This document shows positions 1 to 64,000 of a DNA stretch of 64,000 nucleotides, piece by piece. Source of the stretch: Candidatus Latescibacterota bacterium (lineage in GTDB: Bacteria; Latescibacterota; UBA2968; GCA-2709665). Under the pieces are notes generated by a model that worked only from the letters and a program-made list of their open reading frames with translations, made no database searches and was not told where the DNA came from. The first letter of the stretch is position 1; each line of letters opens with the position of its first letter. A program made the translations under genes and the position numbers. The stretch is from contig JAGWBX010000008.1 of NCBI GenBank assembly GCA_021295655.1, forward strand, positions 33,141 to 97,140, written 5' to 3'.

Positions 1-559
1 AATGGGTATCCTGGAACCCCGGATCGGCGAGGGTACGTTCGTGTGCGACAACAGCGGCCGATACCTGGAGAAATCCCTGAGTTGGGGCCTGCTGCTGGAC
101 CCGAAGGAAATCAACGACCTCGTGGAGACCCGGCTCATGCTGGAATCCCGGAACGCATTCCTGGCCGCGGGGCGCGCCACAGAAGCCGACCTTCGGGAAC
201 TCGAACGGACAACTGGCGGAATTGAAGCATCGCTGGACCAGCCCGGCGAGTTTCTGGAATTCGACGTCCGATTCCATCTGGCCGTTGCCCGGGCGACCCA
301 GAATTCGATCCTCCGCAACCTCCTTGTGATGATACGTAACTATCTTCAGGAGTGGATTCGGGCCAGCCTGGAGGAACCCGCAACCCATACGGTGGAGGTG
401 CGGGCCCGGATGTCGGTGGACGAGCATGGAAGAATCCTGCGCGCCATCCGGAAACGCGATGCCGAAGCCGCGCAGCGGGCCATGGAGGAGCACATTCTGT
501 CCAGCAGCGTGGACCTTCGGGCGCGCATCGAAGAAGATTCCGAGACCCGATCGGAATGA
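1..559 (+). CDS. GntR-family transcriptional regulator, FCD (FadR-type) domain, 5' partial
   Basis: The gene enters from outside the window, so most of the N-terminal winged helix-turn-helix is missing. What remains begins with the end of the wing (MGILEPRIGEGTFV resembles the usual GLVEVRPGRGTFV ending) and continues into an all-helical FCD ligand-binding domain. FCD signatures are visible: FDVRFHLAVARATQN near residue 80, and later DEHGRILRAIRKRD and MEEH, which carry the Asp and His residues that bind a metal in this family. Such regulators usually repress sugar-acid or organic-acid catabolic operons and are released by a pathway intermediate. It converges on the leftward Gfo/Idh block with only 4 bases between stop codons. 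That it controls that block is inference. The ATG at base 2 is probably an internal methionine. Confidence 0.85.
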   Translation, partial: MGILEPRIGEGTFVCDNSGRYLEKSLSWGLLLDPKEINDLVETRLMLESRNAFLAAGRATEADLRELERTTGGIEASLDQPGEFLEFDVRFHLAVARATQNSILRNLLVMIRNYLQEWIRASLEEPATHTVEVRARMSVDEHGRILRAIRKRDAEAAQRAMEEHILSSSVDLRARIEEDSETRSE

Positions 560-563
560 AACG

Positions 564-1421
564 CTAATCGCCCGGTACGTACCGCGCCAACGTTTTCGAG
601 AATCCCTCATCCTCGAGCGACTCGCACATCCGCACGCCCGCTTCGGTGGCTGATTCTCTGGTCAGACTGTCCGCGTTTCCCATCAGCACGCCGACTCCCG
701 CCGCCCTCAGCATCGGAAGATCGTTGTCCCCGTCTCCAATCGCAAGCGACTGAGAAAGGGAGACGCCGCACGCATCGCAGATCTCGCGTAACGCCACCGC
801 CTTGTTCACCTCCGGATGCATGATCTCGATCCGGTCGTCGCCCGTGCGCGCCAGGTAGAACCGTTGTCCGAACGCGGAACCCATCCCCTCGAACACCTCT
901 TCCCGTCGCTGAGGGCCCGGCAACACAATCATTTTGGGGGGCGGAACGAACGCCCGCGCCCTGGCCAACAGGTCCGCGTCGAGTACGATTTTCACACCGG
1001 TCATTTGTACCAGATTTCCAATCCACTCCGTCTTCTCGTCGGTCAGATAAGCCTCGTTGAGCCCGCATCCATCGGCCTCGCACCTGCAGTAGATAAAATT
1101 CACCCGGCAATCGCCGATAAAATCCAGAAGATCGGGGAAGCCATCCTCCGGCAATCGCTGCTCGTGCAACAACGGCCGCTCGTTATCCGCGCCATTTCCC
1201 AGCACGATGGCCCCATTGTAGCTCCCCACGTGCAGCGCCGGCCTCAGATCGGGCAAAAACGGCGCCAAGCTCTTGCCCACGTTTCGGCCGCTGATCGACG
1301 CCATCGCGATGCCGGCTCGTGCCAGCCGCCGTAGCGCCTCGACAGACCCGCTTGACATCCGGCCCTGATTGTCGAGCAGCGTGCCATCCAGATCAAACGC
1401 CACGAGCCGTACGTCACCCAT
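564..1421 (-). CDS. Cof-type HAD-superfamily hydrolase (HAD-IIB)
   Basis: A phosphatase of the haloacid dehalogenase superfamily, predicted to remove phosphate from a sugar phosphate or similar small metabolite in the cytoplasm. Motif I is FDLDGTLLDN right at the start, motif II is SISGR, and motif III/IV is GDGDNDLPML followed by a Cof-type tail (GVLMGNA). The middle section fits a C2B cap. The ORF track starts at 1520, but that adds 33 residues of poor quality that overlap the upstream gene. The ATG at 1421 begins MGDVRLVAFDLDG directly before motif I and has a GGAGAGG ribosome site, giving 285 residues, normal for the family. It is the last gene of the leftward block, 35 bases after the Gfo/Idh gene. 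The substrate cannot be read from sequence. Confidence 0.88.
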   Translation of the reverse strand: MGDVRLVAFDLDGTLLDNQGRMSSGSVEALRRLARAGIAMASISGRNVGKSLAPFLPDLRPALHVGSYNGAIVLGNGADNERPLLHEQRLPEDGFPDLLDFIGDCRVNFIYCRCEADGCGLNEAYLTDEKTEWIGNLVQMTGVKIVLDADLLARARAFVPPPKMIVLPGPQRREEVFEGMGSAFGQRFYLARTGDDRIEIMHPEVNKAVALREICDACGVSLSQSLAIGDGDNDLPMLRAAGVGVLMGNADSLTRESATEAGVRMCESLEDEGFSKTLARYVPGD

Positions 1422-1456
1422 ATTCCAAACCTCTCCCCGACACGCCGCAACCCCCG

Positions 1457-2473
1457 TCAAAACTCCGTGACCACCTTCGCGGGCTTTCCGGTTTCGATCG
1501 ATTCCGCCACCGCGAAACACGCCGCCATCGTCCGTGCCCCGTCCTTGACGTCAATCATCGGGGTTTCGCCCGTGTCAAGGCAGTGCAGGAAATGCGCCAG
1601 TTCCTCGGCGCACGCGTGTACCTCGCCCAATACCGGAAACGGAATGTCCGCAAATGCCTCAATTTCTCCGAACTCCTTCAGGTAGAGCCGGTTCTCCTCT
1701 ACCGTACCCTCGGCGCCATAAAGATTGAACGTCATCGAATAGGGCCGCGGCGCACCCACGGAAACCAGGCACTTTCCCACCGCGCCATTCCTGAACTTCA
1801 GCGACGCGATTACCGTATCGTGCCAGTCCACGTCGTGCAAAACCTTTGTGACGCCGTAGGCCGACACTTCCTCCAGTTCCCCCACGATCCAGCGCATCAG
1901 GTCCAGCGGATGACACGCCCCGCCGATCACCGCGAATTGTCCCTCATCCGGGTGCCGCCACCACTGGTGTCCCGGACCCCGAAGGAACGGCTCCAGTGAA
2001 TGGACGTAGTCCGACTCGCAGAAACAGGCTTCGCCGAGTTTGCCCGAATCGAACAGGTCCTTGACGGCGCGGTGCAGTTGCCTGAAACGCGCGCCGTGGC
2101 CCACCATCAACTGCCGGCCCGAACCTTCTACCGCGGCAACCATGCGGCGGCAATCCTTCAACGTGGTCGCCATCGGCTTTTCGCAGAACACGTGCTTGCC
2201 GGCCTCCAGCGCGGCAACGGCCTCATCGGCGTGCAGCCGGTTGGGCGTGCAGAGATAGACCACGTCGACCGCCTCGTCCGCGACAATTTCCCCGTAGTCC
2301 GCGGTCACTCGATCGGCGCCGTATTCGGCCTTCATCTCCCCCAAACGACCCTCGCTGCGCGCCGACCCGCAGATCGCACGCAGGCTCGCTCGCGGATTCT
2401 CTGCAATCGCCTTGATATGCTCCAGGCCGATATACCCCGTACCCACAACGGCGATTCCATATTCAGTGCCCAC
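1457..2473 (-). CDS. Gfo/Idh/MocA family NAD(P)-dependent oxidoreductase
   Basis: A dehydrogenase of the Gfo/Idh/MocA family, normally oxidising a sugar, sugar acid or inositol with NAD(P). The N-terminal Rossmann fold shows the dinucleotide motif VVGTGYIGLEH at residues 8-18 and the catalytic-lysine motif FCEKPMATT near residue 95. The C-terminal domain carries GGACHPLDLMRW, matching the conserved His/Asp catalytic region. Length (338 aa) is normal. The start codon is GTG with AAAGGA eight bases upstream. It lies 26 bases downstream of a second family member and probably shares its transcript. The exact substrate is unknown; neighbours suggest a carbohydrate or inositol-like compound. Confidence 0.9.
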   Translation of the reverse strand: MGTEYGIAVVGTGYIGLEHIKAIAENPRASLRAICGSARSEGRLGEMKAEYGADRVTADYGEIVADEAVDVVYLCTPNRLHADEAVAALEAGKHVFCEKPMATTLKDCRRMVAAVEGSGRQLMVGHGARFRQLHRAVKDLFDSGKLGEACFCESDYVHSLEPFLRGPGHQWWRHPDEGQFAVIGGACHPLDLMRWIVGELEEVSAYGVTKVLHDVDWHDTVIASLKFRNGAVGKCLVSVGAPRPYSMTFNLYGAEGTVEENRLYLKEFGEIEAFADIPFPVLGEVHACAEELAHFLHCLDTGETPMIDVKDGARTMAACFAVAESIETGKPAKVVTEF

Positions 2474-2499
2474 GACAACGGTCCTTTCGGATTATGCGT

Positions 2500-3543
2500 T
2501 CAATCCACCAGGGGCAGATGCACCGCGCCGCCCCGTTCCACGGATCGGAAAACCGCCTCGGTAAACGCCATGTACTTCAGGCCGGCTTCAAAGGTGGTAT
2601 CTCCGGGAGGCCCGCCCCGGATCGCGCTCACGAAATCCTGCTCCACGGTCCACTCTCGTGCCTCGGCGTCCGGGATTGGAATTTCGGACAGCCCGCTGTC
2701 TCCGGCCCTCCCGCCCAGAATGGTATCGCTGTCCAGCTTGTAGATCAGGGTCCCCTCGCTGCCGTAGAGCTCCACCTGCGGGTCGGTGCCGAACCGCGCC
2801 ACGGAGGAAAACAGGAACGCGGCCTGCGCGCCGTTCTCCATCTGCCCCAGGATATGCACCGAGTCGGGGCGTTCCACCGGTCCACTCGCCTCGCCATCGG
2901 CCAGCGGCCGTGACCTGATGAACGTTTCCGCGTGCGCCGTTATCGATTTCATCTGGCCGGCCCAGCGCTGCACGATTTCCACCAGGATGCCCATGTTCAG
3001 CGCATTCAAACCGGAATACCGGTCGATCTGCCGCCAGTGCAGCGGCTGATCCGGATCGCAGTTGTCCCCGCTGAATGATCGTGTATAAACGTGGTAGATC
3101 TCGCCCAGGTATCCCTCGCGGATCAGCCGCTGGATGAACCAGTCGCCCTTCATTGCCATCGGCGACGGGCAGATCTGCGTGACCAGGCCAGTCTCACGCG
3201 CTCTGGCGTACATGGCCTTCGCCTCCCGCAGGTTCATCGCCATCCGCGCCTGCACGAAGACATGCTTTCCGGCGTCCAGGGAGGCCAGCACGTATTCGCA
3301 GTGCCGGTACGGCCACGTGCCAATCATCACGGCGTCCACGTCCCCGCTCGATATCAACGCGTTCGGATCCGACATCAGTCTCGGCGACAGGCCGAATTCG
3401 CGTGCGATCGCGCCCGCGCTTGCCTCGCTCCGGTTGCAGATGGCAACCACCTCCGCGTCCCCGATCTTTGCCAGCCCCGGGAAATGACGGCTCCGGAAGA
3501 TGCCTCCGGCGCCGATGATTCCGATACGAATCTTTTCCGACAT
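2500..3543 (-). CDS. Gfo/Idh/MocA-like protein lacking the EKP catalytic motif
   Basis: The Rossmann domain is clear (GIIGAGGIFRSRHFPGL at residues 8-24), and the overall length (347 aa) and C-terminal domain fit the Gfo/Idh/MocA family. The usual EKP motif is replaced by HVFVQARMAMN, so the catalytic lysine is absent. The usual G-x-H-x-x-D segment reads LNMGILVEIV, so the catalytic His/Asp pair is also missing. It may act by different chemistry or bind NAD(P) without being a classical dehydrogenase. The start ATG has GGGAGGA upstream. It is followed at 26 bases by the canonical paralogue at 1457-2473 and is preceded by one copy of the intergenic repeat (3637-3809). Confidence 0.82.
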   Translation of the reverse strand: MSEKIRIGIIGAGGIFRSRHFPGLAKIGDAEVVAICNRSEASAGAIAREFGLSPRLMSDPNALISSGDVDAVMIGTWPYRHCEYVLASLDAGKHVFVQARMAMNLREAKAMYARARETGLVTQICPSPMAMKGDWFIQRLIREGYLGEIYHVYTRSFSGDNCDPDQPLHWRQIDRYSGLNALNMGILVEIVQRWAGQMKSITAHAETFIRSRPLADGEASGPVERPDSVHILGQMENGAQAAFLFSSVARFGTDPQVELYGSEGTLIYKLDSDTILGGRAGDSGLSEIPIPDAEAREWTVEQDFVSAIRGGPPGDTTFEAGLKYMAFTEAVFRSVERGGAVHLPLVD

Positions 3544-3636
3544 ACGTCCTCCCTATACGCTTCAGGCCGGATGCCGACCTGTTGTTCAAAGCCGGTCCAT
3601 CCGGTCCAATGTCTAAATTTGTTGCGCAACGCTTCG

Positions 3637-3809
3637 GGGAAGTAAAACCGCGTATATGCAAGCGGATAAAGGTGATTTAACGGCTGATTTCCAGGATGCA
3701 CCAGGTCACTGGACGCGAACTGAAAGCATGTCCTTGTTGACGACCGTTACGCCCCGTTTCAGGGGTTTTCGTCGCGTCGCCGGGTTGCTGTTTTTTGGAT
3801 TGGGGCTAA
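3637..3809 (-). repeat. Intergenic repeat A, copy 1 (leader-like)
   Basis: About 173 bases that match 8530-8703 over their whole length (roughly 80 percent identity by eye) and match 50812-50974 more weakly. Read on the minus strand it starts at the stop codon of the ceramidase-like gene and ends 93 bases before the ATG of the Gfo/Idh-like gene at 3543. Conserved words include CGTCCAGTGACCTGG and AATCACCTTTATCC. It does not encode a convincing protein. Confidence 0.85.
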
Positions 3810-5080
3810 GAACAGTGCAACCTGTCCAGCAGGCCAACGGCCGCTTCCACGATCTTCTCGCCGGATCCCGGGCTGTACAGGGCCGCTTCGGGTTCGTAGC
3901 CGCCCTCCTTACAGGCCTGCTCGTCGGGCAGATATCCCACGCTGTCGTTTGCGAGTTCCAGCACGATCGTCTGCCCGAACGGAGACCGTTTTTTGATCTC
4001 CAATCCGGGCCTGACCAGCAATTCACCCGGAACGCCCACCAGGGCCAGGTCTCCGATCCGCAATGCCTGCACCCAGGTCCGCGTCTCGTCCGGCACGTCC
4101 GCCATCCGGCGCAGAATACGCCGGGCGAACGCCCGATCCGCCATGGTCCCTCGACCGCTCTCATCGATTTCACGGGCCCTGGCGATGTCCGCAGGGGAAG
4201 GGCGGGCCTTGCGCTGCAGCGCCACTTCGACCATTTCGCCGCCCGGAAGCAGGTCGCCGGTGAATTCCATTTCGTTCCACACCCAGAGGGCCTGGGCCGC
4301 CAACAGCGCGGCGACGCGTTCGGAATGCTGGTGCCGGTCGTTCGCGCTTCGGCTTCCTCCAATCACGTCGTGGTTGTTGATGTCGCCCGAAGCGCCGTTC
4401 GAAAGCGCCGCCGTAAACCGTTTGCCGCGCATCCGCTGGATGAGACGCGAAAAATGCCCGAAATAGTCCGCCGAAATCTCCCGCTCGTGGTCACCCCCGC
4501 CCACGTAGTGCAATGCGTAGTTGCACAGCAGGCCCACGGGCTCGCCATCCGGCTTCTGTATGCAGATTACGCCCACGTCCGGATCGACGGGCCCTGCGGC
4601 CTTCACCACGTCGGGATTGCCGATACCGGGGTTGGTCCGCACCGTACCGTCCGCCATATGAAACCGCCGGTTGAATACCGGCCGGCCCTCTTGCGCGCAT
4701 CCCCAGCCCACCGCCGCCGCGTCGCGTCCGTCCCAGGCCATGCGCACGGAATCCGCAATCCGTTCCACCAGGAATGCCGTATAGGCGTCATCTCCCGTCT
4801 GGGCGCCGGAGTGGGTATGGGTGCAGCAGATCAGCACCCGTTCGGGCGCCAGTCCCGTGGACTCGGCAATTCGCGCCTTTGCCCGGTCCAGGTACGTTCG
4901 CGACACGCCCACCAGGTCGCATACCACAATCGCGATTCCCCCGCCGTCCCGCTCCAGAACGAAACTGCGCACATTCAGCGGATCGTGGACCCCCTCCGCC
5001 CTGCGTTCGTGAAACAGACCCGGAATCAGCGTTCCCAGCGGCGGCGTGATGTCCAGGGTGGTTGCGCCACCGTTCAACAT
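3806..5080 (-). CDS. Neutral/alkaline non-lysosomal ceramidase-like protein
   Basis: A 424-residue protein matching the N-terminal catalytic domain of neutral ceramidases, zinc-dependent amidases. It begins GGATTLDITPPLGTLIPG, the usual family opening, and contains CTHTHSGAQTGD near residue 88, which supplies zinc-binding histidines, plus SNGASGDINNHD, the counterpart of the N-x-x-GD segment around the active serine. It lacks the C-terminal immunoglobulin-like domain of true ceramidases, and no signal peptide is evident, so the natural substrate is probably not ceramide. Many environmental bacteria encode such short homologues next to sugar catabolism genes. The ATG has GAGGAGA six bases upstream. 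It sits between an APC permease gene and repeat A in the leftward block. A second, diverged homologue lies at 30637-32109. Confidence 0.85.
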   Translation of the reverse strand: MLNGGATTLDITPPLGTLIPGLFHERRAEGVHDPLNVRSFVLERDGGGIAIVVCDLVGVSRTYLDRAKARIAESTGLAPERVLICCTHTHSGAQTGDDAYTAFLVERIADSVRMAWDGRDAAAVGWGCAQEGRPVFNRRFHMADGTVRTNPGIGNPDVVKAAGPVDPDVGVICIQKPDGEPVGLLCNYALHYVGGGDHEREISADYFGHFSRLIQRMRGKRFTAALSNGASGDINNHDVIGGSRSANDRHQHSERVAALLAAQALWVWNEMEFTGDLLPGGEMVEVALQRKARPSPADIARAREIDESGRGTMADRAFARRILRRMADVPDETRTWVQALRIGDLALVGVPGELLVRPGLEIKKRSPFGQTIVLELANDSVGYLPDEQACKEGGYEPEAALYSPGSGEKIVEAAVGLLDRLHCS

Positions 5081-5122
5081 GTCATCTCCTCATGATTGAG
5101 TGAAATAATATCCGATCCCGGC

Positions 5123-7408
5123 TCAACTCATCAACCGCCGCAGCCACGCTTTGCCCCGGCCCTCGCGCTTTTTGACCAGCATCACCGACGTCTTGGCGTA
5201 ACGCCCCACCCGGTCCGGCACCTCGCCGAACAGAAGCTGCTGGAACAGGCCTGTATTCGCTGCGCCCATGACGATCAGGTCGAAATCCGCGCCCGCCCTC
5301 ACAATGCCCGCCGGCACGGACCGGGAGCGGATCGCACGGCATTCAACTTCGCCCAGATTCGCGTCGCACAACGTCTGCTGCATCCACCCCATAGCCTCCT
5401 GTTCCCGCTCCGCGTCCGCATCTTCGGGGATGACGTAGCAGGCCGTCACACGGGAGCCGTAGGCCGCGACGATCGGCTCGAGCAACTCAACGGCGAACCG
5501 GGTATGGGGCCCGCCGGCAGTGGGCAGGAGGATGCGATCGAACCTGGCCCGGTCCTGCAGTTTGACCACCGCCACGTCGGCCGTGGCCCGGTTCACCACC
5601 CTGTCGAGCACCTCGCCGAAAATCCGTTCGCGCGTGGTCGTAAATCCCTTCCATCCAATCACCAGAAGTTCCGCGTGCTCATCCGAGACCGCCGAGAGAA
5701 TGCCTTCGTCCAAACGGTGCGCCACACGGATGTCCGACACCATGCGCAGGTTCTGCTTCTGCGCGTGGGCCTGTGCCGTCCGCAGGAGGGGCATCCGGTG
5801 GTTGATGTACTTCATGCCTTCCTGGATGGGCAGCTGAATCGGTACCTCCACCGTCGTGTTCACGATCAGATCTCCGTTTTTCGCCTTTACCACGGGAATG
5901 GAGATATCCAGCAGAGACGCGATCGTATTCGGATTGGCCACGGGCACGAGAACCCTGTAAGGCGCGCGGGCGGTCTCGAGGGGAAGGGCGTCCAGCACGT
6001 GGGGCTCGGCCTCACCCGATTCTTTCCGGAAGTAGACGGTATACGCGAAAAACCCCGCCGTGATCCATCCCAGCGCGATGTACCAGGCCATTGGATCGAA
6101 ACGGAACTGGTAGATCGCCAGGAGCATGTTCGATGCCGCGCCAAGCAGTGGCAGCCAGGGGAAAAGCGGCACTCTGTACCTGCGCTCGATTTCCGGCGCC
6201 CGGCGCCGCAGGACGAGCAACGACAGGTTCACGAGCGTAAACGTAAGCAGGAACATCAGGCTTGCCGCGGACCCGACCACGTGGATGGGCAGGAGCAGCG
6301 CGATGCCCGTCAGAATCGCACCGGTGACCAGAATCGCAATGTGGGGGGTCCGCCTGTCGGAGTGAATCGAGGCCATCCCCGCCGGCAGCCACCGGTCCCT
6401 GCCCATGGAGAAAGCCACGCGGCTGGAGGCCAGCACGGTCGCGTTCAGCGCGGACATGGTTGACAGAAGCCCGCCGAAGACAATGGTTGCCACGCCGAAT
6501 GCCGGCATGAAACTGTCCGCAGCCTTCACAATCGCGGTTTCCTGATACCGACCCAGGAATTCCCACGACGTGGTGGCCTCGGGCTGGACCGCACCCAGCG
6601 AAACAAAGACAATCAGCAGATAGACAACCACGGTCACGCCCAGGGAAATGAACGTGGCCTTCGGAATATTGATCTCGGGCTGTTTGATTTCTTCGGCAAC
6701 CGTCGCAATGAGATCGTACCCTTCAAAGGCGATAAACGTCAGCCCCATGGCCACGAGTACGCCCCCCAGTCCCTTCGGGAAGAAGGGGGAGAAACTCTTC
6801 GCAGCCTGTTCGGGGGCCGCGAAAATATGCGCCAGCCCGTACCAGACAAATACCAGAAGCACGAGAATCTTGGAGATGGTGATCACGTTCTCCGCCTTGC
6901 CCGTGACCTCCGTGCCGCGTACGTTCAACCAGACGAAGACGCTGCTGACGACCACCGTCACCAGTGCAACCGAAGGCTGAACGCCGGTTGTCGCCTGAAT
7001 GGCGTGGCTGACGTCCGGCAAGTACTTGTGGAAAAACTCCCAGAAGTAGCCGGCAAATCCCAGGGCGTAGAGACTGCACGCCACCGTATAGGCGAACCAG
7101 AGCATCCATCCGGACAGGAAACCCACGGGCCCGGGAAACGCCCTCTTGACGAAAGAATATCCACCGCCGGCCTCGGGAATCGCCGAGGCGAGTTCGGCAT
7201 AGCAGAACGCCGTCATCAGGGTCACCAGGCCGTTGAGCGCAAACGCCAGGATCGACGCCGGACCCGCCTCGCCCGCGGCGATTCCGGTCAGCACGAAGAT
7301 CCCCGCGCCGATCATCGCGCCGATTCCGATCATCGACGCGTCGAAGCAACCCAGACTCCGGGCGAAGGTGACCCTGTTGGATTCCGGCGGAACGGAGGAT
7401 ACTGCCAC
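5123..7408 (-). CDS. APC-family amino acid permease with two C-terminal universal stress protein domains
   Basis: An inner-membrane transporter predicted to move amino acids or polyamines. Residues 1 to about 470 contain about 12 hydrophobic segments and open with the APC signature SMIGIGAMIGAGIFVLTG, followed by PEAGGGYSFVKRAFP. After residue about 480 come two tandem USP-type alpha/beta domains: YRVLVPVANPNTIASLL through VIGWKGFTTTRERIFG, then RILLPTAGGPHTRFAVELL through IVMGAANTGLFQQLLFG. The nucleotide-binding glycine pattern is degenerate in both. The order permease-USP-USP is known from other bacteria, and the soluble half probably senses nucleotide or stress state. The start is GTG with GAGG upstream. 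Length 761 aa. Substrate not identifiable. Confidence 0.9.
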   Translation of the reverse strand: MAVSSVPPESNRVTFARSLGCFDASMIGIGAMIGAGIFVLTGIAAGEAGPASILAFALNGLVTLMTAFCYAELASAIPEAGGGYSFVKRAFPGPVGFLSGWMLWFAYTVACSLYALGFAGYFWEFFHKYLPDVSHAIQATTGVQPSVALVTVVVSSVFVWLNVRGTEVTGKAENVITISKILVLLVFVWYGLAHIFAAPEQAAKSFSPFFPKGLGGVLVAMGLTFIAFEGYDLIATVAEEIKQPEINIPKATFISLGVTVVVYLLIVFVSLGAVQPEATTSWEFLGRYQETAIVKAADSFMPAFGVATIVFGGLLSTMSALNATVLASSRVAFSMGRDRWLPAGMASIHSDRRTPHIAILVTGAILTGIALLLPIHVVGSAASLMFLLTFTLVNLSLLVLRRRAPEIERRYRVPLFPWLPLLGAASNMLLAIYQFRFDPMAWYIALGWITAGFFAYTVYFRKESGEAEPHVLDALPLETARAPYRVLVPVANPNTIASLLDISIPVVKAKNGDLIVNTTVEVPIQLPIQEGMKYINHRMPLLRTAQAHAQKQNLRMVSDIRVAHRLDEGILSAVSDEHAELLVIGWKGFTTTRERIFGEVLDRVVNRATADVAVVKLQDRARFDRILLPTAGGPHTRFAVELLEPIVAAYGSRVTACYVIPEDADAEREQEAMGWMQQTLCDANLGEVECRAIRSRSVPAGIVRAGADFDLIVMGAANTGLFQQLLFGEVPDRVGRYAKTSVMLVKKREGRGKAWLRRLMS

Positions 7409-7427
7409 TGGGACCTCGACCTGGAAA

Positions 7428-7462
7428 TCAAAAAGAACAGGGGCGCGTCAACTGCACCCCTG
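7428..7462 (-). terminator. Rho-independent terminator after the TIM-barrel gene
   Basis: On the minus strand the stem CAGGGG...CCCCTG encloses a 13-base loop and is followed by TTCTTTTT. It lies 24 bases after the stop of the gene at 7486-8493 and before the permease gene, so it should separate the two transcripts at least partly. Confidence 0.7.
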
Positions 7463-7485
7463 GTGGTATTCGCCCGCGTTGATGC

Positions 7486-8493
7486 TTACGACGCGGGATT
7501 GGAGATATCCTCGTAGCCTGTCAGACGGTAGTCGTACTCCAGGTAATCCAGGAGGCGGCAGAGGCTGCGAAATGCCACGCCGAACCCGTCCACCCCGCTC
7601 ACGCCGCCGAACTGGCCGCCGCCCTTCACGTGCGGCTCCAGATCCACGAATACGCCCGGCACACCCAGCGGTGACAGGCGCTCGTGAATCTCAGGCACCA
7701 GCGTCCGGAAATCCCGCAGCACCTGCTCGTGGCCGGAATCGCCCCGGTCCACGGGGATGAACCGGGTCAATCCCCGCTCCCCGGCCGCATCCAGCATGGC
7801 CTGGTTCGAGGGATTGTTGAAACCCTTGATGTGTATCCATCCCACGCCGGGTTTCATCTTGACGTAGTGCTCGTATGCGCTGTCCGGGGTGTGACCGCTG
7901 GACTCCATGTTCCCCACGTCCGGAATAATGCAGACGTACGGACTGTTGATTTTCTCGAAAAGTGCGATCAACGTGTCGCCGTCCCCGCCAATCAAATCGG
8001 CCTCCACCTCCATGCCGTAGACCACCCCTGCCGAAGCGCACTTTTCGACAATTGCTCCGAGTTGATCCGCCGCCTGGTCCAGGTACGGCCACGGGTCCTC
8101 CCCGTGTGGATGGTAATAGCTGAAGCCCCGGAGCAGCCTGGTATCGAAGGCGTGCGCCAGATCGATCGCCCGCTGAACGTCATTCATCAGATAGGACTCA
8201 AAGGGGACGAAGCGATTCTGCGTGCCGTCGTCCTCATCCACGAGCTTGACCTTGCCCAGCGGAGAGCCTACGCTGGAGACGTTGACGTCAAACGCCTTGT
8301 GGAGATCCTGGAGCCGTTGTACTTCCTCGTCCGACAGCTCCATGACGTTTTTAACGCCATCGCCGAGATCGATAAACCGGATGGTGTAATACGACAGCCC
8401 GAGGGACGACATCATCGTCAGCTGTTCTTCGGCCCTTTTGCTCACCGGACCCTCATCCGCAAAACCGGACAGAATGACTTCGTGTTCAGCCAT
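7486..8493 (-). CDS. Sugar phosphate isomerase/epimerase-like TIM-barrel protein
   Basis: A 335-residue protein of the xylose-isomerase-like TIM-barrel superfamily. It starts with strand 1 (EVILSGFADEG), followed by the typical alternating strand/helix pattern. Candidate metal ligands lie at strand ends: GMEVEADLIGGDGD (Glu), CIIPDVGNM (Asp), GWIHIKGFN (His), and a C-terminal VFVDLEPHV (Glu). Members isomerise or epimerise keto-sugars, inosose or hydroxypyruvate. The gene has AGAGG nine bases before its ATG, a terminator just after it and repeat A (copy 2) 36 bases upstream of its start. Its position in a Gfo/Idh-rich block suggests sugar or inositol catabolism. Confidence 0.85.
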   Translation of the reverse strand: MAEHEVILSGFADEGPVSKRAEEQLTMMSSLGLSYYTIRFIDLGDGVKNVMELSDEEVQRLQDLHKAFDVNVSSVGSPLGKVKLVDEDDGTQNRFVPFESYLMNDVQRAIDLAHAFDTRLLRGFSYYHPHGEDPWPYLDQAADQLGAIVEKCASAGVVYGMEVEADLIGGDGDTLIALFEKINSPYVCIIPDVGNMESSGHTPDSAYEHYVKMKPGVGWIHIKGFNNPSNQAMLDAAGERGLTRFIPVDRGDSGHEQVLRDFRTLVPEIHERLSPLGVPGVFVDLEPHVKGGGQFGGVSGVDGFGVAFRSLCRLLDYLEYDYRLTGYEDISNPAS

Positions 8494-8529
8494 AACGGTA
8501 TACCTCTAACATGGATTCGTTTTTTTTCC

Positions 8530-8703
8530 GGGACGTAAAATCGAATACAGGCAAGTGGATAAAGGTGATTTGACGGCTGATTACCAGAATACACCAGGTC
8601 ACTGGACGTGAGCTGAAAAAATGTCGTTCTTGACGACCGTTGCGCCCCGTTTCAGTGGTTTTCGTCGCGTCGACGGGTTGCTGTTTTTTTGAATTGGGGC
8701 TAA
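8530..8703 (-). repeat. Intergenic repeat A, copy 2 (leader-like)
   Basis: Second copy of the element at 3637-3809, same orientation relative to the following gene: read on the minus strand it ends 36 bases before the ATG of the TIM-barrel gene. Only this copy shows a good small hairpin GTCGT-CAAGA-ACGAC followed by ATTTTTTC. The rest of the gap 8494-8982 holds about 130 bases without a supported feature and the inverted-repeat element at 8832-8974. Confidence 0.85.
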
Positions 8704-8831
8704 TGTATGGAAATGGATCAGACAACCGCTCTCCTGGAAAACGAGCCGGTTGCCGCGCCGTCCGGTGGCTCAGCGGGTGCATCCGACGTAAGCCCTCCGA
8801 ATCTCATTTTCAATTTCTACGTCTCACGTCC

Positions 8832-8974
8832 CTAGCAGCCCGTTGAAAAAGTCCATCCGGACTACGTCCGGCCCTTGTGGCCGAACACCTGCGTTGCGCT
8901 CCCTTGCCGAATCCCGCGATTCGACGCGGTCGCGCGCCTTGCCTTCGGCAGCGACTTTTTCAACGGACTGCTAG
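8832..8974. mobile_element. MITE-like element with 22-bp terminal inverted repeats, copy 1
   Basis: The left end CTAGCAGCCCGTTGAAAAAG and right end CTTTTTCAACGGACTGCTAG are inverted repeats with one mismatch, enclosing about 100 bases with no ORF. The inner part (TGCGTTGCGCTCCCTTGCCG and GCGCCTTGCCTTCGGC) recurs at 12551-12673. It ends eight bases from the stop codon of the histidine phosphatase gene. Size, ends and repetition fit a non-autonomous miniature transposon; no transposase gene is in the window. Confidence 0.8.
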
Positions 8975-8982
8975 ACGTTACG

Positions 8983-9690
8983 CTACACGGACAACTCCGG
9001 TGTGATCAGGTCCGGCGTGAGGTGAGCCACGAGACTCAGATAACGGACCTGCACCCATCCCTTGCCATTGAAGTCCAGCCGGCTGATGGCCGTATTGGGA
9101 TTCTCGAAATAAATGCTGTCCGGCATTCCGGCGAACACGGCATGGAGCAGATCGTTGGCGAATCCGCCGTGGCACACCAGTCCGATCCGCTCCCCTGTGC
9201 CCGCGAATCGTTCGTGCAGTACCGATGCTACCCTTCTCGCCCGCGCGCGCCACTCCGATTTGACTTCAGGAGGGCGGTTCCACCAGCCCGCCTCCGTGAT
9301 CGTCTCGGGTATTACAAATCCCGGGAACCGCGCCTCGATCTCGCTCCGGGTGAGGCCCGGATACCCCACCTCTCCCCGATCGTCCCCTTCATCCAGCCAG
9401 ATCCCGCCCTCTTCGTGAATGTCGATCCAGATTTCGGGCCGGATCCCCAGCGCCTTTCCTGCGGGCGCCGCGGTCTGCATTGCCCGCAGCATCGGGCTCG
9501 AAAACAGCCGGTCGAATCGAAATCCGGGGCGGATTCCGTCTGCCCCGCCCGCGTCCGAGGCCAGATACCGGGCAAGCTGATTTGCCTGCGCTTCGCCGAT
9601 TCCTGTCAATGGCGGATCGCACACCCGTTGACCGTCGCCTCCTGACGCGTTGTTCGACGACTGCCCATGCCGGATGATGTAGAGTTCCAT
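8983..9690 (-). CDS. Histidine phosphatase family protein (phosphoglycerate mutase-like)
   Basis: A 235-residue branch 1 histidine phosphatase. The phospho-acceptor motif IIRHGQSSNN is at residues 5-14. FSSPMLRAMQTA supplies the second conserved arginine, a glutamate-rich segment (DIHEEGGIWLDEG) follows, and LVCHGGFAND holds the second catalytic histidine. Members act as phosphatases or phosphoglycerate mutases; this one is longer than cofactor phosphatases such as CobC and has an insert between residues 100 and 150. The ATG has AAGGGA five bases upstream. It is alone between the MITE-like element and the lipoprotein gene. Specific substrate unknown. Confidence 0.88.
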   Translation of the reverse strand: MELYIIRHGQSSNNASGGDGQRVCDPPLTGIGEAQANQLARYLASDAGGADGIRPGFRFDRLFSSPMLRAMQTAAPAGKALGIRPEIWIDIHEEGGIWLDEGDDRGEVGYPGLTRSEIEARFPGFVIPETITEAGWWNRPPEVKSEWRARARRVASVLHERFAGTGERIGLVCHGGFANDLLHAVFAGMPDSIYFENPNTAISRLDFNGKGWVQVRYLSLVAHLTPDLITPELSV

Positions 9691-9800
9691 TTATTCCCTT
9701 CCGGGCGAAAAAAAGCCCGGCAACGGCGCCGGAGTGGGAATCCTTATACGGAAGGACGGATGATACCACATTCGGTAAGGGCAATCAAGCCATTTCTGGC

Positions 9801-10196
9801 CTAATCGGATACGGGATCGAACGTAGCCACGTTCCGGAGTCCGCCAACGCTTTCCCTGGCTTCGAATTCCACGGTCAACGTCACGCGCCGCACCGCGCCG
9901 GGTTCCATATCTCCTTCCAGTCGCTTCGATGCCTGTCCTACCGTATCATTCTGATCGTCCACCAGCCGCCAGGTCAGCACAAACGGTTCGTCGATAGGAA
10001 CGTCTCCAACGTGGACCACGTCCGCGTCAATCCGCACCGCGACAATCCGGGGCGGGTCGCCCTGATCGTACACCGGTTGCGCGGCCAGATTCGTTATGGA
10101 CAGCATATTCGACAGTTCTTCGGCCTGCAAACCCTTTGGATTTCTCCCGCACCCCGCCATTACAGCCAAAACAGCAAGACATATCGCCATTCGCAT
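9801..10196 (-). CDS. Small putative lipoprotein
   Basis: A 131-residue protein beginning MRMAICLAVLAVMAGCGRN: a short positive start, a hydrophobic stretch and a lipobox-like MAGC, so the mature protein would start at Cys16 and be lipid-anchored. The rest is beta-strand-like with no motif I recognise. I place the start at 10196 and not at 10310 as in the ORF track, because the longer form runs through uppP and hides the signal peptide; AAGGGA lies upstream of the chosen ATG. It starts 12 bases after the uppP stop and is probably co-transcribed. Function unknown. Confidence 0.7.
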   Translation of the reverse strand: MRMAICLAVLAVMAGCGRNPKGLQAEELSNMLSITNLAAQPVYDQGDPPRIVAVRIDADVVHVGDVPIDEPFVLTWRLVDDQNDTVGQASKRLEGDMEPGAVRRVTLTVEFEARESVGGLRNVATFDPVSD

Positions 10197-10207
10197 AAAG
10201 CGTCCCT

Positions 10208-11002
10208 TCACGAACCCAGCCAGAAGAATGTCAACGCCGTGAATCCAATTGCCCAGCAATAGTATGAAAACCGGTCCAGCCTGCCGCCCCGCAGCAGGGC
10301 GAACAGCCATCGGATCGCAACCGCACCTGAAACGAACGCGGCAACCAGACCGATCAACAGGGGTGCGACGACGTTCCAGTCGGGCGGATCCGCAATCAGG
10401 TCGCCCGCCTTTAATGCGGTTGCGCCGAGAATCACGGGAATCGAGAGCAGGAACGAAAAGGACGCCGCCTCCCTGCCGTCAACGCCGCGCCACAACCCCG
10501 CGCAGATCGTCATACCGGAGCGTGAGATCCCGGGCAGTATCGCAAGCGCCTGCGCAAGCCCGATCAGCAGCGCGTCGCCGAACCCGATTTCCTCCCGGCG
10601 CCCCGTAACGAATCGGGTGCTCCACAACACGATTCCCGTTGCGACGAGGCATCCCGCCGCCGCGGCGGGACTCTGGAACGCCAGTGTCAGATAGTCCTCA
10701 AAAAAAAAGCCGATGGCACCGGCCGGTATTGTGCCGACCAGCAGCAGCACCACCATTCGCCAGGACGCGGGGTCCCGCCGGACACAGCCTGTTGCCAGTC
10801 CCCTTATCCGGCCTCCAAGTACCGTGAGTACGGCAAGCAACGTGCCGAAGTGGACGATTACCTCGAACACCAGGTCGCCCGGCTGCAGGCCCAGCAACGC
10901 CTGCCCCAGCACGAGATGCCCGGAACTGCTCACCGGCAGGAACTCGGACAATCCCTGCACCAGTCCGAGAAGGACTGCCTCATGGACCGTCACTTCGATC
11001 AC
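10208..11002 (-). CDS. uppP: Undecaprenyl-diphosphatase (BacA/UppP)
   Basis: An integral membrane enzyme that converts undecaprenyl diphosphate to the monophosphate, recycling the lipid carrier for peptidoglycan and other envelope polymers. Both family motifs are present: GLSEFLPVSSSGHLVLG near residue 18 and LPGISRSGMTICAGL near residue 155. About eight hydrophobic segments are visible and the length (264 aa) is typical. The listed start is GTG at 11002, but GGAG is only two bases away from it; GTG three codons later (10993) has better spacing. Followed by the small lipoprotein gene. Confidence 0.95.
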   Translation of the reverse strand: MIEVTVHEAVLLGLVQGLSEFLPVSSSGHLVLGQALLGLQPGDLVFEVIVHFGTLLAVLTVLGGRIRGLATGCVRRDPASWRMVVLLLVGTIPAGAIGFFFEDYLTLAFQSPAAAAGCLVATGIVLWSTRFVTGRREEIGFGDALLIGLAQALAILPGISRSGMTICAGLWRGVDGREAASFSFLLSIPVILGATALKAGDLIADPPDWNVVAPLLIGLVAAFVSGAVAIRWLFALLRGGRLDRFSYYCWAIGFTALTFFWLGS

Positions 11003-11337
11003 TCTCCGATCACGACGATGGACGACGTTGCGCTGAATAAGTCACAATAAAAATAAGCCTTAACGGCCCTTCCGGCAAACAGAAACGTCCCGCTACGGAG
11101 ACAGGAGATCCCTTGTCAGCCTGGCGCCTGCCTGTGCCGGACACGGCAGACAGGGCCTCCTCTGGATGACAGTCCGAGCCGACGGATGGCCGACACACTT
11201 CGACAACGGCTACCGCAAAGCATGTCATTCTGAGCGGAGCGAAGAATCTCCCGTCTTCTCGGCCTGAGGAAGCCTTCACCAGCCCGTATGCGCGGACGCG
11301 TGGTTTCCCTTGCGGCATCCTCAGGATGACAGGTTTA
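11003..11337. repeat. Gene-free stretch containing a TTCTTCGCTCCGCTCAGAATGACA-type repeat
   Basis: No gene is visible. Roughly 11150-11336 contains phrases of a dispersed repeat seen in many environmental genomes: GTCATTCTGAGCGGAGCGAA, then CATCCTCAGGATGACAGG and an earlier TCTGGATGACAG. The right end runs straight into the truncated HAD gene at about 11345. I recognise the phrase from general knowledge and did not search for it. Confidence 0.5.
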
Positions 11338-11547
11338 TCACACGTGGGCAGGCAGGCGAACCATGGAGGCGATACTGCGTGCGCCGGCCACGGTAAAGAG
11401 CAGCCCCTGATCCAACATGGCATTGAGGGTATCCTTGCTATACTGTGACAGCGACGTATCGTTGCCCAACAGCGTGCCGTCCAGATCGGAGACGTAGAGG
11501 GTGGAAACGTCGGGCTTCAAGATATCTCCCTCCGCGTCATCACCCAT
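11338..11547 (-). pseudogene. Truncated Cof-type HAD hydrolase (N-terminal fragment)
   Basis: Only the first section of a Cof-like phosphatase remains: TLYVSDLDGTLLGND (motif I) and LLFTVAGARSIASM (motif II). A normal protein would continue for more than 200 residues with a cap and GDGxND motif; here the frame leaves the family after SIASM, reads VRLPAHV and stops at the edge of the repeat stretch. The likely original start is the ATG at 11547, although the open frame extends to 11619. It is divergent from the NUDIX gene. Probably broken by insertion or deletion at the repeat boundary. Confidence 0.75.
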
Positions 11548-11722
11548 ACCGGTCGCAACCGGACTAATCACGACCAAGACGATGTTACGTAGTAATCGGT
11601 CATGCAAGACCGCGTTCAACCAGTTTGGTCTAAGTGACGTTCTGCATCGAAGAGGTCCAATATGTCGGCTTCTCGCGGAATGCGAGCCTCAGACCATACG
11701 CCCTTCCCTTGACAATCGATCA

Positions 11723-11751
11723 TTGACTCGAAATTCAATGAATGATAATTT
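11723..11751 (+). promoter_or_regulatory. Predicted promoter of the NUDIX gene
   Basis: TTGACT, a 17-base spacer and TAATTT, in AT-rich sequence 85 bases before the NUDIX start codon. A second TTGACA lies nine bases upstream of the first. Confidence 0.45.
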
Positions 11752-11835
11752 GTGCATTTCGCGCCGAAGCCTTACTGTGAGTCTTCAAATGTACCCTTGA
11801 ATTAAGGCGCGTCTGTCAGCTCGGAGTCTATTGAA

Positions 11836-12327
11836 ATGATTGAACCACTGTTTCGCAAGTGCCTTTTCCCTCTCGCGAGGGCCTATTGGAGGACGTTTCG
11901 CCCAAGGACGTTTGGTGTAAAGGGCGTTGTTCCAGGGCCTAATGACGATCGGCAAGTCCTGCTGATCCGAAACACATACGGCGACCTGGCGCTCTGGAAT
12001 CTTGCCGGCGGGGGCTACCGCCCGTAGCGGGAAGCGCCCGAAAACGCAATTGCACGGGAAATCAGAGAAGAACTGTCTCTCACGACATACAAAACGGAAA
12101 GATTGGGCGAGTACCGGACGAATGCGGAAGGAAAGCGTGACACAGTGACCATATTTCTCTGCCGGATAACTTCAGATCACGTGAACGCCAATTCCGAAAT
12201 CGCCGAAGTCAGATGGGTTTCGGTGGATGATCTGGAACGCCTTCGAAACATCGCCAGAGTAGCCCTCCATGGCATTGAACTTTATACTCAGTCGCTCAAT
12301 CAACAACAGGGAGACTGTCAAAGATAG
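11836..12327 (+). pseudogene. NUDIX hydrolase gene interrupted by an in-frame TAG inside the Nudix box
   Basis: Two ORFs, 11836-12027 and 12103-12327, lie in the same frame separated by one TAG at 12025-12027. Joined, they give a 162-residue NUDIX protein. The Nudix box reads G-YRP*R-E-APENAIA-REIREEL, which matches G-x5-E-x7-R-E-U-x-E-E exactly, with the stop at the fourth variable position. The catalytic REIREE is intact, and downstream AEVRWVSVDDLERL is typical of the family. Sense codons one base from TAG include TGG, CAG, AAG and GAG. It could be a recent nonsense mutation, an assembly error or a readthrough site. Codon use and GC are lower than in the neighbours. Confidence 0.8.
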
Positions 12328-12844
12328 GGGCTATCGATCCGGCGAGGCGATTCTTGAGGCAGGTTTGCGGCTCGAGAGTATATCGAAAGGCTCTGGTCTG
12401 AATAGGCTCGCCAGTTGCCAGTATGCGGTTCACGGATTCCTGAGAATTGTAAACGGATTCGCACCCATCGAGGAATTTTAATCCAATAAGAGACTGCCAG
12501 GCACGTTTTACGTGGCTTTTGCGCCAAAAGCGCATTGACATTTCGAATCTCTTGGCCGAATTACTGCGTTGCGCTCCCTCGCCGAATCCCCGGAGTCGAC
12601 TCGGTCGTGCGCCTTGTCTTCGGCCACGATGGCTCGGCCTCGCCTACAGAGCGACTTTATCAACGGACTGCTAAGGTTTGAAACGGCGTGGGTGATTTTG
12701 CCGGTATGGCAAGGTGTCGGGCAACCTGCCTGGCATCGCCAGCCGCCATTGTCGACTCCGAACAATCCAAGAGAGTCGAATTCCTGACGCGGTGTCCACA
12801 AATGCTGCCATCGGCAGGCGCCAACCACTGTATCCGTCGTTCAT
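12328..12844. other. Gene-free stretch with a degenerate repeat copy
   Basis: No convincing gene. A short hairpin GCTTTTG-CGC-CAAAAGC lies near 12518-12534, and 12551-12673 is a degenerate copy of the MITE-like element (listed separately). Open frames here (for example 12269-12481) overlap the NUDIX reading frame and show no family features. Confidence 0.5.
12551..12673. mobile_element. MITE-like element, degenerate copy 2
   Basis: Matches 8832-8974 over its inner and right parts (CTGCGTTGCGCTCCCT, GCGCCTTG, then GACTTTATCAACGGACTGCT), same orientation, but the left inverted repeat is missing and about 24 bases are inserted before the right end. It lies between the broken NUDIX gene and the P-loop kinase. 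Confidence 0.7.
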
Positions 12845-13405
12845 TCAAGAAGACCTCCCAAGTTTCGGCATCCGGCTTATAACATACTGTTTTACTTTCT
12901 CATACACGTGTTCCACATCTCCGCTGGCATCGACGTAGCGTACCTCCGGACGACTGAGGTCTTGAAGGTATTCCCAGATTTCGCGGACCTTCCGCTCATC
13001 CCTGAAGTATGCCGGAGGGGCGTACATACCGGGCATTGCCCTGTGCCGCGCCTCGAGCCGCTCCTTACACTTTGCATGGGAACAACGGAGAATGACGGGC
13101 AGGAACAAAGTCTGCGGATGCCGTTTCAGAATTGCGTCCAATTGCCGCCAATGGAATTCCCATCCCAGTGACATATCCAGCACAACCGAAGCCCCGGATT
13201 CAACGAACTCCTCGCAAAGGCGGAAGAGTACGTCGTAGGCGATCCGGTACGTGTCAACCTCGCCGTCCTTGATTCCCCGCGAGCCATCGATCGTTCGGCC
13301 GATGGTATCCGAACTCAGGCAGGGAAGATTGAACGCTCTGGAAAGTCTCCTGCATATTGTCGTCTTCCCGGCGCCAGGGAATCCGCCTATTGCAATCAGT
13401 GCCAT
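12845..13405 (-). CDS. P-loop AAA-type ATP-binding protein (small kinase-like)
   Basis: A 186-residue P-loop protein of the AAA_33/zeta-toxin-like kinase group. Walker A is GGFPGAGKTT at residues 7-16, a Walker B-like strand is VVLDMSLGW near residue 78, and an arginine-rich lid region (KCKERLEARHRAMPG) follows. Such proteins phosphorylate small molecules or nucleosides; some are antibiotic or sugar kinases. No partner antitoxin is adjacent, so I do not call it a toxin. It stands alone on the minus strand in the low-GC decayed region. The ribosome site before the ATG is weak. Confidence 0.75.
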   Translation of the reverse strand: MALIAIGGFPGAGKTTICRRLSRAFNLPCLSSDTIGRTIDGSRGIKDGEVDTYRIAYDVLFRLCEEFVESGASVVLDMSLGWEFHWRQLDAILKRHPQTLFLPVILRCSHAKCKERLEARHRAMPGMYAPPAYFRDERKVREIWEYLQDLSRPEVRYVDASGDVEHVYEKVKQYVISRMPKLGRSS

Positions 13406-13480
13406 CCGATGTTCTCAGGCCGGGAGGTGAGGCGCTGAATTCGATTCAGGAACCGCGTGGTGCGGCAGTTTATTCTGAGT

Positions 13481-14611
13481 CTAATCCAGCTCCACCTTGA
13501 ACAGGAAACTCGCGCGAAAGTGGTTGTCCGATTCAGCCACGATGAACGTCTTTGCATCCACCATGCACATATGGTGCGCCAGCCAGCAACGCGTCCCGTC
13601 CCGCGTATCCTGAATGGGACCCAGGTTATTAAACAGCCCAGTCTCGCGGTCGTACGTAAAGAAGTGTGTATCGTAGTCTCCCCCGCTGACCCCGTAGATC
13701 AGCCCGTCCGGCCCCTCGATCAACCCCTTCATGCGCGGCGCGACAAAGGGTTTTCCCAGATATGTCGCCGTAACCTCCGGACCCCGGTGATCCACCCGCA
13801 CCAGCGCCCCCGCGGCGGTTCCGACGTACAGCGTCCCGTCGGCCGTCAACAGCGCCGTGTCCATCTGATTCGACCCCTTATTTCCCGGCGATACGTCAGG
13901 CAGGTCCACGTTCGTAAAATCGATCTCATCCCGGTCAGGATCGTATCGCAACAGTGGATAGCGTCCCGCCCACTGCATGAGTTCGTACGTGTGCCAGGCG
14001 CCTCCGTCCGCGTCCAGTGCAAGATGCTCGGTGGACACGTCGCCCAGCATGGTCAGCACACGCGCGCTGTCGCTTCCGATATCGTATCGAAACATCTTTC
14101 TCCCGGGAAACGTATCCCCGTAGATGATGCCCCGCCGGCGGTCCATTACGAACCCCTGAACGTAGTCGTGCTCGATCGGGATGCACAGGAACTCGTACTC
14201 TCCGGTCCGGGGGTCATATCGGAAAATCGGACCGCCCGTGGCCTTCGGCCAGATATCCGCGTCTCCCAGCGTGGCTACGCCGGCGTACACCCGCCCCTCG
14301 TCGTCCACCTCCAGCCCCTGGTGGATCTTGCTGCCGTACCGGTCCCGTTCACCGGGATAATTCAATGACGTCCATGAATCCGTCGCGGGGTCGAACGTGT
14401 AGAAGATATCCCTGTCCAGCGCGGTCAGACCCACGTAGACGAGACCGTCGGTCGGGTTGTAGCAGATGCACGTGGGGGAAATCCACTTCTTACCGAAGTC
14501 TTCGTCCTCAATCCAGTCCTCGCTCGCCTTCCACTTCGTAAAGTGCGTCCACTTTTCCATGCTGATTTCGCATTCCCGAAGCCGATGGGCGGTGATTCTT
14601 TCAATCTTCAT
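13481..14611 (-). CDS. Beta-propeller protein of unknown function
   Basis: A 376-residue protein with repeated blade-like units (for example LVYVGLTALDRDIFYTFDPA, RVYAGVATLGDADIW, IIYGDTFPGRKMFRYDIGS, TLYVGTAAGALVRVD), each pairing a short strand with an aromatic/Asp turn. This is the look of a six- or seven-bladed propeller related to SMP-30/YncE/kelch-like proteins. There is no signal peptide, so it is predicted to be cytoplasmic. No catalytic motif could be assigned. It has a GGGGA ribosome site and is the last gene in the leftward 13.5-20.8 kb block, 61 bases after the cyclase-like gene. A lactonase-type or sugar-binding role is only a guess. Confidence 0.65.
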   Translation of the reverse strand: MKIERITAHRLRECEISMEKWTHFTKWKASEDWIEDEDFGKKWISPTCICYNPTDGLVYVGLTALDRDIFYTFDPATDSWTSLNYPGERDRYGSKIHQGLEVDDEGRVYAGVATLGDADIWPKATGGPIFRYDPRTGEYEFLCIPIEHDYVQGFVMDRRRGIIYGDTFPGRKMFRYDIGSDSARVLTMLGDVSTEHLALDADGGAWHTYELMQWAGRYPLLRYDPDRDEIDFTNVDLPDVSPGNKGSNQMDTALLTADGTLYVGTAAGALVRVDHRGPEVTATYLGKPFVAPRMKGLIEGPDGLIYGVSGGDYDTHFFTYDRETGLFNNLGPIQDTRDGTRCWLAHHMCMVDAKTFIVAESDNHFRASFLFKVELD

Positions 14612-14672
14612 GGCATTCCCCTCGAGTGTCGACCCTGATTCGCATGTATGCGCCTTCCCGATTTCCGAAAAA

Positions 14673-15443
14673 TCAGTCGGTTTCTGTCCTTCGCGAAGGA
14701 AGGACGGCGATCAGCCGGCAGGGCGCCGCGCACGCGCCTCTGATTTTCATCGGAAGGGCGATCAACCGGATGCGGGGAGCGTTGATCTCCGCCACGTTCA
14801 GCAGCGAACCGATCACCAGAACGCCGGACCTCATCAGCATGGGCCAGAAACTCGGTTCTTCCTCACCGTCGTGCCAACTCGCCATGTCCGACGCGAGGAT
14901 TGAAGGTCCGCGACTCACCGCCCAGTCGATCGCGTCGTAGCTGAAATGCGGCGTGAGGTCGCAGCGAACGTCGTTGTTCTCAAACCGGCTGTAACCGGTA
15001 GCCACCAGGATTGCGTCTCCGGGATGGATGGTCTCGCCAAGATCCGCAAGTGCGCCATCCAGATCGGCGGCAGTCACCTTCTCATCCTTCCCTCTGGGAA
15101 TGTGCAGCACCACCGCGGATACGAACAGCCGTTCCAGGCCGACGTCGGCAATTGACTCCATCTCGGGGTACAGATGCGCTCCCGTTTCCAGATAATTGCC
15201 GGCTTGCACGCACATCCGGACCTCCTGCGTGTAGCTGCGGTACTCGCGACCCCGGCACAAGGCCTCCATTTCTTCGTCCAGTTCCCGCACCTGAAACGAC
15301 GGAAGCGTTCCCGTCATGTCCACCGGCATCCCGTTGAAATAATCGCAGGTCAGGTCGACCAGGCCGCCCATATCCCAGGTCTGATTCAACTCAACCGCGT
15401 GGGTTCCGCCACCACCCGGTTCCGTGTTTCTTTCCGCGTTCAT
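14673..15443 (-). CDS. Cyclase-family (kynurenine-formamidase-like) protein with altered metal site
   Basis: A 256-residue protein resembling the cyclase/kynurenine formamidase family: LVDLTCDYFNGMPVD at the start, and late strands VLVIGSLLNVAEINAPRIRLIALPMKI matching the usual C-terminal V-E-x-L-x-N-L-x-x-L/LP-x-K pattern. The metal motif HxGTHxDxPxH aligns with QAGNYLETGAH, so three of four ligand positions are changed (His to Gln, His to Tyr, Asp to Glu). It may bind metal differently or be inactive as a hydrolase. GGAGG precedes the ATG. It follows the DUF6785-like membrane protein gene by 33 bases and is likely co-transcribed. Confidence 0.75.
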   Translation of the reverse strand: MNAERNTEPGGGGTHAVELNQTWDMGGLVDLTCDYFNGMPVDMTGTLPSFQVRELDEEMEALCRGREYRSYTQEVRMCVQAGNYLETGAHLYPEMESIADVGLERLFVSAVVLHIPRGKDEKVTAADLDGALADLGETIHPGDAILVATGYSRFENNDVRCDLTPHFSYDAIDWAVSRGPSILASDMASWHDGEEEPSFWPMLMRSGVLVIGSLLNVAEINAPRIRLIALPMKIRGACAAPCRLIAVLPSRRTETD

Positions 15444-15476
15444 TTTTGTCCTCCGTTTTTTAGCCCGGTCTCAGCC

Positions 15477-17441
15477 TCACGCATAGGGAAAGAACGCATT
15501 CGAGACCGTCCCGGTAAAGTAGTCCACCGCAATCCAGAGCCCGGTACAAACGGCCTCCCCCAGGATAATCCCCATAAAGAACGGGCGGGTCGATCGGTAG
15601 AACCTGGCGCCTCCGAATCTCAAAACGAGGCTCTTGATTCCCCAGGCCAGAAAGACATTGATAAAGAAGTAATCCGTATATGCAATCGTGCTGACGGGGA
15701 GCGCGACAGGATGCAGGGGCCACCACACGAACCTGGCTCGCATCGTCGCCAGAAGGGCCGCAATGGCGCCCCCCAGACCCAGATACAGAATCCCTCTCGT
15801 GAAAATCGGACTCGGCTCCAGCATGCGCCGCCCAACGAAGGCATCGAAGGGGAGTCGCGCGTAGTCCAGAAAGTGCCGGTCCAGATTCAACCCGCCGTGC
15901 CCGTAGCCGAGCTTCAACGTCATCGTGCTTGCGGTGATCAGCCCCACCCCAAGCGCCAGACCCATTGCCCAGACCAGTCCCCGCCTCCGTGCAAATCGCC
16001 GTGCAAGAAAGAGCGCGCCGGCAGCACGGGGCATCAGCGTGCTCGTTCGCGTCATCGTCCAGGCGTAGCCGAATCCCAGCGTGACCAGTCCTGCCGGGCT
16101 GAAAGCCGAGGACCCGACCATACAGACGGCGAACTCGGCGGGATTGATGGGTGAGTACGCGGTGACGAAACCGGTCTCGCTCACAATCCGCGCCATTACC
16201 AGGAAGACGATGAAACAGGAGGCGAACAAGACCAGGATCACCGGCGGCGACATCCCGGCCTGGTAAAGCCAGCACCCCAGATACAACGCCCCACCGCCGA
16301 TCCCGATTACAGCGGCCCGGTAGGACATCACCTCGTTTGAATCGTCCGCCGCGGATGGTCTTCCCAGCACCTTCGCCGCGACCTGACGCAGGTGTTCACG
16401 CCCGATCCACAGGCTGTACGCGGCCAGGACCAGCATGTAACCCATGCCCATCAGGGCCAGGGATGCGTGACCCTGGGAACTGAACCGGCCCACCACGCCC
16501 GAAACATTGTAGCGCTCCGCACCCAGGATTGCCAGAACCCCTCTGACAATCTTGGAGATGACGTTGAACACCCAGATGCTCAGGCTCACGTCGGTATTGA
16601 CAAAATACGAGTATCCCAGAATAGCGAAGTGCAGCCTGAGGCGCAAGGGCGTCGTGCCGTTGAAGATCCAGATATCGTGGATGAGGCCGACCCGCGGGAC
16701 CGTGTGAAAATAGTGGTGCAGCGCGTTGATCGAACCGATCGCGAACGGAATCGCGAAACCCGCCCACATCAAGCGGCTCCTGAAGAGGCGTCCGACCCTG
16801 CCACTCCGGGTCTCGCTCAATTCCAGGGGCACCTGCATGATCGGAAACGCGAACCGTTCGTGGTCCTCCCACTGCTTCCGCAGGATTACCGCCAGGCAGA
16901 TCAGCACCCCGAGAAGCACCAGCAGAAACGCGCCCCAGCTGACGAGAGGCACGAGCCACGCCTCCCACGGCGGCGGAACCCCGTTGGGCAGCCCCTCGTA
17001 AAGGCCCCGGACGACCTCGGTGTCCCGCGGCGCGGTCCACGTGACGATATTGGGCAATACCGCCTCCAGGTCCCGCCGCTCGGGTGAAGCGTAATAGGTA
17101 ACGCCGGTAAGGTACGAGATCAGGTGTTTGACCATTTGCGAGACGGGCAGCAGAAACAGAAACATCACGTAAATGGCAAGCAGTTCGCCACGGCTCAGGG
17201 CAAACCGTTTCCGCAGCGCCGCGATCAGCGGATTGGCGAACAGTACCAGAAAGAACAGCAGCACCAGCGCGCCGCGGTCGATGAAATACGCGTTCAGCCA
17301 TCGGCCCTGGATCACCATGCGGTTGTAGGGCAGCACCAGTCCCAGAAACGCGCACAGGACAAGGCCGATCAGAAGGGCCCGGGGGGTCAGGCCGTCCCGC
17401 CCATCCCCATCGAGCGCGCGGAAACCGGGTTCGCGGTTCAT
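15477..17441 (-). CDS. DUF6785/DUF6784-like multi-spanning membrane protein
   Basis: A 654-residue inner-membrane protein with about 14 hydrophobic segments and cytosolic tails. Characteristic pieces are FALSRGELLAIYVMFLFLLP, a periplasmic-looking PPPWEAWLVPLVSWGAFL and ILRKQWEDHERFAFPIMQVP, which fit the DUF6785 family of uncharacterised permease-like proteins in uncultured bacteria. The ORF track starts 122 residues earlier, but that part overlaps the upstream glycosidase gene and is arginine-rich noise, so I use the ATG at 17441 (MNREPGFRALDGD). It lies 32 bases after the GH42-like gene. An importer for a sugar or oligosaccharide would fit, but no substrate is known. Confidence 0.75.
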   Translation of the reverse strand: MNREPGFRALDGDGRDGLTPRALLIGLVLCAFLGLVLPYNRMVIQGRWLNAYFIDRGALVLLFFLVLFANPLIAALRKRFALSRGELLAIYVMFLFLLPVSQMVKHLISYLTGVTYYASPERRDLEAVLPNIVTWTAPRDTEVVRGLYEGLPNGVPPPWEAWLVPLVSWGAFLLVLLGVLICLAVILRKQWEDHERFAFPIMQVPLELSETRSGRVGRLFRSRLMWAGFAIPFAIGSINALHHYFHTVPRVGLIHDIWIFNGTTPLRLRLHFAILGYSYFVNTDVSLSIWVFNVISKIVRGVLAILGAERYNVSGVVGRFSSQGHASLALMGMGYMLVLAAYSLWIGREHLRQVAAKVLGRPSAADDSNEVMSYRAAVIGIGGGALYLGCWLYQAGMSPPVILVLFASCFIVFLVMARIVSETGFVTAYSPINPAEFAVCMVGSSAFSPAGLVTLGFGYAWTMTRTSTLMPRAAGALFLARRFARRRGLVWAMGLALGVGLITASTMTLKLGYGHGGLNLDRHFLDYARLPFDAFVGRRMLEPSPIFTRGILYLGLGGAIAALLATMRARFVWWPLHPVALPVSTIAYTDYFFINVFLAWGIKSLVLRFGGARFYRSTRPFFMGIILGEAVCTGLWIAVDYFTGTVSNAFFPYA

Positions 17442-17473
17442 TCGGGGTCCAGTCCCTTCACTGCGTGAACGCG

Positions 17474-19567
17474 TCACTCCCACTCCGCCACGATGGGGAT
17501 GACGCCGTCGGCATGGGTGATCCGGAGACGATATCGGACGGAATCCGAATCGATCGACGCATCGGTCAAATGTGATTCGTCGGTCAGACCGTTGAAAATC
17601 CGTAAAAGCCGCTTCCCCGCGGGAATCCGGAACCGGATCGACACGGCCGCCTCCGCGCCGAGGTAAGACGCGACGATGGCGATGGCGTATCGAGGCCCTA
17701 CCTGGGGCAAGAACTGAAACGTATTGATCCCCCGCCGGTCCCAGGGCCGAAGCCGCTGATAGGCCGTTTCCGGGGGGAAATCCTCCACCTCGATCCACGC
17801 AGGACAACGCGCGAGGAACCTGACCACGTTCCCGATCATCCGGCGGGTATGGTTGGGTAACTTTACCAGGGGCTCATATCCGGGTTCGCGGTGATGGAGT
17901 ACGGGATCGCCCGCCAGATAGACGAATCTGCCCTCGCCCACACGGCTGGATACCAGCCCGGGCAAGCCCGTGTCACGCCCTTCGGCATCCACAAGGGTCG
18001 CCCACACATCCCCATCGACGTGCCCGACCTCGTACGGATTCTCCACAACCGCCGGAGCCGTGATATTCTCCCGCACGGGACAGGCGTCCGTGAACGCGAG
18101 ACTGAACTGGCCCGCAAGCCTGTCGCCGTTGCACATCACCCCCCATTGTGAAGGCAATTCCTTGTCGACGGGACCTCCCTCCTCGTCGTACAGGCCCAGG
18201 TCCGCGATCGCCAGAATCCGTCCGCCCTCTTTCAGATAGGCCGTGAGCCGGTCCCGCTGTTGCAGCGAGAGACAGCAGACGTGAGGCATTACCAACGGTC
18301 CGTTCCGACTGAGGTTTGTCTCGTCCAGACGGCTGTCCCAGACGAACGCATAGGGCAGCCCCTCGTCCCGCAACATCCGCGCGAACGGATGGATCGCCAG
18401 GACGTCGTAGTCCACGTCGTGATACCGCCACACTTCGCTCTGGATGGAATGGAACAGGCTGCATGCAATTTCGGGTTCCGTTTCCTCAAGATAGCGGTCC
18501 AGGCGGAGCGTCTCCATATAACCCGCGTACTGGGCGGGAGACGTCCTCAACGTCTCATAACACCACGGGCTCACGTACTCCGTGCCCACCGCATACGGCA
18601 GGATGCCGATCCACTGCCCGTCCTTGCGCGTCATTTCCAGCGAGGTGCCCGGACAGAACGCCTGTACCGCCAGTCGTAGCGGCTTCCCCTGCAGCGCGCC
18701 CACGAAGATAGAGGCCATGTCGAGTACAATTGGGAAACGCGGCGTAAAAATATGAGTTCCGCGGGTGACGCCGTGGTATATCCCCGTATTCATCGAATCC
18801 AGAACCCGGCTCATCGCCCCCAAGTCCACGGCGGAAGCCCACGGCCGGATCCCCATCAGTTCGGTACACGCCGTGGCCATCCCCACCCCCAGGTCCGGGC
18901 GCACCTCACGCACCGCGTCGCGGAACTCCGCGTGCACCGCCGTCCATTGCTCAAAGCGCCATTTGATCCAGTTCCTCCAGAGCGGATCCTTCCAATCGAT
19001 CGCAGTCGGCGGTTCCTCGCCGAAGCGGCCTGCGAAGCGCTCGCGGCAGGAATCGCAATAACACGCCATCTCGCCGTACGCGCCGAGGAAGCCCTCGTCG
19101 TTCAGGTAGACGAACCGAAGCGCGGGAATCCCGGCCAACGCGCACAGCTCCTCCTTATACTGACGCTTATTGGCCTCATTGAAGGGACAGAGCCAGTTTA
19201 CGTTCCTGATGCGTCCTTCCACCGAGGTCAACGGCGCGGGGGCCTGTGGTGATGCGGTCTCCCCGCTTCTGTCGCCGGATCCGTCGTCCCGAAGGACCAT
19301 CCTCCGTTCCGGATGCGCCATCACCACCTGCTCGTGATATTTCATATACCCGGTATTCACGAGCACGCCCATCCCCTCTTTTTCGGCCAGCCTGCCCACT
19401 TCCATCGCCGTGGCGAGACGAAGTCCCCCGATATCGAGCCCGGATTCCACCTTGTTCACGAAAAAGTAAAGGTCGGTGAAGCCCAATTTACCGGCTTCGG
19501 GAACGATTTCAGCAGGCTCCCAATCTGCCGGGATGTGCAGATGGGCGAGACGTCGGATTTTACGCAT
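17474..19567 (-). CDS. GH42-like glycoside hydrolase / beta-galactosidase-type TIM-barrel protein
   Basis: A 697-residue protein. The N-terminal TIM barrel contains RFVYLNDEGFLGAYGEMACY near residue 175, where DE is a plausible acid/base, followed by CYCDSCRERFAGRFG, a Cys cluster like the one seen in GH42 enzymes. After residue about 400 a Rossmann-like segment (LVMPHVCCLSLQQRDRLTAY, ILAIADLGLYDEEGG) resembles the trimerisation domain of GH42 proteins, and the C-terminus is beta-rich. No signal peptide is visible. The chosen ATG has TAGGAG eight bases upstream; the GTG ten codons earlier lacks one. It probably hydrolyses an oligosaccharide; neighbours are the DUF6785 protein and a C45-like peptidase. 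Confidence 0.7.
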   Translation of the reverse strand: MRKIRRLAHLHIPADWEPAEIVPEAGKLGFTDLYFFVNKVESGLDIGGLRLATAMEVGRLAEKEGMGVLVNTGYMKYHEQVVMAHPERRMVLRDDGSGDRSGETASPQAPAPLTSVEGRIRNVNWLCPFNEANKRQYKEELCALAGIPALRFVYLNDEGFLGAYGEMACYCDSCRERFAGRFGEEPPTAIDWKDPLWRNWIKWRFEQWTAVHAEFRDAVREVRPDLGVGMATACTELMGIRPWASAVDLGAMSRVLDSMNTGIYHGVTRGTHIFTPRFPIVLDMASIFVGALQGKPLRLAVQAFCPGTSLEMTRKDGQWIGILPYAVGTEYVSPWCYETLRTSPAQYAGYMETLRLDRYLEETEPEIACSLFHSIQSEVWRYHDVDYDVLAIHPFARMLRDEGLPYAFVWDSRLDETNLSRNGPLVMPHVCCLSLQQRDRLTAYLKEGGRILAIADLGLYDEEGGPVDKELPSQWGVMCNGDRLAGQFSLAFTDACPVRENITAPAVVENPYEVGHVDGDVWATLVDAEGRDTGLPGLVSSRVGEGRFVYLAGDPVLHHREPGYEPLVKLPNHTRRMIGNVVRFLARCPAWIEVEDFPPETAYQRLRPWDRRGINTFQFLPQVGPRYAIAIVASYLGAEAAVSIRFRIPAGKRLLRIFNGLTDESHLTDASIDSDSVRYRLRITHADGVIPIVAEWE

Positions 19568-19655
19568 CCTGATTACTCCTATCCGGGACTTCCACACGCG
19601 AAGGTTGGACCCTGGAACGAAGTTTCGAACGCCGGCGAGGGAGACAGGTTACAAT

Positions 19656-20759
19656 TCAACCGGCGTACTCGACCTCGGTGTAGCTGTCTTTCTTCAGTGG
19701 ATACGGATGTACGCGCATCTTCCGATCCCTGGAAGTCAGGAAGATGGCATGCGAGGTCATCCAGTTCGCAATGTTCGCGCCCGGCATCTGCAGGATGCGG
19801 CCCGGAGCGTGTACGTCGAACGAGAAGTCGATCAGGTCGTCGAACGTGCGCATCTGCACGAACGTCTCCCGGTGGTATTCCAGGTAATGTACGCGATTCT
19901 GCGAGTTGTAATAATATGGGCTCGTCCAGAATTCCGGCAGTCTGTCCCGGGCCGGGCGCTGCAAATCCGGGTGCTGCCAGTGGTTCACCTCCAGCACCAT
20001 GTCGTCTTCGGGTTCGCGAAAGGCGATATTTTCCGACTCCAGTTCGAAACCGAGGATGTTCCCCCGAGCGTCCACGGCCGTTCCGGTAAGCCCTTTCAGG
20101 CCTGAAATCCGGTACTCCGTAAGAAAACGCCTGACGTCATCGCAGTCCTTGCAATGCTGAGGCACAAGCCCCGTGATCTGAAAGAGGTTGACGTGTTCCG
20201 GATTGTCGGGCCAATGGAATTTCGGCGCTCCCGACGCCCAGCCCGTCAGCAGGCCGGCGTCGTTGACCGACGTATGAACGACACAGAAGTGATGCCCGCC
20301 CAGGCCCACGTATCCGTGCGGCCTGCAATCCGGAAACGCGGCGGCGAATCGATCCTTGAGAAAGTAACTCGTCCCGGCTGCATCGGAAGGATCGTACGTC
20401 CGCAAAAGGGCCGGTCCGTCTTCCCGAAGCAGGATTCCGAAGGCGGAACACGACTCTTCCTCGCGACCCGTGTTAACGATGTGCAGATAGTAGGTCTGGT
20501 CGAAATTCTCGATGCCTGCCGCCGCGCCGTAGGCTTCCATACGTTCGATGAAATCCGGAAACTCGCTCCGCATGAACGCCATGTTCTTCCGGAAGTAAGG
20601 ATGATTGAAATCGTGAGGCCACGTCAGCCATTCCTCGAGGCGCGTGCGCACAAAGTCCGGGTCGAGCGAACCGTGCGCCCTGCCCATCTCGGCAGGGCTT
20701 CCCCGGAACTCGTGGAATGTCACCGGTCCTTCTCGTAGCAATACCACGGGGTCGCCCAT
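19656..20759 (-). CDS. C45-family peptidase / acyltransferase-like Ntn hydrolase
   Basis: A 367-residue protein resembling peptidase C45 (isopenicillin N acyltransferase-like Ntn hydrolases). Landmarks are FRGSPAEMGRAHGSL near the start, and EEESCSAFGILLREDG, where Cys begins the Ntn nucleophile segment; in autoprocessed members cleavage exposes this Cys. Later come GLGGHHFCVVHTSVNDAGL and ALGLELESENIAFR-like strands. These enzymes cut or transfer amides. The start ATG at 20759 has GAGGAG seven bases upstream; the TTG used in the ORF track has none. A promoter-leader-terminator arrangement lies upstream (20841-21108), so expression may be controlled by attenuation. Confidence 0.8.
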   Translation of the reverse strand: MGDPVVLLREGPVTFHEFRGSPAEMGRAHGSLDPDFVRTRLEEWLTWPHDFNHPYFRKNMAFMRSEFPDFIERMEAYGAAAGIENFDQTYYLHIVNTGREEESCSAFGILLREDGPALLRTYDPSDAAGTSYFLKDRFAAAFPDCRPHGYVGLGGHHFCVVHTSVNDAGLLTGWASGAPKFHWPDNPEHVNLFQITGLVPQHCKDCDDVRRFLTEYRISGLKGLTGTAVDARGNILGFELESENIAFREPEDDMVLEVNHWQHPDLQRPARDRLPEFWTSPYYYNSQNRVHYLEYHRETFVQMRTFDDLIDFSFDVHAPGRILQMPGANIANWMTSHAIFLTSRDRKMRVHPYPLKKDSYTEVEYAG

Positions 20760-20840
20760 TGGAATCTCCTCATATACCGCCGTCAAGCGACGTCGCCGTC
20801 GCCATCAATCGGCGTGCCGGACGGACGGAAGCGAACCCGT

Positions 20841-20869
20841 AAAAGAAAAGGCAGCCCGCAAAGGCTGCC
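20841..20869 (-). terminator. Rho-independent terminator upstream of the C45-like gene
   Basis: On the minus strand GGCAGCC-TTTGCG-GGCTGCC is followed by TTTTCTTTT. It lies 81 bases before the ATG of the C45-like gene and downstream of the predicted promoter at 21080-21108, with no ORF between them. Confidence 0.8.
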
Positions 20870-21073
20870 GTCCGTACGGCGTGAGTCCGACGAAAATCTG
20901 TGACCAACTCATGAACGCGAGCGTACTCGGAATCGATTCGCAAGCCGCGCTCATCCGCGTATAAATGTACCTCTCGGAACTTGAACCAACCTGACCAGCC
21001 GATTTCAAAAGAATCAGTAGCCGGAATTGCACGGCGACGCGCTTAATCCCACCTGAACGTCTTGCAGAACCGG
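20841..21073 (-). ncRNA. Candidate small RNA or attenuating leader (about 230 nt)
   Basis: A transcript from the promoter at 21080-21108 would run about 230 bases to the terminator at 20841-20869 without a good ORF. Visible stems include an AUGAGCG/CGCUC..UCAU hairpin in the middle. Minus-strand GGCTGGTC (20993-21000) can pair with the 5' arm of the terminator (GAC-GG-CAGCC) with a two-base bulge, a possible antiterminator. I compared it by eye with 6S RNA, T-box and common riboswitches and found no convincing match. Confidence 0.4.
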
Positions 21074-21079
21074 GAAGGC

Positions 21080-21108
21080 AATATTGCGCGGCGAACGGCA
21101 ATTGTCAA
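21080..21108 (-). promoter_or_regulatory. Strong predicted sigma-70-type promoter
   Basis: Minus strand TTGACA, exactly 17 bases, then AATATT. It reads leftward into the gene-free leader before the C45-like gene. The stretch 21109-21341 to its right holds no gene that I can see. Confidence 0.6.
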
Positions 21109-21341
21109 GCCCAATTCCCGATCGCCGGGGGTCGGGACGTAGAACATACTGACGGTCTGTGGCAAGAGCGTGACCGCGGTCTCGAGTGAATCGCGAACTC
21201 ACTCGTCACTGGCGACGGAACGCCCCGCCGCCTCGCCACTGGACGTTCCGTCGATCCAGGCGGATATCTCGACGTCGGAAGTCGTCACGCTCATCAGAGA
21301 CCAGCGACGAAGGCCAGGGAGGCGGCGTTAACGCAGGGCCC

Positions 21342-21409
21342 AAAAAAAACCCGTCTGAAAACCCCGAAAGCCTCGTGCTAAAGGCTCTTCAGGTGTTTCC
21401 AGGCGGGTT
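21342..21409 (-). terminator. Long branched terminator after the broken Cache/FlgD gene
   Basis: On the minus strand AACCCG...CGGGTTTTTTTT forms the outer stem, TGGAAAC/GTTTTCA extends it, and an inner AGCCT/AGGCT hairpin sits at the tip, followed by eight T residues. It lies 36 bases after the stop at 21445. Confidence 0.8.
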
Positions 21410-21444
21410 CTCTCAGACGATCGCCTTCTACCCGACCGTTCGGG

Positions 21445-23249
21445 CTACTTGAGGTAGAGCGGTCGCTGCGTCTGCATACCGCCAGGATAGCTCAAGCTTG
21501 CGATATACACGCCCGTGGACAGCAAGGCGCCCATTTCGTCGCGCGCATCCCATTTGACCCGGTAGCTTCCCGCGGCCCGGGACTCGTCCACCAGGGTCCG
21601 TACGGGCTGGCCCAGCACGTTGTAGATCACCAGCTTCACGGGACCAGGGCTCGACAGGTGGTAGGTGATCAGCGTGGCGCTGTTGAACGGGTTGGGCGAA
21701 TTGGGCGCCAGACCGCTGGCTTCCGGCACGGCCTCCGCTCCAAACGCCGGCTTGGCAGCAACGACCGGCTCCGCCGCAGCCAGCGATATGACCCTTACGA
21801 CCCTCGCACCGCCGCCCAGCGTCAGTTCCAGGGCCTGGCGGCGGCCTTTGTTCAAAGGTATGCTGCTCCACCGGCCCACGACCTCGCCGTCGGCGTTGGT
21901 GGCGCGGGCACGATAGTAACCACTCGCCCCATCCGCGCTGGAGATGGTCAGCGAAAGAAGGCCGGCAGCATAGGTGACAGCGCTCCACGCGTAGTCGGAC
22001 CCACGCCCGGCGATGGCGCGGGAAAATTCGACGTCCAACCCCTCGACGGCGTCACCCAGCACCGTGGCCTCCACGACCGGACCTGGGCCCGTCGCGACTT
22101 CGGCTGCGCGCCCGTAGAACCCCGAACCGACGATGAAATTTATGGGGAGCGCAGTACTGTCTTCTCTCTCGCGTTCACCGGTAAACTGACGGGCATAACC
22201 TGCTTTGGGAACATCGGCGTTGTCGGTATCGTCCGTAGGATCGTCGAAGTAATATAGCACGAAGCCGCCTTCCGGGCTACCCTTCGCCGCCTCGATCGCC
22301 TGCGACAGAATGAACTCCCCTGTCACGGCGTCGGTGACGGTGGGTATCAAAGGTCGATACTCGTATCTGTCCGGGAAGGCTGCATGAAACGTGATGACGT
22401 TGCTGACAATATCCAGGATGTAAAGGTAAACGGATCCGTGCCTCCAGGGGCCGTTCGGGTCCTTCAGGGCCACCCTGGCCTTCGAGGTCGCGGACAGGTC
22501 GCGCCCTTCTGCTGATCGTGAAAGGCCTCTCCTGCTTGCGTAACCAAGGCTTTCAGACTCTCCCTGTCCACCACCTCACGTGCAGTCACGGAGGGAATTC
22601 CATATTCGATTTCTTCGTCGACCAGGTGAGATTCGTTGAGGTCGAATCCGGCAAGCAACACGATAGGGAGTCTGAAATTCCAAGAAAAATAAACGGCAGC
22701 ATAACCCGAAACCCCCGGGATGCCGGGCAGGTTGAACTCGCCGCCGTCCCTGCCTGCAGCCTCAATGAAAGCAGCCGTTATCGCAGCAGGATCATCCTGC
22801 AAACCAGCCACGTTGATTTCCAACGCTCGAAGAATTGCTCCATAAATCAGGCGATTGAGCAACCTGCCCGAGAGTGCCATATTTTTCGCGTGAATAAACA
22901 CCCTGCCATCAGGCGTCAATTGCACAAGATAGGTAGAACCGGAGTGCAGATTGCTCCCGTCATGCCTCATGACACAGCCGACGTATAACTGCAGTTCACG
23001 AGAACCCGCCCCTACACTGAATCGGTTTCTCGCTTACAGTCCGAATTCTCTCAGGGTCGCGGTGCCGTCTTCCACCTGTTGCGCCGTCACCAGGGGATCC
23101 TCAGGGGGCGTCACGCCGGGAGGCGGCGGGCAGATGTCTTCCGCCTGGGCCAGGGCGGGACGGGCGTTGGCAAAGACGGCGGCCAGTACGAGCAGACCGG
23201 CCAAGGGAATCAGGCATGCCGGACTGGACAGTTTTCGAGCGTTCATCAT
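21445..23249 (-). pseudogene. Secreted Cache-domain protein with FlgD-like C-terminal domain, broken by a stop and a frameshift
   Basis: Three ORFs form one protein. 23034-23249 gives a signal peptide (MMNARKLSSPACLIPLAG... ending NARPALAQ) and the start of the mature protein, then hits TAA at 23034. The same frame continues (ARNRFSVGAGSREL) into 22464-22970, which holds a Cache-like sensor region (GRVFIHAKN, ITAREVVDRESLKALV). Near 22500 the frame shifts into 21445-22473, which resumes with ATSKARVALKDPNGPWRHGS and FEGGFVLYYFDDPTDDTD-type Cache sequence. The end, LAPNSPNPFNSATLITYHLS to GVYIASLSYPGG, is a FlgD-like/type IX-type sorting domain. GGAGAGGG precedes the start. Two separate lesions favour decay, though assembly error is possible. 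Confidence 0.8.
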
Positions 23250-23744
23250 GACAGTTTTCCCTCTCCTATAGTCAAGCTCACCAGCGCGACTACGGCTGGT
23301 TGTCCGCGCTCTGGGAAATGAGGCTTTCGCCACGGACCGAATTTGAAAGCACGCAAATTAAATGAAATCCGCCCGTCATGCAGATAAAAAAATGGCCGAT
23401 AATTACATTTGGTCATTGCGTACACTTCGGACGGTGCTTTCGCTAACCTGTTGAATACACGTTACTAACCGTGGATCGTAAGAAAGAGGATGACCCCGCG
23501 CCTTGAGAGGCTACGTCGGATCGCTACCGTCGCCGGTCGTCCATCTGTGGAGGCGCATGATCAGTTGGCGCGAACTGCGAATTCTCGACATGGTCGCACG
23601 TCCGCATCCGCCTTCAACGTATGGAAAAGTGTAGCAAATTGCGACTGTTGGGTCAAAGCAAGGGATCGGTTGATGCCGGTCTCCAAAGCCTGACCCAGAG
23701 CCTGTCCAACGGGTGCTCGCACTGGCCTGGCGTGGACCTGGAAA
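23250..23744. other. Gene-free stretch: long leader of the broken Cache/FlgD gene
   Basis: No gene is seen. A promoter at 23628-23656 reads leftward, implying a leader of about 370 bases before the ATG at 23249. The last 70 bases contain two hairpins (GTCCGTG...CGCGGAC and ACCAGC...GCTGGT). GTGGCGAAAGCCTC recalls part of a GEMM riboswitch, but the rest of that consensus is absent. Confidence 0.4.
23628..23656 (-). promoter_or_regulatory. Predicted promoter for the Cache/FlgD gene
   Basis: Minus strand TTGACC, 17 bases, TACACT. It is the best match to a sigma-70 promoter in this gap and points toward the broken gene. Confidence 0.6.
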
Positions 23745-23778
23745 GAAAAAACACCCCGGCGATGCCGGGGTGTTTTTA
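23745..23778 (-). terminator. Rho-independent terminator of the receptor/PorV-like operon
   Basis: AACACCCCGGC-GAT-GCCGGGGTGTT is a perfect 11-bp stem. On the minus strand it is followed by TTTTTCTTTCC and lies about 35 bases after the stop of the PorV-like gene. Adenines on the other side mean it could work in both directions. Confidence 0.93.
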
Positions 23779-23813
23779 TCGAAAATACGAGGCGTAAGCC
23801 GATCAGACTCCCG

Positions 23814-24767
23814 TCAGAACGACCCGCTCAGGCTGAAACGAAGCGGCGGTTCGAAGTCGTTTCCGTCGCTGTACGCGAAATCCACTCGGACAACCTTGCC
23901 ATCGACGGGCTTGACCTTCAATCCCAGACCGACACTGAACACCTCCGTATCGTATCCGGGTTTGACGCCGCCTCGCAGCGCGAACGCGTTCTGCAGCCAG
24001 AGTTCGCCGCCAATGCGATACCGCGGCTCGGAGTAATCCGTTGCGTAGTGACTTTCTCCCGTAAGCGTCAGATAGGAATCATCGCTGCCCTTGACGCCGA
24101 ATACTTCCACCGCGAAACCGAAATCGAACGCAACCGGCATCTGGTAGTTGAGTTCCCTCGACTCGATGTCTTTACCCAGGTTCTTGAACGCCATCCCGAG
24201 CCGGAGGCTTCTGAAACCCGTATCGAACGTGGTGCCGAAATTGAAGTCCACGCCGGTCAACCTGTCCAGGTCGATGGTTTCCTGCGTCCACCTCACCTGA
24301 AATCCGAACGAGAGCTTATCGGTCAACTTCGTCGCGTAGGAAGCGCCAACGCTGAAATCACCGATTTCCAGCATCCTGCCGGTCCCGATCGGCTGGTAAA
24401 TCGTCGTCTCCTCCACGTCCGGAACCGAAAACGCCATCATGGAAAGGCCTACCACACCGCGGGACGTATTGTAGGCCATCGCGCCCGAATAGAATCGTGT
24501 ATCCACGAGCCATCGGGTGTACCCAAGGGTATATTCCCGCGCTTCCACGTTGGTGAGTCCGGCCGGGTTTACGAAGATCGTGCTGATGTCGTCGGCGATG
24601 GCCGTAAATGCCCCGCCCATGCCGGCGACACGCGCCCCGTGGTCCACCTTGTGTACGGAGAATACGGCCTGACCGAGCCGTTTCTGCGTGTCGCAGTGGG
24701 CAACCTCGGGAAACAGCATCGCGTAACCCGAACACGCCACAATTCCAATCCACAAGATCCGTTTCAT
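23814..24767 (-). CDS. PorV/PorQ family outer-membrane protein
   Basis: A 317-residue beta-barrel protein with a signal peptide (MKRILWIGIVACSGYAMLFP, cleaved near residue 25). It carries the family opening GARVAGMGGAFTAIADD followed by FVNPAGLTN, and then alternating strands ending in a C-terminal aromatic residue (FSLSGSF). This group includes PorV, the shuttle that carries type IX secretion cargo to the surface, and related FadL-like barrels. It is the last gene of a three-gene operon with a TonB-dependent receptor and a secreted protein that has a type IX-like C-terminal domain. A role in exporting or anchoring that protein is inference. AAGGA precedes the ATG. Confidence 0.85.
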   Translation of the reverse strand: MKRILWIGIVACSGYAMLFPEVAHCDTQKRLGQAVFSVHKVDHGARVAGMGGAFTAIADDISTIFVNPAGLTNVEAREYTLGYTRWLVDTRFYSGAMAYNTSRGVVGLSMMAFSVPDVEETTIYQPIGTGRMLEIGDFSVGASYATKLTDKLSFGFQVRWTQETIDLDRLTGVDFNFGTTFDTGFRSLRLGMAFKNLGKDIESRELNYQMPVAFDFGFAVEVFGVKGSDDSYLTLTGESHYATDYSEPRYRIGGELWLQNAFALRGGVKPGYDTEVFSVGLGLKVKPVDGKVVRVDFAYSDGNDFEPPLRFSLSGSF

Positions 24768-24848
24768 AGGTTTGTTCCTTCTCCGTTTCGGTTGAGCGGT
24801 TCGAAGCGCAGGTGAATCTGGAACCCCTGTCTCGTTAATTCGGCCGTC

Positions 24849-27155
24849 TCACTTGCTGATAACGAAAATACCCCGTTGCGTCTTTCCGGACGTGCCATCC
24901 ACCAGCGATTCCACCACGTAGAAGTATACGCCCGCCGAAGCCGAACCGACGTTGTCGATGGTTGTCTGACTCCAGGTGGTCTCGCCGCGACCCTGGTCGT
25001 CGTGATTCACCTCGGCGATCAGGTCCCCGGCCACGGTGTATATCCGGATCTGGCACTTCCTCGGGATATTCAGAAACCGGATCTGACCCTTGTTCTCGTA
25101 GGCGTGGGCACCGTCATCCCGGTATGGATTGGGGGTCACGATCACCTTCCGGTCCAACTGGTCGGACTGCGCCGTGGACGGGACAAAGGGCGTAGAGACC
25201 TTGACGCCGTTTACCCACTGCTCCGGCGAACTGTTTCCGCTTTCCAGGGAGGGGATGGCGATACCCGTTCCGTTCCAGTCGTTGTGCGCCTCGCTGAAGG
25301 TGCGGACACTGTAGTCATACAGAAATCCCGCGATCGATTTCTTGTCGACGAATTCGTACTTGCCGCCGCTGTAGAAGATGTCTGACTTCAACGGGATTTC
25401 CACCATCAGTTCCCAGTCGTCTCGCTTGAAGAGAGACCGGTAGACCCGGTATCCCAGCACGTCGTTGGCCTCCACACCCGTGTAGTCGGGGTTCGCCGCG
25501 CCGTCGGCTGTGTCGTCCCAGACCAGAGATATGAAGCCTTCCGTCGTCACGCCCACGTCCACCTTCACGTCGGGCGGCGCGTCGGGGAGGTCGTAGTTCC
25601 ACTGAAAAGCCTCCTTGGCTTTGTTGACGTGCTTGACCAGGTTGTTGAACGCCTTGTCCGTACGCATCTCGTCCTGCATGCCCTGCTTCGCCCATCCCCA
25701 GATATTCTCTTCCACGGGCGCGGCCGCCGCCAGGACGAAGACGAATTTCGCCTTGTCGCCGGGCGCCAGGTCGTAGGGACCGTACGCGATCGACCCGTGC
25801 CAGGCTCCGACCACGGGTGGATTGTCCCTGATATCGGATTCGGCGCCCACCAGCATGTCGTAGATTTCCTGGTAAGAATGATTTTCCTGGTCCGGCTCGT
25901 CGAAATCGCCGCGGTTCCGGTATTCCCACCATCTCACCGTGTGGGGCTGGGCTTCGATCCTGGGGGCGACGTAGCTGATATCGCCCTTCGTGTCGTAGGA
26001 AAAGGCGCCCGGATCGTTCGACGTAGACGGCAGGTACGCGATGGGCGCGAAGCCTGAGTACTGAAATGCCGTCAACTCCCCCGGTGTCCGGACCTGCGAC
26101 GGCCGCCCCGCGTAACCAGGGTTTGCCGCGGACGGGTTGTAGGGCTTGCCGATGTCGTCTCCCGGCACCAGTGGGTTGTCCCCGTCATAAGCATACCACA
26201 TTTTCATGCCCATGCCCGCGGCGGGTCCGTCGTAGTTTGCCGCCTCGGTGAACTTGAACCAGTCGTCATTGTCGGTCGGTTTGGTGTTTCGGTACCAGGC
26301 ATCGTAGTTCATCCATCCGTGTCCCGCCTGCGAGATGAAGAAGCGGACCGAAAAAGCGAAAAAGGTATTATTCAACTGCAGCCCGGCGCCTCCGTTCACG
26401 TCCGCCGCGCCGTCCCCGTCGGAGTCTCCGGTATTCTCGAACTCGTACTCCATAATCTGGAAATCGTCGTAGTCGGGGTAGCTCCAGGTATATACCTTTT
26501 TGGTGACCGTGATCCCCCGTTTCGTGGTCCAGCGCATGATGAGAAGGCTCTCGGGGAAGTTGTCTTTATCGGAATCCATATAATGGCCGTACCGGTAGTT
26601 GTGTATTTCCGTGACGTACCTGCTTTCCACCGGTGACTCGCCCGGCCACCAATTGGCCATCGCGGGACCTACGGGCGAATAGTTCGGGTACCCGATATTC
26701 GCCTCCGGACCCATGGACGCATTGTAGGACATCATCCTGATGTCGTCCGTAATGGCGCGGGGCTTCGATATCGACACGTAGTACTCGCCCTCCGGGTCGT
26801 CCGGCGCCCGGGTTGCTATGTACGTGCTGAAGCCGGGCATCGTGGCCGTGGACTCGAACAATGCCGCGTAGGCCGGATGGAGGGAACCCCAGCTCCGCTC
26901 TCCCCAGTAGTCCTGGAATTCCGTGGAATACTGCCGGGTCCACACGCCGGGATATTGCATGCCCATCTGGCGGTAATAGCTCAACCAGGCGTCCGGATCT
27001 TCGGAAACGCCCTGAGTCCCGTAGTTCCAGAACATGTCCCACACCTTCGCGCGGGTCTGGAACCTGTGGTTTTCCTGTGCCGGCGCGGAGTCCGGCAAGC
27101 ATATCATCAGCGCAAGAAGCACTGCCATCGCCTCGATCTTCGGAATCTTGATCAT
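24849..27155 (-). CDS. Large secreted protein with type IX/FlgD-like C-terminal domain
   Basis: A 768-residue exported protein. The signal peptide is MIKIPKIEAMAVLLALMICLPDSAPAQ. The body is rich in Trp, Tyr, Asp and Gly with no enzyme motif that I recognise. Residues about 545-640 look like a fibronectin type III-type domain (ISLVWDDTAD to LGYRVYRS). The end, KVIVTPNPYRDDGAHAY then ARIYTVAGDLIAEV-like strands and ASAGVYFYVVES, is a FlgD-like/type IX sorting domain. The pattern is typical of surface proteins of FCB-group bacteria that accompany TonB receptors. It follows the receptor gene by 115 bases, and GGAGA precedes the ATG. It may capture a polysaccharide or peptide for the receptor; the ligand is unknown. 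Confidence 0.8.
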   Translation of the reverse strand: MIKIPKIEAMAVLLALMICLPDSAPAQENHRFQTRAKVWDMFWNYGTQGVSEDPDAWLSYYRQMGMQYPGVWTRQYSTEFQDYWGERSWGSLHPAYAALFESTATMPGFSTYIATRAPDDPEGEYYVSISKPRAITDDIRMMSYNASMGPEANIGYPNYSPVGPAMANWWPGESPVESRYVTEIHNYRYGHYMDSDKDNFPESLLIMRWTTKRGITVTKKVYTWSYPDYDDFQIMEYEFENTGDSDGDGAADVNGGAGLQLNNTFFAFSVRFFISQAGHGWMNYDAWYRNTKPTDNDDWFKFTEAANYDGPAAGMGMKMWYAYDGDNPLVPGDDIGKPYNPSAANPGYAGRPSQVRTPGELTAFQYSGFAPIAYLPSTSNDPGAFSYDTKGDISYVAPRIEAQPHTVRWWEYRNRGDFDEPDQENHSYQEIYDMLVGAESDIRDNPPVVGAWHGSIAYGPYDLAPGDKAKFVFVLAAAAPVEENIWGWAKQGMQDEMRTDKAFNNLVKHVNKAKEAFQWNYDLPDAPPDVKVDVGVTTEGFISLVWDDTADGAANPDYTGVEANDVLGYRVYRSLFKRDDWELMVEIPLKSDIFYSGGKYEFVDKKSIAGFLYDYSVRTFSEAHNDWNGTGIAIPSLESGNSSPEQWVNGVKVSTPFVPSTAQSDQLDRKVIVTPNPYRDDGAHAYENKGQIRFLNIPRKCQIRIYTVAGDLIAEVNHDDQGRGETTWSQTTIDNVGSASAGVYFYVVESLVDGTSGKTQRGIFVISK

Positions 27156-27270
27156 CTCCCAGGTCTCCTTCGTGTCAGCATCGATTGTACCCGCATCCGG
27201 TCTGACCGGGCCGTTTCGAAAAGGACCTCGTCGCGCGCGTTGACCCTACGGCCAATGCGACGACGCCATC

Positions 27271-30200
27271 TTAGAACCGCATGCGAATACCCACGTGGGT
27301 TATCCGGGGTTCGCCAACATATCGGCTGCGGTCCTGGAAATCGCCATAGTTGAGATAGTTCGCGTCGTTCGGCCGGGGACTCTGCAGCCCCCACCACATA
27401 TAGTCGGTTCCCGACGCCAACGCGTCCTGCTGGTTGAACAGATTGAAGACCTCCAGGAAGACGTCGGCGCTTGCCCTGCCCAATTCGAAGCGTTTCTGCA
27501 CGTTCAGGTCCATAACCGTGCGCAATGGACCTCGTGCGGTCTGACGCGTACCCTCGAGGACCAGATAGGTGAACTGGGACCCGGTATAGATCCGGTAGAT
27601 CAGGTTGGCATTGACGCCCCCCAGAAGCGTGCTTCCTCCAATCTTAGGACCCATGCCGAAATCCTGCGGCGTGGACAGGAACATCTGGAGACTTCCCTGG
27701 CTCCGGCGACCCACGTCCACGCCGGGATTGGCCCTGTGTCCATGCACGATCCAGAGGCCGCGTGCCCCCTCGGCCGCGGCATCAGACAGCCAGTTCTCTT
27801 CCCAGGTGGGCACGATCGCGTCCTTGTTTGTCGACATGTCGTAGACGTAACCACCGGCTACAAGCCGGTCCGCCTGTGCGGCTCTTATGGCCTCGTTGGC
27901 GCCGTGACCGATGATCCGGATCTGTTCATCAGTAAGGGTTACGGGACGCTCCGAGCCGCCCGCGACCTCCCACTCGAAGAAATAGTTGCCGCTTGCGATG
28001 TAGTTTGAATCCGGTATCACGGTTGCGCCGTTGCTGACGGCGCCACCGCCGCCGAGACTGTAGTCGCTCCAGGCCAGGTTGAGGGCCGCGCGGAACGAGA
28101 AGTAATGGCTGAATCCCTTCCTGAGGCTGAACTCCAGACCCCGCGTGTCTTCGAGGCGGATGTTTGACAGGGTGCTGGAGAGTCGCTGGCGGAGGCGAAC
28201 CCCCGCGCCGCGCAGCTCCGGATAGAGGAATACGTCCCAACCTCCGGTCTCCTGGAAGGAGGCGCTCTTGTAGAACGTCGCCAGCGCGAGCGTATAGTCG
28301 GATACGATATTCCAGTCTGCGCCCAGTTCGAAGCTGATCGTCCGCGCCGTATTGTCCCATATCGGTCTCGAGATGGACGTGGGCGCCGGACGGTAGTGGC
28401 TGGTGTATTCGCTGAAACCGATGCCCGGAATCCCGTCTCCCGAACCGAACCACTGGTCGTGGAACATCTGGTAGAAACTCGGCAACTGGTAGAAATGCCC
28501 GTAGAAGAAATGGAGGCTCGATCTGTACGTGATCGGGTGCGAGATCCCCAACCGCGGACTCCAGTTCACAATGGGCTTCATGGGGTACCTGGGCGCCGTG
28601 AGATATCGCGACATCGTCGTGTACTGGAACGCCCGCAGCGCCCCCATTATCGGAACGTCGGCGCCCCAGAAGCGGTCGTAGCGGATTCCGGCGTTTACGA
28701 TGAATCCCTCGAATTCCATCTTGTCCTGGATATAGGCCGCGAACTGCTTCGGCGTTATCGGCTGTCCCGGTTCCGGATTTCCGATATACAGGATTTGTTT
28801 ACGCGCGTCGCCCGGCGTGTTGCCTTCGCGAACGAAATGATTGCTGTAGCCGGTAAAATCAATCCCGATCTTGGAAAAGTGTGTTTTCGTAAGCTGGCTG
28901 GACAGGTCGAACTTGAGCGCGCTCCGGGTCTGTTGGCCGAACGTATACGCGCGCACGCTTCCCCTGCCCGTGTAGAACCAGCCGTCCGAGTCGGTCCCGA
29001 CGTCGGCCGTCGTATTTGAAACGCCGCTGGTATCCTGTCTGCTCTGGTAACGAGAAAGCCTCAGTTCGTAGAAGGTCCTCGGGCTGATCGTGTGTGTGAT
29101 CACGCCGTAAAGGACGCTCTCAGTGTTGACTGTCTCCCCCGCGGGCGACCCTTCGGGCAGGAAAATGTCGCGGCCCGGTCCCCTGAGGACGTTGCTGACG
29201 GAAGGCGTCGTTCCGCCCAGCGCGCCGTTGTTGAAGGACTTCCAACGGTCGTAAATCCAGCCGATCTGCATCTTGACGTTGTCGTGCGCCCTGACGGTTA
29301 ACTTCGCCGTATTCCGGGAATTGAACGGCCGTACTGACCACGCACCCGGGAATCCGGCGGCATCACGCCGGCTCCTCGAACTTACGAAAAAGGACGTTTC
29401 CGGGAGGAGCGGTCCGGCGAGATAGGCGTCGAAATAGTGCCCCCGTTGGTCCGTGTAGTTCGTGCGCTGGTGCACGAGCGCGCCGGTCTCCGGATCCACT
29501 TCCGACGTCCACGCGGGATCGTTCCATCGCATGTGTCCGCGGTGTTCGGGCGCATCGTAGACGTTGGCGCCCCAGTGCTTCTTGCCGCCGGGGGTCAGCC
29601 GATACTCGGCCTCGCCATGGTAGTTGGATCCGCCGTCCCGCGTGACCATCTGAATCACCCCGGCCTGCGCGTTTCCGTACTCGGCGTTCATGCCGCCGGT
29701 GATTACGGAAACCTCCTGCAGCGCTTTCACGTTAGCGCCCCACCACTGGCTGCCACTGGACGTGGGACCCGCGCGTCCGTCCTGGTTCTGCAGACGGACG
29801 CCGTCGACGTAAATCAGGTTATCTTCCACCTGACCCCCGCGGATCACGCCGCTGCCATCCACCGCCACACCCGCTTCCAACGCGACGAACTCAGAGGCGT
29901 CTCTAAGGATCGGCGTCCGCGCGATATCCTGAGCTGTGACCACGTAGCGGCTTTCCGTCTTGTCGGGCTCTACCGGGGGCGCTTCCGCAACCACGACCAT
30001 TTCTTCCAACTCCAGCTCCGTCTCACGAAGCTGAAAATCAACGAAATTGGTGAAGTCGGACCGGACCTGGATCCGTTCCTGCGTCACCGAGTGGTAGCCG
30101 ACCATGGAGGCCGTCATCCTGTAAACTCCAGGATCGACGGAGATGATGACGTAGAACCCCTCGACATCGGTGGAAGCGCCAAGCCGCGATCCTTCGATGA

Positions 30201-30348
30201 CCACGCTCGCGCCCGGCAGCACCTCACCGTTTTCGTCAGTTACTTTTCCGACGATTTTCCCCGTTGTGCCGGCGATCGCCGCGCCTGCAAACGCGAGTAC
30301 CGCGACGAGCGAAATCGTGGCGGTAAATCCGGCCGTTAATCTGTTCAT
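27271..30348 (-). CDS. TonB-dependent outer-membrane receptor with carboxypeptidase-regulatory-like domain
   Basis: A 1025-residue receptor. The signal peptide MNRLTAGFTATISLVAVLAFAGAAIAG is followed by a carboxypeptidase-like beta-sandwich (GKIVGKVTDENGEVLPGASV, residues about 30-115), then a plug domain (LIYVDGVRLQNQDGRAG, VITGGMNAEYGNAQAGVI) and a 22-strand barrel ending in a C-terminal Phe (HVGIRMRF). It resembles SusC/CarboxypepD-reg receptors that import oligosaccharides, peptides or metal chelates. I saw no clear TonB box between signal and domain. The ATG at 30348 has GGAGG upstream. It is the first gene of the operon with the secreted protein and the PorV-like gene. Confidence 0.9.
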   Translation of the reverse strand: MNRLTAGFTATISLVAVLAFAGAAIAGTTGKIVGKVTDENGEVLPGASVVIEGSRLGASTDVEGFYVIISVDPGVYRMTASMVGYHSVTQERIQVRSDFTNFVDFQLRETELELEEMVVVAEAPPVEPDKTESRYVVTAQDIARTPILRDASEFVALEAGVAVDGSGVIRGGQVEDNLIYVDGVRLQNQDGRAGPTSSGSQWWGANVKALQEVSVITGGMNAEYGNAQAGVIQMVTRDGGSNYHGEAEYRLTPGGKKHWGANVYDAPEHRGHMRWNDPAWTSEVDPETGALVHQRTNYTDQRGHYFDAYLAGPLLPETSFFVSSRSRRDAAGFPGAWSVRPFNSRNTAKLTVRAHDNVKMQIGWIYDRWKSFNNGALGGTTPSVSNVLRGPGRDIFLPEGSPAGETVNTESVLYGVITHTISPRTFYELRLSRYQSRQDTSGVSNTTADVGTDSDGWFYTGRGSVRAYTFGQQTRSALKFDLSSQLTKTHFSKIGIDFTGYSNHFVREGNTPGDARKQILYIGNPEPGQPITPKQFAAYIQDKMEFEGFIVNAGIRYDRFWGADVPIMGALRAFQYTTMSRYLTAPRYPMKPIVNWSPRLGISHPITYRSSLHFFYGHFYQLPSFYQMFHDQWFGSGDGIPGIGFSEYTSHYRPAPTSISRPIWDNTARTISFELGADWNIVSDYTLALATFYKSASFQETGGWDVFLYPELRGAGVRLRQRLSSTLSNIRLEDTRGLEFSLRKGFSHYFSFRAALNLAWSDYSLGGGGAVSNGATVIPDSNYIASGNYFFEWEVAGGSERPVTLTDEQIRIIGHGANEAIRAAQADRLVAGGYVYDMSTNKDAIVPTWEENWLSDAAAEGARGLWIVHGHRANPGVDVGRRSQGSLQMFLSTPQDFGMGPKIGGSTLLGGVNANLIYRIYTGSQFTYLVLEGTRQTARGPLRTVMDLNVQKRFELGRASADVFLEVFNLFNQQDALASGTDYMWWGLQSPRPNDANYLNYGDFQDRSRYVGEPRITHVGIRMRF

Positions 30349-30461
30349 ACCTGTATCCTCCATCCGCAATTACGGTTCAGACTGAAAAAAACTGGTTCCA
30401 AAGTGAAAATCCCGGGCACTTCCGCCTGAATCATTCTTGCGGTTCGAGCGAATTCAAGAAA

Positions 30462-30490
30462 TATCTAATACCTTGGATTAATTTCTTCAA
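30462..30490 (-). promoter_or_regulatory. Predicted promoter of the TonB-receptor operon
   Basis: Minus strand TTGAAG, 17 bases, TAGATA, about 110 bases before the receptor start. A few bases upstream is another TTGACA followed by the palindrome CGGCAAAATGCCG, a possible operator. Confidence 0.45.
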
Positions 30491-30636
30491 CTTCGCGGCA
30501 TTTTGCCGATTTGTCAAGACTTTTTTCAGTCGTTTCGGAACCGCTGCGATAGAAATGGCATGCCGAGAAAACGGGTGTGGAGGTTGTGCGGACATTCCTG
30601 CCAACCCGCCTTTGTACGCCATTCGTGGTTCTCGGG

Positions 30637-32109
30637 TCAGAACGCCGGGCGCAGGTTTGAAGCCTGGCCCTGCGGCCGGGCATCGTGACCGCCCAGCAGC
30701 GCGACGGCGCCGTCCACCAGTGCTTCACCACCACCCGGACCCACCGGGGTGAACGCGGTCTCATAGCCACCCTGTTCGAAAGCCTCCCTGTCGGCGATAT
30801 AGCTGACGGCGCCGAACTCGTTCGCGAGCGCAGCGATCAGCAGCCGACGAGTACCGGACCTCTCCCTGATTGCCTTGCCAAGCGACACGAACGGTTCTCC
30901 CGGGAGCCCGAGAAAGACGCCTTCGCCGATCCCCAGCGTCTGTACTTCAGTGAGGTGGTGGGACTCGGGCGCATCTCGCTGCCAGTCGGCCAGAATGACG
31001 TCATCCACGTGTCGGTACCCCGCCTTCAGCGGAAGCGCCACTTCCTTCCGGCGGGCCCAGAGCTCCGGGGTCCCGTCCCAGCGAACGATCCCGCGGACGG
31101 CCGCCATCGCCCCGGCCGCCACCCGACCGCCCAGACGCGCCAGTTCGCGGTCGAATCCGCGCTCCCTTCTTGAGAGACGCTCTTCGGGGTCCTCGCCGGG
31201 TCGGGTTCTCCAGACCCCCTCGATATCGACGTTCCAAATCGGCGTCACGTCGCCCTCGGGGCCGGATGTATAGAGAATGACCGGCGTTTCAGATCCGTCG
31301 CGCGACCACGCCTCCGCTACGCGATCGGACGCCGCGCCCGCGATCTCGGCGGAAATACCCGTTCCGCAGAATATCCAGGGATGGGTACCGTAATTCATCA
31401 CCGCCGCCAGCGGCGCCCCCGTCCCCTGCTCTCTCACGCCGAACACCCGAACAAGCGGATCGATACTCGTGCGCGAAACCACCCGGACCCCCTCAACGGG
31501 GTGCCGCCTCGGGTCTCCCCAACTCCCGTCGGACATCAGCACGCGCCTCGAACTGGCAACGCCGTCTACCCCGGCCTCCCCGAAACCCACCGAAGCCGGT
31601 CGCAGCGTACCGTACGCCTCCTCCACCGCCGCTGCCGCCTGCGCGACAAACCGCGCCTTCCACGCCAGGTCCGTTTCGCCCACCCAACTGGCAGACGACG
31701 ATACCGAGGTAACCTGGCCCATGGCGGCCGGCGCCGATCCGTCACCGCGTATCGTGAGCCGGGCCATGTCTTCCGGGCTGTACGCGGTGGCAACCGGGCA
31801 GAAAGCAGGTCCCGAATGGGTGTGCGTCGCACAGACCATGATCGCGTCGGGACTCAGTCCGGTCCGCTCGGCCGCGCCGCAACGGATCTGCTCCGTGGCA
31901 ACCGCGTCCACGCCCGACAGGTCGACGGCAACAAGGGCCCATGATCGACTTCCATTTCGCAGAACCAGCGCCCTGGCGTAGAGATCGTCGCGCACGTAAC
32001 GCGACCTGATGTCCCCGGAAGCCCGCGGGTTCCACCCGGACATGGACACGCCCACCGGCGGTGTGATCACCCGTTGGGCCGCACCCGCGTATAGATTCTG
32101 ACGATCCAT
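30637..32109 (-). CDS. Neutral ceramidase-like protein, second paralogue
   Basis: A 490-residue homologue of the N-terminal domain of neutral ceramidases. It opens NLYAGAAQRVITPPVGVSMS, has CATHTHSGPAFCP near residue 95 with zinc-binding histidines, NYGTHPWIF near residue 250, and YTSGPEGDVTPIW, the counterpart of the active-serine loop. There is no clear signal peptide and no C-terminal Ig-like domain. It is only weakly related to the paralogue at 3806-5080 and has long inserts. The ATG at 32109 has GGGAG upstream; the earlier start in the track does not. Gene context is catabolic, next to a phosphoesterase-PQQ fusion. Substrate unknown. Confidence 0.83.
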   Translation of the reverse strand: MDRQNLYAGAAQRVITPPVGVSMSGWNPRASGDIRSRYVRDDLYARALVLRNGSRSWALVAVDLSGVDAVATEQIRCGAAERTGLSPDAIMVCATHTHSGPAFCPVATAYSPEDMARLTIRGDGSAPAAMGQVTSVSSSASWVGETDLAWKARFVAQAAAAVEEAYGTLRPASVGFGEAGVDGVASSRRVLMSDGSWGDPRRHPVEGVRVVSRTSIDPLVRVFGVREQGTGAPLAAVMNYGTHPWIFCGTGISAEIAGAASDRVAEAWSRDGSETPVILYTSGPEGDVTPIWNVDIEGVWRTRPGEDPEERLSRRERGFDRELARLGGRVAAGAMAAVRGIVRWDGTPELWARRKEVALPLKAGYRHVDDVILADWQRDAPESHHLTEVQTLGIGEGVFLGLPGEPFVSLGKAIRERSGTRRLLIAALANEFGAVSYIADREAFEQGGYETAFTPVGPGGGEALVDGAVALLGGHDARPQGQASNLRPAF

Positions 32110-32179
32110 ACCTGAAACTCCCGCCGGTTTGAAAAAGCTGAATGCTTTCAACTCTCAGCTATCGGCGCTCTCATCGAGC

Positions 32180-32484
32180 CTACCGGGAATCACCGGACTT
32201 TACGAAGAGCTTTCGCTCGAGCCCGCCGAGGCACTCCGGTCCATCTTCATGCATGGCAAATGTGTCTTCGCACTTGAAGTGCCCGATACCGGAGTATTTT
32301 ACTTTGTACTCCAGCGTGAACGTATGGCCGGGAAGGATCTCCCCTTCAGGTTCGGGTGAAATCAGCGGATAGCTGTAAAGAATCCATCCGGGACGACGCC
32401 GTGGCAATGGCCTTATCCGGACTCCGCCCCAGAATTGCCTTACGGCCGTACATCCCGTACCGCAACGGGGTCTTCCTTATTCAT
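32180..32484 (-). pseudogene. Possible frameshifted small gene
   Basis: Between the ceramidase-like and PQQ genes the minus strand has coding-like peptides in three frames in succession: MNKEDPVAVRDV, then YGMYGRKAILGRSPDKAIA, then PEGEILPGHTFTLEYKVKYS and FKCEDTFAMHEDGPECLGG ending at 32180. Together they could be one small protein of about 100 residues broken by two frameshifts. I do not recognise the family. It might also be chance. Confidence 0.25.
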
Positions 32485-32492
32485 TAAAACTC

Positions 32493-34664
32493 TTATCCCG
32501 TTCTTTCAAAACTGAAGATCCGCCCGTCATACGTTCCAACAATCAACCGCCCGTCCTCTGTGCTCGGAGACGCCGTGATTGGAGAGCCGAAGGCAACGCT
32601 GTCCAGGCAACGGCCGGAAGCGGGATCCAGCACGTAAAGAAACCCGTCGCACCCGCAGACGATAAGGGAACCGTCAAACATCACCGGAGCGGCCAGGATG
32701 GACCGCACACCACGGCGATAGGGAACCATATCCAGCAGGTCGTCGCCCGTCTGAAACCGCCAGCGCAATGTGCCATCGTCCATGTGAAAACAGAGGGCCT
32801 CGCCATCGGGCGTGGTCGCATAGATCCGATCGTCGTGGACATGCAGGCCTGTGGGATACCTGGAGGGCAGAATCGGTCTTTCCCAGACGACCCCGCCGGA
32901 GTCCTTTTCGACGGCGATGAGAAACGCGGCCTCGCCGGAGAAGTGGTGAAGGTCGGACGAGCCGCCGCCGCTCACGATCAGGTCTCCTGACAGAACCGGT
33001 CTGGCATAGGAGAATTCAACCCTCGCCGGCCGTTCCCAAACCATGTCCCCCGTCCCGCGGTCCAGCGCAACAAGCCCCCGCCGCTGCACGAGCAGGAGAA
33101 GCAGGTCTCCGGAAACCTGCGGGCTGGCGTAACACCCCCAGTTGTCACTGTCTGCGTTTACCGTATGCCAGAGCCTGGCCCCGGAGGCCAGATCGAAAGC
33201 CGCGTAACCCGCCTTGGCGCCTGCGTAAACCGTTCCATCCGCGATAACCGGAGACGTATAGACCCAGCGCTGGGGATACTCAGGCAGGTCCGCCTCCCAC
33301 GTTGTGGCGCCCGATGCCGCGTCCATCAAGTGCACGCGACCGGTTACAGACACCGCCGCACAGGCGCCGCCGTCGACTGCCACGCTGTTCTTTACAGCCG
33401 CATCCGTCCGGGCATGCCAGACCATATCCCCGCTGGCGGCATCGAGGCAGCAGACGCCCGCGTGTCCCGGCCAGCCTTCGTCGCGCAGGCTGAAAAACAC
33501 GCGTTCACCGGACGAGACGGGCGCCGCCCGGTGAAGCCCGCCCGGAATCCTCCGCTCCCATTGCAGGCGGAGCGAACCACCGTTGAACCCATTGTCTCGC
33601 GGGGAAATCTCCCGGGAGTCTGGCGCGGCGTTGGCGGCCTGGAGCACCCTGAGGCCCAGGGCAGCGGCGTGATCGCTGAACTGCACCGTGCGGTATCCCC
33701 GGGGAGAGGTGTCGATTCCACCGAAACAGACCGGAGGGGCGGCGGCCACGACCATATCGCCGTACGAAAAAACCTTGCTGGAGTGCCAGTGTCCGTGCAG
33801 GACGAGTCGGACGTTGTACCTGCTCAGATCGCGCAGAAATGACTCCGGCGGCGGCGTATGGACGACGACTGCGATTTCGCGGTCCGGGGGCTGCAACGCG
33901 AGGTCCGCCCACAGCCACGCCTCCTTGCGCTCCAGGTCCGCCGGAGGGTAGTACGCGTCTTCATTCGGATAGAACGCGAAATGGCGTCCGCCCCAATCCA
34001 GGCTGTAATACGTTGGCCCAAGCAACGCCTCGAATTGCAGCGTAGCCGGCAGGCCTTTGGACTTTCTTGCTATCTCTTTAAGCTCCGGGTTGTTAGGCGT
34101 GGCCGTCATTGCGACGAACGCGTCAATGGAAATTCCGCCCATGCGCTCCTGGTTCCCGTCGTGCCCGCCGAACAGCGGGAAAACCGGAGTCGAAATTGTC
34201 CGGACGGCGTCGCGAAAGACGGTCAACTGGTCAATCGTCCCCCAATCCGTAAGGTCTCCGCTGGCGATTATCAGGTCGGGCTTCGCCTCGCGTTCAAGTT
34301 GCTGCAGGGCTTCCGCCAGTACGGGTCCCGAAGTGTGCGTATCTCCTTCCGTAACGATATGCGCGTCGGTAATCTGCGCGAGCGTGAACGAACGCCGGGA
34401 ACTTGCGGGAGACAGCGAAAGCCGGAAATCCACCCCGTCGCACGTCTCCGCCCAGTCCAGGGTAGACCTGAAGTACCCGTCCTGCGCTTGAAGCCCGTCG
34501 GGAAGCGTGATAAACACGAACCGGTGTACACCGGATTCCACCGTGATTTCGTACCGACCCGCTCCGTCCGTCTGTACGATCCGCTCTCCGTTCGAAACGG
34601 AAACTCTGGCAATGCCGTTTCCCGATGAATCGTCGACGACGCTGCCTCGCACCTGAATCGCCAC
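32493..34664 (-). CDS. Calcineurin-like phosphoesterase fused to a PQQ-type beta-propeller
   Basis: A 723-residue three-part protein. Residues 1-90 are a carboxypeptidase-regulatory-like beta-sandwich (GSVVDDSSGNGIARVSVSN). Residues about 95-330 are a metallophosphoesterase: AQITDAHIVTEGDTH (D-x-H), IIASGDLTDWG (GD), LFGGHDGN (GNHD variant), VVVHTPP and VLHGHWHS (GHxH). Residues about 380-720 are PQQ-like propeller blades (ASGDMVWHARTDAAV, ASGATTWEADLP, GTGDMVWERP, SGGVVWERP, DGTLRWRFQT). No signal peptide is visible. GTG start with AGGAGGTGA. Similar fusions occur in uncultured bacteria; the substrate is unknown. The propeller may bind a partner or substrate. Confidence 0.83.
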   Translation of the reverse strand: MAIQVRGSVVDDSSGNGIARVSVSNGERIVQTDGAGRYEITVESGVHRFVFITLPDGLQAQDGYFRSTLDWAETCDGVDFRLSLSPASSRRSFTLAQITDAHIVTEGDTHTSGPVLAEALQQLEREAKPDLIIASGDLTDWGTIDQLTVFRDAVRTISTPVFPLFGGHDGNQERMGGISIDAFVAMTATPNNPELKEIARKSKGLPATLQFEALLGPTYYSLDWGGRHFAFYPNEDAYYPPADLERKEAWLWADLALQPPDREIAVVVHTPPPESFLRDLSRYNVRLVLHGHWHSSKVFSYGDMVVAAAPPVCFGGIDTSPRGYRTVQFSDHAAALGLRVLQAANAAPDSREISPRDNGFNGGSLRLQWERRIPGGLHRAAPVSSGERVFFSLRDEGWPGHAGVCCLDAASGDMVWHARTDAAVKNSVAVDGGACAAVSVTGRVHLMDAASGATTWEADLPEYPQRWVYTSPVIADGTVYAGAKAGYAAFDLASGARLWHTVNADSDNWGCYASPQVSGDLLLLLVQRRGLVALDRGTGDMVWERPARVEFSYARPVLSGDLIVSGGGSSDLHHFSGEAAFLIAVEKDSGGVVWERPILPSRYPTGLHVHDDRIYATTPDGEALCFHMDDGTLRWRFQTGDDLLDMVPYRRGVRSILAAPVMFDGSLIVCGCDGFLYVLDPASGRCLDSVAFGSPITASPSTEDGRLIVGTYDGRIFSFERTG

Positions 34665-34703
34665 CTGTCACCTCCTGTTCCAGGGTGTTCCCCCGTCGGT
34701 TTG

Positions 34704-35156
34704 TCACACTTCCATAGGCTGCCAGATCTCTATGGGAATGCCATCGGGATCCAGAATATAGAATGCAACCGCGGCCGCCTTCCCGTCGCGGACGATCTCC
34801 GTGGGCGGGCTCATTGCGGCCACGCCCGAAGAAGTCAGCCGTTCGTATTCAGCCGCCGCGTCTTCCACCTGAAGCGCGAGGCTGGAGGCGCCGACGTAGT
34901 TGTTTCGCAATTCACGTTCGGTGGCTGCCGGGTTCTGAAACTGAACCAGGCCCACGACAAAGCCCGTTGGCCTGTGCAGCAGCATAGCCACCCGTAACCT
35001 GACATTCCGCATATTCATTATGGTATTATAGGAAGCCAGTCCCTCCCGCGCGGCCTCATAGGAGACCTCGAACCCGAGCAGATCCCGATAGAACGCGAGC
35101 GACCTGTCCAGGTTGCCTACCGTGTATTTGACGTGATGGACCTTCGTAAACGCCAT
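34704..35156 (-). CDS. VOC (glyoxalase/bleomycin resistance) family protein
   Basis: A 150-residue protein with two beta-alpha-beta-beta-beta modules. The first reads KVHHVKYTVGNLDRSLAFYRDLLGF, the classic VOC opening with a metal-binding His; the second ends YILDPDGIPIEIWQPME with the usual metal-binding Glu. This architecture fits dioxygenases, lyases or glyoxalases acting on small metabolites. The ATG at 35156 has GGAGG seven bases upstream; the TTG two codons earlier does not. It sits between the phosphoesterase-PQQ gene and an enolase-superfamily gene, which fits a small catabolic operon. The exact reaction cannot be assigned. Confidence 0.85.
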   Translation of the reverse strand: MAFTKVHHVKYTVGNLDRSLAFYRDLLGFEVSYEAAREGLASYNTIMNMRNVRLRVAMLLHRPTGFVVGLVQFQNPAATERELRNNYVGASSLALQVEDAAAEYERLTSSGVAAMSPPTEIVRDGKAAAVAFYILDPDGIPIEIWQPMEV

Positions 35157-35212
35157 CAGCAAGCCTCCGTCTACCCTCTCCCCGCTTTAGAGTAATGCGC
35201 GTCGCGCGTTTA

Positions 35213-36379
35213 TCAGACCTGCCAGGTCCGGTGGTGCGTGCAGTAGCCATCCACCTCGTCAAGGTTGACTTCAACCCCCATGCCTGGACCGTCTGGAAGC
35301 TGGATATGGCCGCTTTCGACCTCCAAGTCCCGGGTCAGCAGATGAGACTCCCGCAGCCACGGCCCCGCCTGGTCGCCCGGAAGTGTGCAGTTGGGCGCGC
35401 TGGCGGAAAGGTGAAGTTGAGCCGCCGTGGCAATCCCCAGGTCGATCCCGCTACCCTGCCAGACGGGAAGGTTCGCCTGCGCCGCCGCAGCGGCCTGCAG
35501 CCGCCAGTTGAAAAGGCCGCAGGCGCCGTCGATGTTCAGGCCTCCCGCGGCGCCCGACGTCAGCACGTTCCACAGCGATTCAGGCGGATCGACGTGCACA
35601 GCAAGGCGTGCGTTCATGCGGCGGCGCAATTCGGCGAATTCCTCGAGGTGAAACCGGGGAAACGGATCCTCAAGGATGGCCATGTTGCCCACCCGATCCA
35701 TTTCCCGGAGCACCGATATCGCGTCATCCAACCGGTAGAAACGGCCGTTGGCATCCACGGTGACCTCACAGTCCGCCGCGGCCTGCCGGATGGCTTCCAG
35801 CCGCTCGACATTGGGGTCTTCGAGCGACGTCTTCAGTTTGACCCCGCGAAAGCCGAGTGCTTTTCCCCTCTCAACACACCTCACTGCGTGGTCGGGGGTG
35901 GTGCGCGGCATCCAGTAGTCCACGGGCACCCGATCCCGCCACGCGCCCCCCCACAGCGCGCACAGGGGCAGGCCGGCGCGCCTGGCGGTAAGGTCGCTGA
36001 GGGCCATCTCCACGAGAGCCTGAAGCGGGTGGCGCAGCCTGTGCTGCAAATTGGCCGGATCGGCAGCATACGGAGAAGGAGGCGGCGGGCGCTGCCAGTA
36101 AAGTGAACCTTCGGGCCACAGGTCCAGGAAGGAAAGTCTGAAGTCGGAAACTGAACTGTCCACGAGACCGGACAGTGCCTCGTCGGCGGACGACCGCGAG
36201 CCAGACCTTACCGCCTCTCCCCACCCTTCGAACCCGTCTCCGTCCGTGATGCGCAGCACGTACCGGTCGTCTATACCGGTGGGGTTTTCCCCGAATACGG
36301 GGCTGGCGGCCCATTCCTCCAGCAAAGGAACCGTGACTTCCCAGACCCTGACCTGTGCGATGACCGGTGACGAAGCCAT
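35213..36379 (-). CDS. Mandelate racemase/muconate lactonizing enzyme family protein (enolase superfamily)
   Basis: A 388-residue enolase-superfamily enzyme, probably a sugar-acid dehydratase or epimerase. The N-terminal capping domain is followed by a TIM barrel. GVKLKTSLEDPN supplies the K-x-K base motif, VTVDANGRF the first metal-binding Asp, AILEDPFPRFHLEEF the second acidic ligand, and AVHVDPPES the third. QGSGIDLGIATAAQLHL holds a conserved late-barrel segment. Such enzymes form an enediolate with Mg2+. The gene is 15 bases after the SDR gene, so the two are probably translated from one message. No sugar specificity can be read from the sequence. Confidence 0.88.
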   Translation of the reverse strand: MASSPVIAQVRVWEVTVPLLEEWAASPVFGENPTGIDDRYVLRITDGDGFEGWGEAVRSGSRSSADEALSGLVDSSVSDFRLSFLDLWPEGSLYWQRPPPPSPYAADPANLQHRLRHPLQALVEMALSDLTARRAGLPLCALWGGAWRDRVPVDYWMPRTTPDHAVRCVERGKALGFRGVKLKTSLEDPNVERLEAIRQAAADCEVTVDANGRFYRLDDAISVLREMDRVGNMAILEDPFPRFHLEEFAELRRRMNARLAVHVDPPESLWNVLTSGAAGGLNIDGACGLFNWRLQAAAAAQANLPVWQGSGIDLGIATAAQLHLSASAPNCTLPGDQAGPWLRESHLLTRDLEVESGHIQLPDGPGMGVEVNLDEVDGYCTHHRTWQV

Positions 36380-36394
36380 AGCCGGGTTCCAATC

Positions 36395-37207
36395 TTATGT
36401 TTCGGGTTCCTGGCGAACCCGGAACGAATCCCGTTCTCCGAACACCTTGACGTAATTCTGGCCCGACATCTGCCCCCCGTCAGCCACGATCCCTTGTCCG
36501 GTGACGAACGCAGCCCGGTCCGAAGCCAGGAAGAAGATGATGTTGGCGATGTCTTCGGGTCTGCCAATGCGGTTGAGCGGTATCAGCTTCAGATAGTTCT
36601 CTATGAAAACCCGGTCTTTGAGCAGGTCTCCGTGAATCGGCGTGTCGATAAACCCCGGCAGCACAGCGTTCACGCGGATGCCGTCGCCGCCCAGTTCAAC
36701 GGCAAGCGTGCGCGTGAGGGCCAGCAGCGCGGCCTTTGCGGCGTCATAAGTCGCCGCGCGCGGGCTGCTCGACAGGGCATTGCGGGAAGCCACGTTGACG
36801 ATAGCCGCCCCCTCCAACCGTTTCATCCCCGGCACAAACCCACGGATCAGCGCGGATGCGCCAACGAGATTTGTGTTAAGGGACACCTCCCACATCTCGT
36901 CCGTGGTTTCCGTAATATCCGCGTAAAGACACACACCCGCGTTGTTGACCAGCACGCGCGGCGCACCTAACTCCTCAACAATCCGCCCGGCGAGCGGGGT
37001 GAGGGTCCCAACGTCGGCCAGGTCGCAGGGGAACGCGTGGATGCCCGGGCCGATTTTCGATTGTTTCAGCCTGTCGAGACCTTCTTGCGATCGGTCCAGG
37101 ACGGCCGTACTGTACCCCTCGTCGACAAAGCGCTCGACGGTGGCCTTTCCAATGCCGCTGGCGGCGCCGGTCACCACGGCTAGCGGCACGTTTGACCGTC
37201 CGGACAT
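36395..37207 (-). CDS. Short-chain dehydrogenase/reductase (SDR)
   Basis: A classical SDR of 270 residues. The cofactor motif is VTGAASGIGKATV, followed by VLVNNAGVCLY (NNAG), a serine segment VNVASRNALSSS and the catalytic TYDAAKAALLAL (Y-x-x-x-K). After that comes VNAVLPGFIDTPIHGD. The tail has the usual RIGRPEDIANIIFFLASDRAAFVTGQGI signature. It oxidises or reduces an alcohol or ketone group with NAD(P), probably of a sugar acid given its neighbour. The ATG at 37207 has a partial GGA site; the TTG seven codons earlier has none. Confidence 0.9.
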   Translation of the reverse strand: MSGRSNVPLAVVTGAASGIGKATVERFVDEGYSTAVLDRSQEGLDRLKQSKIGPGIHAFPCDLADVGTLTPLAGRIVEELGAPRVLVNNAGVCLYADITETTDEMWEVSLNTNLVGASALIRGFVPGMKRLEGAAIVNVASRNALSSSPRAATYDAAKAALLALTRTLAVELGGDGIRVNAVLPGFIDTPIHGDLLKDRVFIENYLKLIPLNRIGRPEDIANIIFFLASDRAAFVTGQGIVADGGQMSGQNYVKVFGERDSFRVRQEPET

Positions 37208-37217
37208 GCAGGAATTC

Positions 37218-37373
37218 CTATCTTGCAATCCGCTCGGAATTATTGCACGGAATGACGTTAAGAGGACCGAATCTGCGTTCGACCTCGTCGAGAAACTGAT
37301 TGATGCCGAGGTTGTCCACCGCTCCGTGCGGAACGCGTCCGCCGCCTGAACCGGCGGCCGATCCGTTCGCCAC
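37218..37373 (-). CDS. Possible 51-residue ORF before the SDR gene
   Basis: On the minus strand GTG at 37373 opens a 51-residue frame ending in TAG 11 bases before the SDR start, with the sequence AVDNLGINQFLDEVERRFGP near its end. It looks helical and charged. No family is recognised and no good ribosome site was seen. It fills a 174-base gap that otherwise holds nothing. Confidence 0.22.
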   Translation of the reverse strand: MANGSAAGSGGGRVPHGAVDNLGINQFLDEVERRFGPLNVIPCNNSERIAR

Positions 37374-37402
37374 GCCGGAATGGCGGTCCCGTCACCTCAC
37401 GT

Positions 37403-39067
37403 TCAGGAATCATCGATAGCTCCGGTGTCTGCGCAGGTTCTTCTGTCGGGCAGATCCCCGGCCTCCCGGATCCTTTGCGCGTGTTCGAAAAGCCGCTTGA
37501 ACCGCCGGAGGGTATTCCGCCGCCCCTGGTCGTCGCGGACCTCTACGAAGAGAGGGCCCCGTGTGATCTGGTGCGTGGACCACGCCCAGAGAAAACCGGC
37601 GAAGGAGATCCGACTGCCGAACAATTCCGAAATTTCATGATGGTTGGAAAGCGCGCCCGTCACGGGATCGGTGTCCACCTGGTGGATGTGATACCCCAGA
37701 ATACGCCGGCCCAGGCAGGCATACCAGTCGCCGAGGGGTTGCAGATTATCCAGATCGCCACCGTTGTTCCGTGCGTGGCCCACGTCCAGCAGGGCGCCTA
37801 CCCTCGCTTCCGGCGCATCCGCCATTTCTTGCGCCACGGCCTCGATCCATCTCAGGTACTCATCGATCCGCGTGGCGAATTCCCGGTCCGGCGAATCCGC
37901 CGGCGTATTGACGGGATTGTGGATATTCTCAATTGCGATCCCCACGCCGGCACAAGCCGCCGCCCTGAAGAGGCTCGCGAAGGTTTCCGCGAAGGCCCCG
38001 AAATATCCCGTCGGCTCCGGCTTCCCCGCCTGAACGCGCTCCATCGCGCTGGCGCTCGCCCTGGGTACGTGGACGGTGAGGCTGTCCACCCCCGCCTCCA
38101 TCGCGCAATTCAGGTGCGCCCGGACCGCGTCGACCCCCTCGACGCGTCCTGATCTCAAGTTCAATTTCAGGTCGGGCAAATGATAGGAGAGAAAAAGAGG
38201 ACCTCGATCCCGAAGTTCATCAAGCCCCTCGGCAAGCGTGCGCAATGAAAAATCGAGTTCCGCAGGTCGGATCTCCAGGCAGGAAACGCCGGAACCCAGT
38301 GTCTCCCGGACGGCCGCCACGGGGTCGCCCTGAATCGACCAGCCCACCGGCAGCATTCCACTCGGGAGATCCGCCGGCAGTAGCCGGATCGCTGGCGACC
38401 AGGGGATAAATGTCTCCGTCCATGTCCCCTCTTTCTCGCTCGCGAAGAGGCTGATTCCGGGAAGATCTCCGATCGCCTTGTCCGGATCCAGCCCGCGGAC
38501 CACGGCTTCCACGAAGCCGTTTTCGCGGCGGGTGCGGTGGTAGTGGCTGTGTCCCGCGGCGAAAAGTTCGACACCGTTCTCCGAAAGCCAGCGCATCAGC
38601 CACGCCCGACCCTCCGCGTCCATCCTGTCCAGGGGATAATGGGTGATGACCACCCGGCGTTTCGCGCTTATAAGCCGTACGCTCCGGTCCAGCCACAAAC
38701 GCTCCTCGCCCGGAAGCGACCCCGTGGACGTATCGGGAAGAAGGACCAGAAGGTCGTCGAATACGGCCAACCTTCGTTCGGGCGACGCCAGGGCTCCGAG
38801 CACCGACATCGCGTGTTGACCCCGACGTTCCGCGTTTCCCGGGGTGAAGAGAACCGGCGCCTCCACCCGTTCCAGCGCTTCGAGGCAACGCGAGGCCGAA
38901 CCGGCCGTAGAGAAGGTCGTGATATCTCCCCCCACGGCCAGGAAATCCGGCCTCTCCAGATTCACGCGGTCGACGGCCCACTGGAGCGCCTGGTGGGCCG
39001 CCGTGTCCGGATTGTCCGAAAGGTGGAGGTCCGCCAGCAGGATAAAACGATGGCTGCTATTCGTCAT
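37403..39067 (-). CDS. Metallophosphoesterase fused to a sugar-phosphate-isomerase-like TIM barrel
   Basis: A 554-residue fusion. Residues 1-230 are a calcineurin-like phosphoesterase: FILLADLHLSD (D-x-H), LAVGGDITT (GD), TPGNAERRG where GNHD usually stands, VVITHYPLD, and FAAGHSHYH (GHxH). Residues about 265-530 are an AP-endonuclease/xylose-isomerase-like barrel: LEIRPAELDFS, IAIENIHNPVNT (Glu), ALLDVGHARNN (Asp/His), LGYHIHQVDTD and GPLFVEVRDDQG (Glu). The GNHD change to GNAE removes a usual metal/acid residue. Fusion suggests consecutive handling of a phosphorylated sugar or cyclic compound, which is inference. The ribosome site is weak. Confidence 0.82.
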   Translation of the reverse strand: MTNSSHRFILLADLHLSDNPDTAAHQALQWAVDRVNLERPDFLAVGGDITTFSTAGSASRCLEALERVEAPVLFTPGNAERRGQHAMSVLGALASPERRLAVFDDLLVLLPDTSTGSLPGEERLWLDRSVRLISAKRRVVITHYPLDRMDAEGRAWLMRWLSENGVELFAAGHSHYHRTRRENGFVEAVVRGLDPDKAIGDLPGISLFASEKEGTWTETFIPWSPAIRLLPADLPSGMLPVGWSIQGDPVAAVRETLGSGVSCLEIRPAELDFSLRTLAEGLDELRDRGPLFLSYHLPDLKLNLRSGRVEGVDAVRAHLNCAMEAGVDSLTVHVPRASASAMERVQAGKPEPTGYFGAFAETFASLFRAAACAGVGIAIENIHNPVNTPADSPDREFATRIDEYLRWIEAVAQEMADAPEARVGALLDVGHARNNGGDLDNLQPLGDWYACLGRRILGYHIHQVDTDPVTGALSNHHEISELFGSRISFAGFLWAWSTHQITRGPLFVEVRDDQGRRNTLRRFKRLFEHAQRIREAGDLPDRRTCADTGAIDDS

Positions 39068-39111
39068 TTTCTGTCAGTTATCACGGCGGGTATACTGAAA
39101 ACCCCTGAGAA

Positions 39112-39849
39112 TCAGTTCACATAGGTGTGGCGGCCCGGATTTCCTCGAGCAAGGTAGAGACGGAGCCCGTCCCAGTCGAAGCCTGACGGAGAAACGAACG
39201 TGCGGTCGATTGCGGCACGGGTCGAAATGTATTTCAACGTTATACCGCAACGCCGTCGGGATGACCTGTTGGGATTGGACCCATGAAGAATCCAGGGATC
39301 GTGAACGGAATACTCACCCGCGCGCAAATGCACGTCCCTGGCATAGGTAAGGTCCAGATTCTCCAGTGACATCGGCAGCGTTGTGCCGGAGTCGAGATCC
39401 ACCCTGTGCAACATCACGGCCTGCTTCCGGTGGGTACCGGGAAGCACCCGCATGCAGCCGTTCTCCACGTCGGAATCGTCCACCGCCAGCCAGAGCGTGA
39501 ACGTATCCATCGGCTCAATTGGAAAAAACGCGGCATCCTGATGCCAGTCTACCGCCAGGCCGTCGTCCGGGCGCTTGCTGATCACGTAGGAGGTAAACAG
39601 CGCGACGTCCGGACCCACGATCTGCGCCGCCACGTCGATGAGATTGTCGCTCAGGAAGAGATTGCGCAGGTACCCGTTTTCGTAGTGAAGCGACGGCATG
39701 TTCTCGGGCCGCCGGTCCGGAGGAAGCCTCTCGATAATAGAATCCAGTTCGGCGCGCAGTCTTGCAAGTTCGCAGTCATCGAGAATCCGTCCGCCGACGG
39801 CATAGCCCTCGTTGCGGTACTGTTCGAGTTGGGCATGGGTGAGCGACAA
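39112..39849 (-). CDS. Phytanoyl-CoA dioxygenase (PhyH) family protein
   Basis: A 245-residue non-heme Fe(II)/2-oxoglutarate-dependent oxygenase. It begins with the family segment LTHAQLEQYRNEGYAVGGRI. The iron ligands are likely the His and Asp of DWHQDAAFFP, with the distal His in HDPWILHGSNPNRS. A conserved Arg for 2-oxoglutarate follows (SSRRRCGITLKYI). Family members hydroxylate fatty-acid-like or amino-acid-like molecules. The start is TTG with AAAGGA upstream. It lies 44 bases after no shared operator that I can see and 75 bases from the FolC-like fusion gene; whether they are co-transcribed is unclear. Confidence 0.88.
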   Translation of the reverse strand: MSLTHAQLEQYRNEGYAVGGRILDDCELARLRAELDSIIERLPPDRRPENMPSLHYENGYLRNLFLSDNLIDVAAQIVGPDVALFTSYVISKRPDDGLAVDWHQDAAFFPIEPMDTFTLWLAVDDSDVENGCMRVLPGTHRKQAVMLHRVDLDSGTTLPMSLENLDLTYARDVHLRAGEYSVHDPWILHGSNPNRSSRRRCGITLKYISTRAAIDRTFVSPSGFDWDGLRLYLARGNPGRHTYVN

Positions 39850-39924
39850 GGCGTTTCCTTTCCGCGAATTTCGTCTGCACCGATACTCACTTCGCTTCGA
39901 CTCGAGATCCTGCGCGGCCGGTGG

Positions 39925-42042
39925 TTACGAGACCTGCAGATACTCTCGAATCATCCGTTCATATATGCTGACGAAATCCGATCGCCCGTTGTGCAGATTG
40001 TAGAAATAGCACATCGGGTTTGGATTGATTTCGATCACCCGGAATCCCGCGGGCGACCGAATCACATCGATTGCATAGAACCCCAGATCGATCACGCCCG
40101 ATAAGCCCGCGGTCAACCGCGACAGCGCGTCGATCAATTCCGGTGCATCCACCCGCCTTGCAGTTCCGGTTGGACCGTGCAGCGGATTCAGGTCGCGGCA
40201 CGGCGATTCACTGACTTTCTCGTATGCCAGCAGCAATTCATCCCGGGCGGCAACGATCCGATACTCGGGCCCGCTGATGTGCTCCTGAACCAGCGTCAGA
40301 TTGTCCAGGTATCCGCTGTTTTCGAACAAAGTCCGCAAGCGTTTCTTCAGCGCGCGCCGGTCTCCCTCCAGGAAGACGCCCTGGGCCAGAGACCCTGTGT
40401 TCCGCTTGACAACCACGGGATAGGAAAACCGGCGTTCAACGTCCTCAACCACTGCATCGACCGACACATGGGTACGGTAGCGCGAAAACCGTTCGTCCGC
40501 AAATGGATTGAAGACCACCATGGTTTCAGGAACCGGAAGCCCGGCCCGCGCAAACAGCTCGTACTGATATGCCTTGTCTTCCGCAAGACGAGCCGCCACG
40601 TAGTCGTTGAACGGATGCTTGTTACGCAGAAAATAGACCGGCCCGCGTCCTTGCGGCCGGATGCAAACCAGATTTCCGTCTTCCGAAGCCGGTTCGATCC
40701 GAACGTCCAGGTTGGCGCAGGCTTTCGCCAGGCACGCCAGGCTCTCCTTGTGCAGGTCTTCCCCGAATCCGTCCCGCTCGCAAGGCAGACCCAGCGCTTC
40801 GCGCGCCCTGCCGACGAGATGCAGCGATCCCATGATACAGACGGGATTCTCCTCCTGCAACCCCGCGTGTCCGAGCGCCTCCACAATGTCCTTCGCGCAA
40901 CAGGCGGAAAGGCCCGCGGGCAGGCATTGCCGCAACACGTCGACGGCCAGGGCTTTCGGGTGTTCGGACCTCGTCAGGACCACTTTTTTCGCCAAAGGCC
41001 GGATCGCCTCGATTATCCCCCCGGCGTCGTGACCCGCGTTCACTCCCACCACGAACGTCCACCGTTTCGATATTCTACCCAGATCGCCCGCGAGGGCCGC
41101 GGCGGCGGACGGGTTGTGCGCGCCATCCAGCACGACACGGGGCGTTTTCCGGGCCACCTCGAACCTGCCCGGCAGATCGAGTCCGGCCAGGGCCTCATTG
41201 ATCCGGGCATCTGTAAGATCCTTCCCGACAAGGTAGCGCCCGGCCGCAATCGCCAGCCGGGCATTCTTCCGGAATACGGACCCCCGGTCCGACTTCTCCG
41301 GATGCGGGAATCTCTGCGCTGTACAACACCGATCATTACCCGTTTCGCCGCCGATAACGCGCAGGTCCACACCCCGTTCCCTGCACTCGCGACGCAACAG
41401 CGAGAGCACTTCAGGTATCTGGGTGTCAGCGGTGAAGAGCGGGCTTCCGGCACGGGCGATTTCGAGCTTGTCCAGCGCGATCGCTTCCACCGTATCGCCC
41501 AGAACTTCGGTATGATCCAGGTCGATCGACGTGAGGACGGCCACACCGGCGTCCCAGGCATTGGTCGCGTCGTATCGGCCGCCCAGCCCCACTTCGAACA
41601 CACCGAATTCAACGCCGGCGTGTGCAAACATGGTTGTCGCCAGCGCGGTTAACGCCTCAAACCTGGTAAAAGGGCCGTACCCCTCCTCCTCGAATCGGCG
41701 GGTTCGATCATAGAGATCGGAAATCCATTTCGCCCAGTCGTCCTTATCCAGAGTACGGTCGTCGATGCGTATGCGCTCGCGGATTGTGTGCAGATGAGGC
41801 GACGTGTAGACGCCGGTTTGCAGGCCGCATTCGTGCAACAGGGCGGCCAGCACGTTGGCCACCGTACCCTTGCCGTTCGTACCGCCCACAATCACCGTCG
41901 CGAATTCCTTCTGTGGATTTCCCATCCGGCGCAACAGGGCCCGCATCCGGGGCAGGTAGTCTTCAGGCGTACCTGCGGCCGTCCCGTCCCGTTCCCAGTC
42001 CTCCAGGGTATTCAGATATCGCTTCGCGCGTGAGTAGTCCAT
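39925..42042 (-). CDS. Folylpolyglutamate-synthase-like Mur ligase fused to a C-terminal ATP-grasp domain
   Basis: A 705-residue fusion. Residues 1 to about 430 look like FolC: VGGTNGKGTVANVLAALLHE (P-loop), YTSPHLHTIRERI, GRYDATN, and DKLEIARAGSP (in the place of the carbamylated-Lys region), then DGAHNPSAAAAL. Residues about 470-705 are a RimK/D-Ala-ligase-like ATP-grasp: KHPFNDYVAARLAEDKAYQY, YPVVVKRNTGSLAQGV (Lys), LVQEHISGPEYRIV and FRVIEINPNPMCYF (metal-binding Glu/Asn). Cyanophycin synthetase has these two domain types in the opposite order. It may extend a small molecule with amino acids. No separate folC was seen. Starts at ATG 42042; separate from rpmB. Confidence 0.8.
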   Translation of the reverse strand: MDYSRAKRYLNTLEDWERDGTAAGTPEDYLPRMRALLRRMGNPQKEFATVIVGGTNGKGTVANVLAALLHECGLQTGVYTSPHLHTIRERIRIDDRTLDKDDWAKWISDLYDRTRRFEEEGYGPFTRFEALTALATTMFAHAGVEFGVFEVGLGGRYDATNAWDAGVAVLTSIDLDHTEVLGDTVEAIALDKLEIARAGSPLFTADTQIPEVLSLLRRECRERGVDLRVIGGETGNDRCCTAQRFPHPEKSDRGSVFRKNARLAIAAGRYLVGKDLTDARINEALAGLDLPGRFEVARKTPRVVLDGAHNPSAAAALAGDLGRISKRWTFVVGVNAGHDAGGIIEAIRPLAKKVVLTRSEHPKALAVDVLRQCLPAGLSACCAKDIVEALGHAGLQEENPVCIMGSLHLVGRAREALGLPCERDGFGEDLHKESLACLAKACANLDVRIEPASEDGNLVCIRPQGRGPVYFLRNKHPFNDYVAARLAEDKAYQYELFARAGLPVPETMVVFNPFADERFSRYRTHVSVDAVVEDVERRFSYPVVVKRNTGSLAQGVFLEGDRRALKKRLRTLFENSGYLDNLTLVQEHISGPEYRIVAARDELLLAYEKVSESPCRDLNPLHGPTGTARRVDAPELIDALSRLTAGLSGVIDLGFYAIDVIRSPAGFRVIEINPNPMCYFYNLHNGRSDFVSIYERMIREYLQVS

Positions 42043-42154
42043 CCGGACCGCTTCCCCTTACGTACCATCGGGTTCGATTGTCGCAGCAGGTCTGCAGGGC
42101 AGACGGCATGAGGCCGGCTCGCCTTCCGCACCTGCGGGCGTCACGACGGTAACA

Positions 42155-42190
42155 TAAAAAAACCCACCTGGATACAAAAGGTGAGTTTAT
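42155..42190 (-). terminator. Rho-independent terminator of rpmB
   Basis: On the minus strand AACTCACCT-TTTGTATCC-AGGTGGGTT is followed by TTTTTATG. It lies about 85 bases after the rpmB stop codon and before the FolC-like fusion gene. Confidence 0.88.
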
Positions 42191-42272
42191 CTCGGTTCGG
42201 ATCCTCTGCCGGTATTTCCCCGACCCTCCTCAGGGGATCCGCCAGAGGACGTTCAACGGCCCCGGTCGATCC

Positions 42273-42464
42273 TTACGCGGCCTTGTTCACGCGTCCGAGT
42301 TTTATGCACTTCGTGCAGACCTTGATCCTTCTGGTCGTGCCGTCCACCTGCGCGCGAACCCGCCGCAGGTTCGGATTGAACCGCCGTTTCTTTCTGTTGT
42401 TGGCGTGGCTGACGTGATTGCCGACCATCGGCCCTTTCCCGCAGATGTCACATCTGGCTGCCAT
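42273..42464 (-). CDS. rpmB: 50S ribosomal protein L28
   Basis: A 63-residue basic protein, the large ribosomal subunit protein bL28. The start is [20 protein letters not shown] with the usual C-x-x-C pair, then [16 protein letters not shown], and [11 protein letters not shown] gives the second C-x-x-C. The four-Cys zinc-binding form is found in many bacteria, while others have lost the cysteines. The ribosome site AGGAGG is strong. The gene has its own promoter at 42586-42613, a leader hairpin and a terminator, so it forms a single-gene unit. Expected to be essential or near-essential. Confidence 0.97.
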
Positions 42465-42527
42465 TACCGATGCCTCCTGGATATACTATATTGAACCGAT
42501 CGAGTCAACTTGATGACGAAAACCCCC

Positions 42528-42561
42528 GCTTTCTCAGGAGTGATCCCCTTCCGAAAAAGCG
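42528..42561 (-). promoter_or_regulatory. Hairpin in the rpmB leader
   Basis: Minus strand CGCTTTTTC...GAGAAAGCG forms a stem of about nine pairs (one mismatch) around GGAAGGGGATCACTCC, followed by GGGGGTTTTCG. It lies between promoter and start codon. Whether it acts as an autoregulatory leader is unknown. Confidence 0.35.
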
Positions 42562-42585
42562 CGACGACCTGATTCTTATTGACTA

Positions 42586-42613
42586 AATATATCCGGGAGA
42601 CGCAACTTGTCAA
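42586..42613 (-). promoter_or_regulatory. Predicted rpmB promoter
   Basis: Minus strand TTGACA, 16 bases, TATATT, about 115 bases before the start codon of rpmB. Confidence 0.6.
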
Positions 42614-42713
42614 GAAAGATCCCGAAATCGGACCTCCTCCGTCGGCACCGAGTCCCTCTGTTCAACCGTTCACGGGTAGCGCCGGATCCGCCGCACGGTG
42701 TCCGGGCGGCCGG

Positions 42714-43982
42714 TTACCTCGGACGCGGACCCGTGGTGTTGAAACGAACGAACCACAGTTCGGCGTTCGGAAGGGTTCCGCTGCTGAACACCGCGCAGGG
42801 CTCGCCCGGAATCAGGCTCCCGCTGGCCGGCGTGATGCCGTACAGGAAAAAGGAATTCCTCAGTCCGAATCCCTCAAAGCTTCCCAGGGGGGCCGCGGAC
42901 CATTTGCGGCCGTCATCTCTGCCGCGGTACAGCCGCAGGGCCGGCCCCGACGTACCCGACATCCACAACCGGCCGGGGGTTTCGAAGACCGCGCCGACCC
43001 CCGCCCTTTCTGCGGTTACCTCCTCCCAGCGCCGCGTGACGGGATCGCGCCGGTAGACGACCAGTCGGTTCTTCCCACCCTCGAGGCGGCGTGCAGCCGT
43101 GACGAACAACGCCCCGTTGGCCGCCCGCGAGATCGCCTGCGCAAAGGCGAGATTCCGTTTCCAGGGATTCACCTCGGCGACGACCTCCGCGACGGCTGAC
43201 GCAGGATCTTCAAAAGAAATATAAAGATAGACGATTTGGTTGTAATACGGGCTGCGATAGGCGTTATTGCTCACCACGAGGTGGAAACCGCCGCCGTCGG
43301 GGACGATCAGCGGGTACAGCCACGTCGTCCACGGCTCTTGCGACCGCTGCTCAGGCGCCAAAACGAACGGACCGGACCAGGAGCCGGACTCCAGGTCGAC
43401 CCATGCTGTCTGAAAGGAATAGGTCCCCGGCCTGCCAATGTATCCGAGGATAAGTCTCCCCCCGTCCATGGCCGCCCCGATGTATCCGGCGCGATCCAGT
43501 CCGTCCGGGAGAGCGATCGCGCTGAATCCGTCCGGGTCGCCGCGCCGGCGCTGATGCAGAATCCGGGGGCCGGCGTCACGGCGCGCATGGATGAGAACGA
43601 GGCGCCGCCGTGCGTCCAGCAGGACCATCCCCGGTTGATGGTGGAGACCCTCCCATTCGAAAAAAACCTCCCACCCATCTGCCCTGCTGCGGTAGACAAC
43701 GCCCCTCGCGACATCCGGGTGCGGCCCCCAGCGGCCAACGGTAAAAAAGTGTTCGCCGTCGTACACCAGTTTTGGCGCATTATAGCCCCAATAGGGGCTG
43801 ACTGACGCTTCTCCGCTGTCGATTCGGGTCAGTTCGAAGTCCAATGCGTTTTCTCGCGCCATTGGTGAAAGAACGCCTGCCAGAAGGAAGAACCAGCCTC
43901 CGGAAACCCATCGAAAGATCGGATTTTTCCTGCGTGTTTTGCGGATTTGCAGCCATCTTCCGCTTGACAAAATTCGGCGCAT
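42714..43982 (-). CDS. Predicted exported beta-propeller (sialidase-like BNR) protein
   Basis: A 422-residue protein with an N-terminal hydrophobic segment (GGWFFLLAGVLSPMARENA) that reads as a signal peptide after a basic start. The rest is built of beta-propeller-like blades: YDGEHFFTVGRW, GVVYRSRADGWEVFFEW, GMVLLDARRRLVLIHA, YSFQTAWVDLESGSWSG, LVVYRRDPVTRRWEEV, LRLYRGRDDGRKWSAAPLG. The S-x-D-G-x-x-W-like segments recall BNR repeats of sialidases, but no catalytic residues could be assigned. It starts just inside the rimO promoter region, so the two genes are divergent. Function unknown. Confidence 0.6.
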   Translation of the reverse strand: MRRILSSGRWLQIRKTRRKNPIFRWVSGGWFFLLAGVLSPMARENALDFELTRIDSGEASVSPYWGYNAPKLVYDGEHFFTVGRWGPHPDVARGVVYRSRADGWEVFFEWEGLHHQPGMVLLDARRRLVLIHARRDAGPRILHQRRRGDPDGFSAIALPDGLDRAGYIGAAMDGGRLILGYIGRPGTYSFQTAWVDLESGSWSGPFVLAPEQRSQEPWTTWLYPLIVPDGGGFHLVVSNNAYRSPYYNQIVYLYISFEDPASAVAEVVAEVNPWKRNLAFAQAISRAANGALFVTAARRLEGGKNRLVVYRRDPVTRRWEEVTAERAGVGAVFETPGRLWMSGTSGPALRLYRGRDDGRKWSAAPLGSFEGFGLRNSFFLYGITPASGSLIPGEPCAVFSSGTLPNAELWFVRFNTTGPRPR

Positions 43983-43992
43983 CGACGATTAT
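43964..43992 (+). promoter_or_regulatory. Predicted promoter of rimO-folA
   Basis: TTGACA, 17 bases, GATTAT, with the rimO start about 75 bases further on. It overlaps the 5' end of the divergent propeller gene. Confidence 0.55.
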
Positions 43993-44066
43993 TCTCCAGG
44001 CCCTGCGGCTAATTCGGACACACGTGATGGAATCCCTCCGTCAACCGCCGCGCCCGGGAGTTCCCA

Positions 44067-45410
44067 ATGCCGTCAGTAAACCTCATAACGCTCGGATGTC
44101 CGAAGAATACCGTCGACTCGGAACGCATGCACCGGCTGCTGGAATGCAACGATTACGACGTGGCCGACGAACCGGATGACGCGGACATCATTGTCGTGAA
44201 CACCTGCGGTTTTATCGAACCGGCCAAGGAGGAGTCCATCGCCACGGCCCTCGAAGCCGCCGACTACAAGGAATCCGGCAATTGCAAGGGCCTGATTCTC
44301 ACCGGGTGTCTGGCCGAACGCTACCGGGACGAACTCGTAGCGGAAATCCCCGAGGCGGACGTGGTCGTCGGCCTGGCCGGCGAACGTGAAATCGTCTCGC
44401 ACTGCGACCGGCTGCTGGGCATTTCGCGTCCCCGGGTCTACCGTGACGAGGGTGACCGTCACCTGCTCACCCCGGGTCACTGGGCCTACCTGCGCATATC
44501 CGACGGCTGCGACCGGACCTGCGCCTTCTGCGCGATTCCCGGAATACGGGGTGCTAACCGCAGCGAATCCATCGAGGTTCTTGTTGCCGAAGCATGGCGC
44601 ATGGCCGCCGGCGGCGTGAAGGAAATCGCGCTGATCGCCCAGGATACTATGCGTTACGGCGCCGACCTCTACGGTCGTCCCCGCCTGGTGGACCTTCTGC
44701 GCGAACTCGTCCGCATCGACGGCCTCGAATGGATCCGCCTGCTCTACACCTACCCCACCGGCTGGCGCGACGACCTGATCGACCTCCTGGCGCGGGAGGA
44801 AAAGCTGTGCGCATACGTGGATATGCCCATCCAGCACGCTTCCAATGCCATGCTCAAAGCGATGAATCGCGGCGCCACGGTGGAAAACACGCGCGCGTTG
44901 ATTCGAAAACTCCGTGACCGCGTACCCGGCCTTGCCCTCCGGTCCTCCGTCATCGCGGGCTTTCCCGGCGAAAGAGAGGAACACGTACAGGAGCTTCTTG
45001 AGTTTATCGAGGAGATCCGATTCAACCGGCTGGTCGGCTTCCTCTACTCGCACGAGGAAGGCACTCGCGCAGGTCTCCTCGAGGACGACATGCCGGAAGA
45101 CGAAAAGCGGGATCGTCTGGACCGAATCCTCAGCCTCCAGGCCGTTATCTCCTCCGAAATCACCGCCGGATACGTTGGACAAAGCCTCCGCGTGTTAATC
45201 GACCGTCCCGCGGACGATCCTTCAAGCGACTATATCGGCCGAACGCGAATGGACGCTCCGGAGATCGATGGCGAAGTGTTTATTTCAGGACAAGCGCGAA
45301 TCGGCGAATTCACCGACGTGGAAATAACCGACTCGCTCGATCACGACCTCATCGGACGGTCGACGGCCGCCCCGCGACTGCTGGATATCGCCGCGCCGGG
45401 GGCCCCATGA
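44067..45410 (+). CDS. rimO: Ribosomal protein uS12 methylthiotransferase RimO
   Basis: A radical-SAM methylthiotransferase that adds a methylthio group to Asp of ribosomal protein S12. The N-terminal MTTase domain has the three cluster cysteines in NLITLGCPKNTVDSE, VNTCGFIEPA and LTGCLAERY. The radical-SAM domain has DGCDRTCAFCAIPGIRG, the CxxxCxxC motif, near residue 155. A C-terminal TRAM domain follows (IDRPADDPSSDYIGRTRMDAPEIDG). Length (447 aa) is normal. It is the first gene of a rightward unit and overlaps folA by four bases (ATGA), so the two are translationally coupled. The promoter is at 43964-43992. Confidence 0.97.
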   Translation: MPSVNLITLGCPKNTVDSERMHRLLECNDYDVADEPDDADIIVVNTCGFIEPAKEESIATALEAADYKESGNCKGLILTGCLAERYRDELVAEIPEADVVVGLAGEREIVSHCDRLLGISRPRVYRDEGDRHLLTPGHWAYLRISDGCDRTCAFCAIPGIRGANRSESIEVLVAEAWRMAAGGVKEIALIAQDTMRYGADLYGRPRLVDLLRELVRIDGLEWIRLLYTYPTGWRDDLIDLLAREEKLCAYVDMPIQHASNAMLKAMNRGATVENTRALIRKLRDRVPGLALRSSVIAGFPGEREEHVQELLEFIEEIRFNRLVGFLYSHEEGTRAGLLEDDMPEDEKRDRLDRILSLQAVISSEITAGYVGQSLRVLIDRPADDPSSDYIGRTRMDAPEIDGEVFISGQARIGEFTDVEITDSLDHDLIGRSTAAPRLLDIAAPGAP

Positions 45411-45886
45411 CCGTCATCGCCGCCATGGCCGACAACCGGGTGATCGGTAACGACAATACCATGCCATGGCACGTTTCCGAAGAACTCCGGCAGTTCAAGA
45501 GAATCACCACCGGCGGCGTTCTCATCATGGGTCGCAAGACCTTTGAGTCCATCGGCTGCAGGCCCCTGCCGAACCGCCCCCACGTCATCGTCAGCCGTTC
45601 ATTTCCGGAAACCGCCGGCATCGACGTCTGCCGCAGTTTCGAAGCGGCGTTCGAAAAAGCCGGATCCTACGGGAAGCCTGTGTTCAGCGCGGGCGGCGCC
45701 GAGATATACCGTCAGTCCATTCCCCTCGCGAATCGAATGTATCTCTCCCGCATCAAAGGAGACTATGACGGCGACACGTTGTTCCCCGATTTCGACGAAA
45801 GCGAATGGCGACTGGCGAAGGAGGAAGAACGCGCCGAATTCACTCTCTACGTCTATGAAAGGCGGTGTAAATGCGGTGAGACGTAA
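45407..45886 (+). CDS. folA: Dihydrofolate reductase
   Basis: A 159-residue dihydrofolate reductase that makes tetrahydrofolate with NADPH. The start MTVIAAMADNRVIGNDNTMPWHVSEEL contains the substrate region W-x-x-x-E. The NADPH-binding segments are VLIMGRKTFESIG and HVIVSRSF, then VFSAGGAEIYRQSIP, the conserved GGxxIY motif. FPDFDESEWRL follows near the end. The usual active-site Asp is represented here by Glu (SEEL), as in several bacterial DHFRs. It overlaps rimO by four bases. thyA follows at 165 bases, so both partners of the thymidylate cycle are adjacent. Confidence 0.96.
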   Translation: MTVIAAMADNRVIGNDNTMPWHVSEELRQFKRITTGGVLIMGRKTFESIGCRPLPNRPHVIVSRSFPETAGIDVCRSFEAAFEKAGSYGKPVFSAGGAEIYRQSIPLANRMYLSRIKGDYDGDTLFPDFDESEWRLAKEEERAEFTLYVYERRCKCGET

Positions 45887-46050
45887 GTCGGGAGAGGGTA
45901 GAGATTGCCTGCCCCGTTCGGTTTCATTTCTTGCCGAAGGCAGAAGGGCAGAACCGATCGGGAAAGGACGTCTTCTCTCGTCTCACGTCTCCCCTCTCAC
46001 CGCTCTTTAGCGATCTATAACGGCCAGCGGCCTGTCTGTACAGGTATAAC

Positions 46051-46887
46051 ATGAGACAATACCTCGATCAGCTACGTTATATTCTGGGTCACGGCGTCAG
46101 GAAAGAGGACCGGACCGGCGTCGGCACGATTTCCTGTTTCGGCCTGCAGGCGCGGTATGACATGAATGACGGATTCCCGGCCGTCACCACCAAAAGGCTC
46201 GTGTGGAAATCCATGCTCTCCGAGCTTCTCTGGTTTGTTTCGGGATCCGACAACATCAATGACCTTAAGAAGATCTATCCCTACAACAAACTCTGGGACG
46301 GCAACTACGAGGACTACCTCAAAAGACCCGGTCAGCACGACAACAGCGGATCGATGGGCCGCATCTACGGCGTACAGTGGCGGGATTGGCGGGGAGCGGA
46401 GCGGAACGTGGACCAGTTGAGCGAAGCGATCGAACTGATCCGCAGCAACCCCGATTCAAGACGCATGATCGTGAACGCCTGGAATGCCGCCGAAGTCGCT
46501 CCCGAGGACGTTGCCCTTCCTCCCTGCCACGCCTTCTTCCAGTTTTACGTTGCGGACGGCAGACTCTCCCTGCTGATGTACCAGCGTTCGTGCGACATGT
46601 TTCTCGGGGTCCCCCTGAACATCGCATCCTACGCACTCCTGCTGCACATGGTTGCCAGAATCACCGGCCTCGAACCCGGCGAATTCATCCACACGATGGC
46701 CGATGCCCACATCTACCTGAACCACCTGGACGCGGTCAGGGAGCAACTGTCCCGCGAGCCGTTTCCGCTCCCGCGCATTCATATCGAAGACCGCAGCCAG
46801 AAGACTATCGACGACTTCATATTCGACGACTTCAGGCTAATCAACTACCGCTGCCACGCGGCTGTCAAGGCCAAAATGGCCGTGTAG
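46051..46887 (+). CDS. thyA: Thymidylate synthase
   Basis: Converts dUMP and methylene-tetrahydrofolate to dTMP and dihydrofolate. The 278-residue length fits ThyA. Visible motifs: GTISCFGLQARYDMNDGFP with the conserved substrate-binding region, LPPCHAFFQFYVADGRLS with the catalytic Cys, RSCDMFLGVPLNIASYALL (the R-x-x-D and N contacts), and HIYLNHLDAV near the C-terminus. It follows folA, whose product recycles the dihydrofolate made here. Between folA and thyA, 45887-46050 contains GTGAGACG-like repeated words and an inverted repeat but no gene. Confidence 0.97.
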   Translation: MRQYLDQLRYILGHGVRKEDRTGVGTISCFGLQARYDMNDGFPAVTTKRLVWKSMLSELLWFVSGSDNINDLKKIYPYNKLWDGNYEDYLKRPGQHDNSGSMGRIYGVQWRDWRGAERNVDQLSEAIELIRSNPDSRRMIVNAWNAAEVAPEDVALPPCHAFFQFYVADGRLSLLMYQRSCDMFLGVPLNIASYALLLHMVARITGLEPGEFIHTMADAHIYLNHLDAVREQLSREPFPLPRIHIEDRSQKTIDDFIFDDFRLINYRCHAAVKAKMAV

Positions 46888-46947
46888 CCTCGAGTCCGGA
46901 GTCGAGCTCGTCCAAACGTCAGTCTCCCTTTACCGAGGATGGTTGCC

Positions 46948-49900
46948 ATGTCGGATCCTGCAATCCCCTGGCGTCCCAGGGTCATTCTGCCCGGACGCAG
47001 CTTCCGCCTGCCCGTTCAGGCGAAGGACGAAAACGTCACACTCACGGCGGATCACTTTGAGACGATCGCCACGAGGTGGTCCGATCGGGACGGCGCCGTC
47101 TACCACTATCTGCGGTCTCCAGGCCAGGCCGGCGATTATGCTGTCCGTGCCACACATGGCGGCAGGTCCGCGGAAACGACGATCCGTGTCAGCACCCTGG
47201 ACGACCTGCGCCGGCCGCACGCCTACAACGGCGCGTGGTGGCCCCGCCGATGGCCGTTGGAGAAGAATTTCCGGTCGACAAAGACACGGCAGACGCTGCA
47301 GGAGGAACCCGTATCGGATCGTTTCAACGAGGAAACCGTCGCGTGGTGGTCCTCCCAGTCGGATGAGGTCCTCCGGACTCAGCTTCCCGGCGCGGAACTG
47401 CCCAAGGCCCACTTCGCCAACTGCCACCAGGGTTGTCCCAACTGCGGTACGGCGATTTTCAAATACAGCGGCTTTTATCCCTGGGTGCGCAGCCACCTTC
47501 CGTGTGATTTCAAGTCCGAATGTCCCAACTGCGGTTCGGTCTATCCAAGCAACGACCTGGTGAACGAAGACTATATATCGGGCGAATATCCGGACGACGG
47601 GTACGGCTGTTTCGACGCCGAAGGCCACATCTACCTCTTTGCCGCCACCTATCACCGGGATCAATGCCGTATCTATAGTTCGGGAATCACCGCGCTGACG
47701 AACGCACTCCGTGCGGGCGGGTTCGATGAAGCCCGCGCGAGACAACTCGGACTGCTCCTGCTTCGCTATGCGGAGGAAGAACTCTACCTCGCCTCCGTAC
47801 CCCAGTTCCGCTACGGCCCCTCGAAGGGCGTGGAAGAACCCTGGGACTGGGGCCAGCCGGACTGGGCGGACGAACCCGACCCGGTCCAGGCGTTGCGGGC
47901 GAAGGGGAGCATCCGTTACAGCATCGACACCCCGTATCTGATCGAGAGCCTCGCGCTGGCCTACGACACGGTCTGGCCATTGATGCGCGAAGACCGCGAA
48001 CTCGTCGGGCGGGCGCAGGCCATGGGCCTTTCCGTGCAGTCCCCCGGGGACGCCTGCCAGCTGACGGAAGAGATGCTGGCCGCCCTGCTCCAGGTCACGC
48101 TGGACCGGGGCGCGTCAAGCAACCTTCCGAGAGAGAGCCAGGGTGCGCTCAATATCCTGCGGTGCCTGGACCGCCCGGACGCGCGGGACGTCATGGATTG
48201 GGTCTACGACGAGGGACCGGACACGCTTCGGGTCTTCACCACCAACGATTTCTTCCCGGACGGCACGCCGCAGGAGGCCACGGGAGGTTACAATTCGATC
48301 CACAGTGACGGCCTGTTCGACCTGGAGCATCACCTTCACCATCTGCGCGACCTGCAACCTGAGGCCTACCCGGAGTCCGACTTCCCCTCGCTCTGCGAGG
48401 ATCGCCGGGCCGCGCACGTCCCCCGGGCGCTGCACGAAATCACGATGTGCGGCAAGTCTTACTTCCAGTTCGGGGACGGGTCCGCGCCGGGTTCCGCGGG
48501 CTTCAAGGGAGAGGAAACGATCCGACTGGAAAACGACCTCTTTCACCCGCCGATGGATCCGAACCTCCTGAACCGGGCCGTGGCATTTACGGATGATCCG
48601 CTCGTGCGGGAAATCCGGTCGGCCGTTGAGGACCGGCGGCATCGGGCCCTCGGCCCCACGGTCCACGACGGTGTGGGCATCGCGATCCTCCGCACGCCCG
48701 AAGCGCCCGAGCGGGCTGCTGCCGGCATCGTTTACGGGGATACCCTCCACCACCGTCACCGGGACCTTCTGGACGTGCAACTGTTCGCGTTCGAGCGTCC
48801 CTTTCTGACCGACCTGGGATATCCTCAGTCCTGGGCCAGCATGTCCCCCTGGGAATCCCACTGGGCAACCCATAACACCGTCTGGTCCGACCTGCCTGCG
48901 GGCGAGCCCGTCGCCGCCGGCCGGGGTCGCCTGGTGCGCAGCCTCTTCCTGGACGGACTGCAGGTCCTGGACGTTGAGGCGCACCGTTGGGCGTACGAGG
49001 CGACGCGCGGATGGCAGCGGCTCGGCGTCACGTTCCGACGCCTCATCGCCCTTGTCCGGACCGACGGTGACGGCGTTGCCCTCATCGACCTTTCACGGAT
49101 CACGGGAGGAGGGGATCACTGGCGCGCCTGCCGCGGTCTGGAAGGCGTATTTCAGACGGACAACGCGGGACTCCGGCCGCAAACCGGAACCGTCGCCGGT
49201 TCCCGTATCGAACGCGGACAGACGGGCGACCTGCCGCACCCGGACCATACCGCTCTGGCGTACATGGACGACGTGTCGACCGGGGCGGCGCCTCCAGAAT
49301 TCACGGGGTCCTGGCGTTCGCTGGCCGAACCCGCGGTCCACCTGGATCTCCATCAGGTTAACGTCTCTCCCGGGACCCGCCTTTTCACGGCCCGTGCGGC
49401 ACAGGCGATGGGGACGCCCGACGAGTCCAACTACCTGTATCGTCCCGTCCTCTGGCGGCGGACGCCGCAGGACGATACCACCTGCGTCGATCTCGTCTTC
49501 GAGCCCCGAACCGGCAGACCGACCCTTGCGGAAGCGGTCGCCATTCCCTCGGATGCTCCCGACGCCGCAGGTGTCCGGCTTAGCACCGCGCAAGGCAAAA
49601 CGATCGTGATTTACTGGTCGCCCGACGGGGGACCCGGCGACGTCACGCGCTTCGAAGACGGCGTCACGTTGCACGGCGCACTCGCCACCGAGGTGGACGG
49701 ACGAATATCAACCGTGGGCGCGTCCGCGTTCCACTCCCCAGGGACCTCGATCACAGTCGATCAGCCGCTGCAGACCGGCCGCATTGTCGCGCTAGACCGG
49801 GACGCGTGTTCGATTGACGTGGAAGGCCTGGAGGGCGTCGCCGCCGGGGATCGCGTTACCGTCAATCCCGACGAACGCGCCCATACCTACCGCGTCGAAT

Positions 49901-50265
49901 CCGTCGAATCCGCGGTAGACCCGGTTCTCCGCCTGACGCTGGACGTCACCTCGATCCTCGGTCGGGCCAGGATTGTTGCCGTGCAGGACGGAAAGATCGA
50001 TTTCGGCTTTCACATCCTCGCGAAATCGGGCAACCTGAACGGCACGCGGATTCAGACCGGCGCGAACGACGACTGGGCCGTGATATCGAACGCGAGCAAC
50101 GAGCGTTCCTGGCCGCCCGGCCCCGTGCGCACCACGGTCCAGATCGACCCCAACCGGGGCGACGGGGACCGGCTTCGGAATCTGGCGATCGGGGCCTGGG
50201 CTCAGGTCGTGGACTACGTGGTCGGCGACACGGTCCTCTTTGAGCCGGTCGGATCGGGTGGATGA
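46948..50265 (+). CDS. Heparinase II/III-like polysaccharide lyase family protein
   Basis: A 1105-residue protein. Near residue 150 there is a zinc-ribbon-like cluster, FANCHQGCPNCGTAIF and CPNCGSVYPSND, often found before the alpha-toroid of such lyases. The middle is helical (residues about 250-600). From residue about 590 the Heparinase II/III beta domain is visible: TLHHRHRDLLDVQLFAFERP and LTDLGYPQSWASMS, then WATHNTVWSDL. The H-x-H-x-D and HNT motifs match. The C-terminal 250 residues are beta-rich. No signal peptide is seen. Predicted to cleave an acidic polysaccharide by beta-elimination or to be a related hydrolase. The ATG at 46948 has GAGG upstream. Confidence 0.8.
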   Translation: MSDPAIPWRPRVILPGRSFRLPVQAKDENVTLTADHFETIATRWSDRDGAVYHYLRSPGQAGDYAVRATHGGRSAETTIRVSTLDDLRRPHAYNGAWWPRRWPLEKNFRSTKTRQTLQEEPVSDRFNEETVAWWSSQSDEVLRTQLPGAELPKAHFANCHQGCPNCGTAIFKYSGFYPWVRSHLPCDFKSECPNCGSVYPSNDLVNEDYISGEYPDDGYGCFDAEGHIYLFAATYHRDQCRIYSSGITALTNALRAGGFDEARARQLGLLLLRYAEEELYLASVPQFRYGPSKGVEEPWDWGQPDWADEPDPVQALRAKGSIRYSIDTPYLIESLALAYDTVWPLMREDRELVGRAQAMGLSVQSPGDACQLTEEMLAALLQVTLDRGASSNLPRESQGALNILRCLDRPDARDVMDWVYDEGPDTLRVFTTNDFFPDGTPQEATGGYNSIHSDGLFDLEHHLHHLRDLQPEAYPESDFPSLCEDRRAAHVPRALHEITMCGKSYFQFGDGSAPGSAGFKGEETIRLENDLFHPPMDPNLLNRAVAFTDDPLVREIRSAVEDRRHRALGPTVHDGVGIAILRTPEAPERAAAGIVYGDTLHHRHRDLLDVQLFAFERPFLTDLGYPQSWASMSPWESHWATHNTVWSDLPAGEPVAAGRGRLVRSLFLDGLQVLDVEAHRWAYEATRGWQRLGVTFRRLIALVRTDGDGVALIDLSRITGGGDHWRACRGLEGVFQTDNAGLRPQTGTVAGSRIERGQTGDLPHPDHTALAYMDDVSTGAAPPEFTGSWRSLAEPAVHLDLHQVNVSPGTRLFTARAAQAMGTPDESNYLYRPVLWRRTPQDDTTCVDLVFEPRTGRPTLAEAVAIPSDAPDAAGVRLSTAQGKTIVIYWSPDGGPGDVTRFEDGVTLHGALATEVDGRISTVGASAFHSPGTSITVDQPLQTGRIVALDRDACSIDVEGLEGVAAGDRVTVNPDERAHTYRVESVESAVDPVLRLTLDVTSILGRARIVAVQDGKIDFGFHILAKSGNLNGTRIQTGANDDWAVISNASNERSWPPGPVRTTVQIDPNRGDGDRLRNLAIGAWAQVVDYVVGDTVLFEPVGSGG

Positions 50266-50314
50266 CCGGTACAGGATTTCCGGGCTGAAGCAATTTCGCG
50301 AACGAACGCTTGAC

Positions 50315-50469
50315 AGGGTGGTGCGGACATTCCTGTCTGTTCGCTTTCTTTAAACTCAAACCAGGTATCCTGTGTGCGGAAACACAGCGCCGCGCCGCCG
50401 GCCTTTCAACCGGCTGCTTTCGCCGAGACACATATAGGCTTCGGCAGGCAGGAATGTCTGCCACACCCT
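50315..50469. repeat. Inverted-repeat element of about 155 bp
   Basis: The ends AGGGTGGTGCGGACATTCCT (50315 on) and AGGAATGTCTGCCACACCCT (to 50469) are inverted repeats of about 25 bases. The interior has two hairpins, CTGTGT-N5-ACACAG and GCCGG-N8-CCGGC. A single arm-like match (TTGTGCGGACATTCCTGCC) lies near 30583-30602. It lies between the heparinase-like gene and a small gene. The gap 50266-50494 holds nothing else. Confidence 0.65.
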
Positions 50470-50494
50470 CAAACCCGCAATCATGCGTGGTAAA

Positions 50495-50773
50495 ATGAAC
50501 GAACCCCAGATCCAACTTGACGGAGACCCGCGCAAGCTGGCGAGAGCCATCGGTCGGGCCGCGCGGGAGTCATACCGCGAAAAACACGGCCGCCTGTCCG
50601 GCTGGGACACCATGAAGGCCGACATCGAAGCCGATGTCCCCGCGCTCGCGAAACAGATGGCCGAAGCTCTGAACAGCCACGCGCGCGACGTCTACCTCAT
50701 CAACGCCCTCGAAGTCCTGGCGCTTTACTACGTCCGGAGCGATCTGGAAAAGGCTTCGAACCGTCCGGAGTGA
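50495..50773 (+). CDS. Small hypothetical protein (92 aa)
   Basis: A 92-residue, mostly helical protein starting MNEPQIQLDGDPRKLARAIG with many charged residues and ending LALYYVRSDLEKASNRPE. I see no signal peptide, membrane segment or family motif. The ATG at 50495 was chosen because it begins the well-behaved sequence, though no clear ribosome site is present; the track's ATG at 50483 adds four residues. The inverted-repeat element is directly upstream. Repeat A copy 3 and a 53-residue membrane protein gene follow. Function unknown. Confidence 0.55.
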   Translation: MNEPQIQLDGDPRKLARAIGRAARESYREKHGRLSGWDTMKADIEADVPALAKQMAEALNSHARDVYLINALEVLALYYVRSDLEKASNRPE

Positions 50774-50811
50774 TCAGCTTGCGGGCGTCTCCCGGATCCC
50801 GTTTCAACTTC

Positions 50812-50974
50812 GATTAGAACAGCAAGGCAATTCCGGGGGCGATGACTTCAGAAACGGAGTATTGAGGTCTTTCAGATAGATAAAATTTCGTTCACGTCCA
50901 GTGACCTCAGGCATTTTGGAACTTCGACGTCAATTCGCCGAAGTTCTTATATGGACATTCGATATTCAGGTCCC
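50812..50974 (+). repeat. Intergenic repeat A, copy 3 (degenerate)
   Basis: Shares CACGTCCAGTGACCT exactly with copy 2 at the same relative position, plus AACAGCAA, GAAACGG and ATTCGAT-N-TT-N2-GTCCC at matching spacings. It is read on the plus strand and ends 48 bases before the ATG of the membrane protein at 51023. It carries a hairpin GAACTTCG-N12-CGAAGTTC that the other copies lack. Confidence 0.65.
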
Positions 50975-51022
50975 CGAGTAATTACGAATCAAGGCTACCA
51001 CAAGTCGAACAAGGGGTTTGAC

Positions 51023-51184
51023 ATGAAGTGGCTTGACAGAGTGCTGCTTACGCGCGTGCGGATTGCCTGGCTCATCCTGGCATTTATCGCCGGCGTGGGC
51101 TTCGGCGCAAGCATGGCGCCGGAACCGGACCGGAATTCCATAGAAGAGATCCTGGACCAGCTATTGAGGAAGTTATCGCAGTGA
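51023..51184 (+). CDS. Small single-span membrane protein (53 aa)
   Basis: A 53-residue protein, MKWLDRVLLTRVRIAWLILA and onward, with one hydrophobic helix at about residues 12-32 and a charged, helical tail (EEILDQLLRKLSQ). The ATG at 51023 has AAGGGG seven bases upstream. The longer start in the track adds residues without support. It is convergent with a 44-residue membrane protein gene at 51230-51364. Topology and role unknown. Confidence 0.5.
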   Translation: MKWLDRVLLTRVRIAWLILAFIAGVGFGASMAPEPDRNSIEEILDQLLRKLSQ

Positions 51185-51229
51185 CTTGCGACTTCGGCTG
51201 AACTCGGGAAGGACGTTGCAGAGGGTGGG

Positions 51230-51364
51230 TCAGTTACGGTCTTTCTTACCGAACATGGTTTTTATCATTCGCCAGAACAGACCGGCGCCCACAATGAGTA
51301 CCAGTGCTGAAGAAATCAGCAGAACAATGCGAATAATGGCTGGAAGTTCATCGAATAAGGGCAT
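51230..51364 (-). CDS. Small membrane protein (44 aa), below the ORF-track limit
   Basis: On the minus strand ATG at 51364 opens a 44-codon frame with an amphipathic start (MPLFDELPAIIRIV), one hydrophobic segment (LLISSALVLIVGAGLFW) and a basic tail (KTMFGKKDRN), ending at TGA 51230. Hydrophobic pattern and codon use look coding; no strong ribosome site is present. It is convergent with the 53-residue protein gene. Confidence 0.45.
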   Translation of the reverse strand: MPLFDELPAIIRIVLLISSALVLIVGAGLFWRMIKTMFGKKDRN

Positions 51365-51474
51365 AGTGCAGGGTCTGGCCGGGCGGTCAGCTGTGATTTA
51401 AGGGCCGGGAGCGTCCAGCGCCGGAGATCAATGGGTTGCCCGCACTGGTGTCGCTCAACGATGGAGGCACGCTA

Positions 51475-52221
51475 ATGATCCACGCCACGGTACTTGTCGC
51501 GCCTCGCGCGGATGACAACTGCCTGATGCGGGTTGTGGATGCGCTTCTGCACAGGGGCGTTGCGATTGAGGCGGGCGTTCTGGATGGCCCTCCCGCGGTG
51601 GAAGACGCTCTGGCAGCGTGCGTTGAACGCGGAACGAAGCGGATCGCGGTCCTGCCGTTTCTGTTTCGCGAGGACGAACGGGTTCTGCGTCGTATCCGAC
51701 AGCGCGTGAGCGGGTTTCACAGGAACCATACCGATCTGGAAATCCACGTTGCGCCGTCCGTCGGCTTCGACGCGAGGCTGGTCGAAATCGCACACGATTA
51801 CATCGACCAGACGGCTTCGGGGATGGACAGCGACGAGACCGCGCCGTTGTTGACGATTGCGGGATGTCTGCACAGACCGATGGCCTTCACGTACGCGGAC
51901 CTGCGGCGCGTTCCCGGGCAGATCGAGGACATCGGGCACATCGTTCCCGGGCGCCGCGGATCGGCGGTGTCCGTCGCCGATCTTCTGAGGGGCGCGGCAG
52001 TGCACGCCGATGCGCGCCAGGCCGTATTTCATTCGGCCGACGAAGGGTTTTTTGCCCGGGTCTCCGTTGCTACGGCAGACGAACATGGCATCCTCGTCTA
52101 CCGCATCGGCGAACATCCCCTACCGGAAAGACTCGGCGGCCCGATACGGCTGTTCATTCCTGAAACCGACGACAAATGCGCGAACGTTAAAAACGTTGTC
52201 CGAATTGAGCTGGTCCCGTAG
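51475..52221 (+). CDS. CbiX/sirohydrochlorin chelatase-like domain fused to a sulfite-oxidase-like (molybdopterin-type) domain
   Basis: A 248-residue fusion. Residues 1 to about 115 look like a CbiX-type chelatase half: VLVAPRADDNCLM, VLDGPPAVEDALAACVERGT, IAVLPFLFREDERVLRRI and IHVAPSVGFDARLVEIAHDYI. Residues about 130-248 look like the Oxidored_molyb/sulfite-oxidase core: MAFTYADLRRVPGQ, GSAVSVADLLRGAAV, and GGPIRLFIPETDDKCANVKNVVRIEL. The usual GGPxRLVVP-x-K-x-WVKxI pattern is kept. The chelatase His motif of CbiX (HGSR) is not evident, so metal insertion is uncertain. The ATG has GGAGG seven bases upstream. A terminator follows. Confidence 0.7.
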   Translation: MIHATVLVAPRADDNCLMRVVDALLHRGVAIEAGVLDGPPAVEDALAACVERGTKRIAVLPFLFREDERVLRRIRQRVSGFHRNHTDLEIHVAPSVGFDARLVEIAHDYIDQTASGMDSDETAPLLTIAGCLHRPMAFTYADLRRVPGQIEDIGHIVPGRRGSAVSVADLLRGAAVHADARQAVFHSADEGFFARVSVATADEHGILVYRIGEHPLPERLGGPIRLFIPETDDKCANVKNVVRIELVP

Positions 52222-52257
52222 TACTGCTTCCGTCAACCGTGAGCGGGGGTTGGCCCC

Positions 52258-52281
52258 AGCCGGGAGATTCCGGTTTTTTTT
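52258..52281 (+). terminator. Rho-independent terminator after the CbiX-like fusion gene
   Basis: GCCGG-GAGAT-TCCGGT followed by eight T residues, 40 bases after the stop at 52221. A GGGG-TTGG-CCCC hairpin lies just before it. Confidence 0.6.
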
Positions 52282-52293
52282 GAATCCCGGGCA

Positions 52294-52322
52294 TTGACTC
52301 GCCTTCAATAATCGGATAACAT
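52294..52322 (+). promoter_or_regulatory. Predicted promoter of hairpin unit copy A
   Basis: TTGACT, 17 bases, TAACAT; the last part of the spacer and the -10 start are AATCGGATA, the same as in copy B at 57214-57242. Confidence 0.5.
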
Positions 52323-52331
52323 TTCATGAAA

Positions 52332-52402
52332 CAGGACGCGGGCCTCTGTCTTGCGCTCTGTCTGCCGTCCCCCCGGCAGCCGGAGTTACGGATAGAGGCC
52401 CG
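52332..52402 (+). ncRNA. Candidate small structured RNA, copy A
   Basis: Begins CAGGACGCGGGCCTC and ends GGATAGAGGCCCG; CGGGCCTC pairs with GAGGCCCG, and inside, CTC-N3-CTGCCG pairs with CGGCAG-N2-GGAG. Copy B keeps the outer stem exactly and has a different but still pairing inner stem. The rest of the gap to 52542 holds no feature. Confidence 0.4.
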
Positions 52403-52542
52403 AGACATTGGACCGCACCACGTCCATGCATCCGTGCGCTATAGAAATCCACAACGCCGGTGATCCCGATGCTCACCTTGACGCCGAATGCCGGAATGAG
52501 GTCCGGGTTGTCTAATCCAGCGTACTGCATAGTACCCGTGGT

Positions 52543-55500
52543 TCAAATCTGCCCGAAGGCGTTTGCAAACTTCACAAAGTCGCCGAAGCCTATGGCGCCA
52601 TCCTCATCCAGGTCGAACTTTGCGTCATATCCCGCATCGCCTTCCCGCAATCCGAATTGTCGCGCGAACAGCACGAAGTCCGCAAAGCCCACCGAACCGT
52701 CATCATTGAAGTCCGCGCTGGGGGTCTTCGGAGGCTCGACGGGCGGTTGTTCCGTCGCCGCGAGGTCCCACAACAGCATGGTGCCATCTCGCGATCCCGA
52801 CACCAGCCTGCCCGCCTCGTCCAGAAACGCCACCGAATAAACCCAGCCGCTGTGCCCTTCCAGCGCGGCGGTCTCCGCATGTGTGGCCACGTCCCAGGTT
52901 CGCACGGTGCCGTCCTGCGACCCGGAAGCCAGCGTGCTCCCGTCCGCCGAAAACGCCACCGAATAGACCCAGCCGCTGTGTCCTTTCAGCGTGGCGGTCT
53001 CCGTACGTGTGGCCACGTCCCATATACGCACCGTGCCGTCCTCCGACCCGGAAGCCAATGTGCTCCCATCACTCGAAAACGCCACCGAATAGACCCAGCC
53101 GCTGTGTCCTTCCAGCGTGGCGGTCTCAGATCGCGAACCCACGTCCCACAGCTTGATCGTGTGATCGCTCGACCCCGAGGCCAGCGTGCTCCCGTCCGGC
53201 GAAAACGCCACCGAGCCGATCCCGCCCGTAAGCTGATGCCCTTCGAAGACTGCGACCTGGGCCGCCGTCGCCACGTCCCACAGCGGCGCCGTGCCATGCC
53301 TCAACCCGGCGGCCAGCGTGCTCCCGTCTGGAGAGACCGCCACCGAATAGACCCAGCTGCGCGCGTCGAGTGTGGCGCTTTCGTTTCGCGTCGCCACGTC
53401 CCACAGCCTGATTGAGCGGTCGCTCGACCCCGAGGCCAGCGCGGCGCCGTCGGAAAAAAACGCGACCGAACGCACTCGGTCCGTGTGTCCATGTAATCTG
53501 GCGATCTCGGTCTGGCTTGCCACGTCCCATAGCCTCACGCTGTTGTCCGGAGACCCGGTAGCCAGCGTCCCGCCGTCGGACGATAGGGTCATGGAGGACA
53601 AATGCATGTATCCGTGAACGGTTGCGGCATTGCCGGTTGCCACGTTGCGAACGATGACGGAGCCGTCCACCGAACCCGAGGCGAGAATGAAACCGGTACG
53701 TGAGAACGCGACCGAATGGACGCTCCCCCGGTGTTCACGCAGCGTGTCCTTCAGTTCGCGCGTATCAACGTCCCACAGCTTGACCGTGCCGTCCTCCGAG
53801 CAGGTAGCCAGCGTACTCCCGGCGTCCGAAAACGCCACTGAGTGGACGCCGTCCGTATGCGCTTCCAGTACGGCCGCCTCGGTTCGAGCGGCCGCGTCCC
53901 ACAGCTTGACCCTGCCATCCGCCAATCCCGCGGCCAGCGTGCTCCCGTCGTCCGAAAACGCCACTGAATGGACACCGTCCGCATGCCCTTCCAGCGTGGC
54001 CGCTTCGGTTCGCGAGGCCGCGCCCCACAGCTTGACCGTACCGTCCGCGGAGCCGGTGGCCAGCATGGCGCCGTCGGACGAAAACGCCAACGAAGTCACA
54101 CGACCCGAGTGCGACCGCAGGTTGGCGACCCAGGCTTGCGCGTCCACGTCCCAGAGCCCGACCGTGCCCTCTTCTGCGCCGGCGGCGAGTGTGGCCCCGT
54201 CCTCCGAAAATGCCACCGATACGATCGTGCCCGCACTTCCTTCGAGCGTCGCAATGCGCGTGCCGGTGCCGGGATTCCAGAGTTCTACCTCACCGTTAGC
54301 CAAACCCGCCGCGAGGGTGCCGGACCTTGAAAACGCCACCGAATGCACACGTTCGCGACCCGAAAGCAGTGCAGCGTCGCGGGACCGGCTCACGTCATAC
54401 AGCCACACGCCCACGCCGCTTGCCACGGCCAGTATATCTCCGTCCCTCGACAGGGATAACGCGCGGTCGCTCGGGCTGAGGGCTCCTCTGCCCAGGCGTG
54501 CCGTCGCCCGATCGGGCAGGCGCCACTTGCGTGGATCACCGTCCATCACGACGGAGGGGGTTCCCACTCCTTCCGCGGAAAAGGACGCCAGTTCACGATC
54601 GCCGAGCGTAACTGCGACGGTGTTCGTCCCCGCACGGATCCCAAGCGTCAGTACGACTGATGCGCGGCCGTCCTCGTCCGTCCGTGTCCGCTGGACTGTG
54701 AAACGGCCGCTGAGCCTCCCCTGTCCGGCGGAGACCGTAAAGGTTACGGCGATATCGGGCAATGGCTCGCCATTGTGGTCTTGCACTTCCACAACAAGAG
54801 GGTCGGCAAGCGTTCCGCCCGGTACACCCTCCTGCCCGCCGCCGGAGATAATTTCCAGCGAAAGCGGCCGGAGGCCCGGCCACTCGGACAGGTCCCACAA
54901 CAGTACGGTACCGTCTTCCGACCCGGAAACCAGCGTGACCGGGTCCGCCGAAAATACAACCGAATTGACCTTGCCGTTATGCCCCTCCAGCGTCGCGACC
55001 TCGGTTCGCGTGCTTACGTCCCAAAGCTTGATGGCGTTGTCGTGCGACCCGGAGGCGAGCCGGCTGCCGTCCATTGAAAAATCGAGGGATCCGACACCGC
55101 CCGTATGACCCTGGAAGGTGGCGAGCTGCGAATGCGTGGCCACGTCCCACAGTTTGATCGTGTTGTCGCTCGACCCGGAGACCACCGTGCTCCCGTCCGG
55201 CGAAAACACGACCGTGTTGACACGTCCTCTATGTCCTTCGAGTACGGCCGTGCGTGAGCGCGACGCCACGTCCCACAGAATGACCGTGCCTTCCGCCGAC
55301 CCCGCGGCAAGCGCGTCGCCGTCCGGCGAAAATACGACCGACGCAACGCCATCCGCGCCACCGTTGAGGGTGGCGGCCACGCGACGGGTGTCGTCTTCCC
55401 AAAGCAACACCTTGCCGTCATCGGACGTGGTAGCCAGCAGGGACCCATCGGGCGAATATGCGGCCGAACTCACAGCATCCCCATGCCCTTCAAAAGTAGC

Positions 55501-56802
55501 GGCCGCCGTCCGGGTGGCCATGTCCCAGAGAATGACCGTACTGTCCCGTGACGCGGTAACCAGCGTGTCCCCGTCTGGCGCATACGCCAGCGAAGTGACG
55601 CTTCCGCTGTGCCCTGCGAGGATACCAAACTGCATTCGTGCGCTCAGGTCCCACAGGTCTACCGCTCCCCCCGCCGACCCGGTGGCCAGCGTGTCTCCGT
55701 CCGGCGAGAATCCGACCGATGTGATCGCGGATTTATGTCCGCCAAATGCGACGAAATACCCTGTCGCCGCGTCCCAGAACCTCACCGTGCCATCCGCCGA
55801 TCCGGTGGCGAACGTGCCGCCGTCCTTCGAAAACACCAATGACGTGACTTTGTCCGTATGTCCTTCGAGCGTATCGACCAATCTTCGTTTGGCGACGTTC
55901 CACAGCATAAGGGTGCCACCCGCCGACGCGGTGGCCAGTGTGTCCGCATCCGGCGAAAACGCGACCAGCGTGATGCCGCCGGTTTCGCCCCTGAGGGTGT
56001 CCGAATCCGTTTGCGAGGCCAGGTTCCACAGAACCACCGTGCTGTCGCCCGTCGCGGTTGCCAGGGTACCGCCGTCACGCGAAAACGACAGCGACGTCAC
56101 AAAATCCGCAAACCCTTCGAGCGTATCGCCCCGGGTCTGCGCGGTCGCGTCCCACAAAAGCACCCTGCCATCCTCCGACGCCGTGGCAAGCGTGCCACCG
56201 TCCGGCGAGTATGCGATCGAAGTGATTCTTTCCGTATGCCCTTCGAGTGTACCCGACAGTGTTCGGGAAGCCACGTCCCACAGGAATACCGTGCCTTCTT
56301 CTGTTGTGGTGGCCAGTGTGTCCCCTGCCGGAGAAAATAACGCCGCATTGACTCTGCCCGAGTGCCCATCCAGGGTTGCTGTCTCCGATCGGGTGGCCAC
56401 GTCCCAGAGCAATACCGTGCCGGCCTCGGATACGGTCGCCACTGTACTTCCGTCCGTCGAAAACGACACCGAGGCGATTCGTACCGGGCTCGGCAGCAGT
56501 GCCAGGGTGCGGGCCGTGGTTCCATCGTACAGCCAGACGCCGATGCCACTCGCAACGGCCAGCGTTCGCCCGTCCGGAGAAACGTCTACCTCGCGGCTCC
56601 CGAATCCTATCGCGCCTTTCCCCAGGCGCGCGGTCGCGCCGTCGGGGAGATGCCATGTCCGGTAGTCTGCCTCCTCTATCGCTTCCTGACCGGCGACGGA
56701 TGCCGGGAGTCCGCAAAGCAGCGCCAGGACCATCAGTAACGGGATCATCGATCTCCGATCGGAGATCGGGTTGGTCTTGCCATGCGCCTTTACAGTTGCC
56801 AT
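52543..56802 (-). CDS. Giant secreted protein: two tandem WD40 propellers, Ig-like linker and dockerin-like C-terminus
   Basis: A 1419-residue exported protein. The signal peptide ends PASVAGQ. Residues about 40-610 hold about 14 WD40 units (for example GTVLLWDVATRSETATLDGH), then a bacterial Ig-like domain (ADPLVVEVQDHNGEPLPDIAVTF), then about 14 further units from about residue 775. Both halves open with a similar block (WHLPDGATARLGKGAI and WRLPDRATARLGRGAL), so the protein arose by duplication. The end, DFNDDGSVGFADFVLFARQFG and FDLDEDGAIGFGDFVKFANA, is a dockerin-like Ca2+-binding pair. The start at 56802 has GGAGG 11 bases upstream; 57000 in the track is too early. Probably binds a surface or matrix partner. 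Confidence 0.88.
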   Translation of the reverse strand: MATVKAHGKTNPISDRRSMIPLLMVLALLCGLPASVAGQEAIEEADYRTWHLPDGATARLGKGAIGFGSREVDVSPDGRTLAVASGIGVWLYDGTTARTLALLPSPVRIASVSFSTDGSTVATVSEAGTVLLWDVATRSETATLDGHSGRVNAALFSPAGDTLATTTEEGTVFLWDVASRTLSGTLEGHTERITSIAYSPDGGTLATASEDGRVLLWDATAQTRGDTLEGFADFVTSLSFSRDGGTLATATGDSTVVLWNLASQTDSDTLRGETGGITLVAFSPDADTLATASAGGTLMLWNVAKRRLVDTLEGHTDKVTSLVFSKDGGTFATGSADGTVRFWDAATGYFVAFGGHKSAITSVGFSPDGDTLATGSAGGAVDLWDLSARMQFGILAGHSGSVTSLAYAPDGDTLVTASRDSTVILWDMATRTAAATFEGHGDAVSSAAYSPDGSLLATTSDDGKVLLWEDDTRRVAATLNGGADGVASVVFSPDGDALAAGSAEGTVILWDVASRSRTAVLEGHRGRVNTVVFSPDGSTVVSGSSDNTIKLWDVATHSQLATFQGHTGGVGSLDFSMDGSRLASGSHDNAIKLWDVSTRTEVATLEGHNGKVNSVVFSADPVTLVSGSEDGTVLLWDLSEWPGLRPLSLEIISGGGQEGVPGGTLADPLVVEVQDHNGEPLPDIAVTFTVSAGQGRLSGRFTVQRTRTDEDGRASVVLTLGIRAGTNTVAVTLGDRELASFSAEGVGTPSVVMDGDPRKWRLPDRATARLGRGALSPSDRALSLSRDGDILAVASGVGVWLYDVSRSRDAALLSGRERVHSVAFSRSGTLAAGLANGEVELWNPGTGTRIATLEGSAGTIVSVAFSEDGATLAAGAEEGTVGLWDVDAQAWVANLRSHSGRVTSLAFSSDGAMLATGSADGTVKLWGAASRTEAATLEGHADGVHSVAFSDDGSTLAAGLADGRVKLWDAAARTEAAVLEAHTDGVHSVAFSDAGSTLATCSEDGTVKLWDVDTRELKDTLREHRGSVHSVAFSRTGFILASGSVDGSVIVRNVATGNAATVHGYMHLSSMTLSSDGGTLATGSPDNSVRLWDVASQTEIARLHGHTDRVRSVAFFSDGAALASGSSDRSIRLWDVATRNESATLDARSWVYSVAVSPDGSTLAAGLRHGTAPLWDVATAAQVAVFEGHQLTGGIGSVAFSPDGSTLASGSSDHTIKLWDVGSRSETATLEGHSGWVYSVAFSSDGSTLASGSEDGTVRIWDVATRTETATLKGHSGWVYSVAFSADGSTLASGSQDGTVRTWDVATHAETAALEGHSGWVYSVAFLDEAGRLVSGSRDGTMLLWDLAATEQPPVEPPKTPSADFNDDGSVGFADFVLFARQFGLREGDAGYDAKFDLDEDGAIGFGDFVKFANAFGQI

Positions 56803-57152
56803 TGGGGTTAACACCTCCATTTTCATCCACTGTGCAGGGAACGCCAGGGCACGGCGCCGGATCGCGATCGGCGCCGAATAGGTACGGAAACGTCTACGTG
56901 GCAATAATATACGAGAAGTTTCGGTTAAATCGCGATCTTTTTGGCAAACATCGCCGACATTTGGTTTGAAAACCCGGTGTGAGCGTTGCGATCCAGCCAC
57001 GCGACAGCACGACAGAACGCAGAACGCCAGGAGGGGTCGTCCTGTTCAATCGGCAGGCATCAAGGCACGTTCAGGCGGGGCACAACCCTTAGCGAAGAGT
57101 GTGCCGCATTGGAGCATCGGGAAGAATCAGCTGACTTCACCGGGTTCGAGGG

Positions 57153-57176
57153 TCCACACACACATGTGTGTGTGGA
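57153..57176. promoter_or_regulatory. Perfect 24-bp palindrome
   Basis: TCCACACACACATGTGTGTGTGGA is its own reverse complement. It lies about 350 bases upstream of the WD40 start and about 40 bases before the promoter of copy B. It could be a protein-binding site or a dinucleotide-repeat artefact. Confidence 0.5.
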
Positions 57177-57213
57177 TTCCGGTCATCGCTGTCGATTAAG
57201 TGAGGAGAGGGTA

Positions 57214-57242
57214 TTGACTGGCAGGCGGGAATCGGATATATC
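57214..57242 (+). promoter_or_regulatory. Predicted promoter of hairpin unit copy B
   Basis: TTGACT, 17 bases, TATATC, reading rightward; the expected start lies about six bases before the conserved hairpin. Confidence 0.5.
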
Positions 57243-57254
57243 TTACTTGTGATT

Positions 57255-57327
57255 CAGGACGCGGGCCTCATTCGCGTACTCCGCCTGTTCCACCCTCCCG
57301 GCAGGCTGAGACGCGGATAGAGGCCCG
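57255..57327 (+). ncRNA. Candidate small structured RNA, copy B
   Basis: CAGGACGCGGGCCTC ... GGATAGAGGCCCG as in copy A. The inner stem is CTC-CG-CCTG pairing with CAGG-CT-GAG. It lies between the WD40 gene and the GT51-like gene. No poly-T terminator follows. Confidence 0.4.
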
Positions 57328-57388
57328 TATTATAAAACCCTCTTACGACGCCGTAACCGCGCGCTGTTCCCGCGTAGGGACCAGGCTG

Positions 57389-58012
57389 TCACCACACGGC
57401 GGGATGGCTGCCGGACAGGATGAGCGGCCGGGCGGATTCGGTGCGGTGCTGCGCAGGTGTAATCAGCTTGTCATTCAGGAGGTCCAGCAGGAGGCGGTTC
57501 CGAAGTTCCAATGAACCTTCGGGGTCGCTTACGGGTAACGGCGCATCGGGAAAGCGGGCGATTTGGAACAGCAGGATCGCTTCGCCCGCGGTCAGCCGGT
57601 CCGGCGGTACGCCGAAGTAAGCGCGAGCGGCGTCTTCGAATCCCAGCACTGGGCTTCGTCGAGGAAAAGGGAAGGGCGTCTGGTTGAAAAAGAGAGCCAA
57701 CAGGCTTTCTTTTTCGTATTTGAGGGTGATCAGGAACGGGTAACAGGTCCGCCTCAGCCAACCTGAGGGATTGGCACTGCCCGGGCGAGCGAGTTGTTCG
57801 GCAAGCAGGCGGGCAAGATCCGCAGTCGACAAAGAGTCTGCGACCCTCAGCAGGACAGGGGGGAGACCGGTGGCTGCGAGGTTGGCAGGCTGAGAGCCCA
57901 GAAGGACGTCCAGATCCTTCGAATACCCATTGAGGACAACGCCGAATACCGAGGCCGCGAGCGCCACCGTAGTCAGGATCATCAGAACGGATCGAAAGGA
58001 CGGTCTTGCCAT
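57389..58012 (-). CDS. Short GT51 (transglycosylase)-like membrane protein lacking the catalytic Glu motif
   Basis: A 207-residue protein with one N-terminal membrane helix (SVLMILTTVALAASVFGVVL). The body matches the second half of the peptidoglycan glycosyltransferase (GT51) fold: ADLARLLAEQLARPG (in place of STITQQLAKN), LKYEKESLLALFFNQTPFPF (in place of KEEILELYLN), and FEDAARAYFGVPPDRLTAGEAILL (A-A-x-x-YFGK-x-x-x-L-x-x-EA-x-LL). The first GT51 motif, with catalytic Glu (EDxxFxxHxG), is absent, so transglycosylase activity is unlikely. It overlaps the stop of the upstream gene (TAATG), so the two are translationally coupled. May be a regulatory relic or scaffold. Confidence 0.6.
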   Translation of the reverse strand: MARPSFRSVLMILTTVALAASVFGVVLNGYSKDLDVLLGSQPANLAATGLPPVLLRVADSLSTADLARLLAEQLARPGSANPSGWLRRTCYPFLITLKYEKESLLALFFNQTPFPFPRRSPVLGFEDAARAYFGVPPDRLTAGEAILLFQIARFPDAPLPVSDPEGSLELRNRLLLDLLNDKLITPAQHRTESARPLILSGSHPAVW

Positions 58013-59322
58013 TATCCGATCTCCAGAATCCAGTCCGCGGCGGCGCTGAGGTCGTCAGCAACAAAATCCGCGTGTCCGGGAGACATCTTCGCCAGCGCCG
58101 CGGGACCGGAACCCGTCCTCACCAGGATGGACGCGCGACAGCCGGCGTTGCGCCCGGCGTCCACGTCGCTTTTTCTGTCACCAATCATGAAAGACACGGA
58201 AAGGTCCAGATTGAGGTCTTCGGCCGCGGCATGCAGCATCGCGGGACTGGGCTTCGTCTCCGGACGATCTGTACGATGTTCCGGCAGCACGGCGATCGGA
58301 CTGCCATATCGGCAGTAGACCCCGTCAAGTTCCATGCCCGACAATCCAAGCAGGGCGGCCATGCGGTCGTTCACGGCGCCGACGGTTTCGGTGGTGACGT
58401 ATCCCTGGCCCACCGCGGTCTGGTTCGAAACAACGACGAGCGCGTAACCGGCGCGCTTCAACTTCGCAAGTGACTCCGCCGCGCCGGGCAGCAGGCTGAA
58501 ACACTCCGGACCGGTGCGGTAGGCGGGAGCAGGGCTCACGGTGCCGTCACGGTCCAGGAATACGGCCCGCCGCATTGGCATGTCCGCCGGACGGAGATGG
58601 ATTTCAGTCTGCGTGACGCCGCCCTGATCGATGGTGTAGATGCGAAACGGGTGCGGCGGCTCCCCGAACGCGGGCGCGTTGGCGAAGTGGACGTGGCCTT
58701 CCCTGAACAGGCTGTCCCCCTTGTGGTAGTGGCCGCTGAGTACCAGGCGCACCCGGCTGTCGGCCAGGAGGGCCGCCTTGAGGCTCCCGGCCTCCCTGTA
58801 GGCGTGGGGATAGCCGCCCGTGCGCTCGGGCGAGACGAGGTAGTGTTGAAGATGGATCTGAGGGCGCGGGTCGTCGTCGCTCAGCGCGGCGAGAAACCGT
58901 TCGCGCTGCGTCCCCATGCGCTGGGGAAAGTTGCCTTCCACTTCATCGTCGAAAAACAGCAGGACGCGATGCCCGGCAACGTGGAAATCGTCGGGAAGGT
59001 CGCCGTAGACACGGTGGAAGGAATCGGGATGGTCATGGTTCCCGTAGAGCCACGCGACGGGGCTGGTCAGCGTCGCGAAGCACCCCCGGACCAGGCGGAG
59101 ATCTTTTTCGCCGAGCGCGATGTGCTTCGCGTCGTGCATTCCATAAAAAGGGTGGTCAACCAGGTCGCCGGTAACGACAACGAGATCAGGGGATTCTCTG
59201 CGAATGCGGTCCACCGCCTGTGAAATGAGATCCGGCATATGCCGGCTCAAGCGCCGGGAAATGGTGGAGGTACCCGGAAGATGGTGGCGGAGATGAAAGT
59301 CGGAAATGTGAGCGATCTTCAT
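58012..59322 (-). CDS. Metallophosphoesterase fused to a GmhB-like HAD phosphatase
   Basis: A 436-residue fusion. Residues 1-240 are a calcineurin-like phosphoesterase with HISDFHLRHH (D-x-H), VVTGDLVDHP (GD), WLYGNHDHPD (GNHD), LQHYLVSPE and VLSGHYHKG (GHxH). Residues about 250-430 are a HAD domain: RRAVFLDRDGTVSP (motif I), VVVSNQTAVGQGYV (motif II, typical of GmhB/HisB-like), a Cys-containing segment VYCRYGSPIAVLPEH, RPETKPSPAML and MIGDRKSDVDAGRNAGC (motif III/IV). GmhB removes a phosphate in heptose biosynthesis. The zinc-finger Cys pattern of GmhB is incomplete. It lies 13 bases after the esterase gene and overlaps the GT51-like gene by one base. Confidence 0.83.
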   Translation of the reverse strand: MKIAHISDFHLRHHLPGTSTISRRLSRHMPDLISQAVDRIRRESPDLVVVTGDLVDHPFYGMHDAKHIALGEKDLRLVRGCFATLTSPVAWLYGNHDHPDSFHRVYGDLPDDFHVAGHRVLLFFDDEVEGNFPQRMGTQRERFLAALSDDDPRPQIHLQHYLVSPERTGGYPHAYREAGSLKAALLADSRVRLVLSGHYHKGDSLFREGHVHFANAPAFGEPPHPFRIYTIDQGGVTQTEIHLRPADMPMRRAVFLDRDGTVSPAPAYRTGPECFSLLPGAAESLAKLKRAGYALVVVSNQTAVGQGYVTTETVGAVNDRMAALLGLSGMELDGVYCRYGSPIAVLPEHRTDRPETKPSPAMLHAAAEDLNLDLSVSFMIGDRKSDVDAGRNAGCRASILVRTGSGPAALAKMSPGHADFVADDLSAAADWILEIG

Positions 59323-59335
59323 TCAGACGTCCATA

Positions 59336-61327
59336 TTACGGGAGCCGCCGGGAATTCGTGAGCCAGTCGTGCAACGCGGTTCGGTTGACACGGCGCGAAG
59401 AGATCCGCAGTTCCGGGCAGGCATCCGCGGCGCGATAACAAGAGCGGAATTCATCTATGGGAAAGTCGTTGCCGGTATTGTGGACGTAAAGCGGCCCCGG
59501 TGCGATCAGCGCGGCGGCCGTGCGGATGTCTCCGGCCGCGCGGATTGCCGGAATGTAGAGGCGTTCTGCCCAATGGGCATCGTCACTGGCGCGGAACCGG
59601 TTTCCGTCGACGACCGTGCGGCCGAGGCTGGGCGCGAGGGCACGCGCGAACAGGCACCACAGCCCGGCCTCGCCCATGCCCGCGATGTGACAGACGTTCA
59701 CGTCCTCGCGGGAACGGAGATAGGCCAGTGCCGTGAGAATGTCCTGTACCCGGCACGATGTATCGCTGGGGTTGTAAGTGTTGAAATGCGGTACCCCGGT
59801 GTCCCGGAGACCGGTGTTTGAAGGCGATGCGCCAACGAGGAACGGGCTGATGGTCAGGACCCGCTGACCTCTTCTGAGAAGGTCGCCGACGACAGGGCCG
59901 GGCAAGCCGCTGTCGGGGTCTGAGGCAGCGTCGTTGCCGCCAGGATGTACCAGCAATGTGCCCGCTGATTTCTCCGGGCCGTTTCGCGGCAGAAACAGCC
60001 GTGCCGGAACGCGGTCCCCGAAATCCGGCCGGCCCAGCAGTAGCCGCTGAACGATATGTCTGCTCGTCCTTGTGCGCCCCATATCCCTGGCAAGCGCCTC
60101 CCCGGGATACCCGGCGGCGACGGCCTGCCGGAACGCCGGGGCCATCCGCTCTTTGAACCCGCGCAGAGAGGCCGGGGTGTCGGGCAGTGCGTCTTTCAGG
60201 CGCGACTCGGACCGGCCGATCAGTAAATCTGTGAGCCCGTTTGAGTCTAACGCGCCGGCGGGAGGCTTCCGGCTATGGAATACCAGCAGGGCCTCGTCGG
60301 GTTCAACGGTAAAGGCGCTCTCCCTGAACGGCGCGTCCCTGCCAAGCAGCCATCTTCCGAACCATCTGTAGACGAGTTCACGGCTCTCGCGGTTATAGTT
60401 GTGCCCGGCGTCGACCTGTGCGGCGGAGACCCTGTCCGCAGCGTCGTACAAACTGTAGATTTCCCTTATTGCAGGGTATTCCAGTTCGGGCGTGTTGCAT
60501 GTCCAGTCGCCGGAGGCGGAAACCAGGAAAAGAGGACGCGGCGCCAGGGCCGCTGCGATCTCGACGTTGTTGATATCCAGGCGGAGATGGCCCTGGTTTT
60601 CACAGTTGCATCCGCCCTGCATGTGGGCCGAAATCATATTGACGGGGGCCGCTGCCCCGACCCTGTCGTCCACGGCCGCCAGCAGGAAGGTCTGGGTGCC
60701 GCCGCCGGATGCGCCGGTGCAGCCGATCCGGTCCGGGTCCACGCCCGGCAGCGACTGCAGGAAGTCGACAACGCGGATGCTGTTCCAAAGCTGCAGCCCC
60801 AGAACGCCGATCCCCCACAGGTCCTCCCTGCGTCCGCCGAATTCCCGGTGCTCGATCTGGCTGCTGTCGTTGTACCCCGCCATGTCATACGAAAACACGA
60901 CGTGGCCCTGCCGGGCCAGGTTGATACATCGGCCCGGTATCGAACCAAAGGACGTGTCGTCGTTCTCGAAGCGGCCGTGGCGGCAGTGGCCGTGCGGGCA
61001 GGCGATCCCCGGGTGGGGTCCATCATCGGACGGACGATACAGGTTGCCGCACACCAGAAACCCGGGCAACGACTCGAAGTAGACTTTCTCCACGGAATAG
61101 CCCCCGCGTTCCACGCGTCCGAAAATACGCGCATTGAGGGGGTTTTTCCGCGGCAGCGGGTACAGCCCCGCGACAACGAGGATATGGCGGCGTATGTGTG
61201 CCGCGCGGGCTTTCCAGACGTTCAGGGAAGAATAGGAGGCCAGGGTCCATGGCGTGTGTACGTGACGTGATTCGGCCAGGCGCACGTCGGGTATGGCCTC
61301 GGAGGTATGATCTGCAACGGTAGCCAC
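59336..61327 (-). CDS. Tandem alpha/beta-hydrolase (acetylxylan-esterase/dienelactone-hydrolase-like) protein
   Basis: A 663-residue protein with two alpha/beta-hydrolase-like halves. The first has GIACPHGHCRHGRFEND, DMAGYNDSS, GCTGASGGGTQTFL (G-x-S-x-G nucleophile elbow) and DAGHNYNRESRELVY (catalytic His). The second has LLVHPGGNDAASDP, then HIAGMGEAGLW, where Glu stands in place of the nucleophile serine, and YVHNTGNDFP. So only the first half is likely to be active. I place the start at GTG 61327 with GAGGAG nine bases upstream; the track start at 61519 adds a low-quality tail. Predicted esterase or peptidase of a plant- or polymer-derived compound. Confidence 0.75.
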   Translation of the reverse strand: MATVADHTSEAIPDVRLAESRHVHTPWTLASYSSLNVWKARAAHIRRHILVVAGLYPLPRKNPLNARIFGRVERGGYSVEKVYFESLPGFLVCGNLYRPSDDGPHPGIACPHGHCRHGRFENDDTSFGSIPGRCINLARQGHVVFSYDMAGYNDSSQIEHREFGGRREDLWGIGVLGLQLWNSIRVVDFLQSLPGVDPDRIGCTGASGGGTQTFLLAAVDDRVGAAAPVNMISAHMQGGCNCENQGHLRLDINNVEIAAALAPRPLFLVSASGDWTCNTPELEYPAIREIYSLYDAADRVSAAQVDAGHNYNRESRELVYRWFGRWLLGRDAPFRESAFTVEPDEALLVFHSRKPPAGALDSNGLTDLLIGRSESRLKDALPDTPASLRGFKERMAPAFRQAVAAGYPGEALARDMGRTRTSRHIVQRLLLGRPDFGDRVPARLFLPRNGPEKSAGTLLVHPGGNDAASDPDSGLPGPVVGDLLRRGQRVLTISPFLVGASPSNTGLRDTGVPHFNTYNPSDTSCRVQDILTALAYLRSREDVNVCHIAGMGEAGLWCLFARALAPSLGRTVVDGNRFRASDDAHWAERLYIPAIRAAGDIRTAAALIAPGPLYVHNTGNDFPIDEFRSCYRAADACPELRISSRRVNRTALHDWLTNSRRLP

Positions 61328-61593
61328 GTGGCGTTTCTCCTCACGCGTACCCGTCGGGTCGTGTCCGGATCTGGTTAAGGTGTACAACCGCGGGGCAGCC
61401 GAAACCGGCCGCGACAACCCGCCCGGACGGGCGGATACGGCGGCAGCGTCCGGAAATCGCAACCAGCAAGGGAAACCCTTCGGACGCGACAGATTTCGGA
61501 AAGATAAAGCCCCCGTCATCGAAATGCAAGGCGCATCGGGGCAAGAATCCGATGCGCAGATCCGGCTGGATTGATACCATTGAATTCGCTATA

Positions 61594-61622
61594 TTGACGC
61601 GTCAATACAATGACGGGATACT
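61594..61622 (+). promoter_or_regulatory. Predicted promoter of the RidA-like gene with an overlapping palindrome
   Basis: TTGACG, 17 bases, GATACT. The perfect palindrome TATTGACGCGTCAATA (61592-61607) covers the -35 box, a plausible operator. It lies between divergent genes, 20 bases before the start codon at 61643. Confidence 0.55.
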
Positions 61623-61642
61623 CTTTCAAGGGAGGCAGAACC

Positions 61643-62026
61643 ATGGGCAAACGGGAGATAAAACACCCGGACAAACAGGTGGATACGGGGGCGTATTCGG
61701 CGGCAGTGGAAGTGGATGGCTGGGTCTACGTGAGCGGGCATGCGTCATTGGATCTGGCCACGGGCGAGTCAATCGGCGACGACATAGAGACTCAGACGCG
61801 CACGACGCTGGAGCATATACGGAAGGTCCTGGGGGAAGCCGGCTGCACCATGGACGACGTGGTCAAGTCCACGTGCCACCTGGCGGATATCGGTGATTTC
61901 GCCGCATTCAATGGGGTGTATTCGGAGTTCTTCGCCGGTGTTCGACCGGCCAGAACCACGGTGCAGTCCGTCCTGCCGGGAATCCTCGTGGAAATCGACG
62001 TGGTCGCCAGAAAGCCGCAACAGTAG
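61643..62026 (+). CDS. RidA/YjgF family protein (enamine/imine deaminase-like)
   Basis: A 127-residue protein of the RidA family, trimeric enzymes that hydrolyse reactive enamine/imine intermediates. Seen are YSAAVEVDGWVYVSGHASLD near residue 20, TLEHIRKVLGEAGCTMDDV, and VRPARTTVQSVLPGILVEID, which includes the conserved Arg that binds the carboxylate and the Glu/Asp after it. The ATG at 61643 has GGGAGG eight bases upstream; the track's start at 61610 adds unsupported residues. Divergent from the esterase gene. Promoter and palindrome at 61592-61622. A detoxification role fits the family; the actual substrate is not readable. Confidence 0.85.
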   Translation: MGKREIKHPDKQVDTGAYSAAVEVDGWVYVSGHASLDLATGESIGDDIETQTRTTLEHIRKVLGEAGCTMDDVVKSTCHLADIGDFAAFNGVYSEFFAGVRPARTTVQSVLPGILVEIDVVARKPQQ

Positions 62027-62060
62027 TCCGGTGCGCGCCGGACCATAGGTTACCCTGACC

Positions 62061-64000
62061 ATGGCTATCACCGAAAACGAAATCGCATTCTTCCGATACC
62101 GCAACCGGTTGTTGGCGGGGGTGTGCCTGTCATCGCACGGCGGAAAAGTGCGTTTCGCAACGGCCAGGAAGGAAACGGTGACCACTCCGGTGGAGAACGT
62201 GCTGCTCCGTACCGGTGAAACGGCAGGAGACTGGACCGGCGCGGCCGAGTGGATGTTGCGCGCTGAGGCGGGGAGCGAAGGTATAGACCTCGAGGATGCA
62301 TGGGAACTGGTGCGTGATGAGGCGGACGTCTGGACCGCCGAAGGATTGGCGGATCTCCATTTCGGCGGAAACGTGACAACGCATCAGCGGGCAGCGCTGC
62401 TGTTCCGGCTCGAGCAGAGCCTCTATTTCGAGGCCGAGAGACGCGGGGGCGGGTATCGCGCATTGAGCGACGAAGAGGTTCAGGCCCGACGCGCCGCTGA
62501 AGCGCGTCATGCGGCACGCATCGAGGAAAAGGCCCGGTTTCAGCATTGGTTCCATGAATTCGGTGAAGAGTCGCCGGAAACTGTCGGCAGGTGGATCGAT
62601 CGGCTCAAGGACTACGTGTTGAAGCCTGAGAAGAGCGTTCACGTTGGCTGGGTGGAACGTACGGCAGACGCGAGGGTGGATCCGCGTATTGTCTTCAATC
62701 GCCTTGTCCGCGACGGCGTATGGGGATCGGATGAACACCTGGACCTGATCCGGGCCGAGGTGCCGGTCGAGTTTCCGGCGGCTGTCATAGAGGCGGCGGA
62801 CGGTTTGTGTCTGGCGCCGTTGCTGGATGATGGCCGGCGCCGGGATCTCACGGATCTTTCGGTATATACGATCGATGACGCCGCAACAACCGACATGGAC
62901 GACGGCGTATCGGTCCTGATGAGAGCCGACGGTACCAGGCAGGTAGGAGTGCACGTTACCGACGTGGCGGGGTTGGTTTCCCTGGATTCGGAAACGGACA
63001 GGGAGGCCGCCTCGAGGGTGTCGAGCCTGTACTTCCCGGACCGGAAGATCCCCATGTTTCCGGAGACGCTGTCGAGCGGTCTCGGCAGTCTGCGGCCGGG
63101 CGCGCCGCGGCTGGCTCTGAGTCAGCTGTTCGAAGTTTCGGCAAATGGTACGGTCGAAAGCGTTGAAATCGTTCCGTCGGTGGTACGTTGCCGTGAAAAG
63201 CTCTCCTATGAAGCCGTGGATGGGATTCTGGGGGATCCGTCCCATACACTGCACGGCGATCTTTCGGCGCTGCACGCGGTAGCCGAGTTGCACTGCATAG
63301 AGCGTCTGCAGAACGGCGCAATAGACGTGGAACATCCGAATCGTCGAATCGGGATAACGCCTGATGGGGAAATCGAATTCTCATTGCAGGACGGCAGATC
63401 CCCGGCCAATCTGCTTGTGAGTGAAATGATGGTGATGGCGAACGTCGCAACGGCGCGTTATTGCATGGATACCAACATCCCCGCGGTGTACCGGACACAG
63501 GCGGCGCCTGACCTGGCGGACTTCAGCGACGTGGAGAACGAGGTGTTGCGCCGGTACAGGGTGTTGCGCCGAATGCGGCGGGCGTCGATGAGCCAGACGC
63601 CGGAATTGCACGGCGGACTGGGTGTGGAGGCGTATTGCCAGGCCACTTCGCCGTTGCGCCGGTACACGGACCTGGCGGTTCAGCGTCAGGTGGCGGCGCA
63701 TCTGCTGGAGCAGCCTCTGCCTTACGACAATGAGTGCATCCAGCGCGTGGTTTGCGAAACCGAGGAACGGATGCGCACGTTGATCCGTATCGAGCGGCAA
63801 CGGGAGCGGTACTGGCTGTTCCGTTATCTGCAGGATCGGGTGGGCGGGGTGTTTGAAGCGGTTGTGCTGGACACGCGCGAACGGACACTTTGGGTTGATG
63901 TGCTGGATTTCGCGTTTCAGACGGAAATCAGGGCTACGGCGATCGTAGCGCCAGGAGACACGATGTCCGTCCGTCTGGGGCGTTGCGATCCGTGGCGGGG
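62061..64000 (+). CDS. RNase II/R-type exoribonuclease (RNB domain), 3' partial, absent from the ORF track
   Basis: Frame read from ATG 62061 to the window edge (646 codons, no stop). The N-terminal part (MAITENEIAFFRYRNRLLAG) and a helical region (RAALLFRLEQSLYFEAERRG) resemble the cyanobacterial/plastid RNase II type. The RNB catalytic domain follows: RRDLTDLSVYTIDDAATTDM with the D-x-x-x-x-x-DMDD metal-binding cluster, LYFPDRKIPMFPETLSSGLG, LLVSEMMVMANVATARYC and EAYCQATSPLRRYTDLAVQR (the usual TSPIRRYxDLxxHR). It degrades RNA 3' to 5'. The ORF track lists only minus-strand shadows here because the frame does not close in the window. It follows ridA by 35 bases. Confidence 0.92.
   Translation, partial: MAITENEIAFFRYRNRLLAGVCLSSHGGKVRFATARKETVTTPVENVLLRTGETAGDWTGAAEWMLRAEAGSEGIDLEDAWELVRDEADVWTAEGLADLHFGGNVTTHQRAALLFRLEQSLYFEAERRGGGYRALSDEEVQARRAAEARHAARIEEKARFQHWFHEFGEESPETVGRWIDRLKDYVLKPEKSVHVGWVERTADARVDPRIVFNRLVRDGVWGSDEHLDLIRAEVPVEFPAAVIEAADGLCLAPLLDDGRRRDLTDLSVYTIDDAATTDMDDGVSVLMRADGTRQVGVHVTDVAGLVSLDSETDREAASRVSSLYFPDRKIPMFPETLSSGLGSLRPGAPRLALSQLFEVSANGTVESVEIVPSVVRCREKLSYEAVDGILGDPSHTLHGDLSALHAVAELHCIERLQNGAIDVEHPNRRIGITPDGEIEFSLQDGRSPANLLVSEMMVMANVATARYCMDTNIPAVYRTQAAPDLADFSDVENEVLRRYRVLRRMRRASMSQTPELHGGLGVEAYCQATSPLRRYTDLAVQRQVAAHLLEQPLPYDNECIQRVVCETEERMRTLIRIERQRERYWLFRYLQDRVGGVFEAVVLDTRERTLWVDVLDFAFQTEIRATAIVAPGDTMSVRLGRCDPWR

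What the first reader, a model, noticed from the sequence alone, without database searches (positions are those of the whole stretch)
39925..42042. FolC-like Mur ligase fused to an ATP-grasp domain in the order opposite to cyanophycin synthetase
Both domains keep catalytic motifs (VGGTNGKGT P-loop and DGAHNPSA; VVVKRNTGS and VIEINPNP). Both classes make amide bonds with ATP and amino acids. Joined, they could extend a product with alternating amino-acid units or tag a folate-like molecule. Cyanophycin synthetase has ATP-grasp first and Mur ligase second. No partner gene is adjacent.
Basis: partly seen in the sequence, partly recalled or inferred. Interest (0 to 1): 0.65.

Follow-up and report, generated by a model that had tools for sequence, protein, structure and literature searches.

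The report
Folate synthase fused to glutamate ligase
One class of uncultured Latescibacterota bacteria makes its only folate-glutamylating enzyme (FolC) as a single protein with a second, RimK-like amino-acid ligase; this real and conserved fusion probably gives folate an unusual tail, and it can be tested directly.

Summary
Window 39925-42042, minus strand, is one 705-aa ORF: an N-terminal FolC (TIGR01499, 299.5 bits against a cut-off of 162.65) and a C-terminal ATP-grasp domain of the RimK superfamily. It is not an assembly join: the in-frame fusion occurs in 40 other genomes of one class of Candidatus Latescibacterota, at 50-85% identity. The C-terminal domain was never found alone. It is absent from other classes of the phylum, and no close relative turned up in about 320 other genomes or in a motif scan of 84,980 species. 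Both domains are under purifying selection. It is the only FolC and the only RimK-like protein in its genome. folP and folK are present, with folA and thyA about 4 kb away. The fused FolC domains form one clade on a long stem, with class-specific changes near the active site. The cyanophycin-like reading is not supported. The best reading is a dihydrofolate/folylpolyglutamate synthase carrying its own second glutamate ligase, which probably adds alpha-linked glutamates to the folate tail, as CofF and MptN do on F420 and methanopterin. Acceptor and linkage are inferred, not shown. This is a new variant of known kinds.

The parts
39925..42042 (-). folC-(RimK-like) fusion gene, 705 aa, single ORF starting with ATG
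   Evidence: full-length relatives
40792..42042 (-). FolC (Mur ligase) domain, aa 1-417
   Evidence: TIGR01499 299.5 bits; Foldseek 2vos, 1w78
40612..40791 (-). aa 418-477: conserved joining segment, predicted as the reduced N-terminal lobe of the ATP-grasp domain rather than a loose linker
   Evidence: invariant residues E422, E428, E433, C437, S453, G456; helix and strands at pLDDT mostly 86-96 after the first 7-10 residues; dN/dS mostly 0.1-0.3
39928..40611 (-). RimK-superfamily ATP-grasp domain, aa 478-705
   Evidence: PF08443; TIGR00768 63.4 bits, below its cut-off; Foldseek ArgX 3vpb and RimK 5zct
41863..41889 (-). P-loop VGGTNGKGT (aa 52-60) of the FolC domain
   Evidence: sequence; G54, T55, G57, K58, G59 conserved
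41104..41127 (-). DGAHNPSA (aa 306-313) of the FolC domain
   Evidence: sequence; D306, A308, H309, N310 conserved
40390..40416 (-). ATP-grasp lysine motif VVVKRNTGS (aa 543-551), K546 aligned with RimK K141
   Evidence: K546 and S551 invariant; alignment to 5zct
40015..40038 (-). ATP-grasp Mg-binding motif VIEINPNP (aa 669-676), E671 and N673, with D659 upstream
   Evidence: D659, E671, N673 invariant; aligned with D248/E260/N262 of RimK
45407..45886 (+). dihydrofolate reductase folA (folate context; not part of the fusion)
   Evidence: PF00186 163 bits
46051..46887 (+). thymidylate synthase thyA (folate context; not part of the fusion)
   Evidence: PF00303 349 bits

Best explanation
The gene encodes the folate glutamylation enzyme of these bacteria with a second ligase built in. 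The FolC domain makes dihydrofolate from dihydropteroate and adds gamma-linked glutamate, using ATP, a carbamylated lysine (K192) and an acyl-phosphate. The C-terminal ATP-grasp domain then activates the free terminal (alpha) carboxylate of the folate tail and ligates further L-glutamate, giving a tail with mixed gamma and alpha linkages. CofF does this to coenzyme F420, MptN to methanopterin, and an activity reported in E. coli extracts does it to folates. Fusion would keep the tail within reach of both sites and fix the order of the steps. Shown here: the fusion, its conservation, selection on both halves, sole-FolC status, and the pathway context. Inferred from homology: both activities. 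Inferred from the fusion and from analogy: that the ATP-grasp acceptor is folate, that the added residue is glutamate, and that the bond is alpha.
For: Single ORF. The same in-frame fusion in 40 of 46 other class genomes; every substantial C-terminal match lies in a fused frame. dN/dS about 0.1-0.25 in both domains across 11 pairs. Only FolC and only RimK-like protein in its genome; folP and folK present; no CofE-type substitute. folA and thyA nearby and conserved in 7-8 loci; moaA-fusion operon in 12. Catalytic residues of both halves invariant. The ATP-grasp half is nearest to glutamate-adding ligases: rimK_fam in 25 of 25 members, MptN in 6, CofF in 4; top folds ArgX (complexed with LysW/Glu) and RimK. 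Precedents: E. coli distal alpha linkages (PMC1971073), MptN and MyfB (PMC8141765), CofF (PMC8498797).
Against: The ATP-grasp half scores 63 bits against TIGR00768 (cut-off 143), so it is not a certified member of any family of known specificity; the wider superfamily also makes D-Ala-D-Ala, LysW adducts and cyanophycin. No substrate-specific residue was identified. The FolC half has class-specific changes (K336 of E. coli is H in all 30 fused proteins; EKAG became DK-x-x) and a long stem, which could mean altered rather than normal folate chemistry. There is no biochemical evidence of alpha-linked folates in these uncultured bacteria.
Confidence: 0.5

Rival explanations
1. Division of labour: the FolC domain has become only a dihydrofolate synthase (first glutamate), and the ATP-grasp domain has taken over tail extension, with glutamate or another amino acid, replacing ordinary gamma-polyglutamylation altogether.
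For: The fused FolC domains form one clade with a 1.29 changes/column stem and score about 300 bits where the unfused FolC of the same class (G021) scores 391, while folP scores are alike (about 300 and 307). Class-invariant change K to H at E. coli position 336 and loss of EKAG beside the carbamylated lysine.
Against: All core catalytic residues are kept. No motif is known that separates DHFS from FPGS (PMC1971073). A long stem may reflect fusion-imposed constraints only.
Confidence: 0.2
2. The ATP-grasp domain works on a different acceptor (a protein such as ribosomal protein S6, or another cofactor such as a molybdopterin-type pterin), and the fusion reflects shared supply of ATP and glutamate or shared regulation.
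For: It is the only RimK-like protein in the genome. In 12 loci the gene directly follows moaA (gaps -1 to 22 bp in most), and in the f2 family a MocA-like cytidylyltransferase is nearby.
Against: No glutamylated molybdopterin is known to me. The moaA neighbourhood is confined to one family, while the fusion spans all fused families. A domain never seen apart from FolC is most simply a partner in the same pathway.
Confidence: 0.2
3. Cyanophycin-synthetase-like polymerase with reversed domain order, making an alternating amino-acid polymer.
For: Same two fold classes. The ATP-grasp half has weak similarity to the CphA ATP-grasp (Foldseek 7wac).
Against: CphA models score 42-45 bits against cut-offs of 850-877. 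The Mur half is FolC, not MurE-like. It is the only FolC of a folate-making genome.
Confidence: 0.03
4. Artefact: sequencing or assembly join of two genes.
For: The genome is a fragmented MAG of 104 contigs.
Against: The same in-frame fusion is found in some 40 assemblies at 50-85% identity, including single-contig genomes G007, G010, G037 and G046.
Confidence: 0.005

Closest known systems
FolC, dihydrofolate synthase / folylpolyglutamate synthase (TIGR01499; 1w78, 1o5z, 2vos)
   Same: Aa 1-417 covers the whole family; P-loop, SPH, carbamyl-lysine K192, DGAHNP kept; sole copy in a folate-making genome
   Different: C-terminal ATP-grasp domain; deep separate clade; K336 (E. coli numbering) replaced by H; DKxx in place of EKAG
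RimK family alpha-L-glutamate ligases (TIGR00768: RimK, ArgX/LysX, MptN, CofF; also MyfB)
   Same: ATP-grasp fold with K546, D659, E671, N673; best sequence and fold matches; the family adds amino acids to terminal carboxylates of proteins and cofactors
   Different: Below the family cut-off (63 against 143 bits); fused to FolC; shortened N-terminal lobe; acceptor unknown
CofF and MptN (alpha-glutamate caps of F420 and methanopterin)
   Same: Proposed chemistry: an ATP-grasp ligase adds an alpha-linked Glu to a cofactor tail already bearing gamma-linked Glu (F420) or to a pterin cofactor
   Different: Stand-alone archaeal enzymes; acceptor here would be folate; only 4-6 of 25 members show detectable similarity to these specific models
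E. coli folylpoly-alpha-glutamate synthesis (Ferone et al. 1986, cited in PMC1971073)
   Different: Known as an activity in extracts; to my knowledge no gene assigned; no sequence to compare
Cyanophycin synthetase CphA (TIGR02068)
   Same: One ATP-grasp and one Mur ligase domain in one chain
   Different: Order reversed, Mur half of another subfamily, scores far below cut-off

Membership tests
FolC (TIGR01499) | Score above the curated cut-off over the full model | tested here: met
   299.5 bits against 162.65, model 1-398 of 400
FolC (TIGR01499) | Catalytic residues: P-loop, Mg ligands S/E/H, carbamylated Lys, DGAHNP | tested here: met
   G54TNGKG, S81, E150, H177, K192, D306, H309, N310 kept; 45 of 71 canonical conserved columns kept
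FolC (TIGR01499) | DK motif (E. coli D335-K336) and EKAG motif, conserved in the canonical FolC compared here (not used by the family model as a pass/fail rule) | tested here: not met
   G337-H338 and DKxx in the fused clade
FolC (TIGR01499) | DHFS and FPGS activity | not testable with these tools
   Sole FolC in a genome with folP and folK, so DHFS activity is expected; no motif separates the two activities
RimK-like ATP-grasp (Pfam PF08443) | Score above gathering cut-off | tested here: met
   31.5 bits whole protein, 34.8 bits domain alone, cut-off 21
RimK family alpha-L-glutamate ligase (TIGR00768) | Score above curated cut-off | tested here: not met
   63.4 bits against 143.4
RimK family alpha-L-glutamate ligase (TIGR00768) | ATP/Mg residues (RimK K141, D248, E260, N262) | tested here: met
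   K546, D659, E671, N673, invariant
RimK family alpha-L-glutamate ligase (TIGR00768) | Forms an alpha-amide bond with glutamate | not testable with these tools
   No assay possible
Cyanophycin synthetase (TIGR02068) | Curated score and ATP-grasp-then-Mur order | tested here: not met
   42.3 bits against 850; order reversed

The most novel reading that the evidence does not exclude
In this class the folate coenzyme itself is different: gamma-polyglutamylation is reduced or lost in the diverged FolC half, and the ATP-grasp half extends the tail through alpha linkages (or with another amino acid). It would then be the first gene product known for alpha-linked folylpolyglutamate synthesis.
Probability: 0.2. 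Interest if true: 0.75.

Novelty: new variant of a known kind. Interest (0 to 1): 0.55.

Why it matters
Folate tail length and linkage affect how folates bind their enzymes and stay in the cell. Alpha-linked folate tails were reported from E. coli in 1986, and I found no assigned gene in the literature I could search. A protein in which evolution has tied an alpha-glutamate-ligase-type domain to FolC, and kept it across a class as the only FolC, gives a concrete gene with which to test that chemistry.

Tried and rejected
Assembly join: rejected by about 40 fused assemblies. Second folC or stand-alone RimK in the genome: none. CofE/FolC2 as hidden dihydrofolate synthase: absent from 63 of 64 phylum genomes, the exception being G023. 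Cyanophycin synthetase: scores far below cut-off. Truncated copies in G029 and G038: both end at contig ends. Weak ATP-grasp matches outside the phylum (at most 47 bits): the two family-scanned (L112, L114) are RLAN/RimK-type proteins of about 490 aa, and none inspected carried a FolC motif. Long FolC frames in G281, G158 and G140: they end at the FolC C terminus and their extra length lies upstream. Plasmids: only the FolC half matched. Papers on a FolC/ATP-grasp fusion: none found. The Li et al. 2003 paper on CofF and MptN was not held.

Full report
OBSERVATION. The gene is a single ATG-started ORF of 705 codons on the minus strand of window 39925-42042. Its first 417 residues are a complete FolC (TIGR01499, 299.5 bits, cut-off 162.65). 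Residues 486-676 match the RimK ATP-grasp family (PF08443, above cut-off). The conserved segment 418-477 between them is modelled as part of the ATP-grasp domain: the C-terminal 286 residues alone fold with mean pLDDT 89.8 and pTM 0.86. The full-length model has pLDDT 82.0 and pTM 0.64, so the relative placement of the halves is not established.

REALITY AND SPREAD. A search of 60 relatives found the same fusion in 40 of the 46 other genomes of the same class (families f1, f2 and f4), at 50-85% identity; one of the 40 (G018) matches only to residue 666. Four are single-contig assemblies. The copies in G029 and G038 stop at contig ends; that in G042 is reported as two overlapping matches within one 755-aa frame. 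G023 and G034 have no FolC match at all. G021 (family f3) has an ordinary 446-residue FolC without the extension. Genomes of the other classes of the phylum have ordinary FolC only. A profile of the C-terminal half found it only in these genomes among 386 searched across the bacterial domain; the rest gave weak generic ATP-grasp matches of at most 47 bits. A scan of 84,980 species with two peptide motifs found 38 loci, all in MAGs labelled Latescibacterota or Handelsmanbacteria, Gemmatimonadota/Gemmatimonadetes (or Gemmatimonas) or unclassified; many are the same records as the class genomes. That scan sees only sequences keeping one of the two motifs. Every substantial C-terminal match lies in a fused frame.

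SELECTION. Between close relatives, pairwise dN/dS is about 0.11-0.26 in the FolC half, 0.10-0.22 in the ATP-grasp half, and mostly below 0.33 in the joining segment (one pair 0.51). Both halves are therefore maintained.

GENOME CONTEXT. This is the only FolC and the only RimK-like ATP-grasp protein in its genome. folP and folK are present as single genes. A CofE-type substitute, which can replace FolC in chlamydiae (PMC1971073), is absent from all but one genome of the phylum. DHFR and thymidylate synthase lie divergently upstream behind rimO, and this arrangement recurs in 7-8 loci. In family f4 the gene follows moaA with gaps of about -1 to 22 bases (89 in one locus) in 12 loci, and is often followed, with little or no gap, by a PLP enzyme of the cystathionine gamma-synthase family.

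THE FOLC HALF IS UNUSUAL. In a maximum-likelihood tree of 33 FolC sequences the 13 fused ones form one clade (support 100/100) on a stem of 1.29 changes per column. Gain of the second domain and a burst of change therefore go together. The unfused FolC of the same class scores 391 bits to the family model where the window's fused one scores about 300, while folP does not differ in the same way. The core catalytic set is intact, but E. coli K336 is histidine in all 30 fused proteins, and the EKAG motif around the carbamylated lysine has become DKxx. This may mean a shift in substrate or in the balance of the two FolC activities; a long stem alone does not prove it.

THE ATP-GRASP HALF. It is nearest to the RimK superfamily by sequence (TIGR00768 hit in 25 of 25 members, but 63 bits against a cut-off of 143; MptN in 6, CofF in 4) and by structure (ArgX with LysW/Glu, E. 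coli RimK, LysX). It keeps the ATP and Mg residues. These relatives mostly add amino acids, often glutamate, to a carboxylate-bearing acceptor. MptN and MyfB do so on one-carbon cofactors (PMC8141765), and CofF caps the gamma-glutamyl tail of F420 with an alpha-glutamate (PMC8498797).

MECHANISM. The most economical reading is that the ATP-grasp half works on the product of the FolC half. Gamma-linked glutamates are added by FolC, and further glutamate is joined through the alpha-carboxylate by the ATP-grasp domain. E. coli folates were reported to carry such distal alpha linkages (Ferone et al. 1986, cited in PMC1971073). To my knowledge the gene responsible has not been named, and searches of the held library found no such assignment; most subscription papers are not in that library. 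The steps that are inferred rather than shown are the folate acceptor, glutamate as donor, and the alpha bond.

VERDICT. The cyanophycin parallel is not supported. I found no description of this architecture in the literature I could search, but each half belongs to a known superfamily, so I rate it a new variant of a known kind.

Noticed in passing
G023 (L148:7900-9087, +): The one class genome with neither FolC nor a confident folP carries the phylum's only CofE-type ligase (PF01996, 190 bits; far below the F420 CofE cut-off). It may be a FolC2-style replacement, or the MAG (86% complete) may simply be incomplete.
   Followed up: partly
L120:181-3054 (-), genome G005: A second, truncated copy of the fusion (about 459 residues; its first residues are identical to those of the full copy L012) runs into a region where the opposite strand encodes a catalase-like ORF (catalase judged by eye); pseudogene, strain variant or assembly chimera.
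   Followed up: partly
window 37403-39067 (-): One ORF joins a calcineurin-like phosphoesterase and a xylose-isomerase-like TIM barrel.
   Followed up: no
window 46939-50265 (+): 1108-aa ORF beside thyA with no Pfam family, conserved in at least five relatives' loci.
   Followed up: no
window 42714-43982 (-): 422-aa ORF with no Pfam or NCBIfam match just upstream of the fusion; similar ORFs in two same-genus loci.
   Followed up: no
L062:5466-6716 (-): 417-aa protein without Pfam or NCBIfam match, directly divergent from the fusion in several f2 genomes (cluster 20).
   Followed up: no
L114:670-3362, L115: Outside the phylum, RLAN/RimK-type ATP-grasp proteins of about 490 aa are followed by a 413-aa ORF that looks by eye like a glutamate-cysteine ligase; an apparent peptide-ligase operon of its own.
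   Followed up: no
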